Of a DNA stretch of 64,000 nucleotides, positions 1 through 64,000 are shown piece after piece. The notes under the pieces were generated by a model, which made no database searches, was not told where the DNA came from, and saw nothing but the letters and a program-made list of their open reading frames with translations. The number at the start of each line of letters is the position of its first letter. The first letter of the stretch is position 1. Source of the stretch: Flavobacterium restrictum (GTDB lineage Bacteria; Bacteroidota; Bacteroidia; Flavobacteriales; Flavobacteriaceae); the NCBI RefSeq assembly GCF_007097245.1, contig NZ_VJZT01000001.1, forward strand, positions 1-64,000, given 5' to 3'. Position numbers and translations under genes: made by a program.

Positions 1-129
1 TAAATTACCTGACATAAAAACTGCTTAATATATTGATTATTAAGCGTTAATGTAGTTATATTATATTTAATTAACAAGTTTTTTAGTACTTATTTTTATG
101 CAATATGATGCGTTTGCCCTGTCTATTTT

Positions 130-1065
130 ATGATCCTTTTATTCTTTGTGTTCGTTTCCAAAGTTAATGGGCAAGAGTTCAACTACAATACTAGTCAAGA
201 GGCAACAACTCTTGAAGTATACAATTATGTAACAAAAGGCTTGGAAATCCAAATGAAAAGTGGGCTCGATATGAAAAGAGGTTACTTTTTATGGGACAAG
301 TTGATTCGCAATACAAATTCTACTGATGGTAAAAGAGAAGTTGAATTTAAAGCACTCGTTATTGAGAGTAACTACAAAGTATGTGCATGGGTAATGATAT
401 ACAAAAATATTGAAGGTAAAACAAAATATTTCTGTATCCCTACACAAGAATCTTCAAAAGAAATTTGGGATAAGTGTTTTATTGATTTGCGAGACACAAA
501 TTTGCAGACAACAGCTTATCTTCCGATTACTTGGGCAATGATGAATTTAATTGGACAACTTACTAATGATTATAATAATGTCTGTTTTTCAAAAGGCTCT
601 ATGGTATTAACCCAGAATATGCAATACAAAACAATTGAAACTATTACCAATGAAGATACATTAGTGGTTTATGACAATATTAGAAAGAAACTAACTACGT
701 CTAAAGTTAAAAAATTAGTTACACATGATGAAAGTAAATATGAAGTCTATAAAATAACATTCACTCAAAAAGAGGAGCTTTATGCTGATAATTCCGAAAC
801 CTTTTCAAATCCATCTATAATAGATGGTAAAAAAGTAATTGAAGCAACTGCAAATCATCCTATTTTGACAAATAATGGTATTAAGAGAATTGACGAATTG
901 GAATATGGTAATGAGGTTTTAGTTGTGAATACTCTAGGCGAAACTTTAACATATATTGTATCGAATATTCAAAAAAACTACCGAAAAGTAGATTCAGTTT
1001 ATAATGTTATACTTGAAAATGGTAATACTTTTGTTGTAGATGGAGTCATTGTTTCTACCAAATAA
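130..1065 (+). CDS. Secreted protein with C-terminal Hint (hedgehog/intein) domain
   Basis: 311 aa. A hydrophobic N-terminus ending in VNGQ (residues 1-15) looks like a signal peptide. Residues 16-151 form an N-terminal domain I do not recognise. Residues 152-311 read as a Hint autoprocessing domain: nucleophile Cys152 opens a block-A-like stretch (CFSKGSMVLT), block B has the TxxH motif (Thr240, His243 in ATANHPIL), and the end VYNVILENGNTFVVDGVIV resembles block F. There is no C-terminal His-Asn and no C-extein, so it cannot splice like an intein; the layout is that of Hedgehog proteins (signal, ligand domain, Hint). By family knowledge the Cys would make a thioester and cleave or transfer the N-terminal domain; the acceptor is unknown. 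The ATG at 130 is the first possible start after an in-frame stop at 106. A terminator follows. Composition is more AT-rich than the next gene, suggesting accessory DNA. Confidence 0.72.
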   Translation: MILLFFVFVSKVNGQEFNYNTSQEATTLEVYNYVTKGLEIQMKSGLDMKRGYFLWDKLIRNTNSTDGKREVEFKALVIESNYKVCAWVMIYKNIEGKTKYFCIPTQESSKEIWDKCFIDLRDTNLQTTAYLPITWAMMNLIGQLTNDYNNVCFSKGSMVLTQNMQYKTIETITNEDTLVVYDNIRKKLTTSKVKKLVTHDESKYEVYKITFTQKEELYADNSETFSNPSIIDGKKVIEATANHPILTNNGIKRIDELEYGNEVLVVNTLGETLTYIVSNIQKNYRKVDSVYNVILENGNTFVVDGVIVSTK

Positions 1066-1178
1066 GTTCTTTTCAAAACAGTTAGACTTTTCTTTAAGAT
1101 TTTGTTTAGTAATGAAAGTAACTTTAATATCTACTATCAACAAGTTACAACATAATAAAAATTATGAGAGCGAATACC

Positions 1179-1203
1179 AAGAGGATGTGTAATCCTCTTT
1201 TTT
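1179..1203 (+). terminator. Rho-independent terminator after the Hint gene
   Basis: An 8-bp perfect stem (1179-1186 with 1192-1199) and 5-nt loop are followed by a run of T. The rest of the 392-bp gap 1066-1457 holds no credible gene. Confidence 0.75.
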
Positions 1204-1430
1204 ATGGAGTAATTTTTCTTTGTGTAGTTAAAAACACCTTTTATTGACTGATTTTTGCAAGTAACTATTCCCATTTTCTACTAGTTTTTCAAAATAGTAA
1301 TTAGTCTATGTTTTAAAATATAATTTCTAAAATGTAATTGTCTCACAACTTTAAAATACGTCCTTTTATTTTTTATAAAAAAGTCCACTTTTGATTCGGT
1401 TTTAATCCTACTTTCTAATTCTTAAATTCT

Positions 1431-1438
1431 TATTTTTG
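1431..1438 (+). promoter_or_regulatory. Candidate -7 box (TATTTTTG) for the UvrD-like helicase gene
   Basis: Matches the Bacteroidota -7 consensus TAnnTTTG, 19 bp before the ATG at 1458. No TTG -33 element lies at the usual distance, so support is partial. Confidence 0.4.
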
Positions 1439-1457
1439 CAATCAATAGAAATTATTC

Positions 1458-3794
1458 ATGCAAAAATACATAGAACAACTCAACGAAGCTCAACGAGAAC
1501 CCGTTTTACAAAAGGATGGCCCCATGATTATTATTGCGGGTGCAGGTTCTGGAAAAACAAGAGTTTTGACCATTCGAATTGCCTATTTGATGAGCCAAGG
1601 CGTGGATTCGTTTAGCATTTTGTCGCTTACATTTACCAATAAAGCAGCAAGAGAAATGAAAAAACGAATTTCGGATATCGTGGGGGCGAGTGAAGCCAAA
1701 AACCTTTGGATGGGGACTTTTCACTCGGTTTTTGCCCGAATTCTTCGTTCGGAAGCGGATCATTTGGGGTATCCTTCTAATTTTACGATTTATGATTCAC
1801 AGGATTCCTTGCGTTGTATTTCGGGGATTATCAAGGAGATGCAATTGGATCGGGATGTGTACAAACCCAAGCAGGTGTTGAGCAGAATTTCGAGTTACAA
1901 AAACAGCTTGATTACCGTAAAAGCCTATTTCAATAATCCCGAATTGCAAGAGGCGGATGCCATGGCCAAAAAACCACGATTGGGCGAAATTTATCAGAAT
2001 TATGTCGATAAATGTTTCAAATCTGGTGCGATGGATTTTGATGATTTACTATTGAAAACCAATGAATTACTAACTCGTTTCCCTGAAGTTTTGGCCAAAT
2101 ACCAAAATCGTTTTCGGTACATTCTGGTGGATGAGTACCAAGATACGAATCACTCCCAATACTTGATTGTAAGGGCTTTATCCGATAAGTTTCAGAACAT
2201 TTGTGTCGTAGGCGATGATGCTCAAAGTATTTATGCGTTTCGTGGGGCAAATATCAATAATATCTTGAATTTCCAGAAAGATTATGAGGGTGTAAAAACC
2301 TTTCGATTGGAACAAAATTACCGTTCGACCAAGAATATTGTCGAAGCCGCCAACACGATTATCGATAAAAATAAAATAAAACTGGATAAAATTGTTTGGA
2401 CTGCCAATGATTTTGGCCCCAAAATAAAAGTACACCGCAGCATGACCGACAGCGAGGAAGGCAGGTTTGTAGCCAGTACCATTTGGGAACAAAAAATGCA
2501 AAACCAGTTGCACAACGGTGCTTTTGCCATTTTGTACCGCACCAATGCCCAATCTCGTGCCATGGAGGATGCGTTGCGCAAACGCGATATACCGTATCGG
2601 ATTTATGGCGGGTTGTCTTTTTACCAAAGAAAAGAAATTAAAGATGTGTTGTGTTATTTGCGATTGGTCATCAACCCCAAGGATGAGGAAGCTTTGGTAC
2701 GTGTGATTAATTATCCCGCAAGAGGAATTGGCGATACGACCGTAGAGAAATTGACCATTGCTGCCAATCATTACAAGCGTTCGATTTGGGAAGTGATGCA
2801 AAATATTGACAAAATAGATTTGAAACTCAATGCGGGAACCAAAAATAAACTCGAAGATTTCGTGACCATGATTCAGAGTTTTCAGGTCATAAACGAAAAT
2901 CAGGATGCGTTTTATATCACCGATTATGTAGCCAAAAAAACAGGATTGGTACAAGAATTAAAAAAAGATGCCACGCCCGAGGGAATGGCGAAAATCCAAA
3001 ATATTGAGGAATTATTAAACGGAATCAAAGATTTTACCGAGGGGCAAAAAGAAATTGATGGCGCAAGAGGTGCCTTGTCCGAATTTATGGAAGATGTGGC
3101 GTTAGCTACGGATTTAGACAAAGACACGTCCGATGAAGATCGAGTGGCATTAATGACGATTCACTTGGCCAAAGGGCTCGAATTTCCACACGTTTTTGTG
3201 GTAGGAATGGAGGAAGATTTGTTCCCGAGTGCCATGAGTATGAGCACCCGTAGCGAACTTGAGGAGGAACGCCGCTTGTTTTATGTTGCCTTGACTCGTG
3301 CCGAGCATCAGGCGTACCTCACGTATGCGCAGTCCCGCTACCGTTGGGGAAAATTGACGGATAGCGAACCCTCCCGATTTATAGAGGAAATAGACGGGCA
3401 ATACCTAGAATACCTCACTCCCGAGGAAAATAATTACCGCTACAAACCCATGATTGATAGTGATATTTTTGGCGATGTAGATAAATCCAAGTTGCGTTTG
3501 GCAAAGCCAATAGGAGGAACGCCACCAAGTGCTTCCACCTCCGAAGGTGGGGTACGACCAGACAGTACTATCCGAAAATTAAAACCGGTTGCCAGTAATG
3601 GTGCGTCTGGCAATGCCAATTTATTTGACAATAAACTAGTTGCTGGAAATCTAGTCATGCACGAGCGTTTTGGCAAAGGAGAAGTCATCAATATGGAAGG
3701 AATTGGCGCAGATAAAAAAGCCGAAATCAAATTTGAAGTAGGCGGCATTAAGAAATTGCTTTTGCGTTTTGCGAAATTGGATATAATTGGGTGA
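1458..3794 (+). CDS. uvrD: ATP-dependent DNA helicase, UvrD/PcrA family (SF1A)
   Basis: 778 aa, normal for the family. 3'-5' helicase of nucleotide-excision and mismatch repair and replication-fork maintenance. Visible motifs: Walker A AGAGSGKT (27-34), motif Ia TFTNKAA (58-64), motif II DEYQDTN (225-231), motif III VGDDAQSIYAFRGA (251-264), then late motifs including TIHLAKGLEF and the VALTRA stretch. The C-terminus (about 728-778, HERFGKGEVINMEG) is the PcrA-type Tudor-like RNA-polymerase-binding domain, so a PcrA-like name is equally good. Residues about 685-701 (PPSASTSEGGVRP) sit in the variable linker and are encoded by a GC-richer palindromic stretch that looks inserted. It stands alone, with short gaps to its neighbours. 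Confidence 0.93.
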   Translation: MQKYIEQLNEAQREPVLQKDGPMIIIAGAGSGKTRVLTIRIAYLMSQGVDSFSILSLTFTNKAAREMKKRISDIVGASEAKNLWMGTFHSVFARILRSEADHLGYPSNFTIYDSQDSLRCISGIIKEMQLDRDVYKPKQVLSRISSYKNSLITVKAYFNNPELQEADAMAKKPRLGEIYQNYVDKCFKSGAMDFDDLLLKTNELLTRFPEVLAKYQNRFRYILVDEYQDTNHSQYLIVRALSDKFQNICVVGDDAQSIYAFRGANINNILNFQKDYEGVKTFRLEQNYRSTKNIVEAANTIIDKNKIKLDKIVWTANDFGPKIKVHRSMTDSEEGRFVASTIWEQKMQNQLHNGAFAILYRTNAQSRAMEDALRKRDIPYRIYGGLSFYQRKEIKDVLCYLRLVINPKDEEALVRVINYPARGIGDTTVEKLTIAANHYKRSIWEVMQNIDKIDLKLNAGTKNKLEDFVTMIQSFQVINENQDAFYITDYVAKKTGLVQELKKDATPEGMAKIQNIEELLNGIKDFTEGQKEIDGARGALSEFMEDVALATDLDKDTSDEDRVALMTIHLAKGLEFPHVFVVGMEEDLFPSAMSMSTRSELEEERRLFYVALTRAEHQAYLTYAQSRYRWGKLTDSEPSRFIEEIDGQYLEYLTPEENNYRYKPMIDSDIFGDVDKSKLRLAKPIGGTPPSASTSEGGVRPDSTIRKLKPVASNGASGNANLFDNKLVAGNLVMHERFGKGEVINMEGIGADKKAEIKFEVGGIKKLLLRFAKLDIIG
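3512..3558 (+). repeat. Palindromic repeat-like insert kept in frame inside the helicase gene
   Basis: A GC-richer stretch containing the hairpin CCACCT-ccga-AGGTGG (3535-3550) that encodes Pro/Ser/Thr/Gly-rich residues in the linker before the C-terminal domain. It reads like a dispersed repeat inserted in frame; that is inferred from composition and symmetry, since no homolog alignment was possible. Confidence 0.4.
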
Positions 3795-3855
3795 TTGTTA
3801 ATGCATTAAAACACGGATTTTTTTATCTTTTTTCTATTCTCTTTATTTAAAAAAA

Positions 3856-4476
3856 ATGGCACAATTTATAAAAATATACAACGACAAGCCCAACGAAGCC
3901 GCTATTGCAAAAGTAGTAAAGGTGTTAAAAGACGGCGGATTAGTCATTTATCCCACCGATACTGTTTATGGTTTGGGGTGTGATATCACCAATACCAAAG
4001 CTTTGGAACGCATTGCCAAAATAAAAGGAATCAAACTCGACAAAGCCAATTTCTCTTTTATTTGTCATGATTTAAGTAATTTGTCGGATTATGTGCGGCA
4101 AATAGATACGGCAACTTTTAAGATTTTAAAAAGAGCTTTACCAGGGCCTTATACCTTTATCTTGCCTGGAAATAATAACCTCCCAAAGGAGTTCAAGAAG
4201 AAAACTACTGTGGGAATCCGAGTTCCTGATAACGCAATTGCTCTAGAAATCGTACGGCAATTGGGCAATCCTATCGTTTCTACCTCGATTCACGATGAGG
4301 ATGACGTGATTGAATACACCACAGACCCCGAACTTATTTTTGAGAAATGGCAAAACCTAGTTGACCTCGTAATTGATGGCGGTTATGGCGATAATATGGG
4401 TTCTACCATTATCGATTTGTCAGGCGATGAGATTGTTGTGGTGCGGGAAGGAAAGGGTAGTATAGACATACTTTAG
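3856..4476 (+). CDS. YrdC/Sua5/YciO-family protein (threonylcarbamoyl-AMP synthase-like)
   Basis: 206 aa. The N-terminal IYPTDTVYGLGCD (32-43) is the hallmark of the YrdC fold, and later segments (LPGPYTFILP, TVGIRVPDN, PIVSTSIH) follow the family order. TsaC/Sua5 makes L-threonylcarbamoyl-AMP from Thr, bicarbonate and ATP for the tRNA t6A modification. The STSIH segment in place of the usual STSAN-type sequence points to the YciO subgroup, whose role in t6A formation is less certain, so no tsaC symbol is given. It lies 61 bp after the helicase gene and 89 bp before the ABC exporter, all on the plus strand. Confidence 0.85.
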   Translation: MAQFIKIYNDKPNEAAIAKVVKVLKDGGLVIYPTDTVYGLGCDITNTKALERIAKIKGIKLDKANFSFICHDLSNLSDYVRQIDTATFKILKRALPGPYTFILPGNNNLPKEFKKKTTVGIRVPDNAIALEIVRQLGNPIVSTSIHDEDDVIEYTTDPELIFEKWQNLVDLVIDGGYGDNMGSTIIDLSGDEIVVVREGKGSIDIL

Positions 4477-4565
4477 TTTTTCAGGAATACCGAATTTCAT
4501 TTTTAGTAAATGCAAAACTTGCGTTCCATTGTTGTAAATTTGCTTTTTTAATTTTAAAACAGACT

Positions 4566-6320
4566 ATGAAAATATTATATACGTATATCAAAGTACACAA
4601 ACGATTGTTGTTTTTGGCACTTTTTTTGGCAGCTATCAACCAATGTTTCTCCTTATCGGATTCGATTATTATAGGTAAATTACTGAATCAGTGCGGTGTA
4701 GGAGTCGCTACTTTCAATCATAATTATGCTGCTTTTACCAAAGCCGTTGCTGGCTGGTTGGGTTTATCACTTGCTGCGGCGATGTTATCTCGAGTTGCCA
4801 AAAATTTCCAAGATTATTTTACCAATATTATCATTCAAAGAACAGGTGCCCAAATGTACACCGAAGGTATTCAAAAAGCCTTGCAGTTGCCTTACCAAGA
4901 CTTTGAAGACCAACGCAGTGGCGAAACATTAGGCAAGCTTCAAAAAGTAAAAATTGATTGCGAAAAGTTTATCACATTGGCCATTTCAATGGTTTTTCAA
5001 ACGCTGATTGGGATTACATTTGTGGTGGTTTATGCCATAAATATCCACTGGTTATTGGGTCCTATTTTTCTAGCAACCGTTCCGGTTATTGCATTTATCA
5101 GTTCTTTTTTGGGAAAAAAAATAAAAAAAGTTTCTCGAGAAATCCTTGGCGAAACCACTGCTTTGGCTGGTGCTACCACAGAATCCTTACGTAATATTGA
5201 ACTCGTAAAAAGTTTGGGATTGACCGAGCAAGAAGTCAACCGCTTGAATAGTACGACCACAAAAATATTAGGACTTGAATTAAAGAAAGTACGTTTTATT
5301 CGTTCGTTGAGTTTTGTACAAGGAACAACCGTACATTTTATGCGAACAGGTTTGGTTTTTGCCTTGTATATGTTTATTTTTCAAGGAATTATAAAACCAG
5401 GTGATTTGATTACACTGATGTTTTTCTCTTTCTTTTTGTTTAATCCGTTGCAAGAATTGGGGAATGTTATCGCTACTTACAACGAGACGAAAGCTTCGAT
5501 GGATAATTTTAGCGATTTGATGCACTCCAAAAGTGAGGAGAAACCCTTGCATCCCGAAACAATGGGATTCATCAATAATTTGCGATTTTCTAACATTTCA
5601 TTCAAGCACCAAACGGCTTCGACTTATGCTGTAAAAGACATTTCTTTTGAAGCCAAAGCTGGCGAAACAATTGCCTTTGTTGGGCCTTCGGGAAGTGGTA
5701 AAACTACTTTGGTCAAAATGCTAGTTGGGTTGTACACACCCGAGGAAGGGACAATTTTTTATAATGAAATCAATGCCAAAGAGATTGATTTGACCGAGTT
5801 GCGACAACAATTAGGCTTTGTAACCCAAGATGCACAATTGTTTTCGGGGACTATAAAGGACAATTTACTATTTGTAAAACCCAATGCAACCGATGCCGAA
5901 ATAAATGACGTGTTGCAAAAATCGGCTTGCCAAAATTTATTAGAACGTGCCGAAAATGGTTTGAATACTACTATTGGCGAGGGCGGAATTAAAGTTTCGG
6001 GAGGCGAGAAACAACGCTTATCTATAGCGAGAGCTTTGTTAAGAAGTCCGAGATTGCTTATTTTTGATGAAGCCACATCAGCATTAGATTCCATCACCGA
6101 AGAGGAAATTACACAAACCATTCGCAGTATTTCGTCCAAGCAAGACCAAATTACGGTATTGATTGCCCACCGTTTATCGACCATTATGCACGCTGATAGA
6201 ATTTATGTTTTGGAGCAAGGTACTATCATTGAGGAAGGCAAACACCAAGATTTATTGAACGAAAAAGGCTTGTATTACGCCATGTGGCGACAACAAATTG
6301 GGGAGCGAAAAACAGTTTAG
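4566..6320 (+). CDS. ABC exporter, fused permease and ATPase (MsbA/MDR type)
   Basis: 584 aa half-transporter that should work as a homodimer in the inner membrane. Residues about 1-320 hold the six-helix transmembrane domain; the nucleotide-binding domain follows with Walker A GPSGSGKT (about 373-380), Q-loop FVTQDAQLF, signature VSGGEKQ (about 477-483), Walker B LLIFDEATSALD and H-loop IAHRLST. The substrate cannot be read from sequence; MsbA-like lipid-A/phospholipid flipping and drug export are both possible. A strong terminator shared with the convergent gene lies just downstream. Confidence 0.9.
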   Translation: MKILYTYIKVHKRLLFLALFLAAINQCFSLSDSIIIGKLLNQCGVGVATFNHNYAAFTKAVAGWLGLSLAAAMLSRVAKNFQDYFTNIIIQRTGAQMYTEGIQKALQLPYQDFEDQRSGETLGKLQKVKIDCEKFITLAISMVFQTLIGITFVVVYAINIHWLLGPIFLATVPVIAFISSFLGKKIKKVSREILGETTALAGATTESLRNIELVKSLGLTEQEVNRLNSTTTKILGLELKKVRFIRSLSFVQGTTVHFMRTGLVFALYMFIFQGIIKPGDLITLMFFSFFLFNPLQELGNVIATYNETKASMDNFSDLMHSKSEEKPLHPETMGFINNLRFSNISFKHQTASTYAVKDISFEAKAGETIAFVGPSGSGKTTLVKMLVGLYTPEEGTIFYNEINAKEIDLTELRQQLGFVTQDAQLFSGTIKDNLLFVKPNATDAEINDVLQKSACQNLLERAENGLNTTIGEGGIKVSGGEKQRLSIARALLRSPRLLIFDEATSALDSITEEEITQTIRSISSKQDQITVLIAHRLSTIMHADRIYVLEQGTIIEEGKHQDLLNEKGLYYAMWRQQIGERKTV

Positions 6321-6340
6321 TCCTTTCTAAAAAGCAAAAA

Positions 6341-6378
6341 AAGCCGCAATTGTAGGTTACAATTGCGGCTTTTTTTTG
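6341..6378. terminator. Bidirectional terminator between the ABC exporter and the DUF6515 gene
   Basis: A perfect 14-bp stem (6341-6354 with 6358-6371) with a 3-nt loop, T-rich on the plus side and A-rich on the other, between convergent genes. Confidence 0.88.
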
Positions 6379-6392
6379 TAAATAAATTATAT

Positions 6393-7355
6393 TTAGTTTT
6401 TATCCTCTTCGACCATTGCAATTTCATATTTGCTTTGTCCATCTACTTGAACTGGTTGGTAATAGGTTTCTCCAAATTTTACATAAGTAATGGTTCCAAT
6501 TTTTACTTCTTTGCCGCCTTCAGGTAATTTATCTACAATTGTTCCAGCAGTAGGCGGAACAACCGTATACCCACCATCTGATTTTTCGTAATACGTTCCA
6601 CCGTAGTAGTAATTATTTACAGTGCCCGTATTTACTGTTTCTGCTCCATCTGGAATAGTTACTATTGTACCACCAACGGGGGCTGCAACTACATTGTATC
6701 CTGAACTTGATGGTGAATACCACACACCTTGGTCATAATGGTATTGATTGCTTTCGACACTTACTATAATGGCTGTTACTGCCAATGTAGTTACAAAAAA
6801 TCCCCACGGATGCCAAACTGGTCCCCAATAAAAAGGACGGTATGGATGGTAATAATACGGATGATAGCAGTTGTAGCGGTACCCACCGTAGCGGTAAGGA
6901 GGACGGCTGTAGGGACGGTTGTAATTGTTATGTCGAACAACAGTATTTCGATTATTTCGAATGTTGATGTCTTTACTCTTGTCAATATTTATGTTGACAT
7001 TATTATTGTTGCCATTCCCAATTTTATTGTGGTTCCCAATTTTTTTATCATCACCAACTCTATTAGGCTTGTTTACGTCTCTTGAAGGGCGATTTCTATC
7101 AGTAGTAGCATTATTTACTCGATCTCTAGTCACTCTATTATTGCCTGTATTAGCAGTTGCGGGTCTTCTGTTTGGGGTTGCAGTTGGTCTTGAAACTTGT
7201 TGCCGACTGGGTCTAGAAACCGAATTTCGGGAAGGAGCTGATCCACCACCATTGCCTCTTCTGTTTTGTGCACTTATATCCAATTGGATAAAAAGAAATG
7301 CAATCATCATGCAAAGGACGATTACATGATTTTTGGTTTTAATTAAATTTTTCAT
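6393..7355 (-). CDS. DUF6515-family secreted/envelope protein
   Basis: 320 aa. A signal sequence ends near ISAQ (about residue 30). Next comes a long Arg/Asn/Ser/Pro-rich low-complexity region (about 32-150), a Tyr/His/Pro/Trp-rich stretch (YYHPYRPFYWGPVWHPWG), a single hydrophobic segment (FFVTTLAVTAIIVSV) and a C-terminal domain with two related halves carrying GGTIVTIPDGAE and AGTIVDKLPEGGK and the motif GTxxYxxxGxTYY. That arrangement matches DUF6515 proteins of Bacteroidota, whose function is unknown. The low-complexity part is intrinsically disordered and probably spans the periplasm or contacts the wall. Confidence 0.72.
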   Translation of the reverse strand: MKNLIKTKNHVIVLCMMIAFLFIQLDISAQNRRGNGGGSAPSRNSVSRPSRQQVSRPTATPNRRPATANTGNNRVTRDRVNNATTDRNRPSRDVNKPNRVGDDKKIGNHNKIGNGNNNNVNINIDKSKDINIRNNRNTVVRHNNYNRPYSRPPYRYGGYRYNCYHPYYYHPYRPFYWGPVWHPWGFFVTTLAVTAIIVSVESNQYHYDQGVWYSPSSSGYNVVAAPVGGTIVTIPDGAETVNTGTVNNYYYGGTYYEKSDGGYTVVPPTAGTIVDKLPEGGKEVKIGTITYVKFGETYYQPVQVDGQSKYEIAMVEEDKN

Positions 7356-7637
7356 GTACTGTGATTTAGTTTTAGATATTAAAATTAAATTATTTTGGTC
7401 ATTAATTGATAGCTTGCTTTATTTTTTTTCAAAAAAAGCAAAACAATTTTGAAGTTATTAAGAGTAGTTTCGATTAAATCTAGAACTAGTAACATAAAAA
7501 AAGTGTGCCTTCAATTAATAATTCACTTAAAGAATAACATGAAGGCATTTTATAAAAGTAGAAATAATTAAAAGGGTTTGTTTTTTTTTGTAATTTTAAT
7601 TAAGTTTTTTTAATAATCATTCCAATAATTTTGTGTC

Positions 7638-8594
7638 ATGAATAAAAAAATTATAATTTCTACGGTATTGCTCCTTTTTTTTAAATTTTCTTACGGACAA
7701 ATTACTTCTCATTCAAATAGGAATGACGACAAAAATCATTTTGATAGTGCAAAATTGAGTTATAATTTTGAGAAAAATGTATTTGTTAATAATGAAGTTA
7801 TCACATTAAAAAAAGATAAAGTTGAACGTGATGTACCTTGGTTTGTGGAGCGATTCAAAATTGCAGCGGGCTTCTACGAAGCACTAAATAATACCAATAT
7901 CAGTTTAGGGAATAGCTCTGGATCTATAGGAACTGGAGTAGATTTTGAAAGCGATTTAGGGTTTAGTAAATACTCACCAACCTTTCTGGCTGGGATTGAT
8001 TGGAGGTCAACAAGTAGATCTAAATTTACTTTAAACTATTATAATCTCCACAGAAATGCCAATTATCGCCTTCAAAAATCAATTAATTTTGGAGATAATA
8101 CCTACGAAATTGATGCTAAAGTAAATTCTTATTTTAATACCTCAATCTTTCGTTTTTCCTATGGTTATGCCCTGATCAGTAAACCCGATTACGAATTGGG
8201 ATTATCAATAGGTACACATATAGTAGGAGCCAAAGCAGGAATTTCATTAGCAGATTCAAATATATCAATAAAAACAAGTGATGATTTTGGTTTTACGGCA
8301 CCACTGCCAGACTTTGGTATTTGGGGCGGATATGCTTTTAGTAACCGTTTTGCATTTAATGGTGAGTTTAACTATTTTGCGCTAAAAATTAATGATATCA
8401 AAGGAACAATTCTGGGTTTTGATGGAGCATTTACTTATAAAGTGTTAGAAAATTTAGATTTATCTTCGGGTTTAACTGGTTTTAATTTCAAGGTTGATGC
8501 CATAAAAGATCATTTAAATGGGGATTTTAAATGGGGCAATAATGGTATCTTTTTTAAAGTATCCTATTCTTTTGGAAAAAACAAATGGCATTAA
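7638..8594 (+). CDS. Putative outer-membrane beta-barrel protein
   Basis: 318 aa. A signal peptide (residues 1-20, ends FSYGQ) is followed by a polar linker. From about residue 70 there are alternating hydrophobic/polar strands rich in Gly, Tyr and Phe (FRFSYGYALIS, FGIWGGYAFSNRFAFNGEFNYFAL), ending in an aromatic strand (GIFFKVSYSF), as expected for a small outer-membrane barrel. No specific family is recognised. It is divergent from the DUF6515 gene (282 bp between starts) and ends at a strong terminator. Confidence 0.68.
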   Translation: MNKKIIISTVLLLFFKFSYGQITSHSNRNDDKNHFDSAKLSYNFEKNVFVNNEVITLKKDKVERDVPWFVERFKIAAGFYEALNNTNISLGNSSGSIGTGVDFESDLGFSKYSPTFLAGIDWRSTSRSKFTLNYYNLHRNANYRLQKSINFGDNTYEIDAKVNSYFNTSIFRFSYGYALISKPDYELGLSIGTHIVGAKAGISLADSNISIKTSDDFGFTAPLPDFGIWGGYAFSNRFAFNGEFNYFALKINDIKGTILGFDGAFTYKVLENLDLSSGLTGFNFKVDAIKDHLNGDFKWGNNGIFFKVSYSFGKNKWH

Positions 8595-8601
8595 TTTAAT
8601 A

Positions 8602-8642
8602 AAAAAAGCCGTTTCTAAAGATTTTAGAAACGGCTTTTTTTT
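8602..8642. terminator. Bidirectional terminator between two convergent envelope genes
   Basis: A long perfect stem of about 18 bp (8602-8619 with 8623-8640) with a 3-nt loop and flanking T/A tracts. Confidence 0.88.
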
Positions 8643-8681
8643 AGTACTACAAAAATTTTACTTTTTGAAACAATGCTTTGT

Positions 8682-9596
8682 TTAAATCTTGAATATTCCT
8701 CCAAAAGCAATAATGCGCTGGAAGAATAAAAAGTGTTGCGATGCTGTATCGTCGGCACTTACGGTTGTTCTAATATCAGGCATATTAATGTACCCGCCTT
8801 TTAGCTCTCCTTGAATGTAAAAATGCTTAAAAAAAGTCACATTCAGTCCCGCTTTTAGCGAAGTTCCAAAACCAGAAACATGAAAATCATCGTGACGTTC
8901 TTTACCTAAAACAGTAGCATTTGTTTTAGGGAATATGAGTCCTGCACCTAAACCTTCAGTTAAATTAATTTGAACTTTATCTGTATTAGTCAAAGCAAAC
9001 CATTTCGAAATATCGTCATGTCTTGAAAATTCTGTATTGACGTAGTTCAAACCATCTGTGTGTTCGTACATTAAAAAAGCAGGAATTCCTTGCTGGATAG
9101 TACCTTTCTCAAAACCACCTTCTTTAGCACCATTTTGAGACAAATCAACAGGTGTATTAGTATAAACTCCGTTGTAATATGATCCAGATTGATCAGTAGG
9201 TAAATTAATAGAACCGGTTACGTCAACGGTTTGATTTTGTGTCATTACATACTTCATGTGATCCCAACCAATAGCTATACTGTAATGATCATTAATAAAA
9301 TACCCCATTCTGAAATTGGTTTGCGGTATCGTCATTTTACTGGGATTGATGTAATCTGCATGCCAGCCTTTTGGCTTATCATGTGCTGAAATATCGTATA
9401 GGGTAAAATTGTAATCGTTTCCTTTAAAAGTCACATCAGATTTGGTGTAACTATCTCTGTTACCGCCCCAAGAAATAAAGATTTTCCCTTTATTATGAGC
9501 CGAGTATTTATCTTGTATTTTAATATCTTCTTGTGCAAAAGTATTTGATAAACAAAACACAACAAATAATGCTGTTACTAAAATTGTTTTTTTCAA
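8682..9596 (-). CDS. Putative outer-membrane protein, beta-barrel
   Basis: 304 aa. A clear signal peptide (MKKTILVTALFVVFCLSNTFAQ) is followed by a mature part rich in amphipathic strands and aromatic residues (FRMGYFINDHYSIAIGWDHMKYV, LKAGLNVTFFKHFYIQGELKGGY), ending in an aromatic, basic strand (FQRIIAFGGIFKI). This suits an outer-membrane barrel; the repeated 'yields to GW' architecture gives no family name. It starts 17 bp after the kdsA stop on the same strand, so the two are probably co-transcribed, though a functional tie to KDO synthesis is unproven. Confidence 0.65.
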   Translation of the reverse strand: MKKTILVTALFVVFCLSNTFAQEDIKIQDKYSAHNKGKIFISWGGNRDSYTKSDVTFKGNDYNFTLYDISAHDKPKGWHADYINPSKMTIPQTNFRMGYFINDHYSIAIGWDHMKYVMTQNQTVDVTGSINLPTDQSGSYYNGVYTNTPVDLSQNGAKEGGFEKGTIQQGIPAFLMYEHTDGLNYVNTEFSRHDDISKWFALTNTDKVQINLTEGLGAGLIFPKTNATVLGKERHDDFHVSGFGTSLKAGLNVTFFKHFYIQGELKGGYINMPDIRTTVSADDTASQHFLFFQRIIAFGGIFKI

Positions 9597-9613
9597 GGTC
9601 GTTGTATTAAAAT

Positions 9614-10432
9614 TTAAAATTGATTTATGGTTTGTCTAATGGCGACTAACTTTGTCATTAAAGCTTCAAAATAATCCAAATGAAGCATATTCGCACCGTC
9701 ACTTTTGGCATTTGCAGGATCAAAATGAGTTTCTATAAAAATTCCGTCTACACCTACGGCTATGCCTGCTTTGGCAACGGTCTCAATCATATCAGGTCTT
9801 CCGCCAGTTACACCAGCAGTTTGATTGGGTTGTTGCAAGGAGTGGGTAACGTCAAGAACTGTTGTCGCATAGTTTTGCATAGTAGGAATGCCACGAAAAT
9901 CTACAATCATGTCTTGGTAACCAAACATAGTACCGCGATCTGTAATCATCACGTTTTGGTTGTTGCAATCCAGTACTTTTTGCACGGCGTGTTTCATACT
10001 TTCGGGACTCATAAATTGTCCTTTTTTAAGGTTGACTACTTTACCTGTATTGGCTGCAGCTACAACTAAATCCGTTTGACGCACCAAGAAAGCGGGAATT
10101 TGCAAGACATCAACATATTGTGCTGCCATTTGGGCATCTTCATTGGTATGAATATCCGTAACGGTTGGTACTCCAAAGGTTTCCGAAACTTTACGAAGAA
10201 TTTTCAACGCTTTTTCGTCACCAATTCCAGAGAAACTATCAATTCTAGAGCGATTGGCTTTTTTGAAAGATCCTTTGAAAACAAAAGGAATGTGCAATAA
10301 ATCCGTAATGCCTACTAATTTTTCGGCAATTCGCATTGCCATTTCTTCGCCTTCAATGGCACAAGGACCAGCAAGTAAAAAGAAATTTCCGCTATCAGTA
10401 TGTTTAATTTGTGGGATATGCTGTATGTTCAT
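9614..10432 (-). CDS. kdsA: 3-deoxy-8-phosphooctulonate synthase (KDO-8-phosphate synthase)
   Basis: 272 aa, full length. Condenses phosphoenolpyruvate with arabinose-5-phosphate to KDO-8-phosphate, the first committed step of lipopolysaccharide KDO synthesis in the cytoplasm. Family landmarks: FFLLAGPCAIEGEEMAMRIA, FKGSFKKANRSRIDSFSG (substrate loop), VTDIHTNEDA, LQIPAFLVRQTDL, VMITDRGTMFGY, the His-containing DVTHSLQQPN and IFIETHFDPANAKSDG near the end. It lies between a lipoprotein gene upstream and an outer-membrane-protein gene 17 bp downstream, all on the minus strand. Confidence 0.95.
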   Translation of the reverse strand: MNIQHIPQIKHTDSGNFFLLAGPCAIEGEEMAMRIAEKLVGITDLLHIPFVFKGSFKKANRSRIDSFSGIGDEKALKILRKVSETFGVPTVTDIHTNEDAQMAAQYVDVLQIPAFLVRQTDLVVAAANTGKVVNLKKGQFMSPESMKHAVQKVLDCNNQNVMITDRGTMFGYQDMIVDFRGIPTMQNYATTVLDVTHSLQQPNQTAGVTGGRPDMIETVAKAGIAVGVDGIFIETHFDPANAKSDGANMLHLDYFEALMTKLVAIRQTINQF

Positions 10433-10451
10433 AATGAATTTTTATAAAGTG

Positions 10452-10459
10452 CAAAGATA
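10452..10459 (-). promoter_or_regulatory. Candidate -7 box (TATCTTTG) for kdsA
   Basis: Minus-strand match to TAnnTTTG followed by CA, 20 bp before the kdsA ATG. No -33 TTG is seen at 18-22 bp. Confidence 0.4.
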
Positions 10460-10577
10460 ATTATCAAATGTGAATTTTAGATTAAGTTTTATGATTATTT
10501 GCAGAGACGGTTTCAAACCCATCCGTACGATATTATTGGAAGAAAAAAGATTTCCCTTTTATGAAGCTGCAGCTTTT

Positions 10578-11027
10578 TTATTTTTTTAACGAAAGTCCAA
10601 AAGGAACCCTCAAAATTCCTTTTTCGTAGATGTTTAAATACAGTACGATTGGTTTTTTTTGACCTTCCCATTTCAATTCGTAAACGTCTAGAAAACCAGC
10701 TCCCATATCGCTTCTTTTGGTTGGGAATGGGCAACAACTTTCTAATTTGGTATACGTTATTTTCTCTCCTTTTGGTCCAGCCAAAGCATTCAAAAAGCTT
10801 TGTTGATTGATGGTGTCTTCTTTGGTGCTTTTAAAGAAAATGTTGATGGGATAATCTTTGTCAAAACCATATTTTTTGTCGGTACTAAATTGTGTAATTA
10901 CAAAAGTATTTTCTTTGGTTAGTTCTAAATTTGGCGCAGTATCATCCACATTTTTCAAAGTAGATTTGGTGCTAACACAAGAAGCAAAAAAGACAAATAA
11001 AGGAATAAAAAGCGTTATTTTTTTCAT
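10578..11027 (-). CDS. Conserved lipoprotein of unknown function
   Basis: 149 aa from the ATG at 11027. A longer frame reaches 11102, but its first 25 residues are not signal-like, whereas the internal Met opens a lipoprotein signal MKKITLFIPLFVFFASC with the lipid-modified Cys at residue 17. The mature protein has a compact domain with FVITQFSTDKKYGFDKDYPINIFF, a Cys pair in KLESCCPFPTKRSDMGAGFLDVYEL, and a Lys-rich end. I do not recognise a characterised family. It sits upstream of kdsA on the same strand (145-bp gap), so it should not be named a KDO enzyme by association. Confidence 0.75.
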   Translation of the reverse strand: MKKITLFIPLFVFFASCVSTKSTLKNVDDTAPNLELTKENTFVITQFSTDKKYGFDKDYPINIFFKSTKEDTINQQSFLNALAGPKGEKITYTKLESCCPFPTKRSDMGAGFLDVYELKWEGQKKPIVLYLNIYEKGILRVPFGLSLKK

Positions 11028-11197
11028 GATTTTAAGTACAGTTTTATGATGAAAATTCAGTGCAATAATGATACCAAAATAATTGGCTGGATAGTGCTGC
11101 AAAGATAAACAGAAGTTCTGGTTTTATGGAATTCCAGTCGGTTTTCTACTTTTTTTACGAATGTGACACTTCTCACACAAATCAACCAAAAGCTTTT

Positions 11198-11205
11198 TAC
11201 CTTTG
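11198..11205 (+). promoter_or_regulatory. Candidate -7 box (TACCTTTG) for the YeeE/YedE pair
   Basis: Perfect TAnnTTTG match 15 bp before the ATG at 11220; no clear -33 element. Confidence 0.45.
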
Positions 11206-11219
11206 TATAAAAAAACAAT

Positions 11220-11777
11220 ATGAATTTTATTTATCAAACTTGGCCTTGGTACATTTCGGGGTTTGTAATAGGTATGATTATGCTTTGTCTGGTTTATTTT
11301 GGCAAAACATTTGGGATGTCCTCTAACCTTCGCAGTCTTTGTGCTATGACTGGAGTTGGCAAGCGAGTTGCTTTTTTTGACTTTAATTGGAAATCGCAAC
11401 GGTGGAATTTAATCGTAGTTTTAGGCGCTATGGTGGGCGGTTTTATTGCCGTTACCTACATGAGTGCCCCATCTAATGTGGCTATTAATCCCAAAACAAT
11501 CCAGCAATTAGCAACATTAGGAATCGATGCTCCTAACGGAAAATTGTTGCCCAATACGCTTTTTGGAAATCAAATTTTTCACTCTCCCAAAAGTATTTTC
11601 TTGTTGGTTATAGGTGGTTTTTTAATTGGTTTTGGCTCTCGTTATGCTGGCGGTTGCACCTCTGGACATGCCATATCTGGTTTGAGTAACTTACAACTTC
11701 CTTCGTTAAAAGCTGTTATTGGTTTTTTTATTGGAGGATTAATCATGGTTTATTTTTTATTTCCACTAATTTTTTAA
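11220..11777 (+). CDS. YeeE/YedE-family membrane protein, N-terminal half (sulfur-compound transport)
   Basis: 185 aa with about five transmembrane segments. The motif [16 protein letters not shown] (about residues 141-156) holds the conserved Cys of the family. The YeeE/YedE family includes the thiosulfate transporter TsuA, which passes thiosulfate through a line of Cys residues. In many bacteria one protein carries both halves; here, as is common in Bacteroidota, they are two adjacent genes. The next gene begins 4 bp after this stop and supplies the other half. Confidence 0.82.
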
Positions 11778-11780
11778 GGT

Positions 11781-12194
11781 ATGAAAGGATTCAAATATTT
11801 TTTAGTAGGATTGATTTTTGGTATTGTTTTAACCAAATCCGAAGCGGTATCATGGTATAGAATTTATGAAATGTTTCAGTTTCAATCTTTTCACATGTAC
11901 GGAATTATTGGGGTTGCAGTGGCAACGGGAATAGTTGGAATTCAAATCATAAAGCAAAAAAAAGTCAAAGATATTGAGGGACTTCCCATTGCAATTTTGG
12001 ATAAAGAAAAAGTTGCTGCTCGCTATTATATTGGAGGTCTTTTTTTTGGACTCGGGTGGGCGTTGGTTGGTTCGTGTCCAGGGCCTATTTTTATACTTTT
12101 GGGTGCTGGTTTTTTACCTTTGGTTTTAGTACTTATTGGTGCTCTTGTAGGTACTTTTTGCTATGGAGTTCTAAAGGATAAATTACCGCATTAA
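11781..12194 (+). CDS. DUF6691 / YeeE-YedE-type membrane protein, C-terminal half
   Basis: 137 aa, four predicted transmembrane segments. The motif GLGWALVGSCPGPIFILLGAG (about residues 91-111) is the second conserved Cys motif of the YeeE/YedE transporters. The 3-bp spacing from the preceding half indicates co-translation. Together they should form a sulfur-compound permease; thiosulfate is the best guess from the family, not something the sequence proves. Confidence 0.82.
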   Translation: MKGFKYFLVGLIFGIVLTKSEAVSWYRIYEMFQFQSFHMYGIIGVAVATGIVGIQIIKQKKVKDIEGLPIAILDKEKVAARYYIGGLFFGLGWALVGSCPGPIFILLGAGFLPLVLVLIGALVGTFCYGVLKDKLPH

Positions 12195-12339
12195 TCTCTC
12201 AAACATAAAAATAGCGTTTTAAAGTTGCTTTTGTAGTATAGTTTGTTTTCTGGGAGATTCAAAAAACAGGAAAATGATTCTCATAAAATAGCTTTTTTTT
12301 TGGTCAAAAATATAAGCATCACTTTTAATCAATAAATAG

Positions 12340-12347
12340 TACCTTTG
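12340..12347 (+). promoter_or_regulatory. Candidate -7 box (TACCTTTG) for the rRNA methyltransferase gene
   Basis: Perfect TAnnTTTG followed by CA, 18 bp before the ATG at 12365; the -33 element is not evident. Confidence 0.5.
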
Positions 12348-12364
12348 CAGCTCAATTATTTAAA

Positions 12365-13591
12365 ATGAGATTACACAGAAATTTAGTTTACACTACCATT
12401 GACGCATTGAATGCCATATTTAACGAAGGAGAATATGCCGATAAAGTAGTAGCAAGATCCCTAAAAAAAGACAAACGTTGGGGAAGCTCGGACAGAAAGT
12501 TTGTTGCCGAAACCATCTACGAAATTGTTCGTTGGAAACGATTATATGCCGAAATAGCCGAAGTAAAAGAACCTTTTGATAGAGACAATCTATGGAGAAT
12601 GTTTTCGGTTTGGGCAGTTTTACGCGGCTACCCAATCCCTGATTGGCGTCAATTAGAAGGTACACCAGAACGTAAAATAAAAGGACGTTTTGACGAACTT
12701 TCGAAAGTAAGAGCCCTAAAAGAATCTATTCCAGATTGGATGGATGAATTGGGTGTAAAAGAGTTGGGCGAAAAAGTATGGACAACAGAAATTGCAGCCC
12801 AAAATCAACCCGCCAAAGTGATTTTGAGGGTTAACACCTTAAAAACAACCAGAGAGCAATTGCGTGCGATACTCATGGACTTGAATATAGAAACCGATAT
12901 GCTAAAGGAGCAACCCGATGCTTTGGTTTTGAAAGAAAGAGCCAATGTGTTTTTGACAGATGCTTTCAAAGCTGGTTTTTTTGAAGTTCAAGATGCTAAT
13001 TCCCAATTAGTAGCTGCATTTCTTGACGTGAAACCGGGTATGCGAGTAGTCGATACGTGTGCTGGTGCAGGTGGAAAAACACTTCATATTGCCGCTTTGA
13101 TGGAAAATAAAGGACAATTAATTGCTATGGATTTGTACGAAAGCAAATTGAAACAATTAAAATTAAGAGCCAAAAGAGACGGTGCTTTTAACATAGAATA
13201 CCGTATTATAGACTCTACAAAAGTGATTAAAAAACTGCACGAAAGAGCTGATCGGGTTCTTATTGATGCCCCTTGTAGTGGTTTAGGAGTTCTAAAAAGA
13301 AATCCCGACGCCAAGTGGAAATTGCAACCGGAATTCATTGATAATATCCGAAAAGTACAAGCCGAAGTCCTAGAAAATTATTCGAAAATTGTAAAACCAG
13401 GCGGTAAGTTGGTGTATGCAACCTGCTCCGTTTTACCTTCTGAAAACCAAGAACAAGTAGAGAAGTTTTTGAAAACGGCTATTGGTCAGGAATTTAATTT
13501 TATAAAAGATCAAAAAATACTAGCATCAGAATCTGGTTTTGACGGTTTTTATATGGCTTTATTAGAGCGAAAAGAAGCTGTTTCGATTTAA
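12365..13591 (+). CDS. RsmB/NOP-family RNA (cytosine-5) methyltransferase
   Basis: 408 aa. Transfers a methyl group from SAM to C5 of a cytosine, most likely in 16S rRNA (RsmB-like). SAM-binding motif I is CAGAGGKT (232-239); the two family cysteines are seen as Cys304 in DAPCSGLGVLKRNPDAKW (motif IV) and catalytic Cys354 in YATCS (motif VI). The N-terminal about 150 residues form an all-alpha region with a PUA-like linker rather than the typical NusB fold of E. coli RsmB, as is usual in Bacteroidota versions. Free-standing gene followed by a strong terminator. Confidence 0.88.
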   Translation: MRLHRNLVYTTIDALNAIFNEGEYADKVVARSLKKDKRWGSSDRKFVAETIYEIVRWKRLYAEIAEVKEPFDRDNLWRMFSVWAVLRGYPIPDWRQLEGTPERKIKGRFDELSKVRALKESIPDWMDELGVKELGEKVWTTEIAAQNQPAKVILRVNTLKTTREQLRAILMDLNIETDMLKEQPDALVLKERANVFLTDAFKAGFFEVQDANSQLVAAFLDVKPGMRVVDTCAGAGGKTLHIAALMENKGQLIAMDLYESKLKQLKLRAKRDGAFNIEYRIIDSTKVIKKLHERADRVLIDAPCSGLGVLKRNPDAKWKLQPEFIDNIRKVQAEVLENYSKIVKPGGKLVYATCSVLPSENQEQVEKFLKTAIGQEFNFIKDQKILASESGFDGFYMALLERKEAVSI

Positions 13592-13617
13592 AAAGTAGAA
13601 AAGATTATTAAAGAAGA

Positions 13618-13650
13618 AAACCCCATTCAATTACTGAATGGGGTTTCTTT
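13618..13650. terminator. Bidirectional terminator between the methyltransferase and aldolase genes
   Basis: A perfect 12-bp stem (13618-13629 with 13635-13646), 5-nt loop and T tract, between convergent genes. Confidence 0.87.
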
Positions 13651-13680
13651 TTGGATTCAATATTAGGTATAAAATGAAAA

Positions 13681-14337
13681 CTATTTGTTTCCTTTTTCAA
13701 AATCGGCAACAAATTGCGCCAATCCAATATCTGTTAATGGGTGTTTCAATAAACCATAAATTGCCGAAAGTGGTCCTGTCATAACATCGGCACCAAGTTT
13801 AGCACAGTTTACAATATGCATAGTATGTCGAACCGAAGCTGCAAGAATTTGAGTTTCGTATCCGTAGTTGTCATAAATCAATCTAATTTCTTCAATAAGT
13901 GCTAAACCATCGGTAGAAACATCATCTAAACGACCAATAAATGGAGAAACATAAGTCGCACCAGCTTTGGCAGCCAATAACGCTTGACCTGCTGAAAATA
14001 CTAGTGTTACATTGGTTTTGATTCCTTTATCCGAGAAATATTTCGCTGCCATAACACCTTCTTTTGTCATGGGTAGTTTCACCACGATTTGTTCGTGTAA
14101 ATCGGCTAATTCTTCTCCTTCTTTGATCATTCCGTCGTAATCCAACGCATTTACTTCGGCACTTACATCGCCTTCAACAAGATTACAAATGTCAACATAA
14201 TGTTTCAAAATGTTGTTTTTTCCTGTAATTCCCTCTTTGGCCATCAAGGATGGATTTGTTGTTACTCCGTCTAAAACGCCTAGTGCTTGTGCTTCTTTAA
14301 TTTGAGCTAAATTAGCGGTATCAATAAAAAATTTCAT
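13681..14337 (-). CDS. fsa: Transaldolase-like fructose-6-phosphate aldolase (TalC/Fsa group)
   Basis: 218 aa, the short form of transaldolase. Landmarks are [16 protein letters not shown] at the start, [13 protein letters not shown], the Schiff-base lysine in [22 protein letters not shown]'s neighbourhood (KLPMTKEG is the likely lysine strand), [23 protein letters not shown] and [24 protein letters not shown]. Members act either as fructose-6-phosphate aldolase or as true transaldolase in the pentose phosphate pathway; sequence alone does not decide, and the transaldolase role is common in Bacteroidota. It has its own promoter and stands alone. Confidence 0.88.
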
Positions 14338-14378
14338 AATATAAATTGTATTTAAAGGTGTGTTTGAAAAATTAGGTG

Positions 14379-14407
14379 CAAAATTACGAAATCAGGATCA
14401 ATTTCAA
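14379..14407 (-). promoter_or_regulatory. Promoter of the transaldolase-like gene
   Basis: On the minus strand a -33 TTG (14405-14407) is separated by 18 bp from a -7 box TAATTTTG (14379-14386), matching the Bacteroidota consensus. The expected leader is about 35 nt. Confidence 0.55.
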
Positions 14408-14498
14408 TGGCAATTGCGAGGTCAAAAATCAATATTGAAACTTAATTTTAAAAAAGAGGCATCAAATTGTGATTTATAATTGTCTTTCAAAAATATAT

Positions 14499-14687
14499 TT
14501 ATGTTGGATTATTTCTTTGATTGAATTGTTTGAGTTCGTCCTTGATTTCTTTTAGTAAACCAATCATTTCATCTTGTTTTTCATTGTATTTGTTGGTTTT
14601 AAAATGTTTTTTAAAGCGAAATAATATAAAAATCCAAATAAAAACAATTATGATAATTGGCAAAAGCGAGGTTAATAAATCTACCAT
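14499..14687 (-). CDS. Small single-pass membrane protein
   Basis: 62 aa. One strong transmembrane helix (about 4-23, LLTSLLPIIIIVFIWIFILF) is followed by a basic stretch (RFKKHFKTNK) and an amphipathic acidic/basic helix with coiled-coil character (DEMIGLLKEIKDELKQFNQ). The start codon lies 2 bp after the stop of the SDR gene, so the pair is translationally linked. Function unknown; the layout suggests an inner-membrane anchor or adaptor. Confidence 0.65.
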   Translation of the reverse strand: MVDLLTSLLPIIIIVFIWIFILFRFKKHFKTNKYNEKQDEMIGLLKEIKDELKQFNQRNNPT

Positions 14688-14689
14688 AT

Positions 14690-15493
14690 TTACAATTTAT
14701 AATGATTCATTAGCATTTTTTCGTACACTTTATCAGGAAGAATGCGCTTCAATACAATCGAAAATTTTTGCATAAAAGCACCCACTTTATAATGAATTTT
14801 TGGGTTTGGATTTTGAATAATACTATAAATTGCTGTTGCCATTTCGTTTGGATTACTGCCGCTATCTACGTGATTGTCCATTTTATGCAGCGTGTTTCCA
14901 TAGGGTTGCTCATAGGCTGAACCTGTTATAACTGGGGCATGAAACCGTCCTGCGGCAATATTGGTTGCAAAATCGCCTGGTGCCACATTCGTGATTTGTA
15001 TGCCAAAGGATTTTACTTCCATTCGTAAGGATTCGGTTATCAATTCCAATGCGCCTTTGGAAGCCGAATAAACACTGCGGTACGGCAAGCCCATATAACC
15101 TGCTATGGAAGTAATGTTAATGATTACCCCAGATTTTTGAAGACGCATTTGTGGCAAAACAGCTTTTATTACTTCGATGGGACCAAAAAAATTAGTTTCG
15201 AAATTATTCTTGATTTCCTCCATTGGAATTTCTTCCAAAGGACCTGTAATTCCAACACCAGCATTGTTAATCACAATATCCAGTTGGCCTGAAATGGCTA
15301 TAACCTTGGCAACAGCCAAATGAATTGTAGCCGCATCTCGAACATCCATAGCCATTAATGGAAAAACCGAATTTAAAATCCGCTCTGGATTGCGACTCGT
15401 TCCATACACCACAAATCCTTTATGATGTAAAAATTCCCCAATAGATTTTCCTATTCCTGATGAACCTCCTGTGATTAATACGACTTTATTCAT
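14690..15493 (-). CDS. Short-chain dehydrogenase/reductase (SDR, classical)
   Basis: 267 aa. NAD(P)-dependent oxidoreductase. The cofactor motif is GGSSGIGKSIG (about 9-19), followed by NNAGVG (about 86-91), the catalytic Ser in INITSIAGYMG, Tyr-xxx-Lys in YSASKGALELI, and PGDFATNIA after the active site. The substrate is unknown. It leads a two-gene unit with the small membrane protein. The 80 bp before its ATG contain degenerate repeats of the form AACTCATAACGCATAAC. Confidence 0.86.
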   Translation of the reverse strand: MNKVVLITGGSSGIGKSIGEFLHHKGFVVYGTSRNPERILNSVFPLMAMDVRDAATIHLAVAKVIAISGQLDIVINNAGVGITGPLEEIPMEEIKNNFETNFFGPIEVIKAVLPQMRLQKSGVIINITSIAGYMGLPYRSVYSASKGALELITESLRMEVKSFGIQITNVAPGDFATNIAAGRFHAPVITGSAYEQPYGNTLHKMDNHVDSGSNPNEMATAIYSIIQNPNPKIHYKVGAFMQKFSIVLKRILPDKVYEKMLMNHYKL

Positions 15494-15504
15494 TTTGGTT
15501 AGGT

Positions 15505-15575
15505 GTTAAAAGTTATGAGTTTTGTGTTATTCGTTATGAGTTATGCGTTGTGTTTTAAAAGTTGTGAGCTGTGGT
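15505..15575 (-). repeat. Degenerate short repeats upstream of the SDR gene
   Basis: Read on the minus strand, imperfect copies of an AACTCATAAC-like unit follow each other (15510-15560). They lie between the SRP RNA terminator and the SDR start. No function can be assigned. Confidence 0.5.
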
Positions 15576-15647
15576 TTTTTTTACAAACCGCTTGTTTACC
15601 TATAAGTGTTTAAACTTTAACTCTTACGCTTCAAATAGGGTAAAAAT

Positions 15648-15670
15648 AAAAAAATCCTCCCGAAGGAAGA
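15648..15670 (-). terminator. UUCG-tetraloop terminator of the SRP RNA gene
   Basis: On the minus strand TCTTCC-TTCG-GGAGGA (15655-15670) forms a 6-bp stem closed by a UUCG tetraloop, followed by seven T. Confidence 0.8.
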
Positions 15671-15698
15671 CTACTTTGTGTATAAATTTTATAAAAAA

Positions 15699-15793
15699 TG
15701 GCAAGCGACCTACATCGCACCGCTCAACCACGTACCCTTGCTATGTTCCCATCCTGGGGGAGTCTGCAGGAGCTGGTCGTGTAGGACTTGCCA
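15699..15793 (-). ncRNA. ffs: Signal recognition particle RNA, bacterial small type (4.5S-like)
   Basis: About 95 nt on the minus strand. The ends TGGCAAG and CTTGCCA pair (15787-15793 with 15699-15705), giving the long hairpin of SRP RNA. The apex reads CCAGGATGGGAACATAGCAA (minus strand, around 15738-15757), which aligns with the conserved domain-IV loop of E. coli 4.5S RNA: CAGG, a 3-bp stem, the GGAA tetraloop, the returning stem and AGCA. This is the Ffh-binding site. Promoter and terminator flank it exactly, so it is an independent transcription unit. It is the RNA core of the SRP that targets nascent membrane proteins. Confidence 0.92.
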
Positions 15794-15796
15794 GTG

Positions 15797-15826
15797 CAAA
15801 TATACAATCTTTTTATATTTTTGCAA
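15797..15826 (-). promoter_or_regulatory. Promoter of the SRP RNA gene
   Basis: On the minus strand TTG (15824-15826), 19-bp spacer, TATATTTG (15797-15804): an exact fit to the Bacteroidota -33/-7 consensus. It ends 3 bp before the mapped RNA 5' end, where transcription should begin within a few bases. Confidence 0.8.
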
Positions 15827-15880
15827 GTGCTTTAATGATTAAAAATAACGTTGTATATTGGGGCATTAAAATTTATACTT

Positions 15881-16930
15881 ATGAAAAAATATAACCTCCT
15901 ATCTATCATTTTATTAGGAATCACTTTGGTTAATTGCAACGGTATCAAAAAAGAAGAAAATACCTTATTTACTTTTGATATCACTAGTTTCAAAGCGCAA
16001 TATCTACCTCAAGACGCACTTTCGTTAGCTATTGTAAACACCAATTCAGAAAAAATTGATAGTGTTGTTTACTTTTCGAATGATAAAAAAATAGCTGCTA
16101 CAAAGGGAATAGAAGTTTTTAAATGGGGGTTAAAAAACCAAAAATTAGGCTATCAAAACTTAAAAGCTGTCGTGTATTATGATGGCGAAAATGCCCAAGC
16201 TACGGCTAGAATTGAACTCGTATCCGCGGTTGTACCCAAATTACTCAAATACAAAATCATACATACATATCCACATGACACTACTTCTTTTACGCAAGGT
16301 TTAGAGTTTTATAAAGATACGTTGTACGAAAGTACGGGACTAAACGGAAAGTCTAAATTGTTAAAAACAGATTATAAAACTGGAAAAATATATAAAAGTT
16401 TGAAACTGGATGATCAGTATTTTGGCGAAGGAATTACGTTTATTAACAATCAATTATTTCAATTAACGTGGCAGAATAAAACTGGTTTTATATACGACTC
16501 CAAAACATGGAAGCTCCTCAAAACTTTCACCTACGAGAAAGACATCGAAGGTTGGGGAATGACGAATGATGGCACGTATATTTATCAAACGGACAAAACC
16601 GAGAAAATTTGGAAAATGGATCCCAAAACCCAAAAAATGATTGACTACATTAATGTTTATTCCGGTAGTTCCAAAGTGAAAGCCATCAATGAATTGGAAT
16701 GGATTGAAGGCAAAATATACACTAATGTTTGGACAAAGGACGCCATAGCGGTCGTAAATCCTAGCAACGGAGCTGTAGAAGGAATTCTTGATATGTCGGG
16801 ATTACGCCAATTTTTGAAAGTAACCCCTGATGATGTCCTGAACGGAATAGCCTATAACCCAAAAACCAAAACCATTTTTGTTACGGGTAAAAATTGGAAT
16901 AAAATATTCGAAATTATAGTTTTCGAATAA
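15881..16930 (+). CDS. Glutaminyl-peptide cyclotransferase (glutamine cyclotransferase), lipoprotein
   Basis: 349 aa from the ATG at 15881; the frame is open to 15851 but only the internal Met gives a lipoprotein signal (MKKYNLLSIILLGITLVNC). After a 100-residue N-terminal domain comes a five-bladed beta-propeller with HDTTSFTQGLEF, LYESTGLNGKSKL, YFGEGITFINNQLFQLTW, EGWGMTNDGTYIYQTD and INELEWIEGKIYTNVW, the pattern of plant-type glutaminyl cyclases. These convert N-terminal Gln to pyroglutamate with loss of ammonia. It would act on periplasmic or surface proteins, many of which start with Gln after signal cleavage in Bacteroidota. hutI follows after 7 bp. Confidence 0.87.
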   Translation: MKKYNLLSIILLGITLVNCNGIKKEENTLFTFDITSFKAQYLPQDALSLAIVNTNSEKIDSVVYFSNDKKIAATKGIEVFKWGLKNQKLGYQNLKAVVYYDGENAQATARIELVSAVVPKLLKYKIIHTYPHDTTSFTQGLEFYKDTLYESTGLNGKSKLLKTDYKTGKIYKSLKLDDQYFGEGITFINNQLFQLTWQNKTGFIYDSKTWKLLKTFTYEKDIEGWGMTNDGTYIYQTDKTEKIWKMDPKTQKMIDYINVYSGSSKVKAINELEWIEGKIYTNVWTKDAIAVVNPSNGAVEGILDMSGLRQFLKVTPDDVLNGIAYNPKTKTIFVTGKNWNKIFEIIVFE

Positions 16931-16937
16931 TTAAAAA

Positions 16938-18176
16938 ATGACAACACTATTCATCAACATCAAAGAGTTGCTTCAAATTCGAGAAATTTCAGTATTGAAA
17001 GTTTCTGGTGCCGAAATGGCTATTTTACCAAGTTTAAAAAACGCTTATTTAGTTGTAGAAAATGACATCATAACTGGTTTTGGTTCGATGGATAATTTAC
17101 CCAAAATAGCCGCCGATACCATTATTGATGCTACGGGAAAAATGATTTTGCCCACTTGGTGCGACAGCCACACACATTTAGTTTATGCTGGAAATCGAGA
17201 GCAAGAATTTGTAGATCGCATCAACGGTATGACCTATGAAGAAATTGCCAATCGGGGCGGTGGGATTTTGAATTCGGCTCAAAAACTCAATGAAACGTCC
17301 GAAGCGGAAATTTTTAATCAATCCAAAGTACGCCTCCAAGAAATCATGCGTTTGGGAACTGGTGCCGTTGAAATTAAATCGGGTTACGGACTTACAGTAG
17401 ATGGCGAACTCAAAATGCTCCGGGTTATTCAACAATTAGCAGCGCAATTTCCGATTACAATAAAAGCAACTTTTTTAGGTGCACACGCATTTCCATTGGA
17501 ATATAAAAACAATAGAAAGGGCTATATTGATTTGATAATCAACGAAATGTTGCCTCGAATTGCCCAAGATAATTTGGCTGATTTTATAGATGTTTTTTGT
17601 GAAAAAGGGTATTTTACTGTTGCCGAAACCGAAGAAATTATGCAAGCGGGCATTCAATTTGGCTTACAACCAAAAATTCATGTCAATCAATTCCATTCCA
17701 TTGGCGGCATTCAAGCAGGAGTAAAGTACAACGCACTTTCGGTAGATCATTTAGAAATACTACATCCCGCCGATATTGAAGTTTTAAAAAACACCCAAAC
17801 AATGCCAGTTGCCTTGCCTTCCTGTTCCTATTTTTTGAGTATTCCGTACACACCAGCGCGCGAAATGCTCGCCGCAGGCTTACCATTAGCACTCGCAACC
17901 GACTATAATCCAGGCTCTACACCTTCGGGAAATATGAATTTTGTGGTGGCTACGGCTTGCATCAAAATGAAAATGACTCCAGAGGAAGCTATAAATGCGG
18001 CTACCATTAATGGTGCTTATGCGATGGGGTTATCGGAAACGCACGGCAGTATTACCATTGGCAAAAAAGCCAACTTTATACTGACCAAACCCATTGCGTC
18101 CTATTATCAATTGCCGTATGCTTTTGGCAGTAATTTGATTGATACCGTATTTATTGCTGGGCAGCGTATAAAATAA
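16938..18176 (+). CDS. hutI: Imidazolonepropionase
   Basis: 412 aa, full length. Hydrolyses 4-imidazolone-5-propanoate to N-formimino-glutamate, the third step of histidine breakdown, in the cytoplasm. Metal-binding DSHTH (His78, His80), then the family sequence VYAGNREQEF, ANRGGGILNSA, VEIKSGYGL, IKATFLGAHAFP, KIHVNQFHSIGG, SVDHLE and ATDYNPGSTPSGNM with the catalytic/metal Asp. It starts 7 bp after the glutaminyl cyclase gene, so they share a transcript. hutH, hutU and hutG are not in the window. Confidence 0.94.
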   Translation: MTTLFINIKELLQIREISVLKVSGAEMAILPSLKNAYLVVENDIITGFGSMDNLPKIAADTIIDATGKMILPTWCDSHTHLVYAGNREQEFVDRINGMTYEEIANRGGGILNSAQKLNETSEAEIFNQSKVRLQEIMRLGTGAVEIKSGYGLTVDGELKMLRVIQQLAAQFPITIKATFLGAHAFPLEYKNNRKGYIDLIINEMLPRIAQDNLADFIDVFCEKGYFTVAETEEIMQAGIQFGLQPKIHVNQFHSIGGIQAGVKYNALSVDHLEILHPADIEVLKNTQTMPVALPSCSYFLSIPYTPAREMLAAGLPLALATDYNPGSTPSGNMNFVVATACIKMKMTPEEAINAATINGAYAMGLSETHGSITIGKKANFILTKPIASYYQLPYAFGSNLIDTVFIAGQRIK

Positions 18177-18205
18177 CAACAGGACTCTTTTGGGATTCCT
18201 GTTGT
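18176..18205. terminator. Hairpin between convergent hutI and oxyR
   Basis: A 9-bp perfect stem (18176-18184 with 18197-18205) begins at the hutI stop codon. The T tract after it is weak, so termination may be partial. Confidence 0.5.
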
Positions 18206-18218
18206 AGTATTATCGGTG

Positions 18219-19160
18219 TTATTTTTTGGATACAGGACTTATAATTTGGACATTCTGAAAAACAATTGCGCCTTTTATAACACCAGCAATAGTGCTTCTT
18301 AAGGCATCGATAATTTGTATTTTGAGTTCACTTTTTGGATAAATCAAGCTGACTTCTCGTGCTGGTTTGGGTTCCTTGAAGTGGCGTAATTTTAGCTTGT
18401 CGGCTTCTTTCAAATCCAGCGTATGCAAGTACGGAAGTAATGTGGTACCGAGTCCTTCATCGGCTAATTTGATTAAGGTTTCAAAACTGCCGCTTTCTAT
18501 TTGAAAATGGTTGACTTCGTTTTTTGAACCGTTTTTACACAAATTCAAGACACCATCTCGAAAGCAATGTCCATCTTGCAACAATAAAATTTCGTCTAAA
18601 TTCAAATCTGAAACTTCAATTTCTTCTTTCTCAAAATGATGGTGATTTTCAGGGATATAGGCTACAAATGGCTCGAAATAAAGGACGATTTCTTTAATTT
18701 TTTCTTCCATCAAAGGCGTGGCAGCTATGGCTGCATCCAAATGTCCGTTGTTGAGTTTGGTAATGATTTCGGCAGTATTTAACTCTTCGATAATCAATTT
18801 TATTTTTGGATATTTTTTTATAAAATTGTTCAAAAACATAGGCAATAAAGTTGGCATTATTGTAGGGATAATTCCCAATCGAAATTCGCCACCTACAAAC
18901 CCTTTTTGTTGTTCCACAATATCTTGAATGCGATCCGCTTCGTTGACAATGTTTTTGGCTTGGGTTACAATTTTTTGACCAATATCAGTAAGTTGTATGG
19001 GTTTTTTGGTTCTATCAAAAATTTGAATGCTTAATTCATCTTCAATTTTTTGAATCTGCATGCTTAAGGTGGGCTGTGTAACAAAACATTTTTCTGCGGC
19101 GAGAGTGAAATTTTTATATTCGGCTACAGCAAGTACGTATTTGAGTTGAGTGATTGTCAT
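18219..19160 (-). CDS. oxyR: Hydrogen-peroxide-sensing LysR-type regulator OxyR
   Basis: 313 aa from the ATG at 19160; the frame is open further upstream, but the LysR DNA-binding domain begins at this Met (MTITQLKYVLAVAEYKNFTLAAEKCFVTQP, helix-turn-helix about 18-40). The substrate domain contains Cys199 and Cys208 in GHCFRDGVLNLC, the same spacing and numbering as the redox disulfide pair of E. coli OxyR, so peroxide sensing is well supported. It is divergent from a beta-carbonic anhydrase gene with 249 bp between the start codons, and LysR regulators often control a divergent neighbour. Confidence 0.9.
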   Translation of the reverse strand: MTITQLKYVLAVAEYKNFTLAAEKCFVTQPTLSMQIQKIEDELSIQIFDRTKKPIQLTDIGQKIVTQAKNIVNEADRIQDIVEQQKGFVGGEFRLGIIPTIMPTLLPMFLNNFIKKYPKIKLIIEELNTAEIITKLNNGHLDAAIAATPLMEEKIKEIVLYFEPFVAYIPENHHHFEKEEIEVSDLNLDEILLLQDGHCFRDGVLNLCKNGSKNEVNHFQIESGSFETLIKLADEGLGTTLLPYLHTLDLKEADKLKLRHFKEPKPAREVSLIYPKSELKIQIIDALRSTIAGVIKGAIVFQNVQIISPVSKK

Positions 19161-19178
19161 GGATAGTATTTTGTGATA

Positions 19179-19186
19179 CAAATATA
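19179..19186 (-). promoter_or_regulatory. Candidate -7 box (TATATTTG) for oxyR
   Basis: Perfect TAnnTTTG on the minus strand, 18 bp before the oxyR ATG; it supports the ATG at 19160. No clear -33 TTG. Confidence 0.5.
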
Positions 19187-19352
19187 AAAACAATAAATTT
19201 AACTGATAGTTGTTTTGGAACTTTGTTGTAAAATTTTGTTGCGATTTTTTTTTGACGGAATAAAACCATCCTAATTTTCTCAACAGTATAATTATAACAG
19301 CTTCTTGAAAATACGTTAGAAAATCAATTTGCGTACAAAATGGTTTTTGCAT

Positions 19353-19385
19353 TTGATGAAATACGTTTTTTTAGCTTTATATTTG
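19353..19385 (+). promoter_or_regulatory. Promoter of the carbonic anhydrase gene
   Basis: TTG (19353-19355), 22-bp spacer, TATATTTG (19378-19385). The box ends 24 bp before the ATG at 19410, which argues against the upstream in-frame starts. Confidence 0.55.
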
Positions 19386-19409
19386 ATACCAATAAAACAC
19401 AATACATCG

Positions 19410-20045
19410 ATGAGCGATTTTTATAAAAAAATAATAGAAAACAACAAGAAATGGGTAGAAAATTCTTTGGCGAGTGATCCTAATTATTTTCAGGATTTAG
19501 CCAAAGGGCAAACACCGCCATTGTTATGGATAGGTTGCTCGGATAGTAGAGTCCCTGCCAATGAGATTGTTGGGGCGAAACCAGGCGAAGTTTTTGTACA
19601 TAGAAATATTGCTAACATGGTTGTGCACTCGGATATGAATATGTTGAGTGTGCTGGATTACGCTGTAAATGTTTTGAAAGTGAAGCACGTTTTAGTATGT
19701 GGTCATTACGGTTGTGGCGGTGTAAAAGCAGCTATGGGTAACGATTCGATAGGGATTATTGACAACTGGATTCGCCATATTAAGGATGTTTACAGGTTGC
19801 ATCATGTGTATCTTGACGCTATTGAAGACGAAAATGATCGTTTTAATGCCTTTGTTGAAATCAATGTAAAAGAACAAGTTTTTGATTTGGCCAAAACTTC
19901 GATAGTGCAATCCGCTTGGAAAAACGGTCAAGAAGTAACGCTTCATGGCTGGGCTTACGGTTTGAATTCAGGATTTATTACTGATTTGGACGTAAATATT
20001 AGCTCGGATGCCGATTTAGATTCGGTTTATCAATTGAAGTTTTAG
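19410..20045 (+). CDS. Beta-class carbonic anhydrase
   Basis: 211 aa from ATG 19410; the frame extends upstream to 19329 but the promoter lies inside that extension. Converts CO2 and water to bicarbonate. Zinc ligands and dyad are plain: Cys43, Asp45 and Arg47 in GCSDSRVPA, and His99 and Cys102 in HYGCGG. Also seen are HRNIANMV and the C-terminal TLHGWAYGLNSG typical of the group. Supplies bicarbonate for carboxylation reactions. It is divergent from oxyR and followed by a terminator. Confidence 0.92.
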   Translation: MSDFYKKIIENNKKWVENSLASDPNYFQDLAKGQTPPLLWIGCSDSRVPANEIVGAKPGEVFVHRNIANMVVHSDMNMLSVLDYAVNVLKVKHVLVCGHYGCGGVKAAMGNDSIGIIDNWIRHIKDVYRLHHVYLDAIEDENDRFNAFVEINVKEQVFDLAKTSIVQSAWKNGQEVTLHGWAYGLNSGFITDLDVNISSDADLDSVYQLKF

Positions 20046-20069
20046 ATCAATGGTTGTAGTAGGATTTTA

Positions 20070-20093
20070 AAACTGCTTTTGGGCAGTTTTTTT
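20070..20093 (+). terminator. Terminator after the carbonic anhydrase gene
   Basis: A 7-bp stem (20070-20076 with 20083-20089) and T run, touching the stop codon of the convergent gene. Confidence 0.75.
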
Positions 20094-21294
20094 AATCCTC
20101 ATTGTCTAAATTTTCATTAAAGGACGACGGTAATAATGTGGGAATAAATTTGATGAGAATGGGAAGTAATAAACTCCCACCAGGAAGTAAAAAAATGGTT
20201 AATGACGGTATGGTTTTGCAAATATCCAAAAGTTGTTTTTTTACTTTTTTCTTTTCTTTTTCGTCTAAATCTCTTCGGGTTGAATAGGCGAGAAGGAGCA
20301 TTAATTCCTTGCTTTCTGTGATTTCCTTAATCAATCTCTTTTTATTACGTGTTACCAAGGTCGCTACACTTTGGGTAGTTTGATCATAAAAATGCTTTAC
20401 TGGATTTGAATAATTAAAATAAGGAATTTCTTTTTTATAATTGGTGATAAAAGCATTTGTACTGGCAATACTTTGTGTTACAAATTCGTCAGGAATGGCA
20501 ATTAATTGCGCTAATGAATGCAAAAAATAGGCTTCGTTATTTTCTATTAAACCATCACTCCACAACGCCATTCCAGCAATATCTATTAAATATTGTTTTT
20601 CTAAATCATTGGTAAAATAGTCTAATTGTAATGTTTCTAGTGTTACGGTAGCATTTTTTGAAAATTTACTGTAGCGAATCGAAGCTTCAAATAATTTGAT
20701 TAATAAGTCATCATATTGGGTTTTGTTGGACTTGATTTTGAGTGCCAAAGTCACAATATTTACAACCGTTTCTTCTATTTTTTTGAGATATTTTTCGGGA
20801 ATTTCATTGTGAATCAAATATTGTTGAAAAGCCAATACATCAATAAACAATAAGGCATTGGTAACTAAATGCGAAAAATTTTTGCCAATAATGCTATCAT
20901 TCGTTTGTACACGCTCCGCTATTATTTTTTCTAAAGTTAAGGAAGGAGTATTTTTTGGGAGTATTTTTTTGAACAAATTAAATCCTTGTGGATCCATTTG
21001 ATTGTAAAAACCGACTACTTTGTCTATAAAAATCTCCGAATCTAGATCGTGGCTGTTTAGTGTATAAATCCCAAAAAGCGTGTTCAGTAAGGCTACTTTT
21101 GATATTTCTTCTTTGAACCAACCTGTAGTGTCAATGGTGACAATGGTGTCAAACGAAATAATGTGTCCATATATGAAACCAGTGTTTCTTACTTTTTGGT
21201 AAAAGGAAGCATTAGTTTCAGGAACTTTATTTTTTGGGAATTGTTGTTCTACAAAAAATTTAGTAATCCAGCCAGACGTTGATGGGTTAATCAT
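20092..21294 (-). CDS. LETM1-related protein (biofilm-associated type)
   Basis: 400 aa, no signal peptide. The N-terminus (MINPSTSGWITKFF) and long alpha-helical body fit the LETM1-related proteins of Flavobacteriia. The C-terminal 90 residues carry the LETM1-like segment: KELMLLLAYSTRRDLDEKEKK, then LLDICKTIPSLTIFLLPGGSLLLPILIKFIP, which includes a hydrophobic, probably membrane-associated helix. A TerB-like region (about 220-260, GMALWSDGLIENNEAYFL) precedes it. Mitochondrial LETM1 works in K+/H+ or Ca2+ exchange and ribosome binding; the bacterial role is not established. Confidence 0.75.
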   Translation of the reverse strand: MINPSTSGWITKFFVEQQFPKNKVPETNASFYQKVRNTGFIYGHIISFDTIVTIDTTGWFKEEISKVALLNTLFGIYTLNSHDLDSEIFIDKVVGFYNQMDPQGFNLFKKILPKNTPSLTLEKIIAERVQTNDSIIGKNFSHLVTNALLFIDVLAFQQYLIHNEIPEKYLKKIEETVVNIVTLALKIKSNKTQYDDLLIKLFEASIRYSKFSKNATVTLETLQLDYFTNDLEKQYLIDIAGMALWSDGLIENNEAYFLHSLAQLIAIPDEFVTQSIASTNAFITNYKKEIPYFNYSNPVKHFYDQTTQSVATLVTRNKKRLIKEITESKELMLLLAYSTRRDLDEKEKKKVKKQLLDICKTIPSLTIFLLPGGSLLLPILIKFIPTLLPSSFNENLDNED

Positions 21295-21366
21295 TATTTT
21301 AAATTAAAAGCACAAAGCTATGTTATTTTATGATTTTAAAGTGGGAATGGAGTTAAGTTTTAATTA

Positions 21367-21936
21367 TCATTCTCGGGATTTTTTGTTCAAAAAACACAAA
21401 TCAATGATGGTCCCAATTCTACTCGCTCTAGTTTCAGTCCTTTTGGCTTGGTTGAGCCAGTATAGGTAGCTTTTTCGATAGGAAGGGCTAAAGGTTTGAT
21501 AGTTTTTATAGGCGATTTTATTAGCCTCAAATGCCGTTTTTAAATCCTCGGGAAGGATTAAATTTTCAACTTCGTCTAAAGATTCCCAGGAGCCATTTTG
21601 CTTGGCAATTTCAATTTTTGCTAGCCCACTTTGATGAATTAAATTTTGTTTGATCAAATTTTCGATATAGGTTTTATTGAGTTTGCTCCATACGCTTTTT
21701 GTTTTTCGGGGTGTAGAAAGCTGTTTTCGGCGTTCTTCATCGACTTTTTTCACAACCGAATCAATCCAACCATAACAGATTGCTACTTGAACGGCTTCTT
21801 CCCAACGCATGCTTTCATTAGCACTACTTACTTTATAAAAAATCAGGTAAATACCTGTGGACGAATGGTGGTTGTCATGAAGCCATGCCCGCCATTCGTC
21901 AGTATTTTTAAAATAATGCAATTCTTTTTCTTCCAA
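21367..21936 (-). CDS. YdeI/OmpD-associated-family protein
   Basis: 189 aa, cytoplasmic. Characteristic pieces are FKNTDEWRAWLHDNHHSSTGIYLIFYK, MRWEEAVQVAICYGWIDS, the RRKQLSTPRKTKSVWSKLNK segment, the helical middle (SGLAKIEIAKQNGSWESLDEVE) and the closing YLYWLNQAKRTETRASRIGTII. Members occur widely in bacteria; some are reported to affect bacteriocin or antimicrobial tolerance, but the mechanism is unknown. The next upstream gene on the same strand is sodC (24-bp gap), so the two probably share a transcript. Confidence 0.82.
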   Translation of the reverse strand: MEEKELHYFKNTDEWRAWLHDNHHSSTGIYLIFYKVSSANESMRWEEAVQVAICYGWIDSVVKKVDEERRKQLSTPRKTKSVWSKLNKTYIENLIKQNLIHQSGLAKIEIAKQNGSWESLDEVENLILPEDLKTAFEANKIAYKNYQTFSPSYRKSYLYWLNQAKRTETRASRIGTIIDLCFLNKKSRE

Positions 21937-21960
21937 AAAAATAAAATTTAAACCCTTTTT

Positions 21961-22488
21961 TTATTTAATTATTGCTGTACAAGCCACTCTAGCACCAGCA
22001 TTTCCTGAAGGTTGCGTTACAAAATCATCAGCTCCTTGGTGTACAATTAATCCTTTGCCTAGAATATCTTTGGTGGCATCACCGCAACCTATGCACCATT
22101 GATCCGTAGTTAGTGTAATTGAGCCATTTCCTTTTTCATCGGCAATAAAGTTCCCAATATCTCCTTTATGATAGGCGTCTGACCCCCATTGTCCGTGATT
22201 TTTGAAAGTAGGATTCCAATGTCCTCCCGCTGAACTTCCATCAGCAGCGGAACAATCTGATTTTTCGTGAATGTGTATGGCATGAATACCGGGTTTTAGT
22301 CCAGCAATTTTGGCTATAAAAGTGACTTTACCGTTTTTTTCGATAAACGAAGCCGTGCCCGAAACGCTGCTGTTGCTTTTTGCCTCAAAAGCAATTGTCA
22401 ATTTTTTGGAATCGCTAGATTTAGTATTGGTTTTGCAACTAATGCCTATTGCGAGTAGTAATGCGATGGGAATAATTATTTTTTTCAT
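21961..22488 (-). CDS. sodC: Cu,Zn superoxide dismutase, lipoprotein
   Basis: 175 aa. A lipoprotein signal (MKKIIIPIALLLAIGISC, Cys18) places it in the periplasm or at a membrane. It dismutates superoxide to oxygen and peroxide. Metal ligands are HIHEKSDCSA (His72, His74), GGHWNPT (His90), NHGQWG (His98), AYHKGD (His107) and the copper His in GLIVHQGADDF (His150). Cys79 and Cys170 in ARVACTA are placed for the family disulfide; WCIGCG adds an extra Cys pair. It lies near oxyR, but no shared operator is visible. Confidence 0.92.
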   Translation of the reverse strand: MKKIIIPIALLLAIGISCKTNTKSSDSKKLTIAFEAKSNSSVSGTASFIEKNGKVTFIAKIAGLKPGIHAIHIHEKSDCSAADGSSAGGHWNPTFKNHGQWGSDAYHKGDIGNFIADEKGNGSITLTTDQWCIGCGDATKDILGKGLIVHQGADDFVTQPSGNAGARVACTAIIK

Positions 22489-22722
22489 TTTGTTTTTTTT
22501 GATGGTATAAATTTAAGCATAAAAATGGGTTTTTGATTTAAATTATCCTAAATCTGTTGCGGTTATTTATAGGTTTCAAAAACTTTTATTCGTTTGTAAA
22601 CTATTTAGTGCTAAAATAAACGGTATTAAAAAACAACAAAAACGGATTATGATGAATGTAAGTACTATGAAATTTAGTATTTTTACTAGGTTTAATATGA
22701 TAATCTTTTAAAAAACTACAAA

Positions 22723-23157
22723 ATGAAAAAAATCAGTATGCTGCTATCGCTTTTATTTTTGACTTTAATGTCATGTAAAACAACCCAAAAGACTATGAAC
22801 ACAACCAATTCGTTATCGGGTACTTGGGAATTGAATTATATCACTGGACCTAGAATTACCTTTGATGGTTTGTATCCTAATAAAAAACCAACTATTATTT
22901 TTGACTTGATCGAAAATAGGGTTTCAGGAAATAATAGTTGCAATTCGTTCACAGGAAAACTGAATGTTGACGGTGCTAAAATTAATTTCAAAACCCCAAT
23001 GGCCGTTACCAAAATGATGTGTATGGACGGTATGCAAGGTGAAACTATCTTCATGTCAACACTTGATAAAATAGATTCCTATACTATATCAGAAGATGGT
23101 AAAGTATTGATTTTTAATATGGAAGGCATGATGATGATGCGTTTTGATAAAAAATAA
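22723..23157 (+). CDS. META-domain (HslJ-like) lipoprotein
   Basis: 144 aa. Lipoprotein signal MKKISMLLSLLFLTLMSC (Cys18). The mature part is a single META domain: LSGTWELNYITGPRI, KKPTIIFDLIENRVSGNNSCNSFTGKLNVDG (the GNxxCNxFxG core), MAVTKMMCMDGMQGETIFMSTLDKIDSYTI and a closing Met-rich strand. E. coli HslJ is a heat-inducible outer-membrane-associated protein linked to novobiocin tolerance; the role here is unknown. It is followed by its own terminator. Confidence 0.85.
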   Translation: MKKISMLLSLLFLTLMSCKTTQKTMNTTNSLSGTWELNYITGPRITFDGLYPNKKPTIIFDLIENRVSGNNSCNSFTGKLNVDGAKINFKTPMAVTKMMCMDGMQGETIFMSTLDKIDSYTISEDGKVLIFNMEGMMMMRFDKK

Positions 23158-23166
23158 AATTGTGAT

Positions 23167-23201
23167 AAAGCCTATTTTAAAATATAAAACAGGCTTTTTT
23201 T
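23167..23201 (+). terminator. Terminator after the META-domain gene
   Basis: The outer stem AAAGCCT/AGGCTTT continues, after one mismatch, into an AT-rich inner stem, followed by a T run. Confidence 0.72.
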
Positions 23202-23220
23202 AATCTTAATCATTGGAACT

Positions 23221-23736
23221 ATGAAAACAAAAATAATACTTTCGTTAAGTTTTCTTTTAGCCTTAATAACTTTTGGATTTGCGCAACAGGAAACCAAAAA
23301 ACAACGCAAAGAAACTCAAAAAATAGAAAGTCAAAAAGAAACCGCACTTTTAATTGATTCCAAAACGTTTGTTTTTGTGGCTACTCGTGCTTTGCCACAA
23401 GGATATAAAAGTGTTGACTTAACAACGAATCCTAATTTTGTACAATTTGAACCCGCATTCATCAAAAGTGAGATGCCTTATTTTGGAAAAGCAACAGGAA
23501 GTGTCGCTTATGGCGGCGGCGGCGGTTTGGATTTTGAAGGTATTCCAGAAAAATACACGTTTACCAAAAGTGACAAATCCTATGCAATCAAAGCTGTGGT
23601 GAGAGGCGAGAAGGATTCGTATACAATTTCGCTCACCGTTTTTTTTACAGGAAATGCCTCAATGACCATCAGTAGCAACACGAGATCCAGTATTTCGTAC
23701 ACGGGAACTATATCTAAATCAAATAAAAAAAAATAA
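23221..23736 (+). CDS. DUF4251-domain secreted protein
   Basis: 171 aa. Signal peptide MKTKIILSLSFLLALITFGFAQ. A short charged linker is followed by the DUF4251 domain (about 45-165): FVFVATRALPQGYKSVDLTTNPNFVQ, MPYFGKATGSVAYGGGGGLDFEG, and the paired strands YTISLTVFFTGNASMTISSNTRSSISYTG. The family is periplasmic and of unknown function. The M20 amidohydrolase gene starts 21 bp later. Confidence 0.83.
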   Translation: MKTKIILSLSFLLALITFGFAQQETKKQRKETQKIESQKETALLIDSKTFVFVATRALPQGYKSVDLTTNPNFVQFEPAFIKSEMPYFGKATGSVAYGGGGGLDFEGIPEKYTFTKSDKSYAIKAVVRGEKDSYTISLTVFFTGNASMTISSNTRSSISYTGTISKSNKKK

Positions 23737-23757
23737 CCCCCCAACAACCCTAATAAC

Positions 23758-25083
23758 ATGAAAAAAAATAGAATCGCATTCGCAGCACTTTTGCTTACTA
23801 CACTAGGTTTGCAAGCGCAATCGTCATTAGACTTTAAAAAAATAACAGTCCTTTCAAATGCCGATGGTGACCGATTAGTAACCATTTTTAAGGACATTCA
23901 CGCCAATCCTGAATTAGGATTTATGGAAGTGAGAACCGCCGCAATTGTAGCCAAAGAGTTGAAATCTCTTGGATTTACGGTAATGACTGGCATTGGTAAA
24001 ACGGGAGTGGTAGCAACACTAAAAAATGGGGATGGTCCAATTGTCATGTACCGCGCTGATATGGATTGCAATGCCGTTAAAGAAACCACAGGCTTGCCTT
24101 ATGCAAGTGCCAAAATGATGGTAAATCCTGATGGTATCGAGGTTCCCGTTGCGCACCTTTGCGGACATGATGCGCACACCACCTGGATGTTGGGCATTGC
24201 CAAAAATATGGTTGCCATGAAAAATCAATGGAAAGGTACACTTATCATGATTGGTCAACCTGCCGAAGAGCCAGGAGGAGGAGCCGCAGCCATGGAAGCT
24301 GAAATGTATAAAAAAGGGGTTCCTGAACCAGATTATTTATTAGGAATGCACACCGCTCCGCTAGAAGTGGGGTACTATTTGAACGCTGCAGGCCCTAGAA
24401 TGGCGGGAGCAGATCAATTTGATGTTACGTTTCACGGTATAGGCGGTCATGGTTCATCGCCTAATCTTGCCGTTGACCCAATTGTGATGGCGGCTAATGC
24501 GATTTTGCAATACCAAACAATCATTAGTAGAAACAACGAACCACAAGCTCCAGCGGTTATTACCGTTGGAGCCGTTCAAGCGGGAATTGATAATAATGTT
24601 ATTCCAGCATCGGCTACTTTGAAATTGAATACTCGTTTTTTTAATTATACCGTTCGTGATTCGATTCTTAAGAGGATTGAAAGAGTAAATCTGGGAATTG
24701 CTATTGCCAATAATTTACCAAAGGAATTGTATCCCACTCTTACTATGAAAGGGCGTGTTTCTCCTTTGACCAATGATAAAATGATGGTCGATAAAATTGA
24801 TGTTGCACTAGAAAAATTGGTTGGTCCTGGCAAAAACATACAAGGATTTCCCGCGGTTATGGGTTCCGAGGATTTTCAGCATCTTGTAATTAATAACAAG
24901 AAAACGGTGTATGACTATTTTTTGGTGGGAATTGCAAGTGCTGCGGATAGTGCCAAAGCTAGAAAAGAAGGTAAAATGTTTCCGTATTCTAATCATAATG
25001 GCGATTTCAAAGTTGATTTGACCGCTATTCCGTTTGGTGTTACCCTAGGAACAACTGCTTTACTAGAAATGTTTCAAAAATAA
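23758..25083 (+). CDS. M20-family amidohydrolase/peptidase, secreted
   Basis: 441 aa. Signal peptide MKKNRIAFAALLLTTLGLQAQ, so it is exported. M20D-type metalloenzyme (hippurate/N-acyl-amino-acid hydrolase-like): HANPELGFMEVRT, MYRADMDCNAVKE (metal Asp), HLCGHDAHTTWMLG (metal His), GQPAEEPGGGAAAME (catalytic/metal Glu), GMHTAPLEVG, and the dimerisation/lid sequence HGSSPNLAVDPIVMAA. MGSEDFQHLV near the C-terminus completes the site. The natural substrate is unknown; amide-linked aminoacyl or indole conjugates are typical for the family. Confidence 0.87.
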   Translation: MKKNRIAFAALLLTTLGLQAQSSLDFKKITVLSNADGDRLVTIFKDIHANPELGFMEVRTAAIVAKELKSLGFTVMTGIGKTGVVATLKNGDGPIVMYRADMDCNAVKETTGLPYASAKMMVNPDGIEVPVAHLCGHDAHTTWMLGIAKNMVAMKNQWKGTLIMIGQPAEEPGGGAAAMEAEMYKKGVPEPDYLLGMHTAPLEVGYYLNAAGPRMAGADQFDVTFHGIGGHGSSPNLAVDPIVMAANAILQYQTIISRNNEPQAPAVITVGAVQAGIDNNVIPASATLKLNTRFFNYTVRDSILKRIERVNLGIAIANNLPKELYPTLTMKGRVSPLTNDKMMVDKIDVALEKLVGPGKNIQGFPAVMGSEDFQHLVINNKKTVYDYFLVGIASAADSAKARKEGKMFPYSNHNGDFKVDLTAIPFGVTLGTTALLEMFQK

Positions 25084-25140
25084 ATTGCAATTTAAACAAT
25101 AGATTTCAACTGCTTTTGTCTCCATATTAATACCACTTTT

Positions 25141-26229
25141 ATGAAAAACCCAACCCATTCCCATCTTCCTTTATGGTGTATAGTTGCGCCAATTTTGACT
25201 TGTTTCCTTTATGTTGGAGTTCAATTTGATTGGGGTAGTTTTTATCTTATTTTGCTCACAGTTGGTCTTATTGCGAGCATTTTGGCTGCGGTTCACCATG
25301 CCGAAGTAGTAGCGCTACGGGTAGGAGAACCATTAGGAACCTTGGTATTGGCAATTGCCATAACCACCATCGAAGTGGCATTGATTGTTTCCTTAATGCT
25401 TTCGGGGGGCAAAGATACTGCGGTGTTAGCAAGAGACACGATTTTTGCCACCGAAATGATTATTATCAACGGAATCGTGGGCGGTTGTCTACTAATTGGC
25501 GGTATTAAATTCAAAGAACAAAGCTATAAAATAGATGGGGTAAGTGCTGCATTAACCGTTTTGTCCGCCATATCGGTACTAACACTTATTTTGCCCAATT
25601 ATACCACTAGCGTTATGGGACCTGAATACAGTGACAGTCAATTGATTTTTGTTGCCATAATTTCATTAGTATTGTATGGTGCTTTTTTATTGATGCAAAC
25701 AGTCAAACATCGGGATTATTTTTTGCCTGAAAACGCTCAAGAACAGGAGGAAGCGCATGAGCATTCGCCAACCAACAAAACAAGTGGCATTAGTGCTATT
25801 TTACTGGTAATTAGTTTGATAGTGGTTGTTTTGGTAGCCAAGGCTTTGTCTCCAAGTATAGAAAACGGTATTGATTCGGTTGGTGCTCCAAAATCAGTTG
25901 TTGGAATTATTATTGCTATGGTTGTTTTGCTGCCAGAGGCTTTATCGGCACTCAAAGCGGCTCGCAAAAACCGCTTGCAAGCTAGTTTGAATCTCGCATT
26001 GGGTTCCGCATTAGCCAGTATTGGTTTAACGATTCCTGCGGTAGCGATTGTTTCTATTTTCTTTGGTTTGCCTTTGACGTTAGGAATCGATTTAAAATCA
26101 ACGGTACTGTTTGTCTTGTCGCTTTTTATTATTTCACTTTCCTTGCGAACAGGAAAAACAACTGTAGTACAAGGAATTGTATTGCTGGTTATCTTTTCGG
26201 TTTACCTTTTTACAACCATTGTTCCTTAA
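25141..26229 (+). CDS. Ca2+(Na+/K+)/H+ antiporter, ChaA type (CaCA superfamily)
   Basis: 362 aa with about ten transmembrane helices. The two inverted alpha-repeats of the CaCA superfamily are visible: GEPLGTLVLAIAITTIEVALIVSLM in the first half and ALIVVV...MVVLLPEALSALKAARKNRLQASLNLALGSALASIGLTIP in the second, with the ion-binding Glu of each (IEVAL, LPEAL). A His/Glu-rich cytoplasmic loop (EQEEAHEHSP, about 200-208) lies between the halves. Extrudes cations in exchange for protons. The NlpE-like lipoprotein follows closely. Confidence 0.88.
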   Translation: MKNPTHSHLPLWCIVAPILTCFLYVGVQFDWGSFYLILLTVGLIASILAAVHHAEVVALRVGEPLGTLVLAIAITTIEVALIVSLMLSGGKDTAVLARDTIFATEMIIINGIVGGCLLIGGIKFKEQSYKIDGVSAALTVLSAISVLTLILPNYTTSVMGPEYSDSQLIFVAIISLVLYGAFLLMQTVKHRDYFLPENAQEQEEAHEHSPTNKTSGISAILLVISLIVVVLVAKALSPSIENGIDSVGAPKSVVGIIIAMVVLLPEALSALKAARKNRLQASLNLALGSALASIGLTIPAVAIVSIFFGLPLTLGIDLKSTVLFVLSLFIISLSLRTGKTTVVQGIVLLVIFSVYLFTTIVP

Positions 26230-26244
26230 TTAAAATTGTCTAAA

Positions 26245-26712
26245 ATGAAAAAATTAATCCTAATATCATGTCTGTCTTTTCTCTTTTTTAATTGTAAAAA
26301 AGAAGAAAAATCAGCAACCTCCATTGCACCCGAAATCAAAATAGATACTACCACAACGGTTGCTGATGCCAAAGCAAAAGAAAATCATAATTCTCAAAAT
26401 TCATTAGATTGGGCTGGGGTTTATAAAGGAGTTACGCCTTGTGCTGATTGCGAAGGAATTAACACCGAAATTACTTTGAATAAAAATTTGACTTACACCA
26501 TTAAAACAACCTATTTGGGAAAAGGAAAAGCCGAAGTTTACGAAGAAAATGGAGCTTTTACTTGGAATGAAACGGGATCTATTGTCGTATTTTCGGGTCT
26601 AAAAAACCGCCCCAATCAATACAAAGTGGGCGAAAATAAATTGACACAACTCGATATGAAGGGTCAAGAAATAGAAGGAGTTTTGGCGGAGAAATACATT
26701 CTCAAAAAATAA
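26245..26712 (+). CDS. NlpE-type copper-resistance/envelope-stress lipoprotein
   Basis: 155 aa from the ATG at 26245; a TTG at 26236 is in frame but less likely. Lipoprotein signal MKKLILISCLSFLFFNC. The mature domain begins DWAGVYKGVTPCADCEGINTEITL, the CxxC-containing opening of the NlpE N-terminal domain, followed by YTIKTTYLGKGKAEVYEENGAFTW. E. coli NlpE is an outer-membrane lipoprotein that reports surface contact and copper stress to the Cpx system; only the N-terminal domain is present here, so that signalling role cannot be assumed. Confidence 0.82.
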   Translation: MKKLILISCLSFLFFNCKKEEKSATSIAPEIKIDTTTTVADAKAKENHNSQNSLDWAGVYKGVTPCADCEGINTEITLNKNLTYTIKTTYLGKGKAEVYEENGAFTWNETGSIVVFSGLKNRPNQYKVGENKLTQLDMKGQEIEGVLAEKYILKK

Positions 26713-26739
26713 TTAGGTACTAAAAATCAAACAACACTT

Positions 26740-27312
26740 ATGATACAATTATTATTTAGAAAATGGTGGCTTATCCTTATTCAAGGACTATTATTAATCA
26801 TTTTAAGTATTTATATTTTTGATAATCCGGTGGTAGTTTTGGCGGCACTTTCGTTTTGGTTTGGCGTTTTGGTAATTACTGCGGGTGTTATTGGAGTGAT
26901 AACATGGCTATTTGCAACCGTTACCGAGAAAGAAGGAATGTCCCTTTTGTGGAGTATTTTTTCGGTGGGATTTGGGATTGTGTTGCTCCTTAATTTGGTT
27001 GTAACCATGAAAACAATCACGATGTTTTTTGCCTTTTGGATGCTCATTACGGGATTCAAACTCATACAATCGGGTTGGTCTTTGAGGGCAAAAAACTCCT
27101 TTGGTTGGTTGATGCTTCTTGCAGGGCTATTTTCGGTAGTTGCAGCGGTAATGCTGTTTTTTAATTTGGGTACAGGCGCTATTGGCGTGAGCACTTTGTT
27201 AGGAATGCAGGTTTTGTTAACTGGTGTTGCCCTTGTATTGTTGTCTTTTGCCAAAAAAGCAGTTGTGGGTATCGTAAAAGAAAAAATTGACTCTTTGAAA
27301 TCAGAAATTTAA
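26740..27312 (+). CDS. HdeD-like (DUF308) integral membrane protein
   Basis: 190 aa with six closely spaced hydrophobic helices in three hairpins, no signal peptide. Matches the DUF308/HdeD family (WWLILIQGLLLIILSIYIF, GVITWLFATVTEKEGMSLLWSIFSVGFGIVLLLN, FWMLITGFKLIQSGWSLRAKNSFGWLMLLAGLFSV). E. coli HdeD helps acid resistance at high cell density; no activity is known. It lies between the NlpE-like gene and an outer-membrane protein gene in a tight plus-strand run. Confidence 0.82.
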   Translation: MIQLLFRKWWLILIQGLLLIILSIYIFDNPVVVLAALSFWFGVLVITAGVIGVITWLFATVTEKEGMSLLWSIFSVGFGIVLLLNLVVTMKTITMFFAFWMLITGFKLIQSGWSLRAKNSFGWLMLLAGLFSVVAAVMLFFNLGTGAIGVSTLLGMQVLLTGVALVLLSFAKKAVVGIVKEKIDSLKSEI

Positions 27313-27331
27313 TAGTAATAATAAACAACAA

Positions 27332-28099
27332 ATGAACAAATCAATTGCAATTTCAGTACTCTTATTAATGTTTTCCATGGGAAGTAACGCACAAGAAACA
27401 GCACCCACAAAAACAGAAATTGACCCAACTAAACCTACTAATCTCTACACACAAGTAAATGCAAGTTTGGAGTATCAAAGTGGCAAAACCCAAAATCTTT
27501 TTGGGGTTCGAACCAATGTACAATATGCACTTAATCCCGATAATTTATTCCTGGTAGAACTTCCTTTTTTATACAATGATAAAACCGAAAAGTTTGGTAT
27601 TGGCGATATGCGTGTTCGTTATTTTACAGCAGTGAAGCGCAATATTTCGAAATCTTTTATTGCAATTGTTCCTTTTGCAGACGTGAGTTTCCCAATTGGC
27701 TCCTATAAAAATGGATTAGGAACCAGTAGTTGGTCATTAGCAGGTGGAGCCGTTTTAGGTTTTATAATTAGTAAAAAATTGTCTATTTTCCCGGGGGCGA
27801 GTTATGTGCATATAACTAAACCAGCCACAAATATACTCCCAGAGACTAGTAAGTTTAGTAGTGATGGTGTTGGTTTTCAGTTCAATGCCAGTTATGTGAT
27901 TAATAAAAAAACGTTTTTATTTGTAAATCCAACACCAACTTTTTTAAGTACAAATGGACAATGGAAAACATTTTGGTCTGGAGAAGTAAATTTGAATCGC
28001 ATTATTATCCCTAATAAATTTAAAGTAAATGCTTATTGGGGACCCAATTTCACTACCGATGTTCATATTTTGAGACTTGGAGCCACAATGTATCTATAA
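27332..28099 (+). CDS. Outer-membrane beta-barrel protein (MetA-pathway/transporter type)
   Basis: 255 aa. Signal peptide ending SMGSNAQE. The mature part resembles the phenol-degradation MetA-like porin family: LYTQVNASLEYQSGKTQNLFGVRTNVQYALNPDNLFLVELPFLYND, FGIGDMRVRYFTAV, FIAIVPFADVSFPIGSYKNGLGTSSWSLAGGAVLGF, then barrel strands ending LRLGATMYL. It starts 19 bp after the HdeD-like gene and ends 32 bp before the amidohydrolase ATG; probably all are co-transcribed. Confidence 0.72.
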   Translation: MNKSIAISVLLLMFSMGSNAQETAPTKTEIDPTKPTNLYTQVNASLEYQSGKTQNLFGVRTNVQYALNPDNLFLVELPFLYNDKTEKFGIGDMRVRYFTAVKRNISKSFIAIVPFADVSFPIGSYKNGLGTSSWSLAGGAVLGFIISKKLSIFPGASYVHITKPATNILPETSKFSSDGVGFQFNASYVINKKTFLFVNPTPTFLSTNGQWKTFWSGEVNLNRIIIPNKFKVNAYWGPNFTTDVHILRLGATMYL

Positions 28100-28131
28100 A
28101 AATCAATCAATTACTCTTTAATTATTTTCCA

Positions 28132-29850
28132 ATGAAAAAATCAATAACCGCATTCCTTTTAGTAGCATTAATAAGCTGTTCTAAAAAAGAAGTTGCCAAT
28201 CCTGCCGACGCTATTTATTTTGGTGGCGAAATCCTAACAATGGAGGGCGAAAAAGCCAATTATGCCGAAGCAGTTGCCATCAAAGACGGAAAAATCCTTT
28301 TTGTAGGTTCAAAAACCGAAGCCGAGAAATTTCACGGTGACAAAACCGAGATGAAAGATTTAGAAGGAAAAACTATGATGCCGGGACTTATTGACCCACA
28401 TTTGCATCCTATTTTGGGTTCGGTAATATTAAATACCAGTTTTGCATCGCCATTCGATTGGAATTTTCCTTGGGGAAATGTAAAAGCCATTCGGGGTCAC
28501 AAACCTTTTATGGACAAAGTCGTGGCTTACGATAAAGCGTTGAAAGACCCAACAGAACAATTAATTGTTTGGGGGTATATGCAACCTTTTCACGGCAGTA
28601 TGTCCCGTAGAGAACTCGATTCTATCTCCACTACACGACCTATTGTGGTTTGGCAATATTCGGCTCACGAGATGTTTTTTAATACAGCAGCTCTTAAAAA
28701 ATTTAAAATCACAGAAGCTGAAACCAAAGGGAATAGCCAGATTGATTATAAATTAGGACGATTTGTAGAGGCGGGTTTCTTCACGGTTGCCTTACCCAAA
28801 TTAGCACCTTACTTAATGGGCGAAAAAGAGATGAAGGAAGCAATGGGCAAATTTAGCTCCGTGGTGCATCTTGGCGGAATTACAACCGTTGGTGATATGG
28901 CATTAGGCGCGTCAGGAAGTATGGAAACCGATTTAAAAATGACGGCTACAATTCTAGAGGATCCCAACACCCCTTTTAGAATTCAATATACTCCTGACCT
29001 TAATACATTAGGCGTTATAAACGGTGATGGAGAAAAAACGTTGGCCATTGTAAAAGAGTTGGAGAAGAAAAAATCGCCACATATGGTCATTGGACACAGT
29101 ATAAAGTTATTTTCGGATGGAGCTTTTTTCGGTCAGGCTTTTCAAGTAGAAGCACCCGGATATAATGATGGGCATCACGGAGAGTGGATTATGCAACCCG
29201 AACGTTTGCACAAAACAATGCGTTTTTGGTGGAATGCAGGATATACCATTCACATTCATTGCAATGGTAGCGGCGGATTGACTGCAATTTTAGATGAATT
29301 AGAAATCTTGCAAAATGAAAATCCAAAGAAAGACCATCGCTTAACGATTGAGCATTTTGGAGAATCATCAGTGGCACAAGCCAAAAGAATTGCCGATTTA
29401 GGAGCAGTTGTATCTGCCAATCCGTATTATTTATATGCAATGGGCGATAAGTTTTCGGGAGATAAAATTTTGGGTAAAAAAAGAGGTTCAGAGATGGTGC
29501 GATTGGGTTCATTACTCAAAAACAAAGTGCCTTTTGCCTTGCATACTGATTTTACAATGGCACCACTTCAGCCATTGCTTTTGGCTTGGGTAGCTGCCAA
29601 TAGAATAACTGCCGATGGCAATTTATTAGCACCAGAAGAAAGAGTTCCTGTTTATAATGCGTTACAAGGAATCACTTCAAACGCCGCTTTTGTGTTGCGT
29701 ATGGATGATGAAATAGGAAGTATTAAAGCAGGCAAAAAAGCAGATTTTGTTATTTTACAAGAAAATCCAATGAAAATTGAACCTATAAAACTGAAAGATA
29801 TTAAGGTTCTGGAAACCGTTTATGAAGGTAAATCATTTCCAATAAAATAA
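28132..29850 (+). CDS. Amidohydrolase, YtcJ-like, lipoprotein
   Basis: 572 aa from the ATG at 28132; the frame extends back to 28036 inside the previous gene, but this Met gives a lipoprotein signal (MKKSITAFLLVALISC). Metal-dependent amidohydrolase fold: N-terminal beta-sandwich (IYFGGEILTMEGEKANYAEAVAIKDGKI), metal motif PGLIDPHLHP, LFSDGAFF, HIHCNGSG, TIEHFGESS, LHTDFTMAP and the closing sandwich (IGSIKAGKKADFVILQENP). Relatives hydrolyse N-substituted formamides or similar amides. The lipid anchor puts it outside the cytoplasm; substrate unknown. Confidence 0.87.
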   Translation: MKKSITAFLLVALISCSKKEVANPADAIYFGGEILTMEGEKANYAEAVAIKDGKILFVGSKTEAEKFHGDKTEMKDLEGKTMMPGLIDPHLHPILGSVILNTSFASPFDWNFPWGNVKAIRGHKPFMDKVVAYDKALKDPTEQLIVWGYMQPFHGSMSRRELDSISTTRPIVVWQYSAHEMFFNTAALKKFKITEAETKGNSQIDYKLGRFVEAGFFTVALPKLAPYLMGEKEMKEAMGKFSSVVHLGGITTVGDMALGASGSMETDLKMTATILEDPNTPFRIQYTPDLNTLGVINGDGEKTLAIVKELEKKKSPHMVIGHSIKLFSDGAFFGQAFQVEAPGYNDGHHGEWIMQPERLHKTMRFWWNAGYTIHIHCNGSGGLTAILDELEILQNENPKKDHRLTIEHFGESSVAQAKRIADLGAVVSANPYYLYAMGDKFSGDKILGKKRGSEMVRLGSLLKNKVPFALHTDFTMAPLQPLLLAWVAANRITADGNLLAPEERVPVYNALQGITSNAAFVLRMDDEIGSIKAGKKADFVILQENPMKIEPIKLKDIKVLETVYEGKSFPIK

Positions 29851-29971
29851 TGATTATGAAAAAATAAATAGTTGTATTTGTACTAACTATAGTTAATTAA
29901 ATCTTTCGTATGTTACGAAAAATGTATAAGTTTACATGAAATTTAACATTTATAACTTCAATATTACAACT

Positions 29972-30508
29972 ATGAGCGACATAACCATTGACGGAAAAAA
30001 GAAGAGTTTTAAAGAAAAATTCAAAGAAGAATTTATCGAATATTGGATAAATGTAGCATATTTAACCTTTTATTTTGGGGTATTTGTTACCTACAAAAGA
30101 TTGATTTTAGCACAATATGAAATTGATTTTGAGGAATACGGTACTGCTTTTTTTAATGCTTTTGTGTTGGGCAAAGTTGTTTCTATAATTGGAATGACCA
30201 AAATGGGCAAAAAAAATATAAATACTAATTTATCGGTGTCAACCTTATATAAAACGGCTGTTTTTACATTATGTCTAGTTGTTTTCAATGCTTTGGAAGA
30301 ATTTGTAGTTGGTTATTTTAAAACATCATCTGCTCAAGAAGCTATCGTTATTTTGAGTCATCATTTGGGAACTCATGAATATTTAGCTAGCTTATTGGTT
30401 GTTTTTACTAGTTTTATTCCATTTTTTGCTTTCAAAGAATTGGCTAGAGTTATAGGGCATAAAACGATCATTGATCTTTTTTTCAAAAGAAAAGAAGCTG
30501 ATTTGTAA
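29972..30508 (+). CDS. Uncharacterised four-helix membrane protein
   Basis: 178 aa from ATG 29972; an ATG at 29936 would add 12 residues. A Lys/Glu-rich N-terminus (GKKKSFKEKFKEEF) is followed by about four transmembrane helices: WINVAYLTFYFGVFVTYKRL, TAFFNAFVLGKVVSIIGMTKMG, LYKTAVFTLCLVVFNALEEFVVGYF and LASLLVVFTSFIPFFAFKELARVIG. I recognise no characterised family. It lies between the amidohydrolase gene and the TolC-EmrA-EmrB-type efflux genes (41 bp before tolC-like), so it may be part of that unit. Confidence 0.75.
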   Translation: MSDITIDGKKKSFKEKFKEEFIEYWINVAYLTFYFGVFVTYKRLILAQYEIDFEEYGTAFFNAFVLGKVVSIIGMTKMGKKNINTNLSVSTLYKTAVFTLCLVVFNALEEFVVGYFKTSSAQEAIVILSHHLGTHEYLASLLVVFTSFIPFFAFKELARVIGHKTIIDLFFKRKEADL

Positions 30509-30549
30509 AATAAAACATTATTTTTTTAACAAAAACCAAAAAAAAATTG

Positions 30550-31893
30550 ATGAATTATTACCTTTTCAAAAATTTCAAAATCAGTTGTTTTTTTTTCACT
30601 TTCCTGTGTTTAACAATGGGAGCAGTTTTTGCGCAACAAAATATTGATTTGAAAGATTGCAGAATCATAAAGTTGGATGAAGCCCTTCAATTCGGGATTC
30701 AAAATAACAAGCAACTCAAAATTTCGAATACAGATGTGGCTATTGCCAACGAGAATGTGAGCCAGTCTAAAATTGCCAAATCACCTCGTATTGGGCTGAA
30801 TATGGGCTATAATTATATTGGAAACCCCAAAATTTACGATGGTTTTTATGATAAAAGTATAACCGTTGATTACTTCAATAATCAATCATTTGCCAATATT
30901 GTTGGGTCAATGCCAATTTATAATGGAAGCCTAATCAATAACAAAATCGAGCAACAAGAATTGATTAGCGAAATGAAGCAATCAGTAGTTAAAATGACCG
31001 AAGCCGAAATCAAATTAACAATCGTACAACACTATTTTACTCTCGAAAAATTATACCGACAAATCGATGTAACCAAACAAAACATCATCAATACTGATTT
31101 GCGAATCAAACAACTTCAATCGAGAGTTTTGAACGGACAAAATCTTAAAAGTGATTTGTTGCGAACCGAATTACAGCAATCTCGTTTTAAAGTTTCAGTT
31201 TTGAAGGATTCTAACAACATCAAATTGGTTAGTAATTATTTGGATATTTTAATTGGACTTCCTACTGATACGGTGCTCAAACCCGAAACTGTAGATGCCC
31301 TACTTCCCGCCGGGATTATTGACTTGCAAAAAAGCCTGACCGAAGCTTATCAAAATAGGGTAGAAATCAAACAATCCGAAATTGGGGTAAAATTATCCAA
31401 ATCCACTTTGAGTTTAACCAAAAGTGGTTTTAAACCCAATGTAAATGCCAATGTTGTGTTGAATACGCAGTATCCTGCTCAATGGCCTAATTATCCCAAC
31501 ATCCTTAATTATTGGGCAGCAGGAGTTTCGTTAAATTGGGATATTTCTAGTTTTTATAATTTAAAACATCGTATAAATGCCAATAAAATTGAAATCGAGA
31601 AAAGCAACATCGTTTTAGAGGCTACAAAAGACCAGATTGACAGAGAAGTAAAAAGTAGTTTTGTTCGTTTTGTAGAAAGCAAAGAAAATATTATCACTTT
31701 CAAAAAAGATGTGGAATTATCGTTAAGCAATTACAAAATTGTAAAAAGTAGATACGACAACGATTTTGCCTTAATTAGCGACATGGTCGATGCCGAATTG
31801 CAAGTCAACGAAGCAAAAATCTCCTTGATTAATGCCAATTTAGATTTAATTATTCAATATTATTCGTTGCAATATGCAATAGGTAAACTATAA
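30550..31893 (+). CDS. TolC-family outer-membrane efflux protein
   Basis: 447 aa (ATG at 30550; a TTG codon directly precedes it). A signal peptide ends GAVFAQ. Two structural repeats of the outer-membrane-factor family can be traced, each with a long alpha-helical coiled-coil pair: IKLDEALQFGIQNNKQLKISNTDVAIANENVSQSKIAKSPRIGLNMGYN in the first half and LQKSLTEAYQNRVEIKQSEIGVKL in the second. It forms the trimeric outer-membrane channel of a tripartite exporter; the adaptor gene starts 4 bp after its stop. Confidence 0.87.
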   Translation: MNYYLFKNFKISCFFFTFLCLTMGAVFAQQNIDLKDCRIIKLDEALQFGIQNNKQLKISNTDVAIANENVSQSKIAKSPRIGLNMGYNYIGNPKIYDGFYDKSITVDYFNNQSFANIVGSMPIYNGSLINNKIEQQELISEMKQSVVKMTEAEIKLTIVQHYFTLEKLYRQIDVTKQNIINTDLRIKQLQSRVLNGQNLKSDLLRTELQQSRFKVSVLKDSNNIKLVSNYLDILIGLPTDTVLKPETVDALLPAGIIDLQKSLTEAYQNRVEIKQSEIGVKLSKSTLSLTKSGFKPNVNANVVLNTQYPAQWPNYPNILNYWAAGVSLNWDISSFYNLKHRINANKIEIEKSNIVLEATKDQIDREVKSSFVRFVESKENIITFKKDVELSLSNYKIVKSRYDNDFALISDMVDAELQVNEAKISLINANLDLIIQYYSLQYAIGKL

Positions 31894-31897
31894 AAAT

Positions 31898-32965
31898 ATG
31901 ACTATGAGCGAAGAAACTGCAATTAATGATGCTATTCAAAATACAGAAAAAAAAAGAAATAATATCCTGACGATTCTTTCTTTTATTTTCCTGTTGGCAG
32001 GTGGATTATGGATTTTGAGTTTGTTTTTTGATTTCAGCCGATACGAAACTACCAATAATGCGCAAGTCGATGCCTATATGAACAACATAGCCGCAAGAGC
32101 CACGGGACATATTATTGCAATAAAATTTGAAGAAAATCAGTTGGTGCATCAAGGTGATACTTTGTTAATTCTAGATGACGAAGAATACAAAATCAAAGTA
32201 AAACAAGCCGAAGCTGATCTAGCTGTAGCCGAAGGAAATCTGCATTCATTGCAACAAACCATCGTTACCTCTTTATCTAACCAAGCGGCAACCCAAGCAA
32301 AACTAGCTGGTGACCAAGCCAGTTTAGAAAAAGCACAGAAAGATTACCAACGCTTCAAAAACATGTATGCAGATTCAGCTGTGACCGCAAACCAATACGA
32401 TCAAGTTGTAGCCAAATTGCAATCGACAAAAGCCTATCTAAAAGCAGGCGAAAACGAATTATTGGCGAGCGGTTCAATCGCTAAACAAAGTTTGACCAAT
32501 TTAGAAGCTGCCAGAGCAACCGTATCCCGAAAACAAGCCGATCTGGATGCTGCAAAATTGCAATTGTCTTATACCATAATCACTGCTCCAGTTGATGGTG
32601 TTGTGGGGCAACGCGCTTTGTCTGTTGGCGATTTGGTAAATACTAATCAAGTTATTGCTTCAATTGTTTTGAAACAAAAATGGGTAACGGCAAATTTTAA
32701 AGAAACTCAAATAGAAAGAATAAAGCAAGGGCAAGAGGTAACCCTTACCATAGATGCCTTGGATGCCAAAGAATTTAAGGGAAAAGTAGTTGGTTTTTCG
32801 CCAGCAACTGGGTCCAAATTCTCGATGGTAGAACCCGATAATTCCACAGGGAATTTTGTAAAAATTACCCAACGCATTCCCGTAAAAATAGTTTTTGAAG
32901 CTTTGGCTACTGAATTACAAGAAGTAAAACCAGGAATGAATGTAACGGTCGTAGTAAAAAAATAA
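31898..32965 (+). CDS. HlyD/EmrA-type membrane-fusion protein
   Basis: 355 aa. One N-terminal transmembrane helix (about 28-44, ILSFIFLLAGGLWILSLFF) anchors it in the inner membrane. A lipoyl half (NNAQVDAYMNNIAARATGHIIAIKFEENQLVHQGDTLLILDDEEY), a coiled-coil hairpin (about 95-200) and the returning lipoyl half (LSYTIITAPVDGVVGQRALSVGDLV) follow, then the beta-barrel. This is the EmrA pattern. It links the downstream MFS pump to the upstream TolC-like channel. Confidence 0.9.
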   Translation: MTMSEETAINDAIQNTEKKRNNILTILSFIFLLAGGLWILSLFFDFSRYETTNNAQVDAYMNNIAARATGHIIAIKFEENQLVHQGDTLLILDDEEYKIKVKQAEADLAVAEGNLHSLQQTIVTSLSNQAATQAKLAGDQASLEKAQKDYQRFKNMYADSAVTANQYDQVVAKLQSTKAYLKAGENELLASGSIAKQSLTNLEAARATVSRKQADLDAAKLQLSYTIITAPVDGVVGQRALSVGDLVNTNQVIASIVLKQKWVTANFKETQIERIKQGQEVTLTIDALDAKEFKGKVVGFSPATGSKFSMVEPDNSTGNFVKITQRIPVKIVFEALATELQEVKPGMNVTVVVKK

Positions 32966-32968
32966 AAT

Positions 32969-34537
32969 ATGTTTGCAGGAAAAAAAGGTAGCGTTTTCAC
33001 TCTTGTTGGATTATATATCCTTACGATTCCTTTTTTTAATGCCTTGAATGTAACCGCTTACGACAATTCTCAAATTCTGGGACACTTTGGCGAATCGACC
33101 ACTATTTTTACTTATTCCAGTTATATTCCAGTATTTGTAATGTTGGCATTTATGCCTTTGGGAATGCGAATTGCCAAGCAAATGAAGGTGCGAACAATGA
33201 TTTTGTCGGCTTGCTTTTTGGCAATTTTATTCAATACTGCTTCTTTATATGCTACAAATATTTATTGGTTTACTTTTTGGCGTTCCCTTTTGGCTGTGAT
33301 TTCTATTATTGGGATATTTGCTTCGATGATTCCGATTTTAATGAAGTACAATCCAGCATTCAATATGCCTATAATGTATGGAATTATCCAATTTATTCTA
33401 CAAGGAAGTTCGCATATTTACAAATACCTTGGTGCTCAATTTACGAGCGTTTATGATTGGACTTTTAGTATTTATTTTCTAAATATCAATTTTTTGATAG
33501 GCATTATTTTGGCTTGGATTTTTTATCGAAAAGATGTCGCGCCAATGAAAGGCAAGTTTCAATTTGACTGGCGAGGTTGGATTATTTTGATTTTCTTTTT
33601 TACCATAATTCTTTTCATTTGTGCCGAGGGACAAAGTAGAAATTGGCTTTCCGATTCCAAAATAACCATTGCTTTTGCCTCTTTATTGCTCTTGATTGGA
33701 GTTTATTTATTCCACGTTCGTTTTACCAAAGAACCTATAATAGATCCCGATGTTTTTAAATATAAAAATGTCGTAATGGGTACTTTCCTCTTTTTTTATA
33801 TCGGTTTGATGAATGGAACGGGAAGTATCGTTACTGGATATATGTCGGGAGTACTTGGTTTTGATGGTGTTTATCAAGCTCGAACACATCTGGCAATACT
33901 GATAGGACTTTTTATTGCCATTCCGTTATCGACCTATCTTTTGTATAAAAAAATTTATTTGGCAACCATTTGGATTGCTGGATTTGCGTGTTACGGAATA
34001 TACCACATCCTTCTTTATTTTCGATTTTATCCCGGAATTGCTCCAGCCGATTTTTTATTGCCGTTTGTTTTCAAAGGATTGGCTATTGGATTTTTGTATC
34101 CTATTTCGGCATTGTATATTGCCGAAGGAGTTCCTGCTAAACTAGGCGATTCCCGAATGATGAGCGGTATTATTGCGCGTGTTATTATTGCTACTTTGCT
34201 TGGTGGCGCACTTTTGGGTACTTTTATTTCGAATACCAAAGCGCAGCACAAAACGGGTTTAAGTCAGCAATTATCAGTAGTAAACCAACAAGCAGCGAAG
34301 AAATTATCGAATACCAAGAATTATTATTTACATCAAGGATCATCACAAATAGAAGCACAGAAAATGGCAGAACGAAGTTTGTCCAATCAAACCTCAAAAG
34401 CGTCTATTTTACTAGCTTATAAGGATATTTATTTAGTAATGTCGGCACTTTGTATCTTGCCAATTATCATTCTTTTGCTATTCCGATTAGGAAGAAGACC
34501 TATTGGAAGAGTAGAATTAGAACCAATTCCTGTTTAA
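32969..34537 (+). CDS. MFS efflux transporter, DHA2/EmrB-like
   Basis: 522 aa with about 14 transmembrane helices, the DHA2 size. It begins 3 bp after the adaptor gene. The N-terminus lacks the usual EmrB loop sequence and reads GLYILTIPFFNALNVTAYDNSQILG; GMRIAKQMKVRTMIL is the loop 2-3 motif in diverged form. A long Gln/Lys-rich loop (HKTGLSQQLSVVNQQAAKKL) precedes the last helix. Proton-driven pump of the tripartite system with the two preceding genes; likely exports drugs or fatty acids, but the substrate is unknown. Confidence 0.85.
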   Translation: MFAGKKGSVFTLVGLYILTIPFFNALNVTAYDNSQILGHFGESTTIFTYSSYIPVFVMLAFMPLGMRIAKQMKVRTMILSACFLAILFNTASLYATNIYWFTFWRSLLAVISIIGIFASMIPILMKYNPAFNMPIMYGIIQFILQGSSHIYKYLGAQFTSVYDWTFSIYFLNINFLIGIILAWIFYRKDVAPMKGKFQFDWRGWIILIFFFTIILFICAEGQSRNWLSDSKITIAFASLLLLIGVYLFHVRFTKEPIIDPDVFKYKNVVMGTFLFFYIGLMNGTGSIVTGYMSGVLGFDGVYQARTHLAILIGLFIAIPLSTYLLYKKIYLATIWIAGFACYGIYHILLYFRFYPGIAPADFLLPFVFKGLAIGFLYPISALYIAEGVPAKLGDSRMMSGIIARVIIATLLGGALLGTFISNTKAQHKTGLSQQLSVVNQQAAKKLSNTKNYYLHQGSSQIEAQKMAERSLSNQTSKASILLAYKDIYLVMSALCILPIIILLLFRLGRRPIGRVELEPIPV

Positions 34538-34635
34538 AAAAGATATATTTGAAACTTCTATAAAGTGAAGAGCCTTTAAACGGCGGTATCACCGTATAAA
34601 TAATTACAAATCTTAATTAGTATCCAAAAAAATAA

Positions 34636-35865
34636 ATGACAACAAAACGAAATGCCGCTTTGGGCTTCATCTTTATCACGGTGCTTGTAGACGTAATTGG
34701 GTTGGGAATTATAATACCAATTGTACCCAAATTAATAGAAAAATTGACAGGTTTAGGTATTAGCGAAGCCTCCAAATTTGGTGGTTGGTTGATTTTTGCG
34801 TTTGCAATTATGCAATTTATTTTTTCACCAATATTGGGTGGATTGAGTGATAAATATGGTAGAAGACCTATTTTACTGCTATCGCTTTTGGGTTTGGGAT
34901 TTGATTATATTTTTCATGCGTTTGCTCCCTCGATTACTTGGCTTTTTGTGGGTAGGATTATTGCGGGTATTATGGGTGCCAGTTTTAGTACCGCAACCGC
35001 ATACATTGCGGATATTAGTTCTCCTGAAAAAAGAGCGCAAAATTTTGGTCTCATTGGGGCGGCTTTTGGATTGGGTTTTATAATTGGTCCCGTAATAGGC
35101 GGAATTAGCAGTAAGTGGGGAACAAATGTTCCTTTTTTGATTGCTGCTGGATTAACGTTGCTCAATGTTATTTATGGTTATTTTATTTTGCCCGAATCGT
35201 TATCCACAGCCAATCGTAGAGAATTTGATTGGCGTAGAGCCAATCCTGTAAGCTCGTTGCAACACTTAAAGAAATATCCAGTAGTATCGGGTTTGGTGGT
35301 TTCGCTAATTTTGACCTTTATCGCTTCACATGCCGTTCAATCAAATTGGACGTATTATACCATTTATAAGTTCCATTGGACTGCCGAAATGGTGGGCTAT
35401 TCATTAGCTATTGTAGGATTATTAGTTGCTTTTGTGCAAGGATTTTTGATTCGGAAAATAATACCTCGTTTGGGACAAAATAAGTCGATTTACTTAGGAA
35501 TGGCTTTTTCGGCATTAGGCTTAATACTGTTTGGTTTGGCTTCAAGTGGTTAGATGATGTTTCTTTTTTTGATTCCATATTGTTTGGGTGGTATTGCTGG
35601 ACCAGGAATTCAAGGGATTATTTCGAGTCAAGTTCCTAACAATGAGCAAGGCGAAATGCAAGGTGCATTGGCAAGTTTAACCAGTTTATGCGCTATTTTA
35701 GGCCCTTTGTTAATGACAAATTTGTTTGCCTATTCCACCTCAAAAAAAAGTTTGTTTTACCTTCCAGGAGCTCCATTTTACTTGGCTGCGGTATTAACTT
35801 TAATCGCTTTGTTTCTTTCTATTCGAACCTTATCCAAGCATCGGTTTGGGAGTAAAAATGGCTGA
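34636..35865 (+). pseudogene. TetA-like MFS transporter broken by an in-frame TAG
   Basis: A continuous 410-codon frame encodes a 12-helix DHA1 transporter of the TCR/TetA type ([20 protein letters not shown]; motif [31 protein letters not shown]), interrupted by TAG at 35551-35553. The sequence on both sides is in the same frame (FGLASSG, stop, [13 protein letters not shown]) and homologs keep a Trp-Met-Met here as I recall them, so a TGG-to-TAG change is the simplest explanation. The first 305 codons give 9-10 helices only. Truncated product, readthrough, or a sequencing error all remain possible; both halves lack other damage. Confidence 0.8.
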
Positions 35866-35908
35866 AAAATTTCAACTTAATTAGCTGATTTTTGTAAAAT
35901 AAAAAAAA

Positions 35909-35937
35909 GGTAGAAATCTAAATTTCTACCCTTTTTT
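35909..35937. terminator. Bidirectional terminator between the TetA-like and OmpA-family genes
   Basis: A 9-bp stem (35909-35917 with 35922-35930) with a 4-nt loop, A tract on one side and T tract on the other, between convergent genes. Confidence 0.82.
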
Positions 35938-35959
35938 AAGTATTGGCAAACCTATTTAA

Positions 35960-37981
35960 TTACAAACCTTTATTGAAAATATCAATGATTACAGTTCGGT
36001 TATAAAAACGTTCCTCTGGGTATTCATTTTTGAAAGGCGAATGGTTTAAATCCTCTCCATATCCTTTGATATCAAAGGTAACATCGGTTCTACCTAATTT
36101 TGCTAGGGCACTTTCAAGAATGTTTTTCACATCATTGGCGCGAGCAAGAGACAGTTTTTGATTGTAGGTATCCTCACCAATAATATCGGTATACCCTTGA
36201 ATAATTACGTTTCCGTTTGCAGGGATTTTTGGTGCAATAACATCGATCAAGTATTTTTCGTAAATCGAAATCGCTTTGGATTCATTAAATTCATAGATAA
36301 CGCTGTATCGTAGCCCTTCTTCAATTTTGGCTGGTTCCCAAAGTGCGATGTGTGTGGTAGTTTCTTTGTTGATTACTTTACCCGTTTTGGATTGTCCAAT
36401 CAACGTGATTTTGTAATCTCCTTCGGTTCGAGAACCCAAAATTGCTTTTCTGGATACACTCACACTATCTTGTGTATAAGGACCAAAAGATTGCATTTTT
36501 CCTGATTCATCAACTACTTGAACGTTCCAAGTGGAGAAGGCTTCTGTAGCTCCTTTTACATCAAAAACCACATTGCTTTCTGCTGGTGTTGCTTGCAAAG
36601 TGCTTTTGTCTAATGGTGTTGCGGTACTAGAACCACTTTGAAATTCTTGTAATAATACAGGAGAACTACTTTCTATAGAGACTCTGCGGTCGCCCTCGCG
36701 AAGCAAATCTAATTCTAATGTTCCTCCAGGTTGCTCGGATGGAATATTGGGTTTAAATTGTCCCACAGTGCTAATTCGGGAAGGATTAATTTCGAAGGTA
36801 TTTACGAGATATGATTTTACGGATTCAGCCATTTCTTTGCCTTCAGCAGGCCCTTTTTCTGATGAACCTACTAAATTAATTGTTGTTGACTGATTTTTTA
36901 TCATTCGGTCACCAAGGATGTTAAGCACATTATAATACACATTCATTTGGCGTTCCGAACGACCAGATTGGTTGATAGGCGTAACCATTTCCAGTTGGTC
37001 TTCTCTAAAATCTTTGACGTCTTCTTTTTTAAGCATTTTATAACGATTGGGCATTTCGGAGGAACCGCTATTAAAAAACACATAATTACGAAGTGGGAAT
37101 ATTTCTCTCACACGACGTTGGGTAGGAGCATTTGCGGGAGCGTGAACTGCGAATTCTACTTCGGCATCAGGGAATAAAGCATCTGGTTTTGGAATTAGCA
37201 TTCCTTGACCAAATTTAAGTGCCACACCAGCTCGAAATGTTGTGATGTTTAATGTTTCTGTAGACCTTGGATTTTGTCCAAAGTACGGTTGAAATGCCGC
37301 AAATGGCGAAAGAACAAATTGTGTTTTTTGGTTTTCAGATGACAACGGAATATCATATCCCAATCCAATTTGCATGGAAACTATCGTTTTTTTGACATCG
37401 CTTAAATCTCCTTTTACTTCGGGACTTGGCGTTTGATTGGGATAAGCAGGATTAATACCGAGTTGGTACGTAAATGATTTTTCGCTATTGAAAGCCAAAC
37501 GAGGCCCAGCATACAAGTAAAAATTTGATTTAAAGGGAGCCAAACGCAAACTTGGCTCTACTGTAATGTAGCTAATATTCGTTTTTAAATCGGTAGGGCA
37601 GTTGCAAGGCGAAGTTACTTGGTCAAACTTGGCTTTGCGGTTGTCATAACCCGCTTGTAGCATAAAACCCCATCGGGAGTCCGGACGGTGAAATTCCATA
37701 AGCGGTGCAAGAAATAAACCAACTCCTTTTCCGTCATGAAAAGTTACAGGAGGAGTAAAACTGGCATTCAACTGGTTAGTAGAACCGCGGTAGAAATTAA
37801 AATTGGCACCACCAGCCACACCAAACCACCAAGAGGGTTTTGTGTATTGTTCCTCCTGTGCTTGAACTGGCGTTTGAGTAGTGAACCAAACCAAAGCGAT
37901 TATAAAAATGCTTTTGAGGGTAAGGTTGTTGGGAAATCCTATTTTGTAGGAATCCGTTTTAGTATTAGTTTTAGCGTTCAT
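35960..37981 (-). CDS. OmpA-family outer-membrane protein
   Basis: 673 aa. A long N-terminus (about 40 residues) ends with a signal-type segment IFIIALVWFTTQTPVQAQ. Residues about 45-260 form an outer-membrane barrel (WFGVAGGANFNFYRG, WGFMLQAGYDNRKAKF, FYLYAGPRLAFNSE). A middle region with an Ig-like part follows, and the C-terminal about 110 residues are an OmpA peptidoglycan-binding domain (VIIQGYTDIIGEDTYNQKLSLARANDVKNIL, ending FYNRTVIIDIF). It would tie the outer membrane to the wall. It lies 87 bp after the ice-binding-type gene on the same strand, so co-transcription is possible. Confidence 0.87.
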   Translation of the reverse strand: MNAKTNTKTDSYKIGFPNNLTLKSIFIIALVWFTTQTPVQAQEEQYTKPSWWFGVAGGANFNFYRGSTNQLNASFTPPVTFHDGKGVGLFLAPLMEFHRPDSRWGFMLQAGYDNRKAKFDQVTSPCNCPTDLKTNISYITVEPSLRLAPFKSNFYLYAGPRLAFNSEKSFTYQLGINPAYPNQTPSPEVKGDLSDVKKTIVSMQIGLGYDIPLSSENQKTQFVLSPFAAFQPYFGQNPRSTETLNITTFRAGVALKFGQGMLIPKPDALFPDAEVEFAVHAPANAPTQRRVREIFPLRNYVFFNSGSSEMPNRYKMLKKEDVKDFREDQLEMVTPINQSGRSERQMNVYYNVLNILGDRMIKNQSTTINLVGSSEKGPAEGKEMAESVKSYLVNTFEINPSRISTVGQFKPNIPSEQPGGTLELDLLREGDRRVSIESSSPVLLQEFQSGSSTATPLDKSTLQATPAESNVVFDVKGATEAFSTWNVQVVDESGKMQSFGPYTQDSVSVSRKAILGSRTEGDYKITLIGQSKTGKVINKETTTHIALWEPAKIEEGLRYSVIYEFNESKAISIYEKYLIDVIAPKIPANGNVIIQGYTDIIGEDTYNQKLSLARANDVKNILESALAKLGRTDVTFDIKGYGEDLNHSPFKNEYPEERFYNRTVIIDIFNKGL

Positions 37982-38014
37982 TTTTTTATTTTTTATTGGT
38001 TTTTTTATTCAATT

Positions 38015-38038
38015 AAATCCCGTCCTTCAACGGGATTT
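38015..38038. terminator. Intergenic hairpin between the ice-binding and OmpA-family genes
   Basis: A 9-bp perfect stem (38015-38023 with 38030-38038) and 6-nt loop. The T run is on the plus side only, so its use as a terminator for the minus-strand gene is doubtful. Confidence 0.4.
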
Positions 38039-38068
38039 GTTTTTTGATTCTATAATTTTGGTTGGAAT

Positions 38069-40447
38069 TTAGTTAGGGACATTAATTACGGTATTTACCA
38101 TGGTAACTGATGCTACTAATGAAATCGCTCTACCATTTAAAGTGGTTACACTAGAGTTCGTGCTATTAGCAGGTGAGGATAAAGTTACCCCTGAATTTGC
38201 CATAATATTTCCTGTCATAACACCTCCTCCAGCATAGTTGATAACGGCTGCGCTACCCACATACCAATACACATTTTTAGCCAAAGCTCCATTTATTAAT
38301 TTAACACTGCTTGGCGATGAATCTCCCACCGTTAAAGCCGCAGCACATTGAAAAACGAATATGGCGTTAGGATCTCCTTGTGCGTCTAATGTAAGATCTC
38401 CATTGGTAATTTTGAAAGTACCACTAGCAGATTTGTAAATACTTGGTGCCAAAGTAAGCCCCCCTAATTCGCCAGCACCTGGGTCTGTTCCGCCTGGCAT
38501 TGAGGCTGGAGAAATACTTAAATAAGCTGCCCTAGCGGCATTCAATCCTGCTAAAGCTGTTGCTGCGTTGGTTGCATTTCCAGGAGCTGGTGGTGCCGCA
38601 AATATGCCGCCTGTAACGAGTCCGTTATTAAGAGGTGTTACAGTATAAACATCACCAGTCACGCCATCTTTGAAACCGGTAATCAAAGTAGCCGCAGCGG
38701 TCGTTCCAATTGTTCCATTGATTTTTGTAAATAATCCTTGATTAGTTACACCAGCATTTCCTCCAAAAATACCAAAGAATAAATTACTTGTGGTTACTGG
38801 GGGTGGAATTACTACTATTGGAACAATTGTAGTGAAATTCCAAATGTAATCATTGGCTAAACCAATTCCAGCCATGTTTTTTGCCCCTGTAGTAATCGTA
38901 CAAGTGTATGTTTTGTTACTAGTTAGAGCAGTAGTTGGATTAAAAGTAACTGTTGTACCCAAATACGAAATTGTTCCTGCTATAGCTGTTATTCCTTGTT
39001 TTACGGTAAAGGTTGTAGCGCTTAAAGTCGAAGCATTCATTGGCATATTAAAGGTTGCTGTAATACTTTTAGTGAGGGCTTCACCCGTATCATTATTCAC
39101 TGGGTCGGTAGCAACCACAATAGGCGACAAACTAGTAGTAAATTTCCAGACATAATTACTGGCTAATCCAGCACCTGCAAGGTTTTTTGCCTCTGGGGTA
39201 ATTGTACACGTATATACTGTATTTGCTGTTAAAGGGATAGTAGGTGTAAAAGTTGCAGTCAATCCTGCATATATAATGGTTCCTACTACTGTAGCAGCTC
39301 CTTGTTTAACCGTAAATGCTGTATTGGTCAAAGTCAAAGCATTCATAGGCATATTGAAGGTTACCGAAATACTTTTATTTAATGCAATACCAGTAGCATT
39401 ATTGACTGGGTCGGTTGAAACCACAATAGGCAAGAGGCTAGTGGTAAATGACCATATATAATTACTAGCCAATGCTGTACCCGCAAGGTTTTTGGCATCT
39501 GTAGTAATGGTACAAGTATATATTGTGTTTCCTGTCAATGGGATAGAAGGGGTAAAAGTTACTGTTGATTCAGAATAGGTAATAATTCCTAAAACTGAAA
39601 TATCCCCTTGTTTTACTGTAAATGCAGTAGCACCCAACGTTAAAGCATTCATAGGCATGTTGAACGTAGCCGAAATACTTTTATTTAAGGCAACTCCAAT
39701 TGCGTTGTTAATAGGGTCGGTCGATACTACTTTTGGCAAAATACCACTAGTAAAAGTCCAAACATAATCAGCAGCCAATTCAATTCCTGAAAGATTTTTT
39801 GCACCTTTAGTTATAGTACACGTGTATACTTTATTTTCGGCTAATGGTAATGAGGGCGTAAACGAAACCATGGTTCCTGCATAGGTAATTGCTCCTAATA
39901 CAGTAGTAGTTCCTTGTTTAACGGTAAATGTAGTTGCATTTAAAGTCAGTGGATTCATTGACATATTAAAAGTAGCAGTAATCACTTTATTAAGGGCAAC
40001 ATCAATAGCAAGGTTTGCTGGATCTGTTGATGCTACAAGTGGTATAAGTCCTGTTGTAAAAGTCCAAATATAATCAGTTTGCAACGCATTGCCAGTTACA
40101 TCTTTGACAAAAGTCGTAATTCTCCCCGTATAAAGCGTGTTCTCTGCGAGTGGGCTTGCTGGTGTAAAGGTGGCTATTTTTCCAGAATGTGATACAGTTC
40201 CTGCTACAGGAGTTGTACCAATGGTTACGATAAAAGAAGATTGGTTGATGGTTGCTGGATCAATATCTTCGTTGAAAGTAACCGTAATAATCTGGTTTAG
40301 AGGCACGCCAGAAGCACCATCTATTGGGCTCGTTGCGGACACAACTGGGCATACACCAACGACTTCCTTAAAATCATCATTGGAACATCCCGAAATTAAA
40401 GCAATAAATAGTATTGCAATAATCAAAAGTAATTTTTTAGTTTTCAT
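38069..40447 (-). CDS. Lipoprotein with five Ig-like repeats and a DUF3494 ice-binding domain
   Basis: 792 aa. Lipoprotein signal MKTKKLLLIIAILFIALISGC (Cys21). Residues about 34-540 hold five SbsA/Big_5-type Ig-like repeats of about 100 aa, each with VVSTDPVNNA, FNMPMNALTL, FTVKQG, TFTPSIPL, YTCTIT and a closing Trp-x-Phe-Thr. The C-terminal 245 residues (from SNLFFGIFGGNAGVTNQG) match the DUF3494 ice-binding fold: TGDVYTVTPLN, LTLAPSIYKSASGTFKITNG, LTLDAQGDPNAIFVFQ, VYWYVGSAAVI and GNIMANSGVTL. Known members bind ice crystals or inhibit recrystallisation, some as adhesins. The layout implies a surface lipoprotein holding the domain away from the cell. Not all DUF3494 proteins have proven ice activity. 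Confidence 0.87.
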   Translation of the reverse strand: MKTKKLLLIIAILFIALISGCSNDDFKEVVGVCPVVSATSPIDGASGVPLNQIITVTFNEDIDPATINQSSFIVTIGTTPVAGTVSHSGKIATFTPASPLAENTLYTGRITTFVKDVTGNALQTDYIWTFTTGLIPLVASTDPANLAIDVALNKVITATFNMSMNPLTLNATTFTVKQGTTTVLGAITYAGTMVSFTPSLPLAENKVYTCTITKGAKNLSGIELAADYVWTFTSGILPKVVSTDPINNAIGVALNKSISATFNMPMNALTLGATAFTVKQGDISVLGIITYSESTVTFTPSIPLTGNTIYTCTITTDAKNLAGTALASNYIWSFTTSLLPIVVSTDPVNNATGIALNKSISVTFNMPMNALTLTNTAFTVKQGAATVVGTIIYAGLTATFTPTIPLTANTVYTCTITPEAKNLAGAGLASNYVWKFTTSLSPIVVATDPVNNDTGEALTKSITATFNMPMNASTLSATTFTVKQGITAIAGTISYLGTTVTFNPTTALTSNKTYTCTITTGAKNMAGIGLANDYIWNFTTIVPIVVIPPPVTTSNLFFGIFGGNAGVTNQGLFTKINGTIGTTAAATLITGFKDGVTGDVYTVTPLNNGLVTGGIFAAPPAPGNATNAATALAGLNAARAAYLSISPASMPGGTDPGAGELGGLTLAPSIYKSASGTFKITNGDLTLDAQGDPNAIFVFQCAAALTVGDSSPSSVKLINGALAKNVYWYVGSAAVINYAGGGVMTGNIMANSGVTLSSPANSTNSSVTTLNGRAISLVASVTMVNTVINVPN
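38820..40350 (-). repeat. Tandem 300-bp repeats encoding the Ig-like domains
   Basis: Five direct repeats of about 303 bp within the ice-binding lipoprotein gene. The last four are more similar to each other than to the first, pointing to recent duplication in the middle of the array. Confidence 0.8.
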
Positions 40448-40652
40448 TTTTTTTTGGCGTTATTAAGTTTAAAAAAATTTAAATATTTATCCAACAAAGG
40501 TTCTGATATTATGCTTTTGAAGTATTATACAATTCGGTGATTTAGTTGCATTATTCACACTTTTTTGCATTTAATTTTTTTAATATCTTTTTTAAGGGCT
40601 TTTTTTTATAAAAAACTATAATTGATTTGTTTTTTTTGCGAATAGTACATAC

Positions 40653-40680
40653 AAAAAATCGAGGTTTTATAGCCTCGATT
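40653..40680 (-). terminator. Distal hairpin terminator downstream of fadE
   Basis: An 8-bp stem (40657-40664 with 40673-40680) with a T run on the minus strand. It backs up the stronger hairpin next to fadE. The rest of the 321-bp gap 40448-40768 shows no gene. Confidence 0.65.
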
Positions 40681-40696
40681 CCTTTTAAAAATAGCC

Positions 40697-40734
40697 AAAA
40701 AAAAGCCGTCTCGTTTATTTAACGAGACGGCTTT
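40697..40734 (-). terminator. Terminator of the fad operon
   Basis: A perfect 14-bp stem (40702-40715 with 40721-40734) with a 5-nt loop, followed on the minus strand by a long T run, 35 bp after the fadE stop. Confidence 0.88.
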
Positions 40735-40768
40735 CAACTAAAAAAAACTAAAAACTAAAAAATATCTT

Positions 40769-42559
40769 TTAGAAACAATATTGATTTTCGGTAACTAATT
40801 TGGTGGTAATCGTTTCTCTTAAACCAACAACATTTGGCATATTGGTATATTTGGTAAAACGACGCAATCCCATTAACATCATGCGTTGTTCATCGCCTTC
40901 GGCAAAAGAGATGATGCTTTCTTTTCCTTTGATGGTAATAATATCTACCGCTTGGTACAAATATAATTTGGCCATTGCAATTTGTTCTTTTACCTTGTCT
41001 TCACCAGTTGCTTTGGCTAGTTTTTCGGTTCTCAAAATCGTGCTTTCTGCCATGTAAATTTCGATAAGAATATCGGCAGCAGCCATCAATAATTGTTGGT
41101 GCGCGTCTAAATCGGGACCGTATTTTTGAACTGCACCACCAGCAACCATAAGGAAAGCTTTTTTCAATTTGGTAATCATTTCTTTTTCTTCGGCAAATAA
41201 TTCCGAATAATCAGGAGTTTCAAAAGATGGAATTCTCATTAATTCTTCTTGTACTTTAGAAGCAGGTCCTAGCAAATCAACGTGCCCTTTCATGGCTTTT
41301 TTGATCAACATTCCCACCGAAAGCATTCTGTTGATTTCGTTTGTACCTTCGTAGATGCGAGCAATACGAGCATCTCTCCAAGCACTTTCCATAGGTGTGT
41401 CTTCAGAGAATCCCATTCCACCAAAAATTTGAATTCCTTCGTCTGCACAGTTTTGAACGTCTTCTGAAACGGCTACTTTCAAGATAGAACACTCAATTGC
41501 GTATTCTTCAACTCCTTTCAATTCCGATTCTTGGTGCGAAACACCTTCAGCTTCACGAGCCGTAATTCTGTCCTCAATGTCTTTGGCAGCGCGGTAGGTA
41601 GCACTTTCTCCTGCGTAGCAAGAAGTTGCCATTTCGGCCAATTTAGAACGAATAGCTCCAAATTGAGAAATTGCAGTATTGAACTGGATTCTTTCATTAG
41701 AATAGTTAACAGCTCCTGAAATTACTCTACGTTGCGCATCTAAACAAGCAGCAGCCAATTTGATACGACCAACGTTCAAAGCATTCATCGCAATTTTGAA
41801 ACCATTTCCTCTTTCAGACAACATATTTTCCACAGGAACTTTAGCGTCATTGAAGAAAACCTGACGTGTAGAAGAAGCACGAATGCCTAATTTATGCTCT
41901 TCTTCGTTCATTGAGATTCCATTATCGGCAGTATTTTCTACGATAAAACCAGTGATGTTTTTGTCGTCACCAATTCTTGCGAATACGATAAAAACAGAAC
42001 AAAAACCTGCATTCGAAATCCACATTTTTTGTCCAGTGATTGAATATGTTTTTCCGTCTTCAGATAAAACCGCTTTAGTCTTTCCAGAATTGGCATCCGA
42101 TCCAGCGCCTGGTTCCGTCAAGCAATACGCTCCAAACCATTCTCCAGAAGCCAATTTAGGTACGTATTTTTGTTTTTGCTCTTCAGTTCCGTATAATGTG
42201 ATTGGCATTGTTCCAATCCCAGTATGCGCTCCAAAAGCTGTAGAAAAAGATCCCGTTGCTCCCGAAATATAATCACATACCAAAACCGTATTCACAAATC
42301 CCATTCCCATTCCGCCATAAGCTTCTGGTACAGCTACGCTCAAGAACCCAAGATCTCCCGCTTTTTTCATACATTCTTGTGTATAGGCGTAGTCTTTTTT
42401 CTCAAAACGATCTTTGTGTGCCCACAATTCTTTGTCAACGAACTCACTCACAGAGTCACGCATCATTAACTGCTCTTCATTAAAATCTTCTGGCGTGAAG
42501 ATGTTTTCACATTTTGTTTCTTTTACGATGAATTGACCACCTCTTGTTTTGTCGCTCAT
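40769..42559 (-). CDS. fadE: Acyl-CoA dehydrogenase, FadE type
   Basis: 596 aa, the long form with an extra C-terminal domain. FAD enzyme making the first beta-oxidation double bond: FNEEQLMMRDSVSEFVDKEL, the substrate/FAD loop GAYCLTEPGAGSDANSGKTKA, MWISNAGFCSVFIVFA, and the C-terminal GGMGFSEDTPMESAWRDARIARIYEGTNEINRMLS with the catalytic Glu in YEGTNEI. Last gene of a marR-fadN-fadA-fadE order like the B. subtilis fadNAE operon; here a small gene sits between fadA and fadE. Two terminators follow. Confidence 0.93.
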   Translation of the reverse strand: MSDKTRGGQFIVKETKCENIFTPEDFNEEQLMMRDSVSEFVDKELWAHKDRFEKKDYAYTQECMKKAGDLGFLSVAVPEAYGGMGMGFVNTVLVCDYISGATGSFSTAFGAHTGIGTMPITLYGTEEQKQKYVPKLASGEWFGAYCLTEPGAGSDANSGKTKAVLSEDGKTYSITGQKMWISNAGFCSVFIVFARIGDDKNITGFIVENTADNGISMNEEEHKLGIRASSTRQVFFNDAKVPVENMLSERGNGFKIAMNALNVGRIKLAAACLDAQRRVISGAVNYSNERIQFNTAISQFGAIRSKLAEMATSCYAGESATYRAAKDIEDRITAREAEGVSHQESELKGVEEYAIECSILKVAVSEDVQNCADEGIQIFGGMGFSEDTPMESAWRDARIARIYEGTNEINRMLSVGMLIKKAMKGHVDLLGPASKVQEELMRIPSFETPDYSELFAEEKEMITKLKKAFLMVAGGAVQKYGPDLDAHQQLLMAAADILIEIYMAESTILRTEKLAKATGEDKVKEQIAMAKLYLYQAVDIITIKGKESIISFAEGDEQRMMLMGLRRFTKYTNMPNVVGLRETITTKLVTENQYCF

Positions 42560-42593
42560 TTTTTTTTATTTTTTTAGATGAAAGATGAAAGAA

Positions 42594-42959
42594 TCAGGAA
42601 GAAAGATTGTTGTCTAACTTACTTATGAAACCTGTGGTCATCTTTTGAAATTCAATTATTTTATTTTCTATTTCTTCTGTTTTTTCTTTTGATAAATAGT
42701 CATTTTGACAAGCTATCAGTAATTGTGTTTGTAATTCAAATGATGAACCCAAACTAATATTCAAATAATGTTGAAAATGTTTATTTCCTCTATTTGAACC
42801 TTCTGCAATATTTGAAGGCATTGAGACGGAGCATCGATTCATTTGACTGGATAAACTATAAGTTTCCGATTTTGGAAAAGTAAAAGTCAGCTTGTAAATA
42901 TCATTTGTAATTTCCATAGCTAAAATCCAAATTTTCAAATTCTTAAAATTGTGCCTCAT
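42594..42959 (-). CDS. Four-helix-bundle protein (23S rRNA-IVS/Avd-like family)
   Basis: 121 aa, mainly helical. Key pieces: HNFKNLKIWILAMEITNDIYKLTFTFPKSETYSLSSQMNRCSVSMPSNIAEGSNRG (the IAEGSxR motif defines the family) and FQHYLNISLGSSFELQTQLLIA. Relatives were first seen in rRNA intervening sequences and as the Avd subunit of diversity-generating retroelements; free-standing copies are common in Bacteroidota and their function is unknown. No reverse transcriptase is nearby. It interrupts the fad operon between fadA and fadE and has a 14-bp repeat array directly before its ATG, which suggests insertion as a cassette. Confidence 0.85.
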   Translation of the reverse strand: MRHNFKNLKIWILAMEITNDIYKLTFTFPKSETYSLSSQMNRCSVSMPSNIAEGSNRGNKHFQHYLNISLGSSFELQTQLLIACQNDYLSKEKTEEIENKIIEFQKMTTGFISKLDNNLSS

Positions 42960-42960
42960 A

Positions 42961-43073
42961 TATTCTAGTTTCTTTATTCTTGTCTCTTGCCTCTTAATTC
43001 TTGCCTCTTAATTCTTGCCTCTTCATTCTTGCCTCTTTATTCTTGCCTCTTCATTCTTGCCTCTTTGCTCTTC
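42961..43073 (-). repeat. 14-bp tandem repeat array between fadA and the four-helix-bundle gene
   Basis: About seven imperfect copies of a 14-bp unit, read on the minus strand as AAGAGGCAAGAATT with variation in the last bases. The array fills the whole gap between the fadA stop and the four-helix-bundle ATG. The same core, AGAGRCAAGA, recurs near 44285 and at 60956-61105. Confidence 0.85.
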
Positions 43074-43074
43074 T

Positions 43075-44256
43075 TTAAAAAACTTCGTAAATCCCCGCAC
43101 TTCCTTGTCCAGTTCCCACACACATACTCACAATTCCGTATTTACTGCCTCTGCGTTTCATCTCGTCAAACAATTGAACGGAAAGTTTAGCTCCTGTACA
43201 ACCTAGTGGGTGTCCCAAGGCAATCGCTCCACCGTTGACATTGATGATATCGGGATTCAAGTTCAATTCACGGGTAACGGCCAATGCTTGTGATGCAAAA
43301 GCTTCGTTCAATTCAATTAAATCGATATCATTTAAAGTCAATCCCGCTTGTTTCAACGCTTTTGGAATTGCTTTTACAGGTCCGATTCCCATGATTCTTG
43401 GCTCAACACCTGCAGAGGCGAAGTTTACCAAACGGGCAATCGGTTCAAGGTTTAATTCTTTTACCATTTCTTCGCTCATTACTAATACGAAAGCGGCACC
43501 GTCACTCATTTGTGAAGAGTTACCCGCTGTTACACTTCCATCGGCAGCAAAAACAGCTTTAAGACCTGCTAATCCCTCCAATGAAGTGCCAACTCTTGGG
43601 CCTTCGTCTTTGTTTACAATGTATGATTTGGTTTCTTTTTTACCATTTTCATTGATAAAAGTTTGTTCTACTGTGATGGGTACAATTTGTTTGTCAAATT
43701 TACCTTCTGCTTGTGCTTTCAATGCTTTGTTGTGCGATTGAAAAGCAAATTCATCTTGGTCTGCACGCGAAATGTTGAATTGTTTCGCCACCGCTTCCGA
43801 TGTTAATCCCATTCCCCAGTAGTAATCCTCGTGTCCTGCTTTTGCAACAGCATAATCCGGAGTAGGTTTGTAACCTCCCATTGGAATAAAACTCATGCTT
43901 TCGGCTCCACCAGCAATGATACAATGTGCCATTCCTGATTGGATTTTGGCAGTTGCCATTCCGATTGTTTCCAATCCCGATGCGCAATACCTGTTTACGG
44001 TTACACCCGGAACGTCATCAACTTTTAATCCCATCAAAGAGATTAAACGACCCACGTTCAAACCTTGTTCTGCTTCCGGCATGGCGTTTCCTACCATAAC
44101 GTCGTCAATACGTGTTTTGTCAAAATCAGGCAACTCATTCATCATGTATTGAATGGTTTCTGCAGCCAACTCATCAGGTCTTTTAAATCTAAAAACCCCT
44201 TTTGGTGCTTTACCAACGGCTGTTCTGTATGCTTTTACTATATAGGCTGTTTTCAT
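43075..44256 (-). CDS. fadA: Acetyl-CoA acyltransferase (3-ketoacyl-CoA thiolase)
   Basis: 393 aa. Cleaves 3-ketoacyl-CoA with CoA to give acetyl-CoA, the last step of each beta-oxidation round. Active-site Cys in VNRYCASGLETIGMA (about residue 91), IAGGAESMSFIPMGG, NGGAIALGHPLGCTGAK (catalytic His) and the second Cys in VSMCVGTGQGSAG. It follows fadN after 82 bp; short AAGAGGCAAGA units also lie in that gap (about 44283-44305). Confidence 0.94.
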   Translation of the reverse strand: MKTAYIVKAYRTAVGKAPKGVFRFKRPDELAAETIQYMMNELPDFDKTRIDDVMVGNAMPEAEQGLNVGRLISLMGLKVDDVPGVTVNRYCASGLETIGMATAKIQSGMAHCIIAGGAESMSFIPMGGYKPTPDYAVAKAGHEDYYWGMGLTSEAVAKQFNISRADQDEFAFQSHNKALKAQAEGKFDKQIVPITVEQTFINENGKKETKSYIVNKDEGPRVGTSLEGLAGLKAVFAADGSVTAGNSSQMSDGAAFVLVMSEEMVKELNLEPIARLVNFASAGVEPRIMGIGPVKAIPKALKQAGLTLNDIDLIELNEAFASQALAVTRELNLNPDIINVNGGAIALGHPLGCTGAKLSVQLFDEMKRRGSKYGIVSMCVGTGQGSAGIYEVF

Positions 44257-44282
44257 TTGTTTTTGTTTTTTAAGATTTATTA

Positions 44283-44308
44283 GAAGAAAGAGGCAAGAGG
44301 CAAGATAT
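44283..44308 (-). repeat. Short copy of the AGAGGCAAGA repeat between fadN and fadA
   Basis: Plus-strand AAGAGGCAAGAGGCAAGA, two units of the repeat found at 42961-43073. It is in the opposite apparent orientation (purine-rich on the plus strand here). Confidence 0.6.
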
Positions 44309-44338
44309 TTCTAAAGTCTTGTTTCTTGCATCTATTCT

Positions 44339-46729
44339 CTAATTGCGAAGCGGTTTTCCTTTGGTTAACATAAACTGAATTCGCTCCAATGTTTTTCTTT
44401 CGGTACAAAGTGATAAAAAGGCTTCTCTTTCAATATCCAATAAATACTGTTCCGATACCAAAGTAGCTTCGGATAAATCACCACCAGCCATAACATAAGC
44501 CAGTTTGTTGGCTATTTTCAAATCGTGTTCCGAGATGTATTTTCCAGCAACCATTTGATTGGTTCCAACCAAAAACATTCCCAATGCTTGTTTACCCAAA
44601 ACTTTCACATCCGTTCTGCGTATGGGTTGAGTGTAACCCGCTTCTGCCATTAATAAGGCGTGTTTCTTGGCTTCGGCAATTTGACGGTCTTTGTTGACTA
44701 CGATAATATCTTTTCCATGTTGCAAAAGTCCAGTGTCAAATGCTTCGTAACCTGAAGTTGATACTTTTGCCATTGCGATGGTCATGAAATATTCTTGAAG
44801 AACATTCAATTCCACATCGTTTTTACGAAATAAATCAGATGCACGCAAGGCCAATTCTTTAGAACCTCCACCGCCAGGAATAACCCCAACACCAAATTCA
44901 ACCAATCCCATATACGTTTCTGCTGCGGCCACTACTTTGTCAGCGTGTAAACTCATTTCGCAACCACCGCCAAAAGTCATTCCGTGAGGAGCAACTACAA
45001 CTGGGATTCCAGAATAACGCACACGCATCATCGTGTCTTGGAACATTTTGATGGCCATATTCAACTCATCGTATTCTTGCTCCACCGCCATCATGAATAT
45101 CATTCCGATATTGGCACCAACAGAGAAATTCGCTGCTTGGTTTCCAATAACCAAACCTTGGTATTCTTTTTCGGATAAATCTATCGCTTTATTAATCGCA
45201 GCCAAAACGTCACCACCAATGGTATTCATTTTGGATTGGAATTCTAAATTCAAAATTCCGTCTCCCAAATCTTGGATGATAGCGCCACTATTGCTCCATA
45301 CTTTTTTGCTTTCGCGAATGTTGTTCAGGATTATAAAGGCATCTTGACCAGGAACTTTAGTTTGAGATTTTGTTGGAATATTGTAGAAATAAGTCGCTCC
45401 TTCTTTAATTGTATAAAAACTGGTATTTCCAGATGCTAACATTTCGGTAACCCAAGCTGCAGGTTCAAGGCCTTCGGCTTTCATGATTTCGATTCCTTTT
45501 TCAACACCAATGGCGTCCCAAATTTCGAATGGACCATTTTCCCATCCAAAACCAGCTTTCATGGCATCGTCTATTTTGTATAATTCATTTGAGATTTCAG
45601 GAATACGGTTCGAAACATACCCAAACATTCCAGCAAAACTTTTTCTGTAGAATTCTCCTGCTTTGTCTTTCCCTTTAACTAAAACCTTAAATCTGTTGAT
45701 TGGTTTGTCGATTGTTTTTGTCAATTCCAAAGTAGCAAAAGAAGCTCTTTTAGCAGGACGGTATTCCAAAGTATCTAAATCTAAAGAAAGAATGTCTTTG
45801 TCTACTTTCTTATAAAAACCTTGACCTGTTTTGCTACCCAACCATTTGTTTTCCATCATTTTGTTGACAAATTCCGGAAGTTTGAACAATTCGTGTTGTT
45901 CGTCTGTTGGGCAGTTTTCGTAGATTCCGTTGGCAACATGCACCAAAGTATCCAATCCAACCACATCCACAGTTCTGAAAGTAGCCGATTTTGGGCGACC
46001 AATAACCGGTCCCGTCAATTTATCTACTTCTTCAATAGTCAATCCCAACTCTTTTACAAGGTGGAACAAACTTTGAATTCCGTAAATACCAATTCGGTTT
46101 CCGATAAATGCAGGAGTATCTTTGGCAACAACCGAAGTTTTACCCAAGAATTTTTCTCCGTATATGGTTAAGAAATCCAAAACTTCAGATGAAGTTTGTG
46201 GACCAGGAATAATTTCGAATAATTTTAAGTAACGCGCTGGGTTAAAAAAGTGAGTCCCACAGAAGTGTTTCTGGAAATCTTCGCTACGTCCTTCGCTCAT
46301 GAAGTGAATTGGAATACCAGAAGTGTTGGATGTTACCAAAGTTCCCGGTTTTCTAAATTTTTCAATTTGTTCAAAAACCATTTTTTTGATATCCAAACGC
46401 TCCACAACCACCTCGATGATCCAATCTACATTGGCAATTTTAGCCATATCATCCGTTGTGTTTCCAGTGGTAATTCGGCTTGCGAATTTTTGACTGTAAA
46501 TAGGGGATGGCTTCGATTTTAAGGAGTTGGCCAAATGTTCGTTTACCACACGGTTGCGAACAATTTTACTCTCAAGCGTTAGCCCTTTTTTGGCTTCGGC
46601 ATCCGTCAATTCTCTTGGAACAATGTCCAAAAGTAAGACTTCTACACCAATGTTGGCAAAATGACACGCAATTCCTGAACCCATAATTCCGGATCCAATT
46701 ACTGCAACTTTTTTAATGGTTCGATTCAT
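44339..46729 (-). CDS. fadN: 3-hydroxyacyl-CoA dehydrogenase/enoyl-CoA hydratase, FadN type
   Basis: 796 aa. Two activities in the FadN order: dehydrogenase first (NAD motif VIGSGIMGSGIACHFANIG, about 10-28; catalytic His in GTHFFNPARYLKLFEIIPG; VVAKDTPAFIGNRIG) and a crotonase-type hydratase in the C-terminal third (FSVGANIGMIFMM, VVAPHGMTFGGGCEMSLHAD, GLVEFGVGVIPGGGGSKELA). It hydrates enoyl-CoA and oxidises the hydroxyacyl product. The start overlaps the end of the marR gene by 17 bp, so they are translationally coupled. Confidence 0.93.
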   Translation of the reverse strand: MNRTIKKVAVIGSGIMGSGIACHFANIGVEVLLLDIVPRELTDAEAKKGLTLESKIVRNRVVNEHLANSLKSKPSPIYSQKFASRITTGNTTDDMAKIANVDWIIEVVVERLDIKKMVFEQIEKFRKPGTLVTSNTSGIPIHFMSEGRSEDFQKHFCGTHFFNPARYLKLFEIIPGPQTSSEVLDFLTIYGEKFLGKTSVVAKDTPAFIGNRIGIYGIQSLFHLVKELGLTIEEVDKLTGPVIGRPKSATFRTVDVVGLDTLVHVANGIYENCPTDEQHELFKLPEFVNKMMENKWLGSKTGQGFYKKVDKDILSLDLDTLEYRPAKRASFATLELTKTIDKPINRFKVLVKGKDKAGEFYRKSFAGMFGYVSNRIPEISNELYKIDDAMKAGFGWENGPFEIWDAIGVEKGIEIMKAEGLEPAAWVTEMLASGNTSFYTIKEGATYFYNIPTKSQTKVPGQDAFIILNNIRESKKVWSNSGAIIQDLGDGILNLEFQSKMNTIGGDVLAAINKAIDLSEKEYQGLVIGNQAANFSVGANIGMIFMMAVEQEYDELNMAIKMFQDTMMRVRYSGIPVVVAPHGMTFGGGCEMSLHADKVVAAAETYMGLVEFGVGVIPGGGGSKELALRASDLFRKNDVELNVLQEYFMTIAMAKVSTSGYEAFDTGLLQHGKDIIVVNKDRQIAEAKKHALLMAEAGYTQPIRRTDVKVLGKQALGMFLVGTNQMVAGKYISEHDLKIANKLAYVMAGGDLSEATLVSEQYLLDIEREAFLSLCTERKTLERIQFMLTKGKPLRN

Positions 46730-47180
46730 CAGTAGTGTTTTCAGTTTGATTAAATATATTTTTTTCTTGAATTAACTCATTTATAATTTCAGCAACTTCC
46801 ATAAAATGCTGTAATTTTTCTTCGGAAACGTGTTGTTTTATGGTTTCATTAAATTTCAAAACGGTATTTTTAGATAGTTCTCTTTTTTCTTTGCCCATTT
46901 CGGTCAGGAAAATCAGTACGCCACGCCCATCAAACGGATTTTTTTCTCTTATTATTAACCCTTTGTCCTCCATAGACTTAAGGGTTCTTGTCAAGCTAGT
47001 GGCTTCCATTCCCATCTTTGGACCTAGGGCTGTTGAGGGTGTTCCTTTTTCTTTATCCATACTCAACAAAGCAAATCCTGTTGCCATAGTTGCGCTGTAT
47101 TTTGCAGCTTCTTCGTTGTACATTCTTGACACGGCTTGCCATGTGGCTCTCAAAATGTAATCTATTGTTTTGTCTTTCAT
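46713..47180 (-). CDS. MarR-family regulator of the fad operon
   Basis: 155 aa. Winged-helix MarR protein: helix-turn-helix ALGPKMGMEATSLTRTLKSMEDKGLIIREKNPFDGRGVLIFLTEMGKEKREL, with the wing at DGRGVLIFLT and flanking dimerisation helices. It is the first gene of the fad operon and overlaps fadN by 17 bp. A near-perfect palindrome overlaps its promoter region (47212-47239), so autorepression released by a fatty-acyl ligand is a reasonable model; this is inferred from layout, not shown. Confidence 0.9.
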   Translation of the reverse strand: MKDKTIDYILRATWQAVSRMYNEEAAKYSATMATGFALLSMDKEKGTPSTALGPKMGMEATSLTRTLKSMEDKGLIIREKNPFDGRGVLIFLTEMGKEKRELSKNTVLKFNETIKQHVSEEKLQHFMEVAEIINELIQEKNIFNQTENTTDESNH

Positions 47181-47198
47181 AACTTACTATAACGTTTT

Positions 47199-47206
47199 CA
47201 AAAGTA
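47199..47206 (-). promoter_or_regulatory. -7 box (TACTTTTG) of the marR-fad operon
   Basis: TAnnTTTG match on the minus strand, 18 bp before the marR ATG. The -33 position falls within the palindrome at 47212-47239, so a bound repressor would block it. Confidence 0.55.
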
Positions 47207-47211
47207 ATAAA

Positions 47212-47239
47212 AAATATACTATGCACGCATAATATATTT
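47212..47239. promoter_or_regulatory. Candidate MarR operator 1
   Basis: A 28-bp palindrome centred between 47225 and 47226 in which 12 of 14 base pairs are complementary; core TATGCACGCATA. It lies directly upstream of the -7 box of the operon. Confidence 0.65.
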
Positions 47240-47270
47240 GTTTTTTTTAAATTTTTATAAATATAAATAA

Positions 47271-47295
47271 AAACTCCTTTGAAAAAGAGGAGTTT
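47271..47295. other. Hairpin between the two operator-like sites
   Basis: An 8-bp stem (47271-47278 with 47288-47295). No strong T run on either side; possible weak terminator or cruciform. Confidence 0.4.
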
Positions 47296-47302
47296 ACTTA
47301 TT

Positions 47303-47322
47303 ATTATGCGTGCGTAGTATAT
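47303..47322. promoter_or_regulatory. Candidate MarR operator 2
   Basis: 20-bp inverted copy of operator 1 (19 of 20 positions match the reverse complement of 47213-47232), 70 bp away. It is less symmetric by itself (TATGCGTGCGTA core). The rest of 47323-47585 contains no gene that I can support. Confidence 0.6.
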
Positions 47323-47496
47323 TTTTTGTTTTATGGGGTGTTGTTAATTTTTGAGATTTTTATAAAAAGAGATGAAATTTTGAATACGAAGAGACAAATG
47401 ATGAATTCCTAACTCTTTTTAAATGAGATTAAAAGCATCTTAACGGATTTAGTAACAGTTTATTGATTTTCGTAATTTTAAGAAAATTATTATAAT

Positions 47497-47504
47497 TATA
47501 TTTG
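47497..47504 (+). promoter_or_regulatory. Candidate -7 box (TATATTTG) upstream of the injection-system remnant
   Basis: Perfect TAnnTTTG on the plus strand, 81 bp before the ATG at 47586; no -33 TTG at the right distance. Confidence 0.35.
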
Positions 47505-47585
47505 AAGGAATAATAGTGTTTGCTTTTGGTCACATTAAGAAAATAATTCAAAAATAAAAGACTTGTTAAACAAGAATCTAAAAAA

Positions 47586-48104
47586 ATGGTTAATCAACAA
47601 GAAGGAATTGCAATTAGAAATGCAGGTATTGTATTACTCAATAATTATATCGTGCTGTTGCTGGAACGTTTAGATTTGCTTGAGAAAAATACGTTTAAAA
47701 ATGAGGAATGCCAATTGCAAGGAGTGTATTACTAGCAGTATTTGGTTACGGGTTTATCTATAACAGAAGAAAGTTTTTTGCCACTTAATAAAGTATTGTG
47801 TGGATTACCATTAGCAACACCAGTTGCCGATGGTATTGAGATAATAGATAGCCAGAAAAATCTAATTGCTGGACTTATTAATGCAGTAATTTCTCATTGG
47901 ACTACAATTGGTGATACTTCTGTAGATGGCTTTAGAGGCAATTGGTTAGTTAGGGATGGATTGTTAGTAGAAAAAGAAGAAAGATGGGAACTAACTGTTG
48001 ACAAGAGGGCATATGATTTATTAATTCATAAATCTCCATTTTCTTTTTCAATTATTAAATATACTTGGATGCTAAAACCTTTGCATGTAATTTGGCTATA
48101 TTAA
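47586..48104 (+). pseudogene. Contractile injection system tape-measure protein, C-terminal remnant with in-frame stop
   Basis: A 173-codon frame interrupted by TAG at 47733-47735. Before the stop: NAGIVLLNNYIVLLLERLDLLE; after it in the same frame: QYLVTG, LPLNKVLCGLPLATPV, VISHWTTIGDTSVDGFRGNWLVRDGLL and RWELTVDKRAYDLLIHKSPFSFSIIKYTWMLKPLHVIW. These are the conserved end of CIS tape-measure (Afp14-like) proteins, which are usually several hundred residues or longer; the N-terminal bulk is missing. The stop replaces what is normally a Leu before QYL, so TTG or TTA to TAG is likely. The sheath gene follows after 39 bp. Confidence 0.78.
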
Positions 48105-48143
48105 AAATAGTAATTTTATAGAATAATTTAAGTATAAGAAATT

Positions 48144-49721
48144 ATGATTGAATCTAATATTAAATCACCAGGTGTTTATATAGATGGTTTAAATGCCTTT
48201 CCAAATTCGGTAGTTCCAGTAGCAACAGCAGTTCCTGCTTTTATAGGTTATACACCTACAGCTTTATACAAAGGAAAATCGTATACTAATGTGGCTCAAA
48301 AAATAACTTCTTTTGCAGAGTTTCAAGCTATTTATTGTTTTCCAGATTCTGCTCCTTTATCGAGTCCAGTGAAGCAATATGCTCCTGAATATTATTTGGT
48401 AAAAGAAAATATCCAACCCCAAAAAGGAAATTATATACTTATGGATAATGCTTATTATTCTATTGTTCCTGATCCAAATACCATTTATTATCTATACAAT
48501 AGTATAAGATTATTTTATGAAAATGGAGGAGGAGATGCTTATATTGTTTCGGTGGGTGGTTATGGAGCACCTTCTAAAAAACCAATAAATGCAGGTAATC
48601 AAATTGTAAATCCTAATGTACAACTAACCGATTTACAAAATGGTTTGACATTACTTTTGAATGAGCAAGAGCCTACGATGTATATTTGTCCCGAAGCAAC
48701 ATTGTTGAGTGTTGAGAATAATGGTACTTTAATGCAAGGAATGTTGAAACAATGTACTGAAATGCAAACTACTATAGCTATTTTTGATATTATAGGATCA
48801 AGAAATCCAGATTCAATTTTATACACAAATGATATTGAAACTTTTAGAAATAATACTGGTTCGCTAGGATTAAATTATGGTACGGCTTATTTCCCTTTTA
48901 TAGGAACTACCATTATGCAAAATCAGGATATCGATTATACAAATTTATTTGGAGGTGATACAAAACAATTACAGGCAATTTTAAATCCTGCGGATAATCC
49001 TAATCCAAGTGTTACAAGTATTATGACAAATATTAATAATCCTTCATCGGGATTATCGTTAATACAAAATAATAATGCTTTAATAAATGCTAGTGAAACC
49101 TATGCCCTTATTATTAAACATATATTGTTTGATGTCAATGTTTTACCTCCTAGTGGTGCCATGGCTGGAGTAATTACTACCATTGATAATCAAGAAGGAG
49201 TGTGGCAAGCGCCAGCTAATACGTCGATAGTAAGTGTTTCTTCGTTGCCTATTAATTTATCAGAAACGCAACAAGGCAACTTGAATATAGATGCTGTTTC
49301 AGGAAAATCTATTAATGCTATTCGTTCTTTTAATGGAATAGGAATTTTAGTTTGGGGTGCAAGAACTTTAGACGGAAATAGCTTGGATTGGAAGTATTTA
49401 TCAGTAAGAAGAACCATGACTTTTTTAGAACAATCTTGCAAGTTGGCTGCAAATGCGTATCTTTTCGAACCCAATGTTAAAAACACATGGGAAGCTGTTA
49501 AAGCTATGATAAGTAGTTTTTTAACATCAATATGGAAACAAGGTGGGTTACAAGGAGCTTCTGCTTCCGATGCATTTTCTGTGGCATGTGGATTGGGAAC
49601 TACTATGACTTCTGATGATATTCTAAACGGATTTATGAATGTAACTGTAAAAGTAGCTATTATTCGTCCTGCAGAATTTATTGTACTTACTTTCCAACAA
49701 GAAATGACTACATCTTCGTAA
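48144..49721 (+). CDS. Phage-tail-like contractile sheath protein (eCIS/T6SS-iv type), orphan
   Basis: 525 aa and apparently complete. N-terminus IKSPGVYIDGLNAFPNSVVPVATAVPAFIGYT is the typical sheath opening; the middle has RLFYENGGGDAYIVSVGGYG and LTLLLNEQEPTMYICPEATLL; the C-terminal sheath domain has GILVWGARTLDGNSLDWKYLSVRRTMTFLEQSCKLAANAYLFEPNVKNTW and ends in VKVAIIRPAEFIVLTFQQEM. In a working system it surrounds the inner tube and contracts to fire it. No tube, baseplate, spike, cap or ATPase gene is present on this side, and the genes that follow are ordinary, so this is a leftover of a deleted locus. The gene is AT-rich and has no obvious terminator. Confidence 0.9.
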   Translation: MIESNIKSPGVYIDGLNAFPNSVVPVATAVPAFIGYTPTALYKGKSYTNVAQKITSFAEFQAIYCFPDSAPLSSPVKQYAPEYYLVKENIQPQKGNYILMDNAYYSIVPDPNTIYYLYNSIRLFYENGGGDAYIVSVGGYGAPSKKPINAGNQIVNPNVQLTDLQNGLTLLLNEQEPTMYICPEATLLSVENNGTLMQGMLKQCTEMQTTIAIFDIIGSRNPDSILYTNDIETFRNNTGSLGLNYGTAYFPFIGTTIMQNQDIDYTNLFGGDTKQLQAILNPADNPNPSVTSIMTNINNPSSGLSLIQNNNALINASETYALIIKHILFDVNVLPPSGAMAGVITTIDNQEGVWQAPANTSIVSVSSLPINLSETQQGNLNIDAVSGKSINAIRSFNGIGILVWGARTLDGNSLDWKYLSVRRTMTFLEQSCKLAANAYLFEPNVKNTWEAVKAMISSFLTSIWKQGGLQGASASDAFSVACGLGTTMTSDDILNGFMNVTVKVAIIRPAEFIVLTFQQEMTTSS

Positions 49722-49772
49722 TTATTAATAAAAAACGGCTCATTAACATAAAATTATTCTTGAACTATTTAT

Positions 49773-50819
49773 TCACCCTTTCTTAAATTCCCCACTATCC
49801 ACATCCCTCAAAAATTGAATTACGCCTTTGAAATAGTTTTTCTGGTCATCATATTGGGAGAGGTGACTTCCGTTGGGACAAAACAAAAAGCGTCCGTTTT
49901 GCACTTCTTTCGACATCCATTTCATGTGTTCAGGATCCATGGTGTCGTATTTAGCTCCAATAACTAGAGTAGGAACGGTAATGGTTTTGAGTCGGGTGGT
50001 GACATCCCAATTTCTTAAAGAGGCATTTCCTGTAATTCCAAATTCGCTTGGCCCTTGCATGTATACATAGACATTGGGGTTGAGGTGTTTGAAGGCTCTA
50101 TTTATGGATTCAGGCCATTGGTCAACAGGCATTCTTAAAATATGTTCGGTATAATAGTATTTAAAAAGCAGTTCACTATATTTTGGGTTGGTGTAATCTT
50201 TGTTTCTTTCAAATGTTTTTATTTGGTCAAAAACGACTTTTGGAAGTTTGGGCCCCAGCACGTCTTCGGCGTATTTATTGTAAGCGGGTGCGCTAGCCAT
50301 CATGTTCGAAATAATCAATCCTTTTAGATTTTTTTGGTATTTCAAGGCATATTCCATCGCCAGAATTCCGCCCCACGATTGCCCTAGTACGTAAAAGTTT
50401 GTGCTGTCGCAACCCAATGCAATTCGCACTTGCTCCACTTCTTCTACAAAACGTTCGTTTGTCCAGAGTCGGTTATCGTTGGGTTGGTCGCTGTAGTAGG
50501 AACCCAATTGATCGTAATAAATGTATTCGATGCTTTCTTTTGGAAAAAAACCATCAAAAGATTCGAAACATTCGTGTGTTAATCCAGGGCCACCATGCAA
50601 CAACAATACTTTTATTGTAGGGTTATTTCCAACGGTTTTTGTCCATACTTTAAATTTTCCTATCGGCGTATTGATGGGAATCATTTTGATGCCACCCGTA
50701 AATTGATCGTCTCTTTTGGAAAAATCCAAATAATTATTGACAACGGTATTTTCTTTTTGTTCTTTGCAACCAGTTAACAGTAGCAAAAGTGCTAAAACGG
50801 ACAAGATTTTTGTTTTCAT
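49773..50819 (-). CDS. Proline-iminopeptidase-like alpha/beta hydrolase, lipoprotein
   Basis: 348 aa. Lipoprotein signal MKTKILSVLALLLLLTGC (Cys18). Alpha/beta-hydrolase landmarks: oxyanion motif HGGPG (75-79), YYDQLGSYYSDQP, nucleophile elbow GQSWGG (146-151, Ser148), the acid Asp in VIGAKYDTMDPEHM and His in NGSHLSQYDD. HGGPG plus GQSWGG with DQxGxGxS-like text is the proline iminopeptidase pattern, so it should release N-terminal proline from peptides at the cell surface. Isolated gene. Confidence 0.85.
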   Translation of the reverse strand: MKTKILSVLALLLLLTGCKEQKENTVVNNYLDFSKRDDQFTGGIKMIPINTPIGKFKVWTKTVGNNPTIKVLLLHGGPGLTHECFESFDGFFPKESIEYIYYDQLGSYYSDQPNDNRLWTNERFVEEVEQVRIALGCDSTNFYVLGQSWGGILAMEYALKYQKNLKGLIISNMMASAPAYNKYAEDVLGPKLPKVVFDQIKTFERNKDYTNPKYSELLFKYYYTEHILRMPVDQWPESINRAFKHLNPNVYVYMQGPSEFGITGNASLRNWDVTTRLKTITVPTLVIGAKYDTMDPEHMKWMSKEVQNGRFLFCPNGSHLSQYDDQKNYFKGVIQFLRDVDSGEFKKG

Positions 50820-50877
50820 AAATCAATTGTTGGAAGTTTTTATTTGATTCAACAAGGTAAGCATTTTATAAATAAAA

Positions 50878-51078
50878 AATCCTTGCTAAATAATTAGTCA
50901 GGGCATTCGCTTTTAAAATTTTTCACCACAAATTCCACAAATTTTCACAAATTCAAAGTCTGTTTTTGGTATGTTTGAGTTAATTATGATGTTATTGACG
51001 GGTTCATTTTTGCGTAAATTTGTGGTTAAAGGAAATTATGCTTTTTAAAAGTGAATGCCGTGATAATTAGTAAGGATT
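50878..51078. repeat. 201-bp imperfect inverted-repeat element (MITE-like)
   Basis: The ends, 50878-50919 and 51043-51078, are imperfect reverse complements over about 36-40 bp (AATCCTTxCTAA outward, then GGCATTC and TTTTAAAA inward). Inside lie further paired units (CACCACAAATT near 50924 and AATTTGTGGTT near 51018). It contains no credible gene and occupies most of the gap between the proline-iminopeptidase-like and acyl-CoA ligase genes. Confidence 0.65.
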
Positions 51079-51089
51079 CCAGATTGTAT

Positions 51090-52871
51090 TTATGATTTAC
51101 CATAAATTTTACCATACAATTCTTTGTACATTTCCATTACAATTTTGCGTTTTAGTTTTAGAGTAGGAGTGAGCTGCCCGCCATCAATAGACCAAACGTC
51201 AGGCGTTAACTCAAAACGTTTTATTTGTTCCCAATTGCCAAATTTTATATTCAAAGTCGTAATTTCTTCTTGAATGCGTTCGATTACTTTTGGGGTTGAA
51301 ATAATTTCTTCATTGGTTTTACCTACTTCAATATGGTGTAATTTTGCCCACTCTTTGATGAATTCAAAACTAGGTTGAATAAAGGCTGCTGGCATTTTTT
51401 CGCCATCACCAATGACCATGATTTGCTCAATAAAACGGGATTGTTTCATTGTGTTTTCAATGAGTTGTGGGGCAATATACTTACCGCCAGAGGTCTTGAA
51501 CATTTCTTTCTTTCTATCGGTAATTTTAAGAAATCCTTCGGCATCAAAAACACCAATGTCTCCCGTATGAAAATACCCGTTTTGCAGGGCTTCGGTCGTT
51601 TTTTCTGGGTCTTTGTAATAGCCCATCATGACGTTAGGCCCTTTGCAAAGAATTTCGCCATCTTCGGCAATTTTGATTTCGACATTGTCAATAACTTTGC
51701 CAACAGTTCCAATCTTGAAGCCATGATTTCTAGTGTCATTCACGGAGATTACAGGCGACGTTTCGGATAATCCGTAGCCCTCCATGACAGGGATTTCGGC
51801 GGCAGCAAAAACGCGAGCCAATCTAGTTTGCAACGCAGCACTTCCTGAAACCATCAAATCGAGATTGCCTCCTAAACCTTCTTTCCATTTACTAAAAATG
51901 AGTTTGCGAGCAAGTTTTAATTGCAATTCATACCAAAGTCCGTTCGCTCCATACGGTTCATATCGCAATCCTAAATCGATTGCCCAAAAGAAAAGTTTCT
52001 TTTTAATTCCAGTTAGTTCCGTTCCTTTGGCATAAATTTTATCGTACACTTTTTCCAGAAGTCTGGGAACGGCCGTAATTACTGTTGGTCGAACCTCTTT
52101 TAGATTGTCACTTAATTTGTCTATTGATTCTCCAAAATAAACTGAAACACCATAATATTGGTACAAATACAAAATCATTCTTTCAAAAATATGGCAAATG
52201 GGTAGAAAACTCAATGCCGTGCTTTTTCCTGCAGCAAAAGGAATTCTTGGCGCACTATCCAAAACATTTGAAACGATATTTTTGTGCGAAAGCATTACGC
52301 CTTTGGGTCTTCCTGTTGTTCCCGAAGTATAAATTATGGTGGCTAAATCATCTGTTTTTACACCGTTTTTTCGATCTTCTACCACATTTTGGTTGCTCTG
52401 GTCTTCGCCAAGTGTGAGTAAGGACGTCCAGTTTTCGCAGTCTTCGATTTCATTAAAACAATACACTCCTTTTAAACTAGGAACATTTGCTTTGATATTA
52501 GTGACTTTGGCAAGCACTTCGACATCCGAAACGAAACAATAACTCGCCCCAGAATGGTTTAAAATATATTCATAATCTTCCTTTGCAATCGTGGGGTAAA
52601 TAGGTACTGTTTGTGCGCCAGTTTGTAAAACTCCAATATCCATAATGTGCCATTCGGTTCTATTGTTGGTAGAAATTAGGGCGATTTTATCGTCTTTTTG
52701 AACACCCAATCGAATCAAAGCTCTCGAGACCGCATTGGCCTTGGCGATGTATTCTTGCGTAGAAGTTTTTATCCAAACTCCGTTTTTTTTGGTAACCAAA
52801 GCATCGGATATATTGGTAAATTTTTCTTGTTGATAATAAGGAAAATCAAAAAGGCGTGTGATAGTTATCAT
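51090..52871 (-). CDS. Long-chain acyl-CoA synthetase (AMP-forming)
   Basis: 593 aa from the ATG at 52871; the open frame continues to 52946, but those residues are not conserved-looking and MITITRLFDFPYYQQEKF is the usual opening. Activates fatty acids with ATP and CoA. AMP-binding motif IIYTSGTTGRPKGVMLSHKN (about 179-198), then SGSAALQTRLARVFAAAEIPVMEGYGLSETSP, YFHTGDIG and KITDRKKEMFKTSGGKYIAPQLIE with the late lysine-bearing end. It would feed the beta-oxidation genes in the window, though no copy of the marR palindrome is seen at its start. Confidence 0.91.
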   Translation of the reverse strand: MITITRLFDFPYYQQEKFTNISDALVTKKNGVWIKTSTQEYIAKANAVSRALIRLGVQKDDKIALISTNNRTEWHIMDIGVLQTGAQTVPIYPTIAKEDYEYILNHSGASYCFVSDVEVLAKVTNIKANVPSLKGVYCFNEIEDCENWTSLLTLGEDQSNQNVVEDRKNGVKTDDLATIIYTSGTTGRPKGVMLSHKNIVSNVLDSAPRIPFAAGKSTALSFLPICHIFERMILYLYQYYGVSVYFGESIDKLSDNLKEVRPTVITAVPRLLEKVYDKIYAKGTELTGIKKKLFFWAIDLGLRYEPYGANGLWYELQLKLARKLIFSKWKEGLGGNLDLMVSGSAALQTRLARVFAAAEIPVMEGYGLSETSPVISVNDTRNHGFKIGTVGKVIDNVEIKIAEDGEILCKGPNVMMGYYKDPEKTTEALQNGYFHTGDIGVFDAEGFLKITDRKKEMFKTSGGKYIAPQLIENTMKQSRFIEQIMVIGDGEKMPAAFIQPSFEFIKEWAKLHHIEVGKTNEEIISTPKVIERIQEEITTLNIKFGNWEQIKRFELTPDVWSIDGGQLTPTLKLKRKIVMEMYKELYGKIYGKS

Positions 52872-53018
52872 TATTAAATATTGAATTTTATTGCAAATTA
52901 AATAAAAATTAGTAGTATTTTTTATTTTTAATAAACTAATTTCCAAAACTTTAATTACGGTATTGGTTTTCAGCGAAATCGTTTTCTTAACAAGCTAAAA
53001 AAACTACTGTTTTACTAC

Positions 53019-53047
53019 AAAAAAAAACGTCCACCACAGGGTGAACG
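53019..53047 (-). terminator. Terminator of purL
   Basis: An 8-bp stem including one G-U pair (53028-53035 with 53040-53047), 4-nt loop, then a run of eight or more T on the minus strand. Confidence 0.82.
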
Positions 53048-53073
53048 CTTTATATTAGTTCTGGTTTTTTTGA

Positions 53074-56000
53074 TTATAATTTCTCTACCCACAATCTAGC
53101 ATTCACAAATGCTTCATGCCAAGGCGAAACTTCATCGTTTCTGTCTTTTGGATAATGTGCCCAGTTCCATTGAAAAGTCGAACGCTCAATGTGTGGCATC
53201 ATAACCAAATGCCTTCCCGTTGTATCGCATAGCATAGCGGTATTATAATCGGAACCGTTTGGATTGGCTGGGTAACTTTTGTAACCATATTTTCCAACGA
53301 TGTTGTAGTTTGCTTCTGGTTCCGGTAAATTAAATTTTCCTTCACCATGCGATACCCAAACGCCAAGAGTACTTCCCGCCAATGTGGACAACATCACCGA
53401 TTTGTTTTCTTGAATCGTTACCGAGGTAAAAATACTTTCGTGTTTATGACTTTCGTTGTGCAACATTTTTCCGTGTACTTCGTGCTCTGGATTTACCAAT
53501 TCCAATTCCATAAACAACTGGCAACCGTTGCAGATTCCAACAGATAAAGTATCTTCTCTTTTGAAGAAGTTTTTTAATGCTGTATTTGCTTTTTCGTTGT
53601 ATTTGAATGCGCCAGCCCAACCTTTGGCGGAGCCCAAAACATCGGAATTCGAGAATCCTCCCACGGCGCCAATAAACTGAATGTCTTCTAGGGTTTCGCG
53701 TCCCGAAATCAAATCGGTCATGTGTACATCTTTTACATCAAAACCCGCTAAATACATGGCGTTTGCCATTTCACGCTCGGAATTACTTCCTTTTTCACGA
53801 ATAATAGCAGCCTTTGGTCTTGGTTTTGTAGCATCGATAACAGGTGCTTTGCCAGTAAAGTGTGCAGGGAAAGTATATTTTAATGCTTGGTTTTTGTAAT
53901 TATCAAAACGGGCTTTTGCCGTTCCGTTTTTGGCTTGTTTTTGATCTAATAAATAAGAGGTTTTAAACCAAATGTCTCTTTGTTTTTTGATGTCTAAAGT
54001 CAAATGTCCAAGGTCTAAAGTTTCAGTTGAAGTAACTGAACCAATTTTGAAGAACTCAATGTTATTTGAATTTAATTTAGATTCAACACTTGCATCATTT
54101 TTAGCCTGAAAAACAATCCCAATATTTTCAGCAAAAAGAATTTTTACTAAATCTTTTTCTTTAAAATTATCGAAAGAAATATTTGCTCCCAAATTCACAT
54201 CTGCAAAACACATTTCCAATAAAGTAGTAATCAAACCACCACTTCCGATATCATGACCTGCCAAGATTTGAGTGTCTAAAATTAATTCTTGCAAGGTGTT
54301 AAAAGCATTCTTAAAAAACTTCGCTTCTTTAATTGTGGGTGCTTCGTTTCCAATTGCGTTTAAAGTTTGTGCCAATGAAGAGCCACCTAATTTAAAATCG
54401 TCTTGCGACAAATTGATATAATAAATAGACCCACCGTCTTTTTGCAAAACAGGTTCAACCACTTTTGTAATATCGATACAATTTCCACCTGCAGAAATAA
54501 TTACTGTTCCGGGCGCAATTACTTCGTCGTTTGGATATTTTTGTTTCATCGAAAGGGAGTCTTTTCCGGTTGGAATGTTGATTCCCAATTCGATAGCAAA
54601 TTCCGAACACGCTTCAACAGCCGCATACAAACGAGCATCTTCGCCTTCGTTCTTGCAGGCCCACATCCAGTTGGCGGATAACGATATGCCGTCCATTCCG
54701 TTTTTTATAGGTGCAAAAACAATATTCGATAGCGATTCGGCAATCGCCGTTCTTGTTCCCGCCACGGGATCAATCAAAGACGCAATTGGCGAATGCCCAA
54801 TCGAGGTCGCAATTCCTTCAATACCTTGGTAATCCAAAGCCATCACACCAACATTATTTAAAGGCAGTTGCAAGGGCCCAGCACATTGTTGTTTGGCCAC
54901 TTTTCCGCCCACACAACGATCGACTTTGTTGGTCAACCAGTCTTTGCAGGCCACGGCTTCTAGTTGCAAAACGTGTTTTAAATAAGTAGCAATATTGTTT
55001 TTATCGTATTGTAAACCACCATAATTATAAGCGATAGTTTTGTCGGTCATTACGGTTTTTGGCGAACTTCCAAAAAAATCTTCCAAGGCATAATCCATTG
55101 GTTTTTCGCCTGTGGTTTTGGACTCGAACGTAAAGCGGTGATCGCCCGTAACATCGCCCACTTGGTACATTGGAGCACGTTCTCTGTCTGCTATTTTTTG
55201 TAGTAAATCGATATTTTCTTTGGCAATAACCAATCCCATTCGTTCTTGGGATTCGTTGCCAATAATTTCTTTTGCGGAAAGGGTAGGGTCGCCCACAGGC
55301 AGTTTGTCTAAATCAATTAATCCGCCGGTTTCTTCCACCAATTCCGAAAGGCAGTTTAAATGCCCGCCAGCTCCGTGATCGTGAATGGAAACAATTGGAT
55401 TATGGTCGCTTTCTACCAAACCCCGAATGGCGTTGGCAGCCCGTTTTTGCATCTCGGGATTCGAGCGTTGAATGGCGTTGAGTTCGATTCCCGATCCCAA
55501 AGCCCCAGTATCTGCTGATGATACCGCAGCACCACCCATTCCAATTCTATAATTTTCGCCGCCCAGAATGACGATTTTATCGCCTTCCTGTGGTTTCTTT
55601 TTGATGGCTTGGTCTAATTTTCCGTAACCAATGCCACCGGCTTGCATGATTACTTTGTCGTAACCAATTTTGCGGTTGTTTTCTTGATGTTCGAAAGTTA
55701 AAACAGAACCTGTAATTAACGGTTGCCCGAATTTATTTCCAAAATCCGAAGCTCCGTTGGATGCTTTGATTAAAATATCCATTGGCGTTTGGTACAACCA
55801 TTTTCTTTCGGCTACAGCATCTTCCCAAGGTCTGTCATCTTGAGCGGAGTCGAAAGACGTCAAACGAGAATACGAAGTCATATACACTGCGGTTCCAGCC
55901 AATGGCAAGGAGCCTTGACCACCTGCCAAACGATCTCGAATTTCGCCACCTGCTCCGGTTGCAGCTCCGTTAAACGGCTCTACGGTGGTAGGGAAATTAT

Positions 56001-56745
56001 GCGTTTCGGCTTTTAAGGAAATAACCGAATCAAATTCTGTTACTTCATAAAAATCGGGTTTGTCGGCAGTTTTTGGGGCAAATTGTTGTACTCTTGGGCC
56101 TTTTACAAAAGCCACATTGTCCTTGTAAGCCGAAACAATATCGTTCGGATTTTCTTGTGATGTTTTTTTAATTAGTTTAAAAAGCGAGGTTTCTTTTTCG
56201 ACGCCATCAATTATAAAAGTACCGTTAAAAATTTTATGACGGCAATGCTCGGAATTGGCTTGCGAAAAAGCAAATATTTCGGAATCGGTTAGTTTTCGAC
56301 CTAATTTTGTGGTCAAATTGTCTAAATAGTCAACCTCTTCGGAGCTTAAGGAAAGTCCTTCTTGTTTGTTGTAGGCTGCAATAGCATCAATATCCAAAAT
56401 AGGTTCTGGAAGCACATTGATGGTAAATATATCGGGATTTAACTCGCTGTATTTTTGCGAAAGCATAGGGTCAAAATCAACAAAATCGGCATCGGAATAT
56501 TGAAATTCTTCGATTCGAATGATTCCAGCAATGCCCATATTTTGCGTAATTTCGACGGCATTGGTGCTCCAAGGCGTAATCATAGTAGCTCGTGGGCCAA
56601 CAAAAAAATCCGACAGTACGGATTTTTCTATTTTATGCGCATCGGCAAAAAGCCAGTTGAGTTTTGAAATGTCTTCGGTAGCAATTTCGGTTTTAGTCTG
56701 AACTGCAAAAATGGTTTTGCTTTGGTTTTCAAAGAAATGAATCAT
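53074..56745 (-). CDS. purL: Phosphoribosylformylglycinamidine synthase, large single-chain form
   Basis: 1223 aa from the ATG at 56745; the frame is open to 56856 but MIHFFENQSKTIFAVQT is the normal start and the promoter lies upstream of it. Uses glutamine and ATP to make FGAM in purine synthesis. Order: N-terminal substrate adaptor domain, two synthetase repeats (SLKAETHNFPTTVEPFNGAATGAGGEIRD; DLGSGGLITTLLEMCFADV), and a glutaminase domain at the end (FSNSDVLGSAKGWAG, VGICNGCQLFMEL with the nucleophile Cys, then the closing His/Glu pair). Two repeat-like inserts are kept in frame: residues about 294-306 (TSFDSAQDD) and about 909-920 (ETLDLGHLTLDIK). Confidence 0.95.
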   Translation of the reverse strand: MIHFFENQSKTIFAVQTKTEIATEDISKLNWLFADAHKIEKSVLSDFFVGPRATMITPWSTNAVEITQNMGIAGIIRIEEFQYSDADFVDFDPMLSQKYSELNPDIFTINVLPEPILDIDAIAAYNKQEGLSLSSEEVDYLDNLTTKLGRKLTDSEIFAFSQANSEHCRHKIFNGTFIIDGVEKETSLFKLIKKTSQENPNDIVSAYKDNVAFVKGPRVQQFAPKTADKPDFYEVTEFDSVISLKAETHNFPTTVEPFNGAATGAGGEIRDRLAGGQGSLPLAGTAVYMTSYSRLTSFDSAQDDRPWEDAVAERKWLYQTPMDILIKASNGASDFGNKFGQPLITGSVLTFEHQENNRKIGYDKVIMQAGGIGYGKLDQAIKKKPQEGDKIVILGGENYRIGMGGAAVSSADTGALGSGIELNAIQRSNPEMQKRAANAIRGLVESDHNPIVSIHDHGAGGHLNCLSELVEETGGLIDLDKLPVGDPTLSAKEIIGNESQERMGLVIAKENIDLLQKIADRERAPMYQVGDVTGDHRFTFESKTTGEKPMDYALEDFFGSSPKTVMTDKTIAYNYGGLQYDKNNIATYLKHVLQLEAVACKDWLTNKVDRCVGGKVAKQQCAGPLQLPLNNVGVMALDYQGIEGIATSIGHSPIASLIDPVAGTRTAIAESLSNIVFAPIKNGMDGISLSANWMWACKNEGEDARLYAAVEACSEFAIELGINIPTGKDSLSMKQKYPNDEVIAPGTVIISAGGNCIDITKVVEPVLQKDGGSIYYINLSQDDFKLGGSSLAQTLNAIGNEAPTIKEAKFFKNAFNTLQELILDTQILAGHDIGSGGLITTLLEMCFADVNLGANISFDNFKEKDLVKILFAENIGIVFQAKNDASVESKLNSNNIEFFKIGSVTSTETLDLGHLTLDIKKQRDIWFKTSYLLDQKQAKNGTAKARFDNYKNQALKYTFPAHFTGKAPVIDATKPRPKAAIIREKGSNSEREMANAMYLAGFDVKDVHMTDLISGRETLEDIQFIGAVGGFSNSDVLGSAKGWAGAFKYNEKANTALKNFFKREDTLSVGICNGCQLFMELELVNPEHEVHGKMLHNESHKHESIFTSVTIQENKSVMLSTLAGSTLGVWVSHGEGKFNLPEPEANYNIVGKYGYKSYPANPNGSDYNTAMLCDTTGRHLVMMPHIERSTFQWNWAHYPKDRNDEVSPWHEAFVNARLWVEKL
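53989..54021 (-). repeat. Possible simple-repeat insert inside purL
   Basis: The minus strand reads CTTTAGACCTTGGACATTTGACTTTAGACATC in pieces of TTAGACxTTTG type, encoding ETLDLGHLTLDIK. It looks like degenerate repeat DNA placed in a linker of the second synthetase half. Less certain than the insert at 55829. Confidence 0.35.
55829..55866 (-). repeat. Dispersed repeat (FDSAQDD type) inserted in frame in purL
   Basis: Plus-strand core TGTCATCTTGAGCGGAGTCG with flanks; read on the minus strand it codes for TSFDSAQDD between the conserved purL segments MTSYSR and RPWEDAVAERKW. From general knowledge, this sequence (also readable as VILSGVE) is a very common dispersed intergenic repeat in Bacteroidota genomes. 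Confidence 0.7.
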
Positions 56746-56772
56746 CGTTGTGTTGTTTGTTGTAGTATCGTG

Positions 56773-56804
56773 CAAATTTAGTTTAAATAAATAGTAAGAA
56801 CAAA
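56773..56804 (-). promoter_or_regulatory. Promoter of purL
   Basis: On the minus strand TTTG (56801-56804), 20-bp spacer, TAAATTTG (56773-56780): a good match to the Bacteroidota consensus. It ends 27 bp before the ATG at 56745 and supports that start. Confidence 0.65.
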
Positions 56805-57058
56805 TGTGATACAGAAAGTATTTGACAAAATCAAGAATTAAAAAAGCGCCATCCATTTTTTAAATCGATAGTGCTTTTAAGGAAGTCGAAAGTTTTAATG
56901 TCGTAAAGTCAAAAGAAGCAATATTGTCAATAATAGTTCAAAATCAATCTATTACCACGTTTTTTCCAATACGTCATCATACAATGAATGTTATATGTTT
57001 TGTTTTAATATCCAAATTAAATTGCTTTTTTACCAAATTATAATGAACTCAAAAGGAT
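56805..57058. other. Intergenic region with no recognised feature
   Basis: Together with the purL promoter it forms the 313-bp gap 56746-57058. AT-rich. A stretch around 56884-56915 has loosely repeated GTCGAAAG/GTCAAAAG units. No gene, RNA or terminator is supported. Confidence 0.5.
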
Positions 57059-58585
57059 TTATTTTGGAAACGTTTTGTTTTGATAGGCACCCAAATCTGG
57101 TGGAGAAGTTCTCGAATTTCCTATAATATCAAGCGGAATGGTATACGCCGAATTCCCTTTTGCGAAAGCGGCAGAAGTCTCGTCGATATTCATTTTGTTT
57201 AGATTTATATTAAAGAATTTAGGGTCTTTGTTCAATATAATATTGGTGTAATGTGCGCCGTCAGTTTGAAATTGATACAAAGGATCGGTCGTAAATTGAT
57301 TGGATGTATTGTTGAATTTTAGCAAGCAATTATTAAACTGGTAGTTAAAAGCGGCCCCTTCTTTTTTATTCAAAAGGAGTTCGTTCGAGTAGGAGCCGTA
57401 AATTATGCAATTGTTAAAAGTAGCTGCTGTCAAATCCTTAACTTCTGGAGTTGCGCTTGCAAAATAGTTCCCAACCGAAACCGCAACTTGGCTGGAACTC
57501 GACCAATTATTGTTGAACGTACAATGGGTAAACTGGTAATTGCCGCCATAAGCACAAGCTAAACCTGCTTGACCTGCATTGTTTATGACTAGGTTTTCGG
57601 CTTTAATTTTGGCTGTTTGCGCTAGAATTCCATAATTTGTAGCATTGTAAATTTGAGTGTTTTTTAGGGTAACTGTTGTTCCGTCATTACTGTCAATCCA
57701 TAAACCTACCGTAGCATTTTTCAGTGTCAAGTGGTCAAAAGTATTGTTGGTACTGCCATCCGTAAGCCAAATAATTCCCCATTGTCCAGGCACATCAGCA
57801 AAATCTGGCTCTAATCTATCGCCTTCAAAAATGACTTCTTTTTCGAGTTTATCGGTTAAGGATTGGCCTCCATTCACATGAATACTGGCTTTATTGGCGA
57901 CAATTAATCCAGAATTGGCATGAAAATAAACACGAGAACCGGGATCAAAAGTGGCGGTTTTTCCTGATGGAACTGCGGCATAACCATAGATTACATAGGG
58001 CTTTTTATTCGTAAATTGGAGTTCATTTCCATTAACAGGATCATTTTCATCGAGGTAAAAACCGTAAACTTTATCTTCGCCAATTGGAAGGGTTTCGGTT
58101 GTGCCATCTGCAAATTTTTTGGGGTAAAGAAACACCGCGTCTTGAATTAAAGTGACCAAGGCTACCTTTTGTAGATTGGTGCCGCTATCAAACTGAATGT
58201 CATCCGTGTATAAAAAATCGGTTGGATTAGCATCGGCACTGCTGGCGGTTGTTTCTATAAAAATATACAAACTGTCTTTGGCCAAAAGGGTTACATCATT
58301 GAATATTTTCCCATTCGTTCCCAATATACCATCAACGGTCATTCTATATTTAGAATTCAATCCTTTGCCCAGTTGAATGGTGGGGATTTTAATGTCGTTT
58401 TTGCTGTGGTTGTAGACTTTTAGCTTATAAGTGCTGGAACCAATGTTAGTAAAAACGGTATCCAAGTAAATCGTATCTTTAGAAAAAGCCAAATCGCCGG
58501 TGCTTGGAATGGTTTCAAAATCACTACGACAAGAACAAATAGTTAGTAATAGTCCTGCAAAAAGTAGTAAAGTGATGTGGCGCAT
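57059..58585 (-). CDS. Lipoprotein with parallel beta-helix domain
   Basis: 508 aa. Lipoprotein signal MRHITLLLFAGLLLTICSC (Cys19). Residues about 30-140 form a beta-sandwich typical of Bacteroidota surface lipoproteins (DLAFSKDTIYLDTVFTNIGSSTYKLKVYN). The middle and C-terminus (about 215-440) read as right-handed beta-helix rungs: VYFHANSGLIVANKASIHVNGG, NNTFDHLTLKNATVGLWID, TVTLKNTQIYNATNYGILAQTAKIKAENLVINNAG. Such folds bind or cleave polysaccharides, but no catalytic residues can be named. The end ISPDLGAYQ-like (TSPPDLGAYQ) is usual for this group. Function unknown. Confidence 0.78.
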   Translation of the reverse strand: MRHITLLLFAGLLLTICSCRSDFETIPSTGDLAFSKDTIYLDTVFTNIGSSTYKLKVYNHSKNDIKIPTIQLGKGLNSKYRMTVDGILGTNGKIFNDVTLLAKDSLYIFIETTASSADANPTDFLYTDDIQFDSGTNLQKVALVTLIQDAVFLYPKKFADGTTETLPIGEDKVYGFYLDENDPVNGNELQFTNKKPYVIYGYAAVPSGKTATFDPGSRVYFHANSGLIVANKASIHVNGGQSLTDKLEKEVIFEGDRLEPDFADVPGQWGIIWLTDGSTNNTFDHLTLKNATVGLWIDSNDGTTVTLKNTQIYNATNYGILAQTAKIKAENLVINNAGQAGLACAYGGNYQFTHCTFNNNWSSSSQVAVSVGNYFASATPEVKDLTAATFNNCIIYGSYSNELLLNKKEGAAFNYQFNNCLLKFNNTSNQFTTDPLYQFQTDGAHYTNIILNKDPKFFNINLNKMNIDETSAAFAKGNSAYTIPLDIIGNSRTSPPDLGAYQNKTFPK

Positions 58586-58756
58586 TGGTATCGATTTTTT
58601 TGTAAAAATAGGGATAAATTAGAAAATGCAATCTATCCGCATCTATAAAATGCAATATGTTTTGAATTATTGTATGGTTTCCAAAAAATATAGCCGACTC
58701 TTTCTTTTTTTTATCCAAAGATCGGCATACAATTTATACTTTTACAAAAAAAAGCA

Positions 58757-59185
58757 ATGGCATTAGACAAAATAAAAATGCTCGAATACTGTAATGCGTT
58801 TTCGAAAAACACCTTGATGGAAACCTTGAACATTGAATATATTGATGCAGGTCCTGATTTTTTGGTCGCCAAAATGCCAGTGAATGCTACTGTTCACCAA
58901 CCAATGGGCTTGTTGCATGGCGGTGCATCGGTTGCATTGGCGGAAAGTGTGGGAAGTGCGGCGTCTCATTTTTTTATAAATGACCAAGAGCAAGAAGTGC
59001 GTGGCATCGAAATAGCAGCAAATCATCTCAAAAGTATCCGTGAAGGAGTAGTTTTTGGTACCGCTAGAATCATTCATAAAGGGCGAAGCATCCATTTATG
59101 GGAAATAAAAATCACGGATGAAGCGGGGAATTTAATCTCGCTTTGCAAATTGACCAATATGGTTTTGACCAAAGAAAAAAAATAA
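58757..59185 (+). CDS. Hotdog-fold acyl-CoA thioesterase (PaaI/MenI type)
   Basis: 142 aa. Hotdog motif HQPMGLLHGGASVALAESVGSAASHF (about 47-72) with the catalytic acidic residue in LAESVG, then GIEIAANHLKSIREGVVFGTARIIHKGRSIHLWEIKI. Members hydrolyse aryl- or acyl-CoA esters, including 1,4-dihydroxy-2-naphthoyl-CoA in menaquinone synthesis. An isochorismate synthase gene 700 bp downstream on the same strand makes that role attractive, though not proven. Confidence 0.86.
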   Translation: MALDKIKMLEYCNAFSKNTLMETLNIEYIDAGPDFLVAKMPVNATVHQPMGLLHGGASVALAESVGSAASHFFINDQEQEVRGIEIAANHLKSIREGVVFGTARIIHKGRSIHLWEIKITDEAGNLISLCKLTNMVLTKEKK

Positions 59186-59257
59186 GAACTACGGTTTTTT
59201 TGAGGGTTTTCTTTCTGCAAAAAGAGATTAATTGACATTACTAAATAAAGTATTAAA

Positions 59258-59887
59258 ATGAAAAAACACATCACAATTTTCTTGACATTGTGCACAGTAT
59301 GGACTGTTTGTAGCCAAAATTTTGAAGGTAAAATCACTTATTTTAACTCCTATAAAAGCAACAATCCACAAGTTACGGATCAGCAATGGAACACGATGTT
59401 GGGCAGTACACAAGAATATTATATTAAATCTGGGGATTACAAATCAGTGGTGAATGGGTCGCTATTTCAATGGCAATTGTATCGCAATGATGCCAATAAA
59501 TTGTACAACAAAATGGCAAATTCCGAAATCGCTTTTTGGAACGACGGTGCCATTCAAGGTGATGAAGTTTTGAAAGTAGTGTGGAATAAAAAAACAAGTA
59601 CCGTTTTGGGGTATTTGTGTGACGAGCTTATTTTGACTTGCAAAAGTGGTGTTCAAAAATATTATTTCAATTCGAAAATCAAAGTTGATGCGGCATTATT
59701 TGCCAAACATAAATTTGGAAATTGGTTTGATTTTGTCTCTAAATCGAATGCTATACCATTGAAAACTATCATTGAGACACCGCAATTTACGCTTGTGAGT
59801 ACCGCAACTGCTGTGCTTCCTATGGTATTGGAAAGCAGTTTTTTTCAACTACCTGTTGGAATTCTAACCGAAAAAAGTCCGTATTAA
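59258..59887 (+). CDS. Secreted protein of unknown function
   Basis: 209 aa. Signal peptide MKKHITIFLTLCTVWTVCSQ. The mature part FEGKITYFNSYKSNNPQ, YYIKSGDYKSVVNG, VVWNKKTSTVLGYLCDELILTCKSGVQKYYFNSKIKVD and VLESSFFQLPVGIL resembles, in strand pattern, the DUF4412/GLPGLI-type periplasmic proteins of Bacteroidota, but the defining GLPGLI motif is absent. Its stop codon overlaps the ATG of the isochorismate synthase gene (TAATG), so translation is coupled. No functional link can be read. Confidence 0.75.
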   Translation: MKKHITIFLTLCTVWTVCSQNFEGKITYFNSYKSNNPQVTDQQWNTMLGSTQEYYIKSGDYKSVVNGSLFQWQLYRNDANKLYNKMANSEIAFWNDGAIQGDEVLKVVWNKKTSTVLGYLCDELILTCKSGVQKYYFNSKIKVDAALFAKHKFGNWFDFVSKSNAIPLKTIIETPQFTLVSTATAVLPMVLESSFFQLPVGILTEKSPY

Positions 59888-60954
59888 TGACCTATTTTAT
59901 TTCAGAAATTAGGAAACAACACGAACGTCAATTGCCCTTTGTGTTGTATAGCAAACCCAATTCGGATCAAGTTATAGGATTGTTGCAACAAAATGATACG
60001 TTATATTCGGTTGTTGATTTTACCGAGAAAGGGTTTGTTTTTGCCTCTTTTGACGGCAATAAAACCTATTTTATTCCTGATAATCAATCGGAAGAAATAA
60101 GCTTTGTTTTCGATAAAAAAACTATTGCTATTCCTGAAATTGAAATAGCAACTGTTAATCTCGAGGCCAAAAAGGAGTTCCAAATGCTAGTTGCCAAAGG
60201 GATTCAAGCAATTGAAAACGAGACGTTTAAAAAAGTAGTTTTGTCCCGACAAGAATCATTAGAATGCCCTAATTTTGATGCTGTTGCGGTGTTTCATAAT
60301 TTGGTTGAATTGTACCCGAGTACTTTTGTTTATTGTTTTTTTCATCCAAAAGTTGGAATGTGGTTGGGGGCAACTCCAGAGCAATTGGTGCGGGTGAACG
60401 ATACCGTTTTTGAAACCATTGCATTGGCGGGAACGCAAAAAGACACGGGAACGGCAACGGTCAAATGGCAAGCAAAAGAAACCGAAGAACAGCAAATTGT
60501 AACCGATTATATTGTTACCAAGTTGCAAAATATAGCTTCGGAAGTGCATGTTTCTGATGCTTATAGCGTTAAAGCAGGAAGTATTTGGCATATAAAAACC
60601 AATATTTCGGGTGTTTTGAATGCCAATGCCAACGTCAAAAATATCATTGAATTATTGCATCCCACACCCGCTGTATGTGGTTTGCCCAAAGAAAAAGCAA
60701 AAGCATTTATTATAGCAAATGAGCAATATGATCGGACTTTTTATACTGGCTTTTTGGGCGAACTCAACCGAAAGGAACTCAATATGAAGCAAAGTTCTGA
60801 TTTATTTGTAAATTTGCGGTGCATGCAAATCAAGGAACAAGTGGCGATTGTTTATATGGGTTGCGGAATTACCAAAGACAGCATTCCTGAAAAAGAATGG
60901 GAAGAAAGCGTTAATAAATCCATGACAATGAAACGAAGTTTGGTTGTGAGTTAG
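59887..60954 (+). CDS. menF: Isochorismate synthase
   Basis: 355 aa. Converts chorismate to isochorismate. The chorismate-binding domain fills the C-terminal 260 residues: FKKVVLSRQESL, FVYCFFHPKVGMWLGATPEQLVRV, FETIALAGTQKD, EEQQIVTDYIVTKL, SIWHIKTNISGVL, LHPTPAVCGLPKEKA, and YTGFLGELN plus LFVNLRCMQIKEQVAIVYMGCGITKDSIPEKEWEE. The N-terminus is short, as in MenF/EntC forms of this phylum. With a hotdog thioesterase encoded two genes upstream, menaquinone synthesis is more likely than siderophore production; no other men genes are in the window. Confidence 0.9.
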   Translation: MTYFISEIRKQHERQLPFVLYSKPNSDQVIGLLQQNDTLYSVVDFTEKGFVFASFDGNKTYFIPDNQSEEISFVFDKKTIAIPEIEIATVNLEAKKEFQMLVAKGIQAIENETFKKVVLSRQESLECPNFDAVAVFHNLVELYPSTFVYCFFHPKVGMWLGATPEQLVRVNDTVFETIALAGTQKDTGTATVKWQAKETEEQQIVTDYIVTKLQNIASEVHVSDAYSVKAGSIWHIKTNISGVLNANANVKNIIELLHPTPAVCGLPKEKAKAFIIANEQYDRTFYTGFLGELNRKELNMKQSSDLFVNLRCMQIKEQVAIVYMGCGITKDSIPEKEWEESVNKSMTMKRSLVVS

Positions 60955-60955
60955 G

Positions 60956-61105
60956 GAGGAAGAGACAAGAGGAAATAGACAAGAGGAAAGAGACAAGAGG
61001 AAAGAGACAAGAGGAAAGAGACAAGAGGAAGAGACAAGAGGAAGAGACAAGAGGAAGAGACAAGAGGAAAGAGACAAGAGGAAAGAGACAAGAGGAAAGG
61101 GCAAT
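60956..61105 (+). repeat. 14-bp purine-rich tandem repeat array
   Basis: About ten copies of AAGAGACAAGAGGA (13-14 bp) in a 150-bp block between menF and bshB1. The core AGAGRCAAGA matches the array in the fad operon. Some copies are one base shorter, as expected from replication slippage. Confidence 0.88.
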
Positions 61106-61170
61106 GTGTTTCTTTAGATTTTTTAGCTTCTTTAACTTCTTTAACTTTTTAAAATAAAAAACATGAATTT

Positions 61171-61887
61171 ATGAAATTAGATATAGTAGCTTTTGGTGCA
61201 CATCCTGATGATGTAGAATTGGGATGCGGCGGAACCATTTTAAAAGAAATCTCATTGGGTAAAACGGTTGGAATTATTGATTTGACTCGGGGCGAATTAG
61301 GAACTCGGGGTTCAGCATTAATTAGAGACCAAGAAGCGGCAGCGGCAGCTAAAATTTTAGGGGTTTCGGTGCGTGAAAACTTGAATATGAGGGATGGTTT
61401 TTTTGTAAATGACGAAGCGCATCAACTGGAAATTATTAAAATGATTCGGAAATACCGACCCGATATTGTGTTGTGTAACGCCATTGATGATCGGCATATT
61501 GATCATGCCAAAGGCAGTTCGTTGGTCTCTGATGCTTGTTTTTTATCCGGTTTGATGAAGATAGAAACCCAACTCGATGGGCAATTGCAAGCCGCTTGGC
61601 GTCCAAAATTAGTTTACCATTACATGCAATGGAAAAACATAGAACCCGATTTTGTTGTCGACATTACAGGCTTCTCTGAAACAAAAATTAAAGCAATAGT
61701 AGCGTATGGATCGCAGTTTTATGATCCAAATTCTAATGAGCCAGAATCGCCTATAACGAGCAAAAACTTCCTAGAAAGCCTAAATTATCGGTCTAGAGAT
61801 TTAGGTCGATTAGCAGGAGTAGAATACGCCGAAGGTTTTACGGTAGAGAGGTATTTGGCAGTCAATAGTTTAGGGGATTTGATGTAA
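61171..61887 (+). CDS. bshB1: Bacillithiol biosynthesis deacetylase BshB1
   Basis: 238 aa. Zinc deacetylase of the LmbE/PIG-L fold that removes acetate from GlcNAc-malate to give GlcN-malate, the second step of bacillithiol synthesis. Zinc motif AHPDD (10-14), DLTRGELGTRGS, LNMRDGFF, CNAIDDRHIDHAKGSSLVSDA (second zinc motif with His) and KLVYHYMQWKNIEPDFVVDI are as expected. bshA and bshC are not in the window. Its own start follows the repeat array by 65 bp. Confidence 0.93.
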   Translation: MKLDIVAFGAHPDDVELGCGGTILKEISLGKTVGIIDLTRGELGTRGSALIRDQEAAAAAKILGVSVRENLNMRDGFFVNDEAHQLEIIKMIRKYRPDIVLCNAIDDRHIDHAKGSSLVSDACFLSGLMKIETQLDGQLQAAWRPKLVYHYMQWKNIEPDFVVDITGFSETKIKAIVAYGSQFYDPNSNEPESPITSKNFLESLNYRSRDLGRLAGVEYAEGFTVERYLAVNSLGDLM

Positions 61888-61962
61888 ATTTGATGTAAAT
61901 TTTTCAAAAAAACCTTTGGTAAAGCAAACAATTATTCTATCTTTGCCACCGCTAAGCAAATG

Positions 61963-62036
61963 GTGGTTGTAGCTCAGCTGGTTAGAGCATCGGTTTGTGG
62001 TACCGAGGGTCGCCGGTTCGAACCCGGTCATCCACC
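61963..62036 (+). tRNA. tRNA-His (anticodon GTG)
   Basis: 74 nt. Acceptor GTGGTTG pairs with CATCCAC apart from one U-U mismatch; D-arm AGCTCAGCTGGTTAGAGC; anticodon loop TTTGTGGTA with GTG; T-arm GCCGGTTCGAACCCGGT. A G at 61962 fits the extra G-1 that marks tRNA-His. CCA is not encoded. Confidence 0.95.
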
Positions 62037-62044
62037 CAAAAGGC

Positions 62045-62075
62045 AAAAGCCTCGAAGAAATTCGAGGCTTTTTTT
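62045..62075. terminator. Terminator after tRNA-His
   Basis: A perfect 12-bp stem (62045-62056 with 62061-62072) with a 4-nt loop and T run. Confidence 0.88.
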
Positions 62076-62108
62076 GTGGAGTAAATTCAAATTGTAAGAT
62101 ATTATTAT

Positions 62109-62146
62109 ACCACAAGAGCTTTGAATTTCTTCAAAGCTCTCGTGGT
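62109..62146. other. Strong hairpin between the tRNA terminator and the M28 peptidase gene
   Basis: A 17-bp stem with one mismatch (62109-62125 with 62130-62146) and a 4-nt loop. It lies 20 bp past the stop of the minus-strand peptidase gene but lacks a T run on that strand; a processing or stability hairpin is possible. Confidence 0.6.
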
Positions 62147-62165
62147 TTTACATGCAATACAGTTG

Positions 62166-63182
62166 TTATTGGATGGGTTTGTCTACAATAGGTCTATTTT
62201 CTCTATTGGCCAACTCCCAAGCCATTACAAAGGCAAGTTGTGCTCTTTTTGCCAAAGCGTCAAATTCTATTTTAGCTACTTCATCTGTTTTTTGGTGGTA
62301 ATCTGCATGTACTCCGTTGAATAAAAATACTGATGGAATGCCGTTTTTACCAAAATTGTAATGATCAGAACGCTCATAAAAATGATTTGGATCAGTAAGC
62401 GCGTTGAACTTGAAATCTAAATCCAAATGAATGTATTTTTCGTTTGCCGCAATTGTAATAGTATTCAAATCGGTCGATAGGCGGTCGGCTCCTATTACAT
62501 AAACGTAATTATTGGTGTCAGGATGGTCAAAATCGCGTCGGCCAATCATATCAATGTTTATGTCGGTAATGGTATTTGCAGGCGGAAATAAAGGGTTTTC
62601 CGAGTAGAAACGGGAACCATGCAAACCATGTTCTTCGCCAGTAACATGGAGAAATAGAATAGATCGTTTTGGGCCGTGTCCTTCTTTTTTGGCACTTGCA
62701 AATGCTTTTGCGATTGCCACTAGCGCAACCGTGCCAGAACCATCGTCATCTGCACCATTGTATACTTCGCCATCTTTGACTCCAACATGGTCGTAATGAG
62801 CCGAAATTACGAGGACTTCGTTAGGTTTTTCGGAACCTTCGATGTAGGCCCAGATATTTTCGGAATCGCCTAGATTTTCATGGTAATTGGCATTCAAATA
62901 AGCGGCTGGAATGGCTTGGTAATAACTCGTAGCCCCTTTTGGGAAAGGAATTTTATTTTTTTGATATTGACTTATAAGGTATGCTCCAGCTTTTTTTTGG
63001 CCTACAGATCCCGTTTCGCGACCTTGCATTTCATCAGAAGCAACAATTGTAAGGTACTCTTTTAACTCTTCGGGAGTGATGGTTTTGGTATATTTTGTTG
63101 GTTCTATTGGTGCGTCACTTGGCTTTTGTGAGGAACAAGAAATAGTGGTAGCTAGTATAAAAAAAGCGATGATTTTTTTCAT
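62166..63182 (-). CDS. M28-family aminopeptidase, lipoprotein
   Basis: 338 aa. Lipoprotein signal MKKIIAFFILATTISC (Cys16). Metallopeptidase with a co-catalytic two-zinc centre: VISAHYDHVG (first zinc His), YNGADDDGSGTVALVAIA (bridging Asp), LHVTGEEHGLHGSRFYSE (catalytic Glu and zinc Glu), INIDMIGRRD (Asp) and RSDHYNFGKNGIPSVFLF (last His). An N-terminal segment about 30-100 (ELKEYLTIVASDEMQGRETGSVGQKKAGAYL) is the usual lead-in of the M28 group. It removes amino-terminal residues from peptides outside the cytoplasm. The dienelactone-hydrolase-like gene is just upstream (30-bp gap), same strand. Confidence 0.91.
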   Translation of the reverse strand: MKKIIAFFILATTISCSSQKPSDAPIEPTKYTKTITPEELKEYLTIVASDEMQGRETGSVGQKKAGAYLISQYQKNKIPFPKGATSYYQAIPAAYLNANYHENLGDSENIWAYIEGSEKPNEVLVISAHYDHVGVKDGEVYNGADDDGSGTVALVAIAKAFASAKKEGHGPKRSILFLHVTGEEHGLHGSRFYSENPLFPPANTITDINIDMIGRRDFDHPDTNNYVYVIGADRLSTDLNTITIAANEKYIHLDLDFKFNALTDPNHFYERSDHYNFGKNGIPSVFLFNGVHADYHQKTDEVAKIEFDALAKRAQLAFVMAWELANRENRPIVDKPIQ

Positions 63183-63212
63183 TATAAAAAATACTTTTGG
63201 GTAAATGAATGG

Positions 63213-63986
63213 TTATTTATTAAAAACTTCGTTCAAAAAAAGTTTTAAATGTTCAAAGGAACGCTTGGCTGCTTTTTCGTTATACGCTGCGCCTTTTGAA
63301 TTGTCTGTTCCAGCTTCTGGGTTGGTAAAGGAATGTACGGCATTGGCATAATAAATCATTTGCCAATCGGCTTTTGTGTCCCGCATTTCTTGTTGGAAAG
63401 TGGTAATTTCTGCGGCAGATTCATACGGATCATCGGCACCGTGGCAAACTAAAACTTTGGTAGTAATAGGTTCTATAGGTCGTGTAGCGTCTTTAGCCAA
63501 ACCTCCATGAAACGAAACTACGCCTTTAAGATTTAAGTGTCCTCGTGCGGATTCTAGTGCGCCAGTTCCTCCAAAACAGTAGCCTATGACTACAATATTA
63601 TCAGGATTTGCACCAGATTGTATTAATTGGTCTAATGCCAATTGAATTCGTTTTTGGTACTCTTTGTAATCGTTTTTGTAAAAACCAGCCATTTTGCCTG
63701 CTTCGGCATTGTCTTTTGGGTAATTTCCTTCGCCATAAATATCGGCAACGAAAGTATAATAGCCCAAATTTGCCAATTCTTGGGCAGTATCTTTAGCTAG
63801 TTTGTCAATTCCTCGCCAAGCTGGAAGAATTAAAACACCCGGTTTTTGAGCATTTTTCTTGACTGGTTTGACTGTGAAACCATTCAAAATTTGATTTTCA
63901 TCTTTGTAGGTTACTGCTTTTAATTGTCCAAACGAAAATGGAGCTGATACTAAAAAAGCTAGAATGAAGTAGTGTATTTTTTTCAT
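63213..63986 (-). CDS. Dienelactone-hydrolase-family protein, exported
   Basis: 257 aa. A signal peptide (MKKIHYFILAFLVSAPFSFGQ) shows export, unlike classical cytoplasmic dienelactone hydrolases. The fold motifs are present: GVLILPAWRGI, FVADIYGEGN, nucleophile Cys137 in GYCFGG, Asp of LVCHGADDP (185-186) and His218 in AVHSFTNPEAG. The Cys-Asp-His triad is complete, so it should be an active hydrolase on an unknown ester or lactone. It leads the M28 peptidase gene and probably shares its transcript; its ATG is 14 bp from the right end of the window. Confidence 0.88.
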   Translation of the reverse strand: MKKIHYFILAFLVSAPFSFGQLKAVTYKDENQILNGFTVKPVKKNAQKPGVLILPAWRGIDKLAKDTAQELANLGYYTFVADIYGEGNYPKDNAEAGKMAGFYKNDYKEYQKRIQLALDQLIQSGANPDNIVVIGYCFGGTGALESARGHLNLKGVVSFHGGLAKDATRPIEPITTKVLVCHGADDPYESAAEITTFQQEMRDTKADWQMIYYANAVHSFTNPEAGTDNSKGAAYNEKAAKRSFEHLKLFLNEVFNK

Positions 63987-64000
63987 AGTACTGTTATTTT

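What the first reader, a model, noticed from the sequence alone, without database searches (positions are those of the whole stretch)
47586..49721. Remnant of a contractile injection system: broken tape-measure end and intact orphan sheath
The sheath is full length, but the tape measure survives only as its last about 170 codons with an in-frame TAG, and no tube, baseplate or cap gene is near. That is what a large internal deletion of an eCIS/T6SS-iv-type locus leaves. An intact sheath without partners is unexpected; it could be recent decay, or the sheath may serve a system elsewhere.
Basis: partly seen in the sequence, partly recalled or inferred. Interest (0 to 1): 0.62.

Follow-up and report, generated by a model that had tools for sequence, protein, structure and literature searches.

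The report
Stand-alone contractile sheath, two-gene cassette
A Flavobacterium genome carries, as a small inserted pair, an intact gene for the contractile sheath of a phage-tail-like syringe and a broken gene for the tail end of its length ruler. Related bacteria keep the same stripped-down sets, without the syringe's base, under natural selection, so these are not simply debris.

Summary
A full-length 525-aa CIS sheath gene (48144-49721) follows a 172-codon piece matching the C-terminal end of CIS_TMP (47586-48104) with one in-frame TAG, and no other component tested exists in this 3.75-Mb genome. The interpretation, a large internal deletion, is not supported. In intact sister clusters the 1290-aa tape measure lies downstream of the sheath, so a deletion cannot put its end upstream. 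Relatives have an empty site: here the pair is an insert of about 2.5 kb between a MarR gene and a hydrolase gene. Most importantly, the short tape-measure gene exists intact as its own 169-188-aa gene in at least 14 other Bacteroidota genomes, several times inside small baseplate-less operons (sheath-tube-TMPc, with or without spike and PAAR). Solo or reduced sheath loci make up 11 of 31 sheath loci among 398 Flavobacterium genomes. Two species with a lone sheath at one shared site show dN/dS 0.17 (95% interval 0.12-0.23), without stops or indels. Best reading: a recurrent, selectively maintained class of reduced CIS loci; the window copy is an extreme two-gene form whose TMPc gene is now broken. 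What the lone sheath does is inferred only (perhaps polysheath tubes).

The parts
47298..49763 (.). insert carrying the two CIS genes, absent from the homologous place in relatives; ends approximate (left end somewhere in 47240-47335, right end in about 49754-49764)
   Evidence: homology to the MarR-hydrolase intergenic regions of G023, G032 and G020 ends and resumes here; local alignments give softer limits; GC 30.9% against 36.5% for the window
47586..48104 (+). TMPc: stand-alone gene for the C-terminal domain of the CIS tape-measure protein (172 codons), interrupted by one in-frame TAG at 47733-47735
   Evidence: PF19268 positions 283-463; intact stand-alone homologs of 169-188 aa with their own start at the same domain edge
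47742..48104 (+). possible restart frame (TTG, 120 aa) downstream of the TAG; would lack the first third of the domain
   Evidence: ORF list; whether it is used is unknown
48144..49721 (+). CIS contractile sheath protein, 525 aa, intact
   Evidence: aligns over its whole length, both terminal arms included, with 23 relatives
46713..47180 (-). left neighbour, MarR-family regulator (not part of the cassette; marks the empty site)
   Evidence: PF01047; conserved in relatives
49773..50819 (-). right neighbour, alpha/beta hydrolase lipoprotein-like (not part of the cassette; marks the empty site)
   Evidence: PF00561; 78-81% identical next to MarR in G023, G032, G020

Best explanation
The locus is a horizontally placed two-gene cassette derived from a type-A Bacteroidota contractile injection system (CIS): a stand-alone gene for the C-terminal domain of the tape measure (TMPc, now broken by one stop codon) followed by an intact sheath gene. 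It belongs to a recurrent class of reduced, baseplate-less CIS loci. Such loci keep the sheath and variously one or two tube proteins, spike, PAAR and the short TMPc, but no gp25 or baseplate wedge genes and no full-length ruler. SHOWN by sequence: class membership, insertion, separate-gene status of TMPc, repeated independent origin, and purifying selection on the sheath in reduced and solo state. INFERRED: how it works. With no baseplate to start from and no ruler, the sheath subunits probably self-assemble through their N- and C-terminal arms into contracted, open-ended tubes (polysheath-like). Where the tube and TMPc are present, TMPc probably serves as the tube nucleator or plug without setting length. 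In this genome, with tube genes absent and TMPc broken, the sheath alone can at most form such tubes. Likelihoods: class and anatomy about 0.9; sheath kept for a function in the class about 0.8; sheath of this very genome still functional about 0.5; polysheath mechanism about 0.35.
For: Empty site in G023/G032/G020. Gene order incompatible with deletion. Intact stand-alone TMPc: Flavobacterium NRK1 172 aa, G149, G127, G074, G088, G257, Pedobacter miscanthi in sheath-gp19a-TMPc-spike-PAAR and Dokdonia L017, G722 and G753, G971 in sheath-gp19a-gp19b-spike-PAAR-TMPc, G1032 in 270aa-sheath-gp19a-TMPc, G995, G855, G1078. TMPc is predicted to fold on its own (pLDDT 86, pTM 0.83). The 'short' state needs at least 4 changes forced by well-supported branches, the solo and partial sheath states at least 3 and 4. 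Solo sheath genomes without any tube, spike, PAAR or gp25: G000, NRK1, G046, G154. Sheath dN/dS: G609-G037, both solo at one shared site, 0.169 (0.123-0.225); reduced at a shared site, G164-G043 0.104 and G107-G180 0.129; no gaps or stops (synteny). Neutral drift over 0.2-0.39 changes per site would give about 13-20 stops. Tail sheath proteins form polysheaths without other phage proteins (PMC6357053).
Against: The window's own TMPc is broken. Its sheath branch has more amino-acid change than its sisters (dN/dS about 0.08 on the window branch from pairwise distances against about 0.02 among full-cluster sisters) and 4 private changes at otherwise invariant sites (E15G, G224S, P229S, Y255F by alignment column); up to roughly 6% of that branch could have been neutral, over which zero stops has a chance of about 5%. 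Reduced loci were found by searching with the sheath, so preferential retention of the sheath is not proven. Three genomes keep TMPc with no sheath at all (G127, G088, G257), with weaker constraint (0.34-0.41). No experiment shows assembly or function; the sheath model was poor (pLDDT 47).
Confidence: 0.6

Rival explanations
1. Transferred scrap in decay: a fragment of a CIS cluster was rearranged and inserted, has no function here, and is at an early stage of decay.
For: TAG in TMPc; no partner gene in the genome; faster amino-acid change and private changes in the sheath.
Against: The sheath is intact and the rest of TMPc changes at an ordinary rate for the domain (dN/dS about 0.09-0.16 against full-length relatives); the same kinds of reduced set recur and are under purifying selection elsewhere.
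Confidence: 0.3
2. In-place large deletion of a complete CIS cluster.
For: Only tape measure and sheath pieces remain.
Against: Wrong order for a deletion; relatives show an empty site, not a full cluster; short TMPc is a separate gene in many genomes.
Confidence: 0.05
3. The sheath serves another contractile system in the same cell.
For: Some reduced loci (G043, G107, G180, G037) sit in genomes with a second, AlgoCIS-like cluster.
Against: The window genome, NRK1, G046 and G154 have no tube, spike or PAAR anywhere; no second sheath was found in G000, G046 or G154; G000, NRK1, G046, G609 and G154 lack the cap and baseplate proteins tested.
Confidence: 0.05
4. The lone sheath (with or without TMPc) is a decoy or immunity factor that blocks or caps incoming CIS, T6SS or phage-tail parts by joining their sheaths in a dominant-negative way.
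For: Kept under selection without other parts; frequent movement between sites (different sites in NRK1 and G046 despite sister sheaths); one lone sheath beside an integrase-like gene (L012).
Against: No direct evidence; no match in the PADLOC defence library; no viral contig carries the sheath at this sensitivity.
Confidence: 0.1
5. The TAG is a sequencing or assembly error and the cassette is a fully intact TMPc-sheath pair.
For: It is the only lesion in 172 codons, while the rest is conserved.
Against: No reads are available to test it; the surrounding residues (NEECQLQGVYY) are also somewhat unusual.
Confidence: 0.15

Closest known systems
Extracellular CIS / T6SS-iv of Bacteroidota, AlgoCIS type (PMC8894135; PDB 7adz)
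   Same: Sheath is a clear homolog; TMPc is homologous to the C-terminal domain of the CIS tape-measure family PF19268; nearest relatives are full CIS clusters in Flavobacterium.
   Different: No tube, baseplate, spike, cap or ATPase in the genome; the tape measure is reduced to its last domain as a separate gene.
T6SS orphan islands (hcp/vgrG/PAAR loci; PMC13098142)
   Same: Parts of a contractile machine travelling apart from the full cluster.
   Different: Those keep tube and spike parts as effector carriers for a resident T6SS; here the sheath is kept, often alone, in genomes without any system to join.
Polysheaths of phage tail sheath proteins (T4 gp18, phiKZ, FV3 gp053; PMC6357053)
   Same: Sheath protein acting without tube or baseplate is known to form stable tubes; proposed here as the working state.
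   Different: Those are recombinant or by-product assemblies, not a maintained genomic function.
Tape-measure-related CIS effectors of Actinobacteria (Sle1; PMC13277306, PMC11126660)
   Same: A tape-measure-derived protein separate from the ruler.
   Different: Those are described as phage-TMP-related effectors packaged in a complete CIS with exchangeable functional domains; TMPc here is the conserved C-terminal domain of the CIS's own PF19268 family with no added domain.

Membership tests
Extracellular contractile injection system (eCIS) | contractile sheath | tested here: met
Extracellular contractile injection system (eCIS) | inner tube (Phage_T4_gp19 / CIS_tube) | tested here: not met
   no match anywhere in G000
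Extracellular contractile injection system (eCIS) | spike, PAAR and gp25 baseplate wedge | tested here: not met
   no match anywhere in G000
Extracellular contractile injection system (eCIS) | 912-aa baseplate protein, Pvc16 cap/terminator and cluster AAA+ ATPase | tested here: not met
   only a generic FtsH-like AAA at 29% identity
Extracellular contractile injection system (eCIS) | full-length tape measure | tested here: not met
   only positions 283-463 of PF19268, with a TAG
Reduced baseplate-less CIS locus (class described here) | type-A sheath without gp25/baseplate genes and without a full tape measure in the locus | tested here: met
Reduced baseplate-less CIS locus (class described here) | stand-alone intact TMPc gene (present in only part of the class) | tested here: not met
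   gene present with its own start but interrupted by TAG in this genome; intact in L025, L017, G971, G1032, NRK1
Reduced baseplate-less CIS locus (class described here) | sheath under purifying selection in reduced state | tested here: inconclusive
   met for sister pairs of the class; for the window branch the average is low (about 0.08) but when it became solo is unknown
T6SS orphan island | hcp and/or vgrG/PAAR genes supplying a resident T6SS | tested here: not met
   no tube, VgrG-like or PAAR match in G000
Polysheath-forming protein | self-assembly into tubes without other parts | not testable with these tools
   needs expression and electron microscopy

The most novel reading that the evidence does not exclude
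Contractile sheaths have been domesticated many times in Bacteroidota as stand-alone structures. A lone sheath gene, with or without a ruler-less tape-measure domain and a tube, makes a baseplate-free filament or tube with its own cellular role, separate from injection.
Probability: 0.3. Interest if true: 0.85.

Novelty: new variant of a known kind. Interest (0 to 1): 0.58.

Why it matters
Surveys of CIS generally count whole clusters, and the literature searched here describes no class of sheath-centred loci without a baseplate. If such loci are functional, the sheath, the most energetic part of the machine, has a use outside injection. The natural minimal sets (sheath-tube-TMPc) would also show which parts suffice to start a tube and a sheath without baseplate or ruler, a question that can be tested directly with three genes.

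Tried and rejected
In-place deletion was rejected by gene order and the empty site. A partner system elsewhere in the genome was rejected by whole-genome searches. A prophage origin was not supported: no viral contig encodes the sheath at this sensitivity. No target-site repeats longer than 10 AT-rich bases flank the insert. The structure prediction of the sheath was too poor to use; the TMPc model is good but has no PDB match by Foldseek or VIA-align and no sequence match. NCBIfam and PADLOC give no model for TMPc or sheath. A strict link between short TMPc and reduced sheath in the same genome was considered: all 5 non-window short-TMPc genomes of a family-wide draw carry a sheath (in G1078 a distant one inside its own fuller cluster), but 3 Flavobacterium genomes have TMPc without any sheath, so the link is not absolute.

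Full report
OBSERVATION. The region holds a full 525-aa sheath frame (48144-49721) and, 40 bp upstream on the same strand, a 172-codon frame (47586-48104) matching the last part of the CIS tape-measure family PF19268, interrupted by one TAG at 47733-47735. The sheath is closest to CIS sheaths among solved structures. Genome-wide searches of the window's assembly (3.75 Mb, 64 contigs, scored 100% complete) find one sheath, one CIS_TMP match, and no gp19 tube, CIS_tube, spike, PAAR or gp25. They find no Pvc16, 270-aa, 300-aa or 912-aa baseplate protein either, and only a generic FtsH-like AAA. The sister genome G225, searched in the same calls, gives all of these, so the searches work.

NOT AN IN-PLACE DELETION. 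Full sister clusters (Flavobacterium sp. 9AF, J27, F. cheongpyeongense, F. jejuense, F. hydrophilum) read Pvc16_N - 270 aa - sheath - gp19 - gp19 - CIS_tube - spike - PAAR - gp25 - 1271 aa - 912 aa - tape measure (about 1290 aa) - further genes - AAA+. The tape measure lies about 14 kb downstream of the sheath, whereas in the window its end is upstream. Relatives G023, G032 and G020 have the same MarR and hydrolase neighbours with no CIS gene between them. Homology stops near 47298 and resumes near 49763, which defines an insert of about 2.5 kb (limits soft).

THE SHORT TAPE-MEASURE PIECE IS A GENE. Flavobacterium sp. NRK1, whose sheath is also alone, has an intact 172-aa gene starting at the same domain edge. 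A genus survey of 249 genomes found more (G149, G127, G074, G088, G257), with three of these genomes having no sheath at all. In Pedobacter miscanthi it sits inside sheath-gp19a-TMPc-spike-PAAR, in Dokdonia L017 before Pvc16-270aa-...-sheath-gp19b, in G971 after sheath-gp19a-gp19b-spike-PAAR, and in G1032 in 270aa-sheath-gp19a-TMPc, where the TMPc frame overlaps the end of gp19a. In a family-wide draw of 299 genomes, the short TMPc genes outside the window occurred in five genera, and all five genomes also encode a sheath; in G1078 that sheath is distant (39%) and lies in its own fuller cluster. On a tree the window TMPc groups with full-length tape measures of the same Flavobacterium clade as its sheath (89/87, not fully supported), and the short state arose at least four times. 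The domain is predicted to fold alone.

REDUCED SHEATH LOCI RECUR. Of 36 loci from a scan of 84,980 species genomes, at least 11 lack the baseplate genes: solo sheath in L012, L014, L020, L021, L028, L033; sheath with tube in L008, L031, L034; larger reduced sets in L017 and L025. Among 398 Flavobacterium genomes 31 carry such a sheath; 20 have cluster neighbours on both sides and 11 are reduced (G000, G037, G043, G046, G107, G154, G164, G180, G707 = NRK1, G722, G753). The sheath tree puts the window sheath beside the full-cluster Flavobacterium sheaths (99/98) and needs several independent reductions (at least 3 for solo, at least 4 for partial). Some rows labelled full there are contig-limited or, as L022, may be reduced, so these counts are approximate.

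SELECTION. G609 and G037 carry a lone sheath at one shared site (neighbours 93-100% identical); their sheaths show dS 0.39, dN 0.066, dN/dS 0.169 (0.123-0.225), no gap and no stop. Reduced loci at a second shared site (G164, G043, G107, G180; synteny) give 0.10 and 0.13 for the two close pairs. Full-cluster pairs are tighter (0.015-0.06), so constraint is relaxed but real; neutral drift over 0.2-0.39 changes per site would give about 13-20 stops. TMPc at one shared site in five species gives 0.25-0.45 against 0.10-0.22 for the PhyH gene beside it. For the window sheath, pairwise distances give about 0.08 on its own branch, with four private changes at otherwise invariant columns. Apart from the TAG, the window TMPc looks ordinary (0.09-0.16). 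A recent loss of function in this genome therefore cannot be excluded.

HOW IT MAY WORK. Inference: without a baseplate and ruler an ordered injection device cannot be built. Tail sheath proteins do, however, polymerise alone into stable tubes with contracted geometry, for which the N-terminal arm was needed in phage FV3 gp053 (PMC6357053). Both arms are conserved in the lone sheaths; the window has one change at a near-invariant arm residue (E15G). TMPc may nucleate or plug the tube where a tube gene is present.

LITERATURE. Searches of 5.39 million open papers found no description of sheath-centred reduced CIS loci or of a stand-alone CIS_TMP C-domain gene; subscription papers and preprints are not covered. 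T6SS orphan islands (PMC13098142) are the nearest analogue, but they keep tube and spike parts, not the sheath.

LIMITS. The reduced loci were collected with the sheath as bait, so preferential keeping of the sheath is not shown. Genomes are one per species, so no strain-level data exist. G-handles carry no species names. The proposed mechanism rests on analogy.

Noticed in passing
window 47216-47235 and 47301-47320: A palindrome-like motif (ATACTATGCACGCATAATAT) upstream of the MarR gene occurs a second time, inverted, at the left edge of the insert; it may be the MarR operator and could place the inserted genes under that regulator.
   Followed up: partly
L206:1576-3086, L207:552-2013, L125:8146-9648, L127:8967-10470, L128:8887-10390: In five Flavobacterium species the short TMPc gene sits directly upstream of a phytanoyl-CoA dioxygenase (PhyH) gene at one conserved site, overlapping it in G722 and G753.
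   Followed up: partly
L039, L040, L049: Other CIS_TMP proteins of about 480-530 aa are followed directly by proteins rich in VQKK/KEEE repeats that look like DUF4157-type CIS-associated proteins.
   Followed up: no
L012:8878-11581: In an unclassified Bacteroidetes MAG a lone intact sheath lies next to an integrase-like gene and phage-like genes, suggesting that solo sheaths can ride on mobile elements.
   Followed up: no
L008:6834-11999 and window 49773-50819: A Lacinutrix sheath-plus-tube locus lies about 2 kb from a homolog (71% identical) of the hydrolase that flanks the window's sheath; coincidence or shared insertion neighbourhood.
   Followed up: partly
L119, L121, L122, L118: At one conserved Flavobacterium site a reduced CIS shrinks stepwise from sheath-tube-tube-spike-PAAR (G164) to sheath-tube-spike-PAAR (G043, G180) to sheath plus a truncated tube fused to a PAAR remnant (G107), while the sheath stays open.
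   Followed up: yes
window 42594-42959: A 121-aa ORF resembles the four-helix-bundle (23S rRNA intervening sequence-type) proteins; recognised from its sequence only.
   Followed up: no
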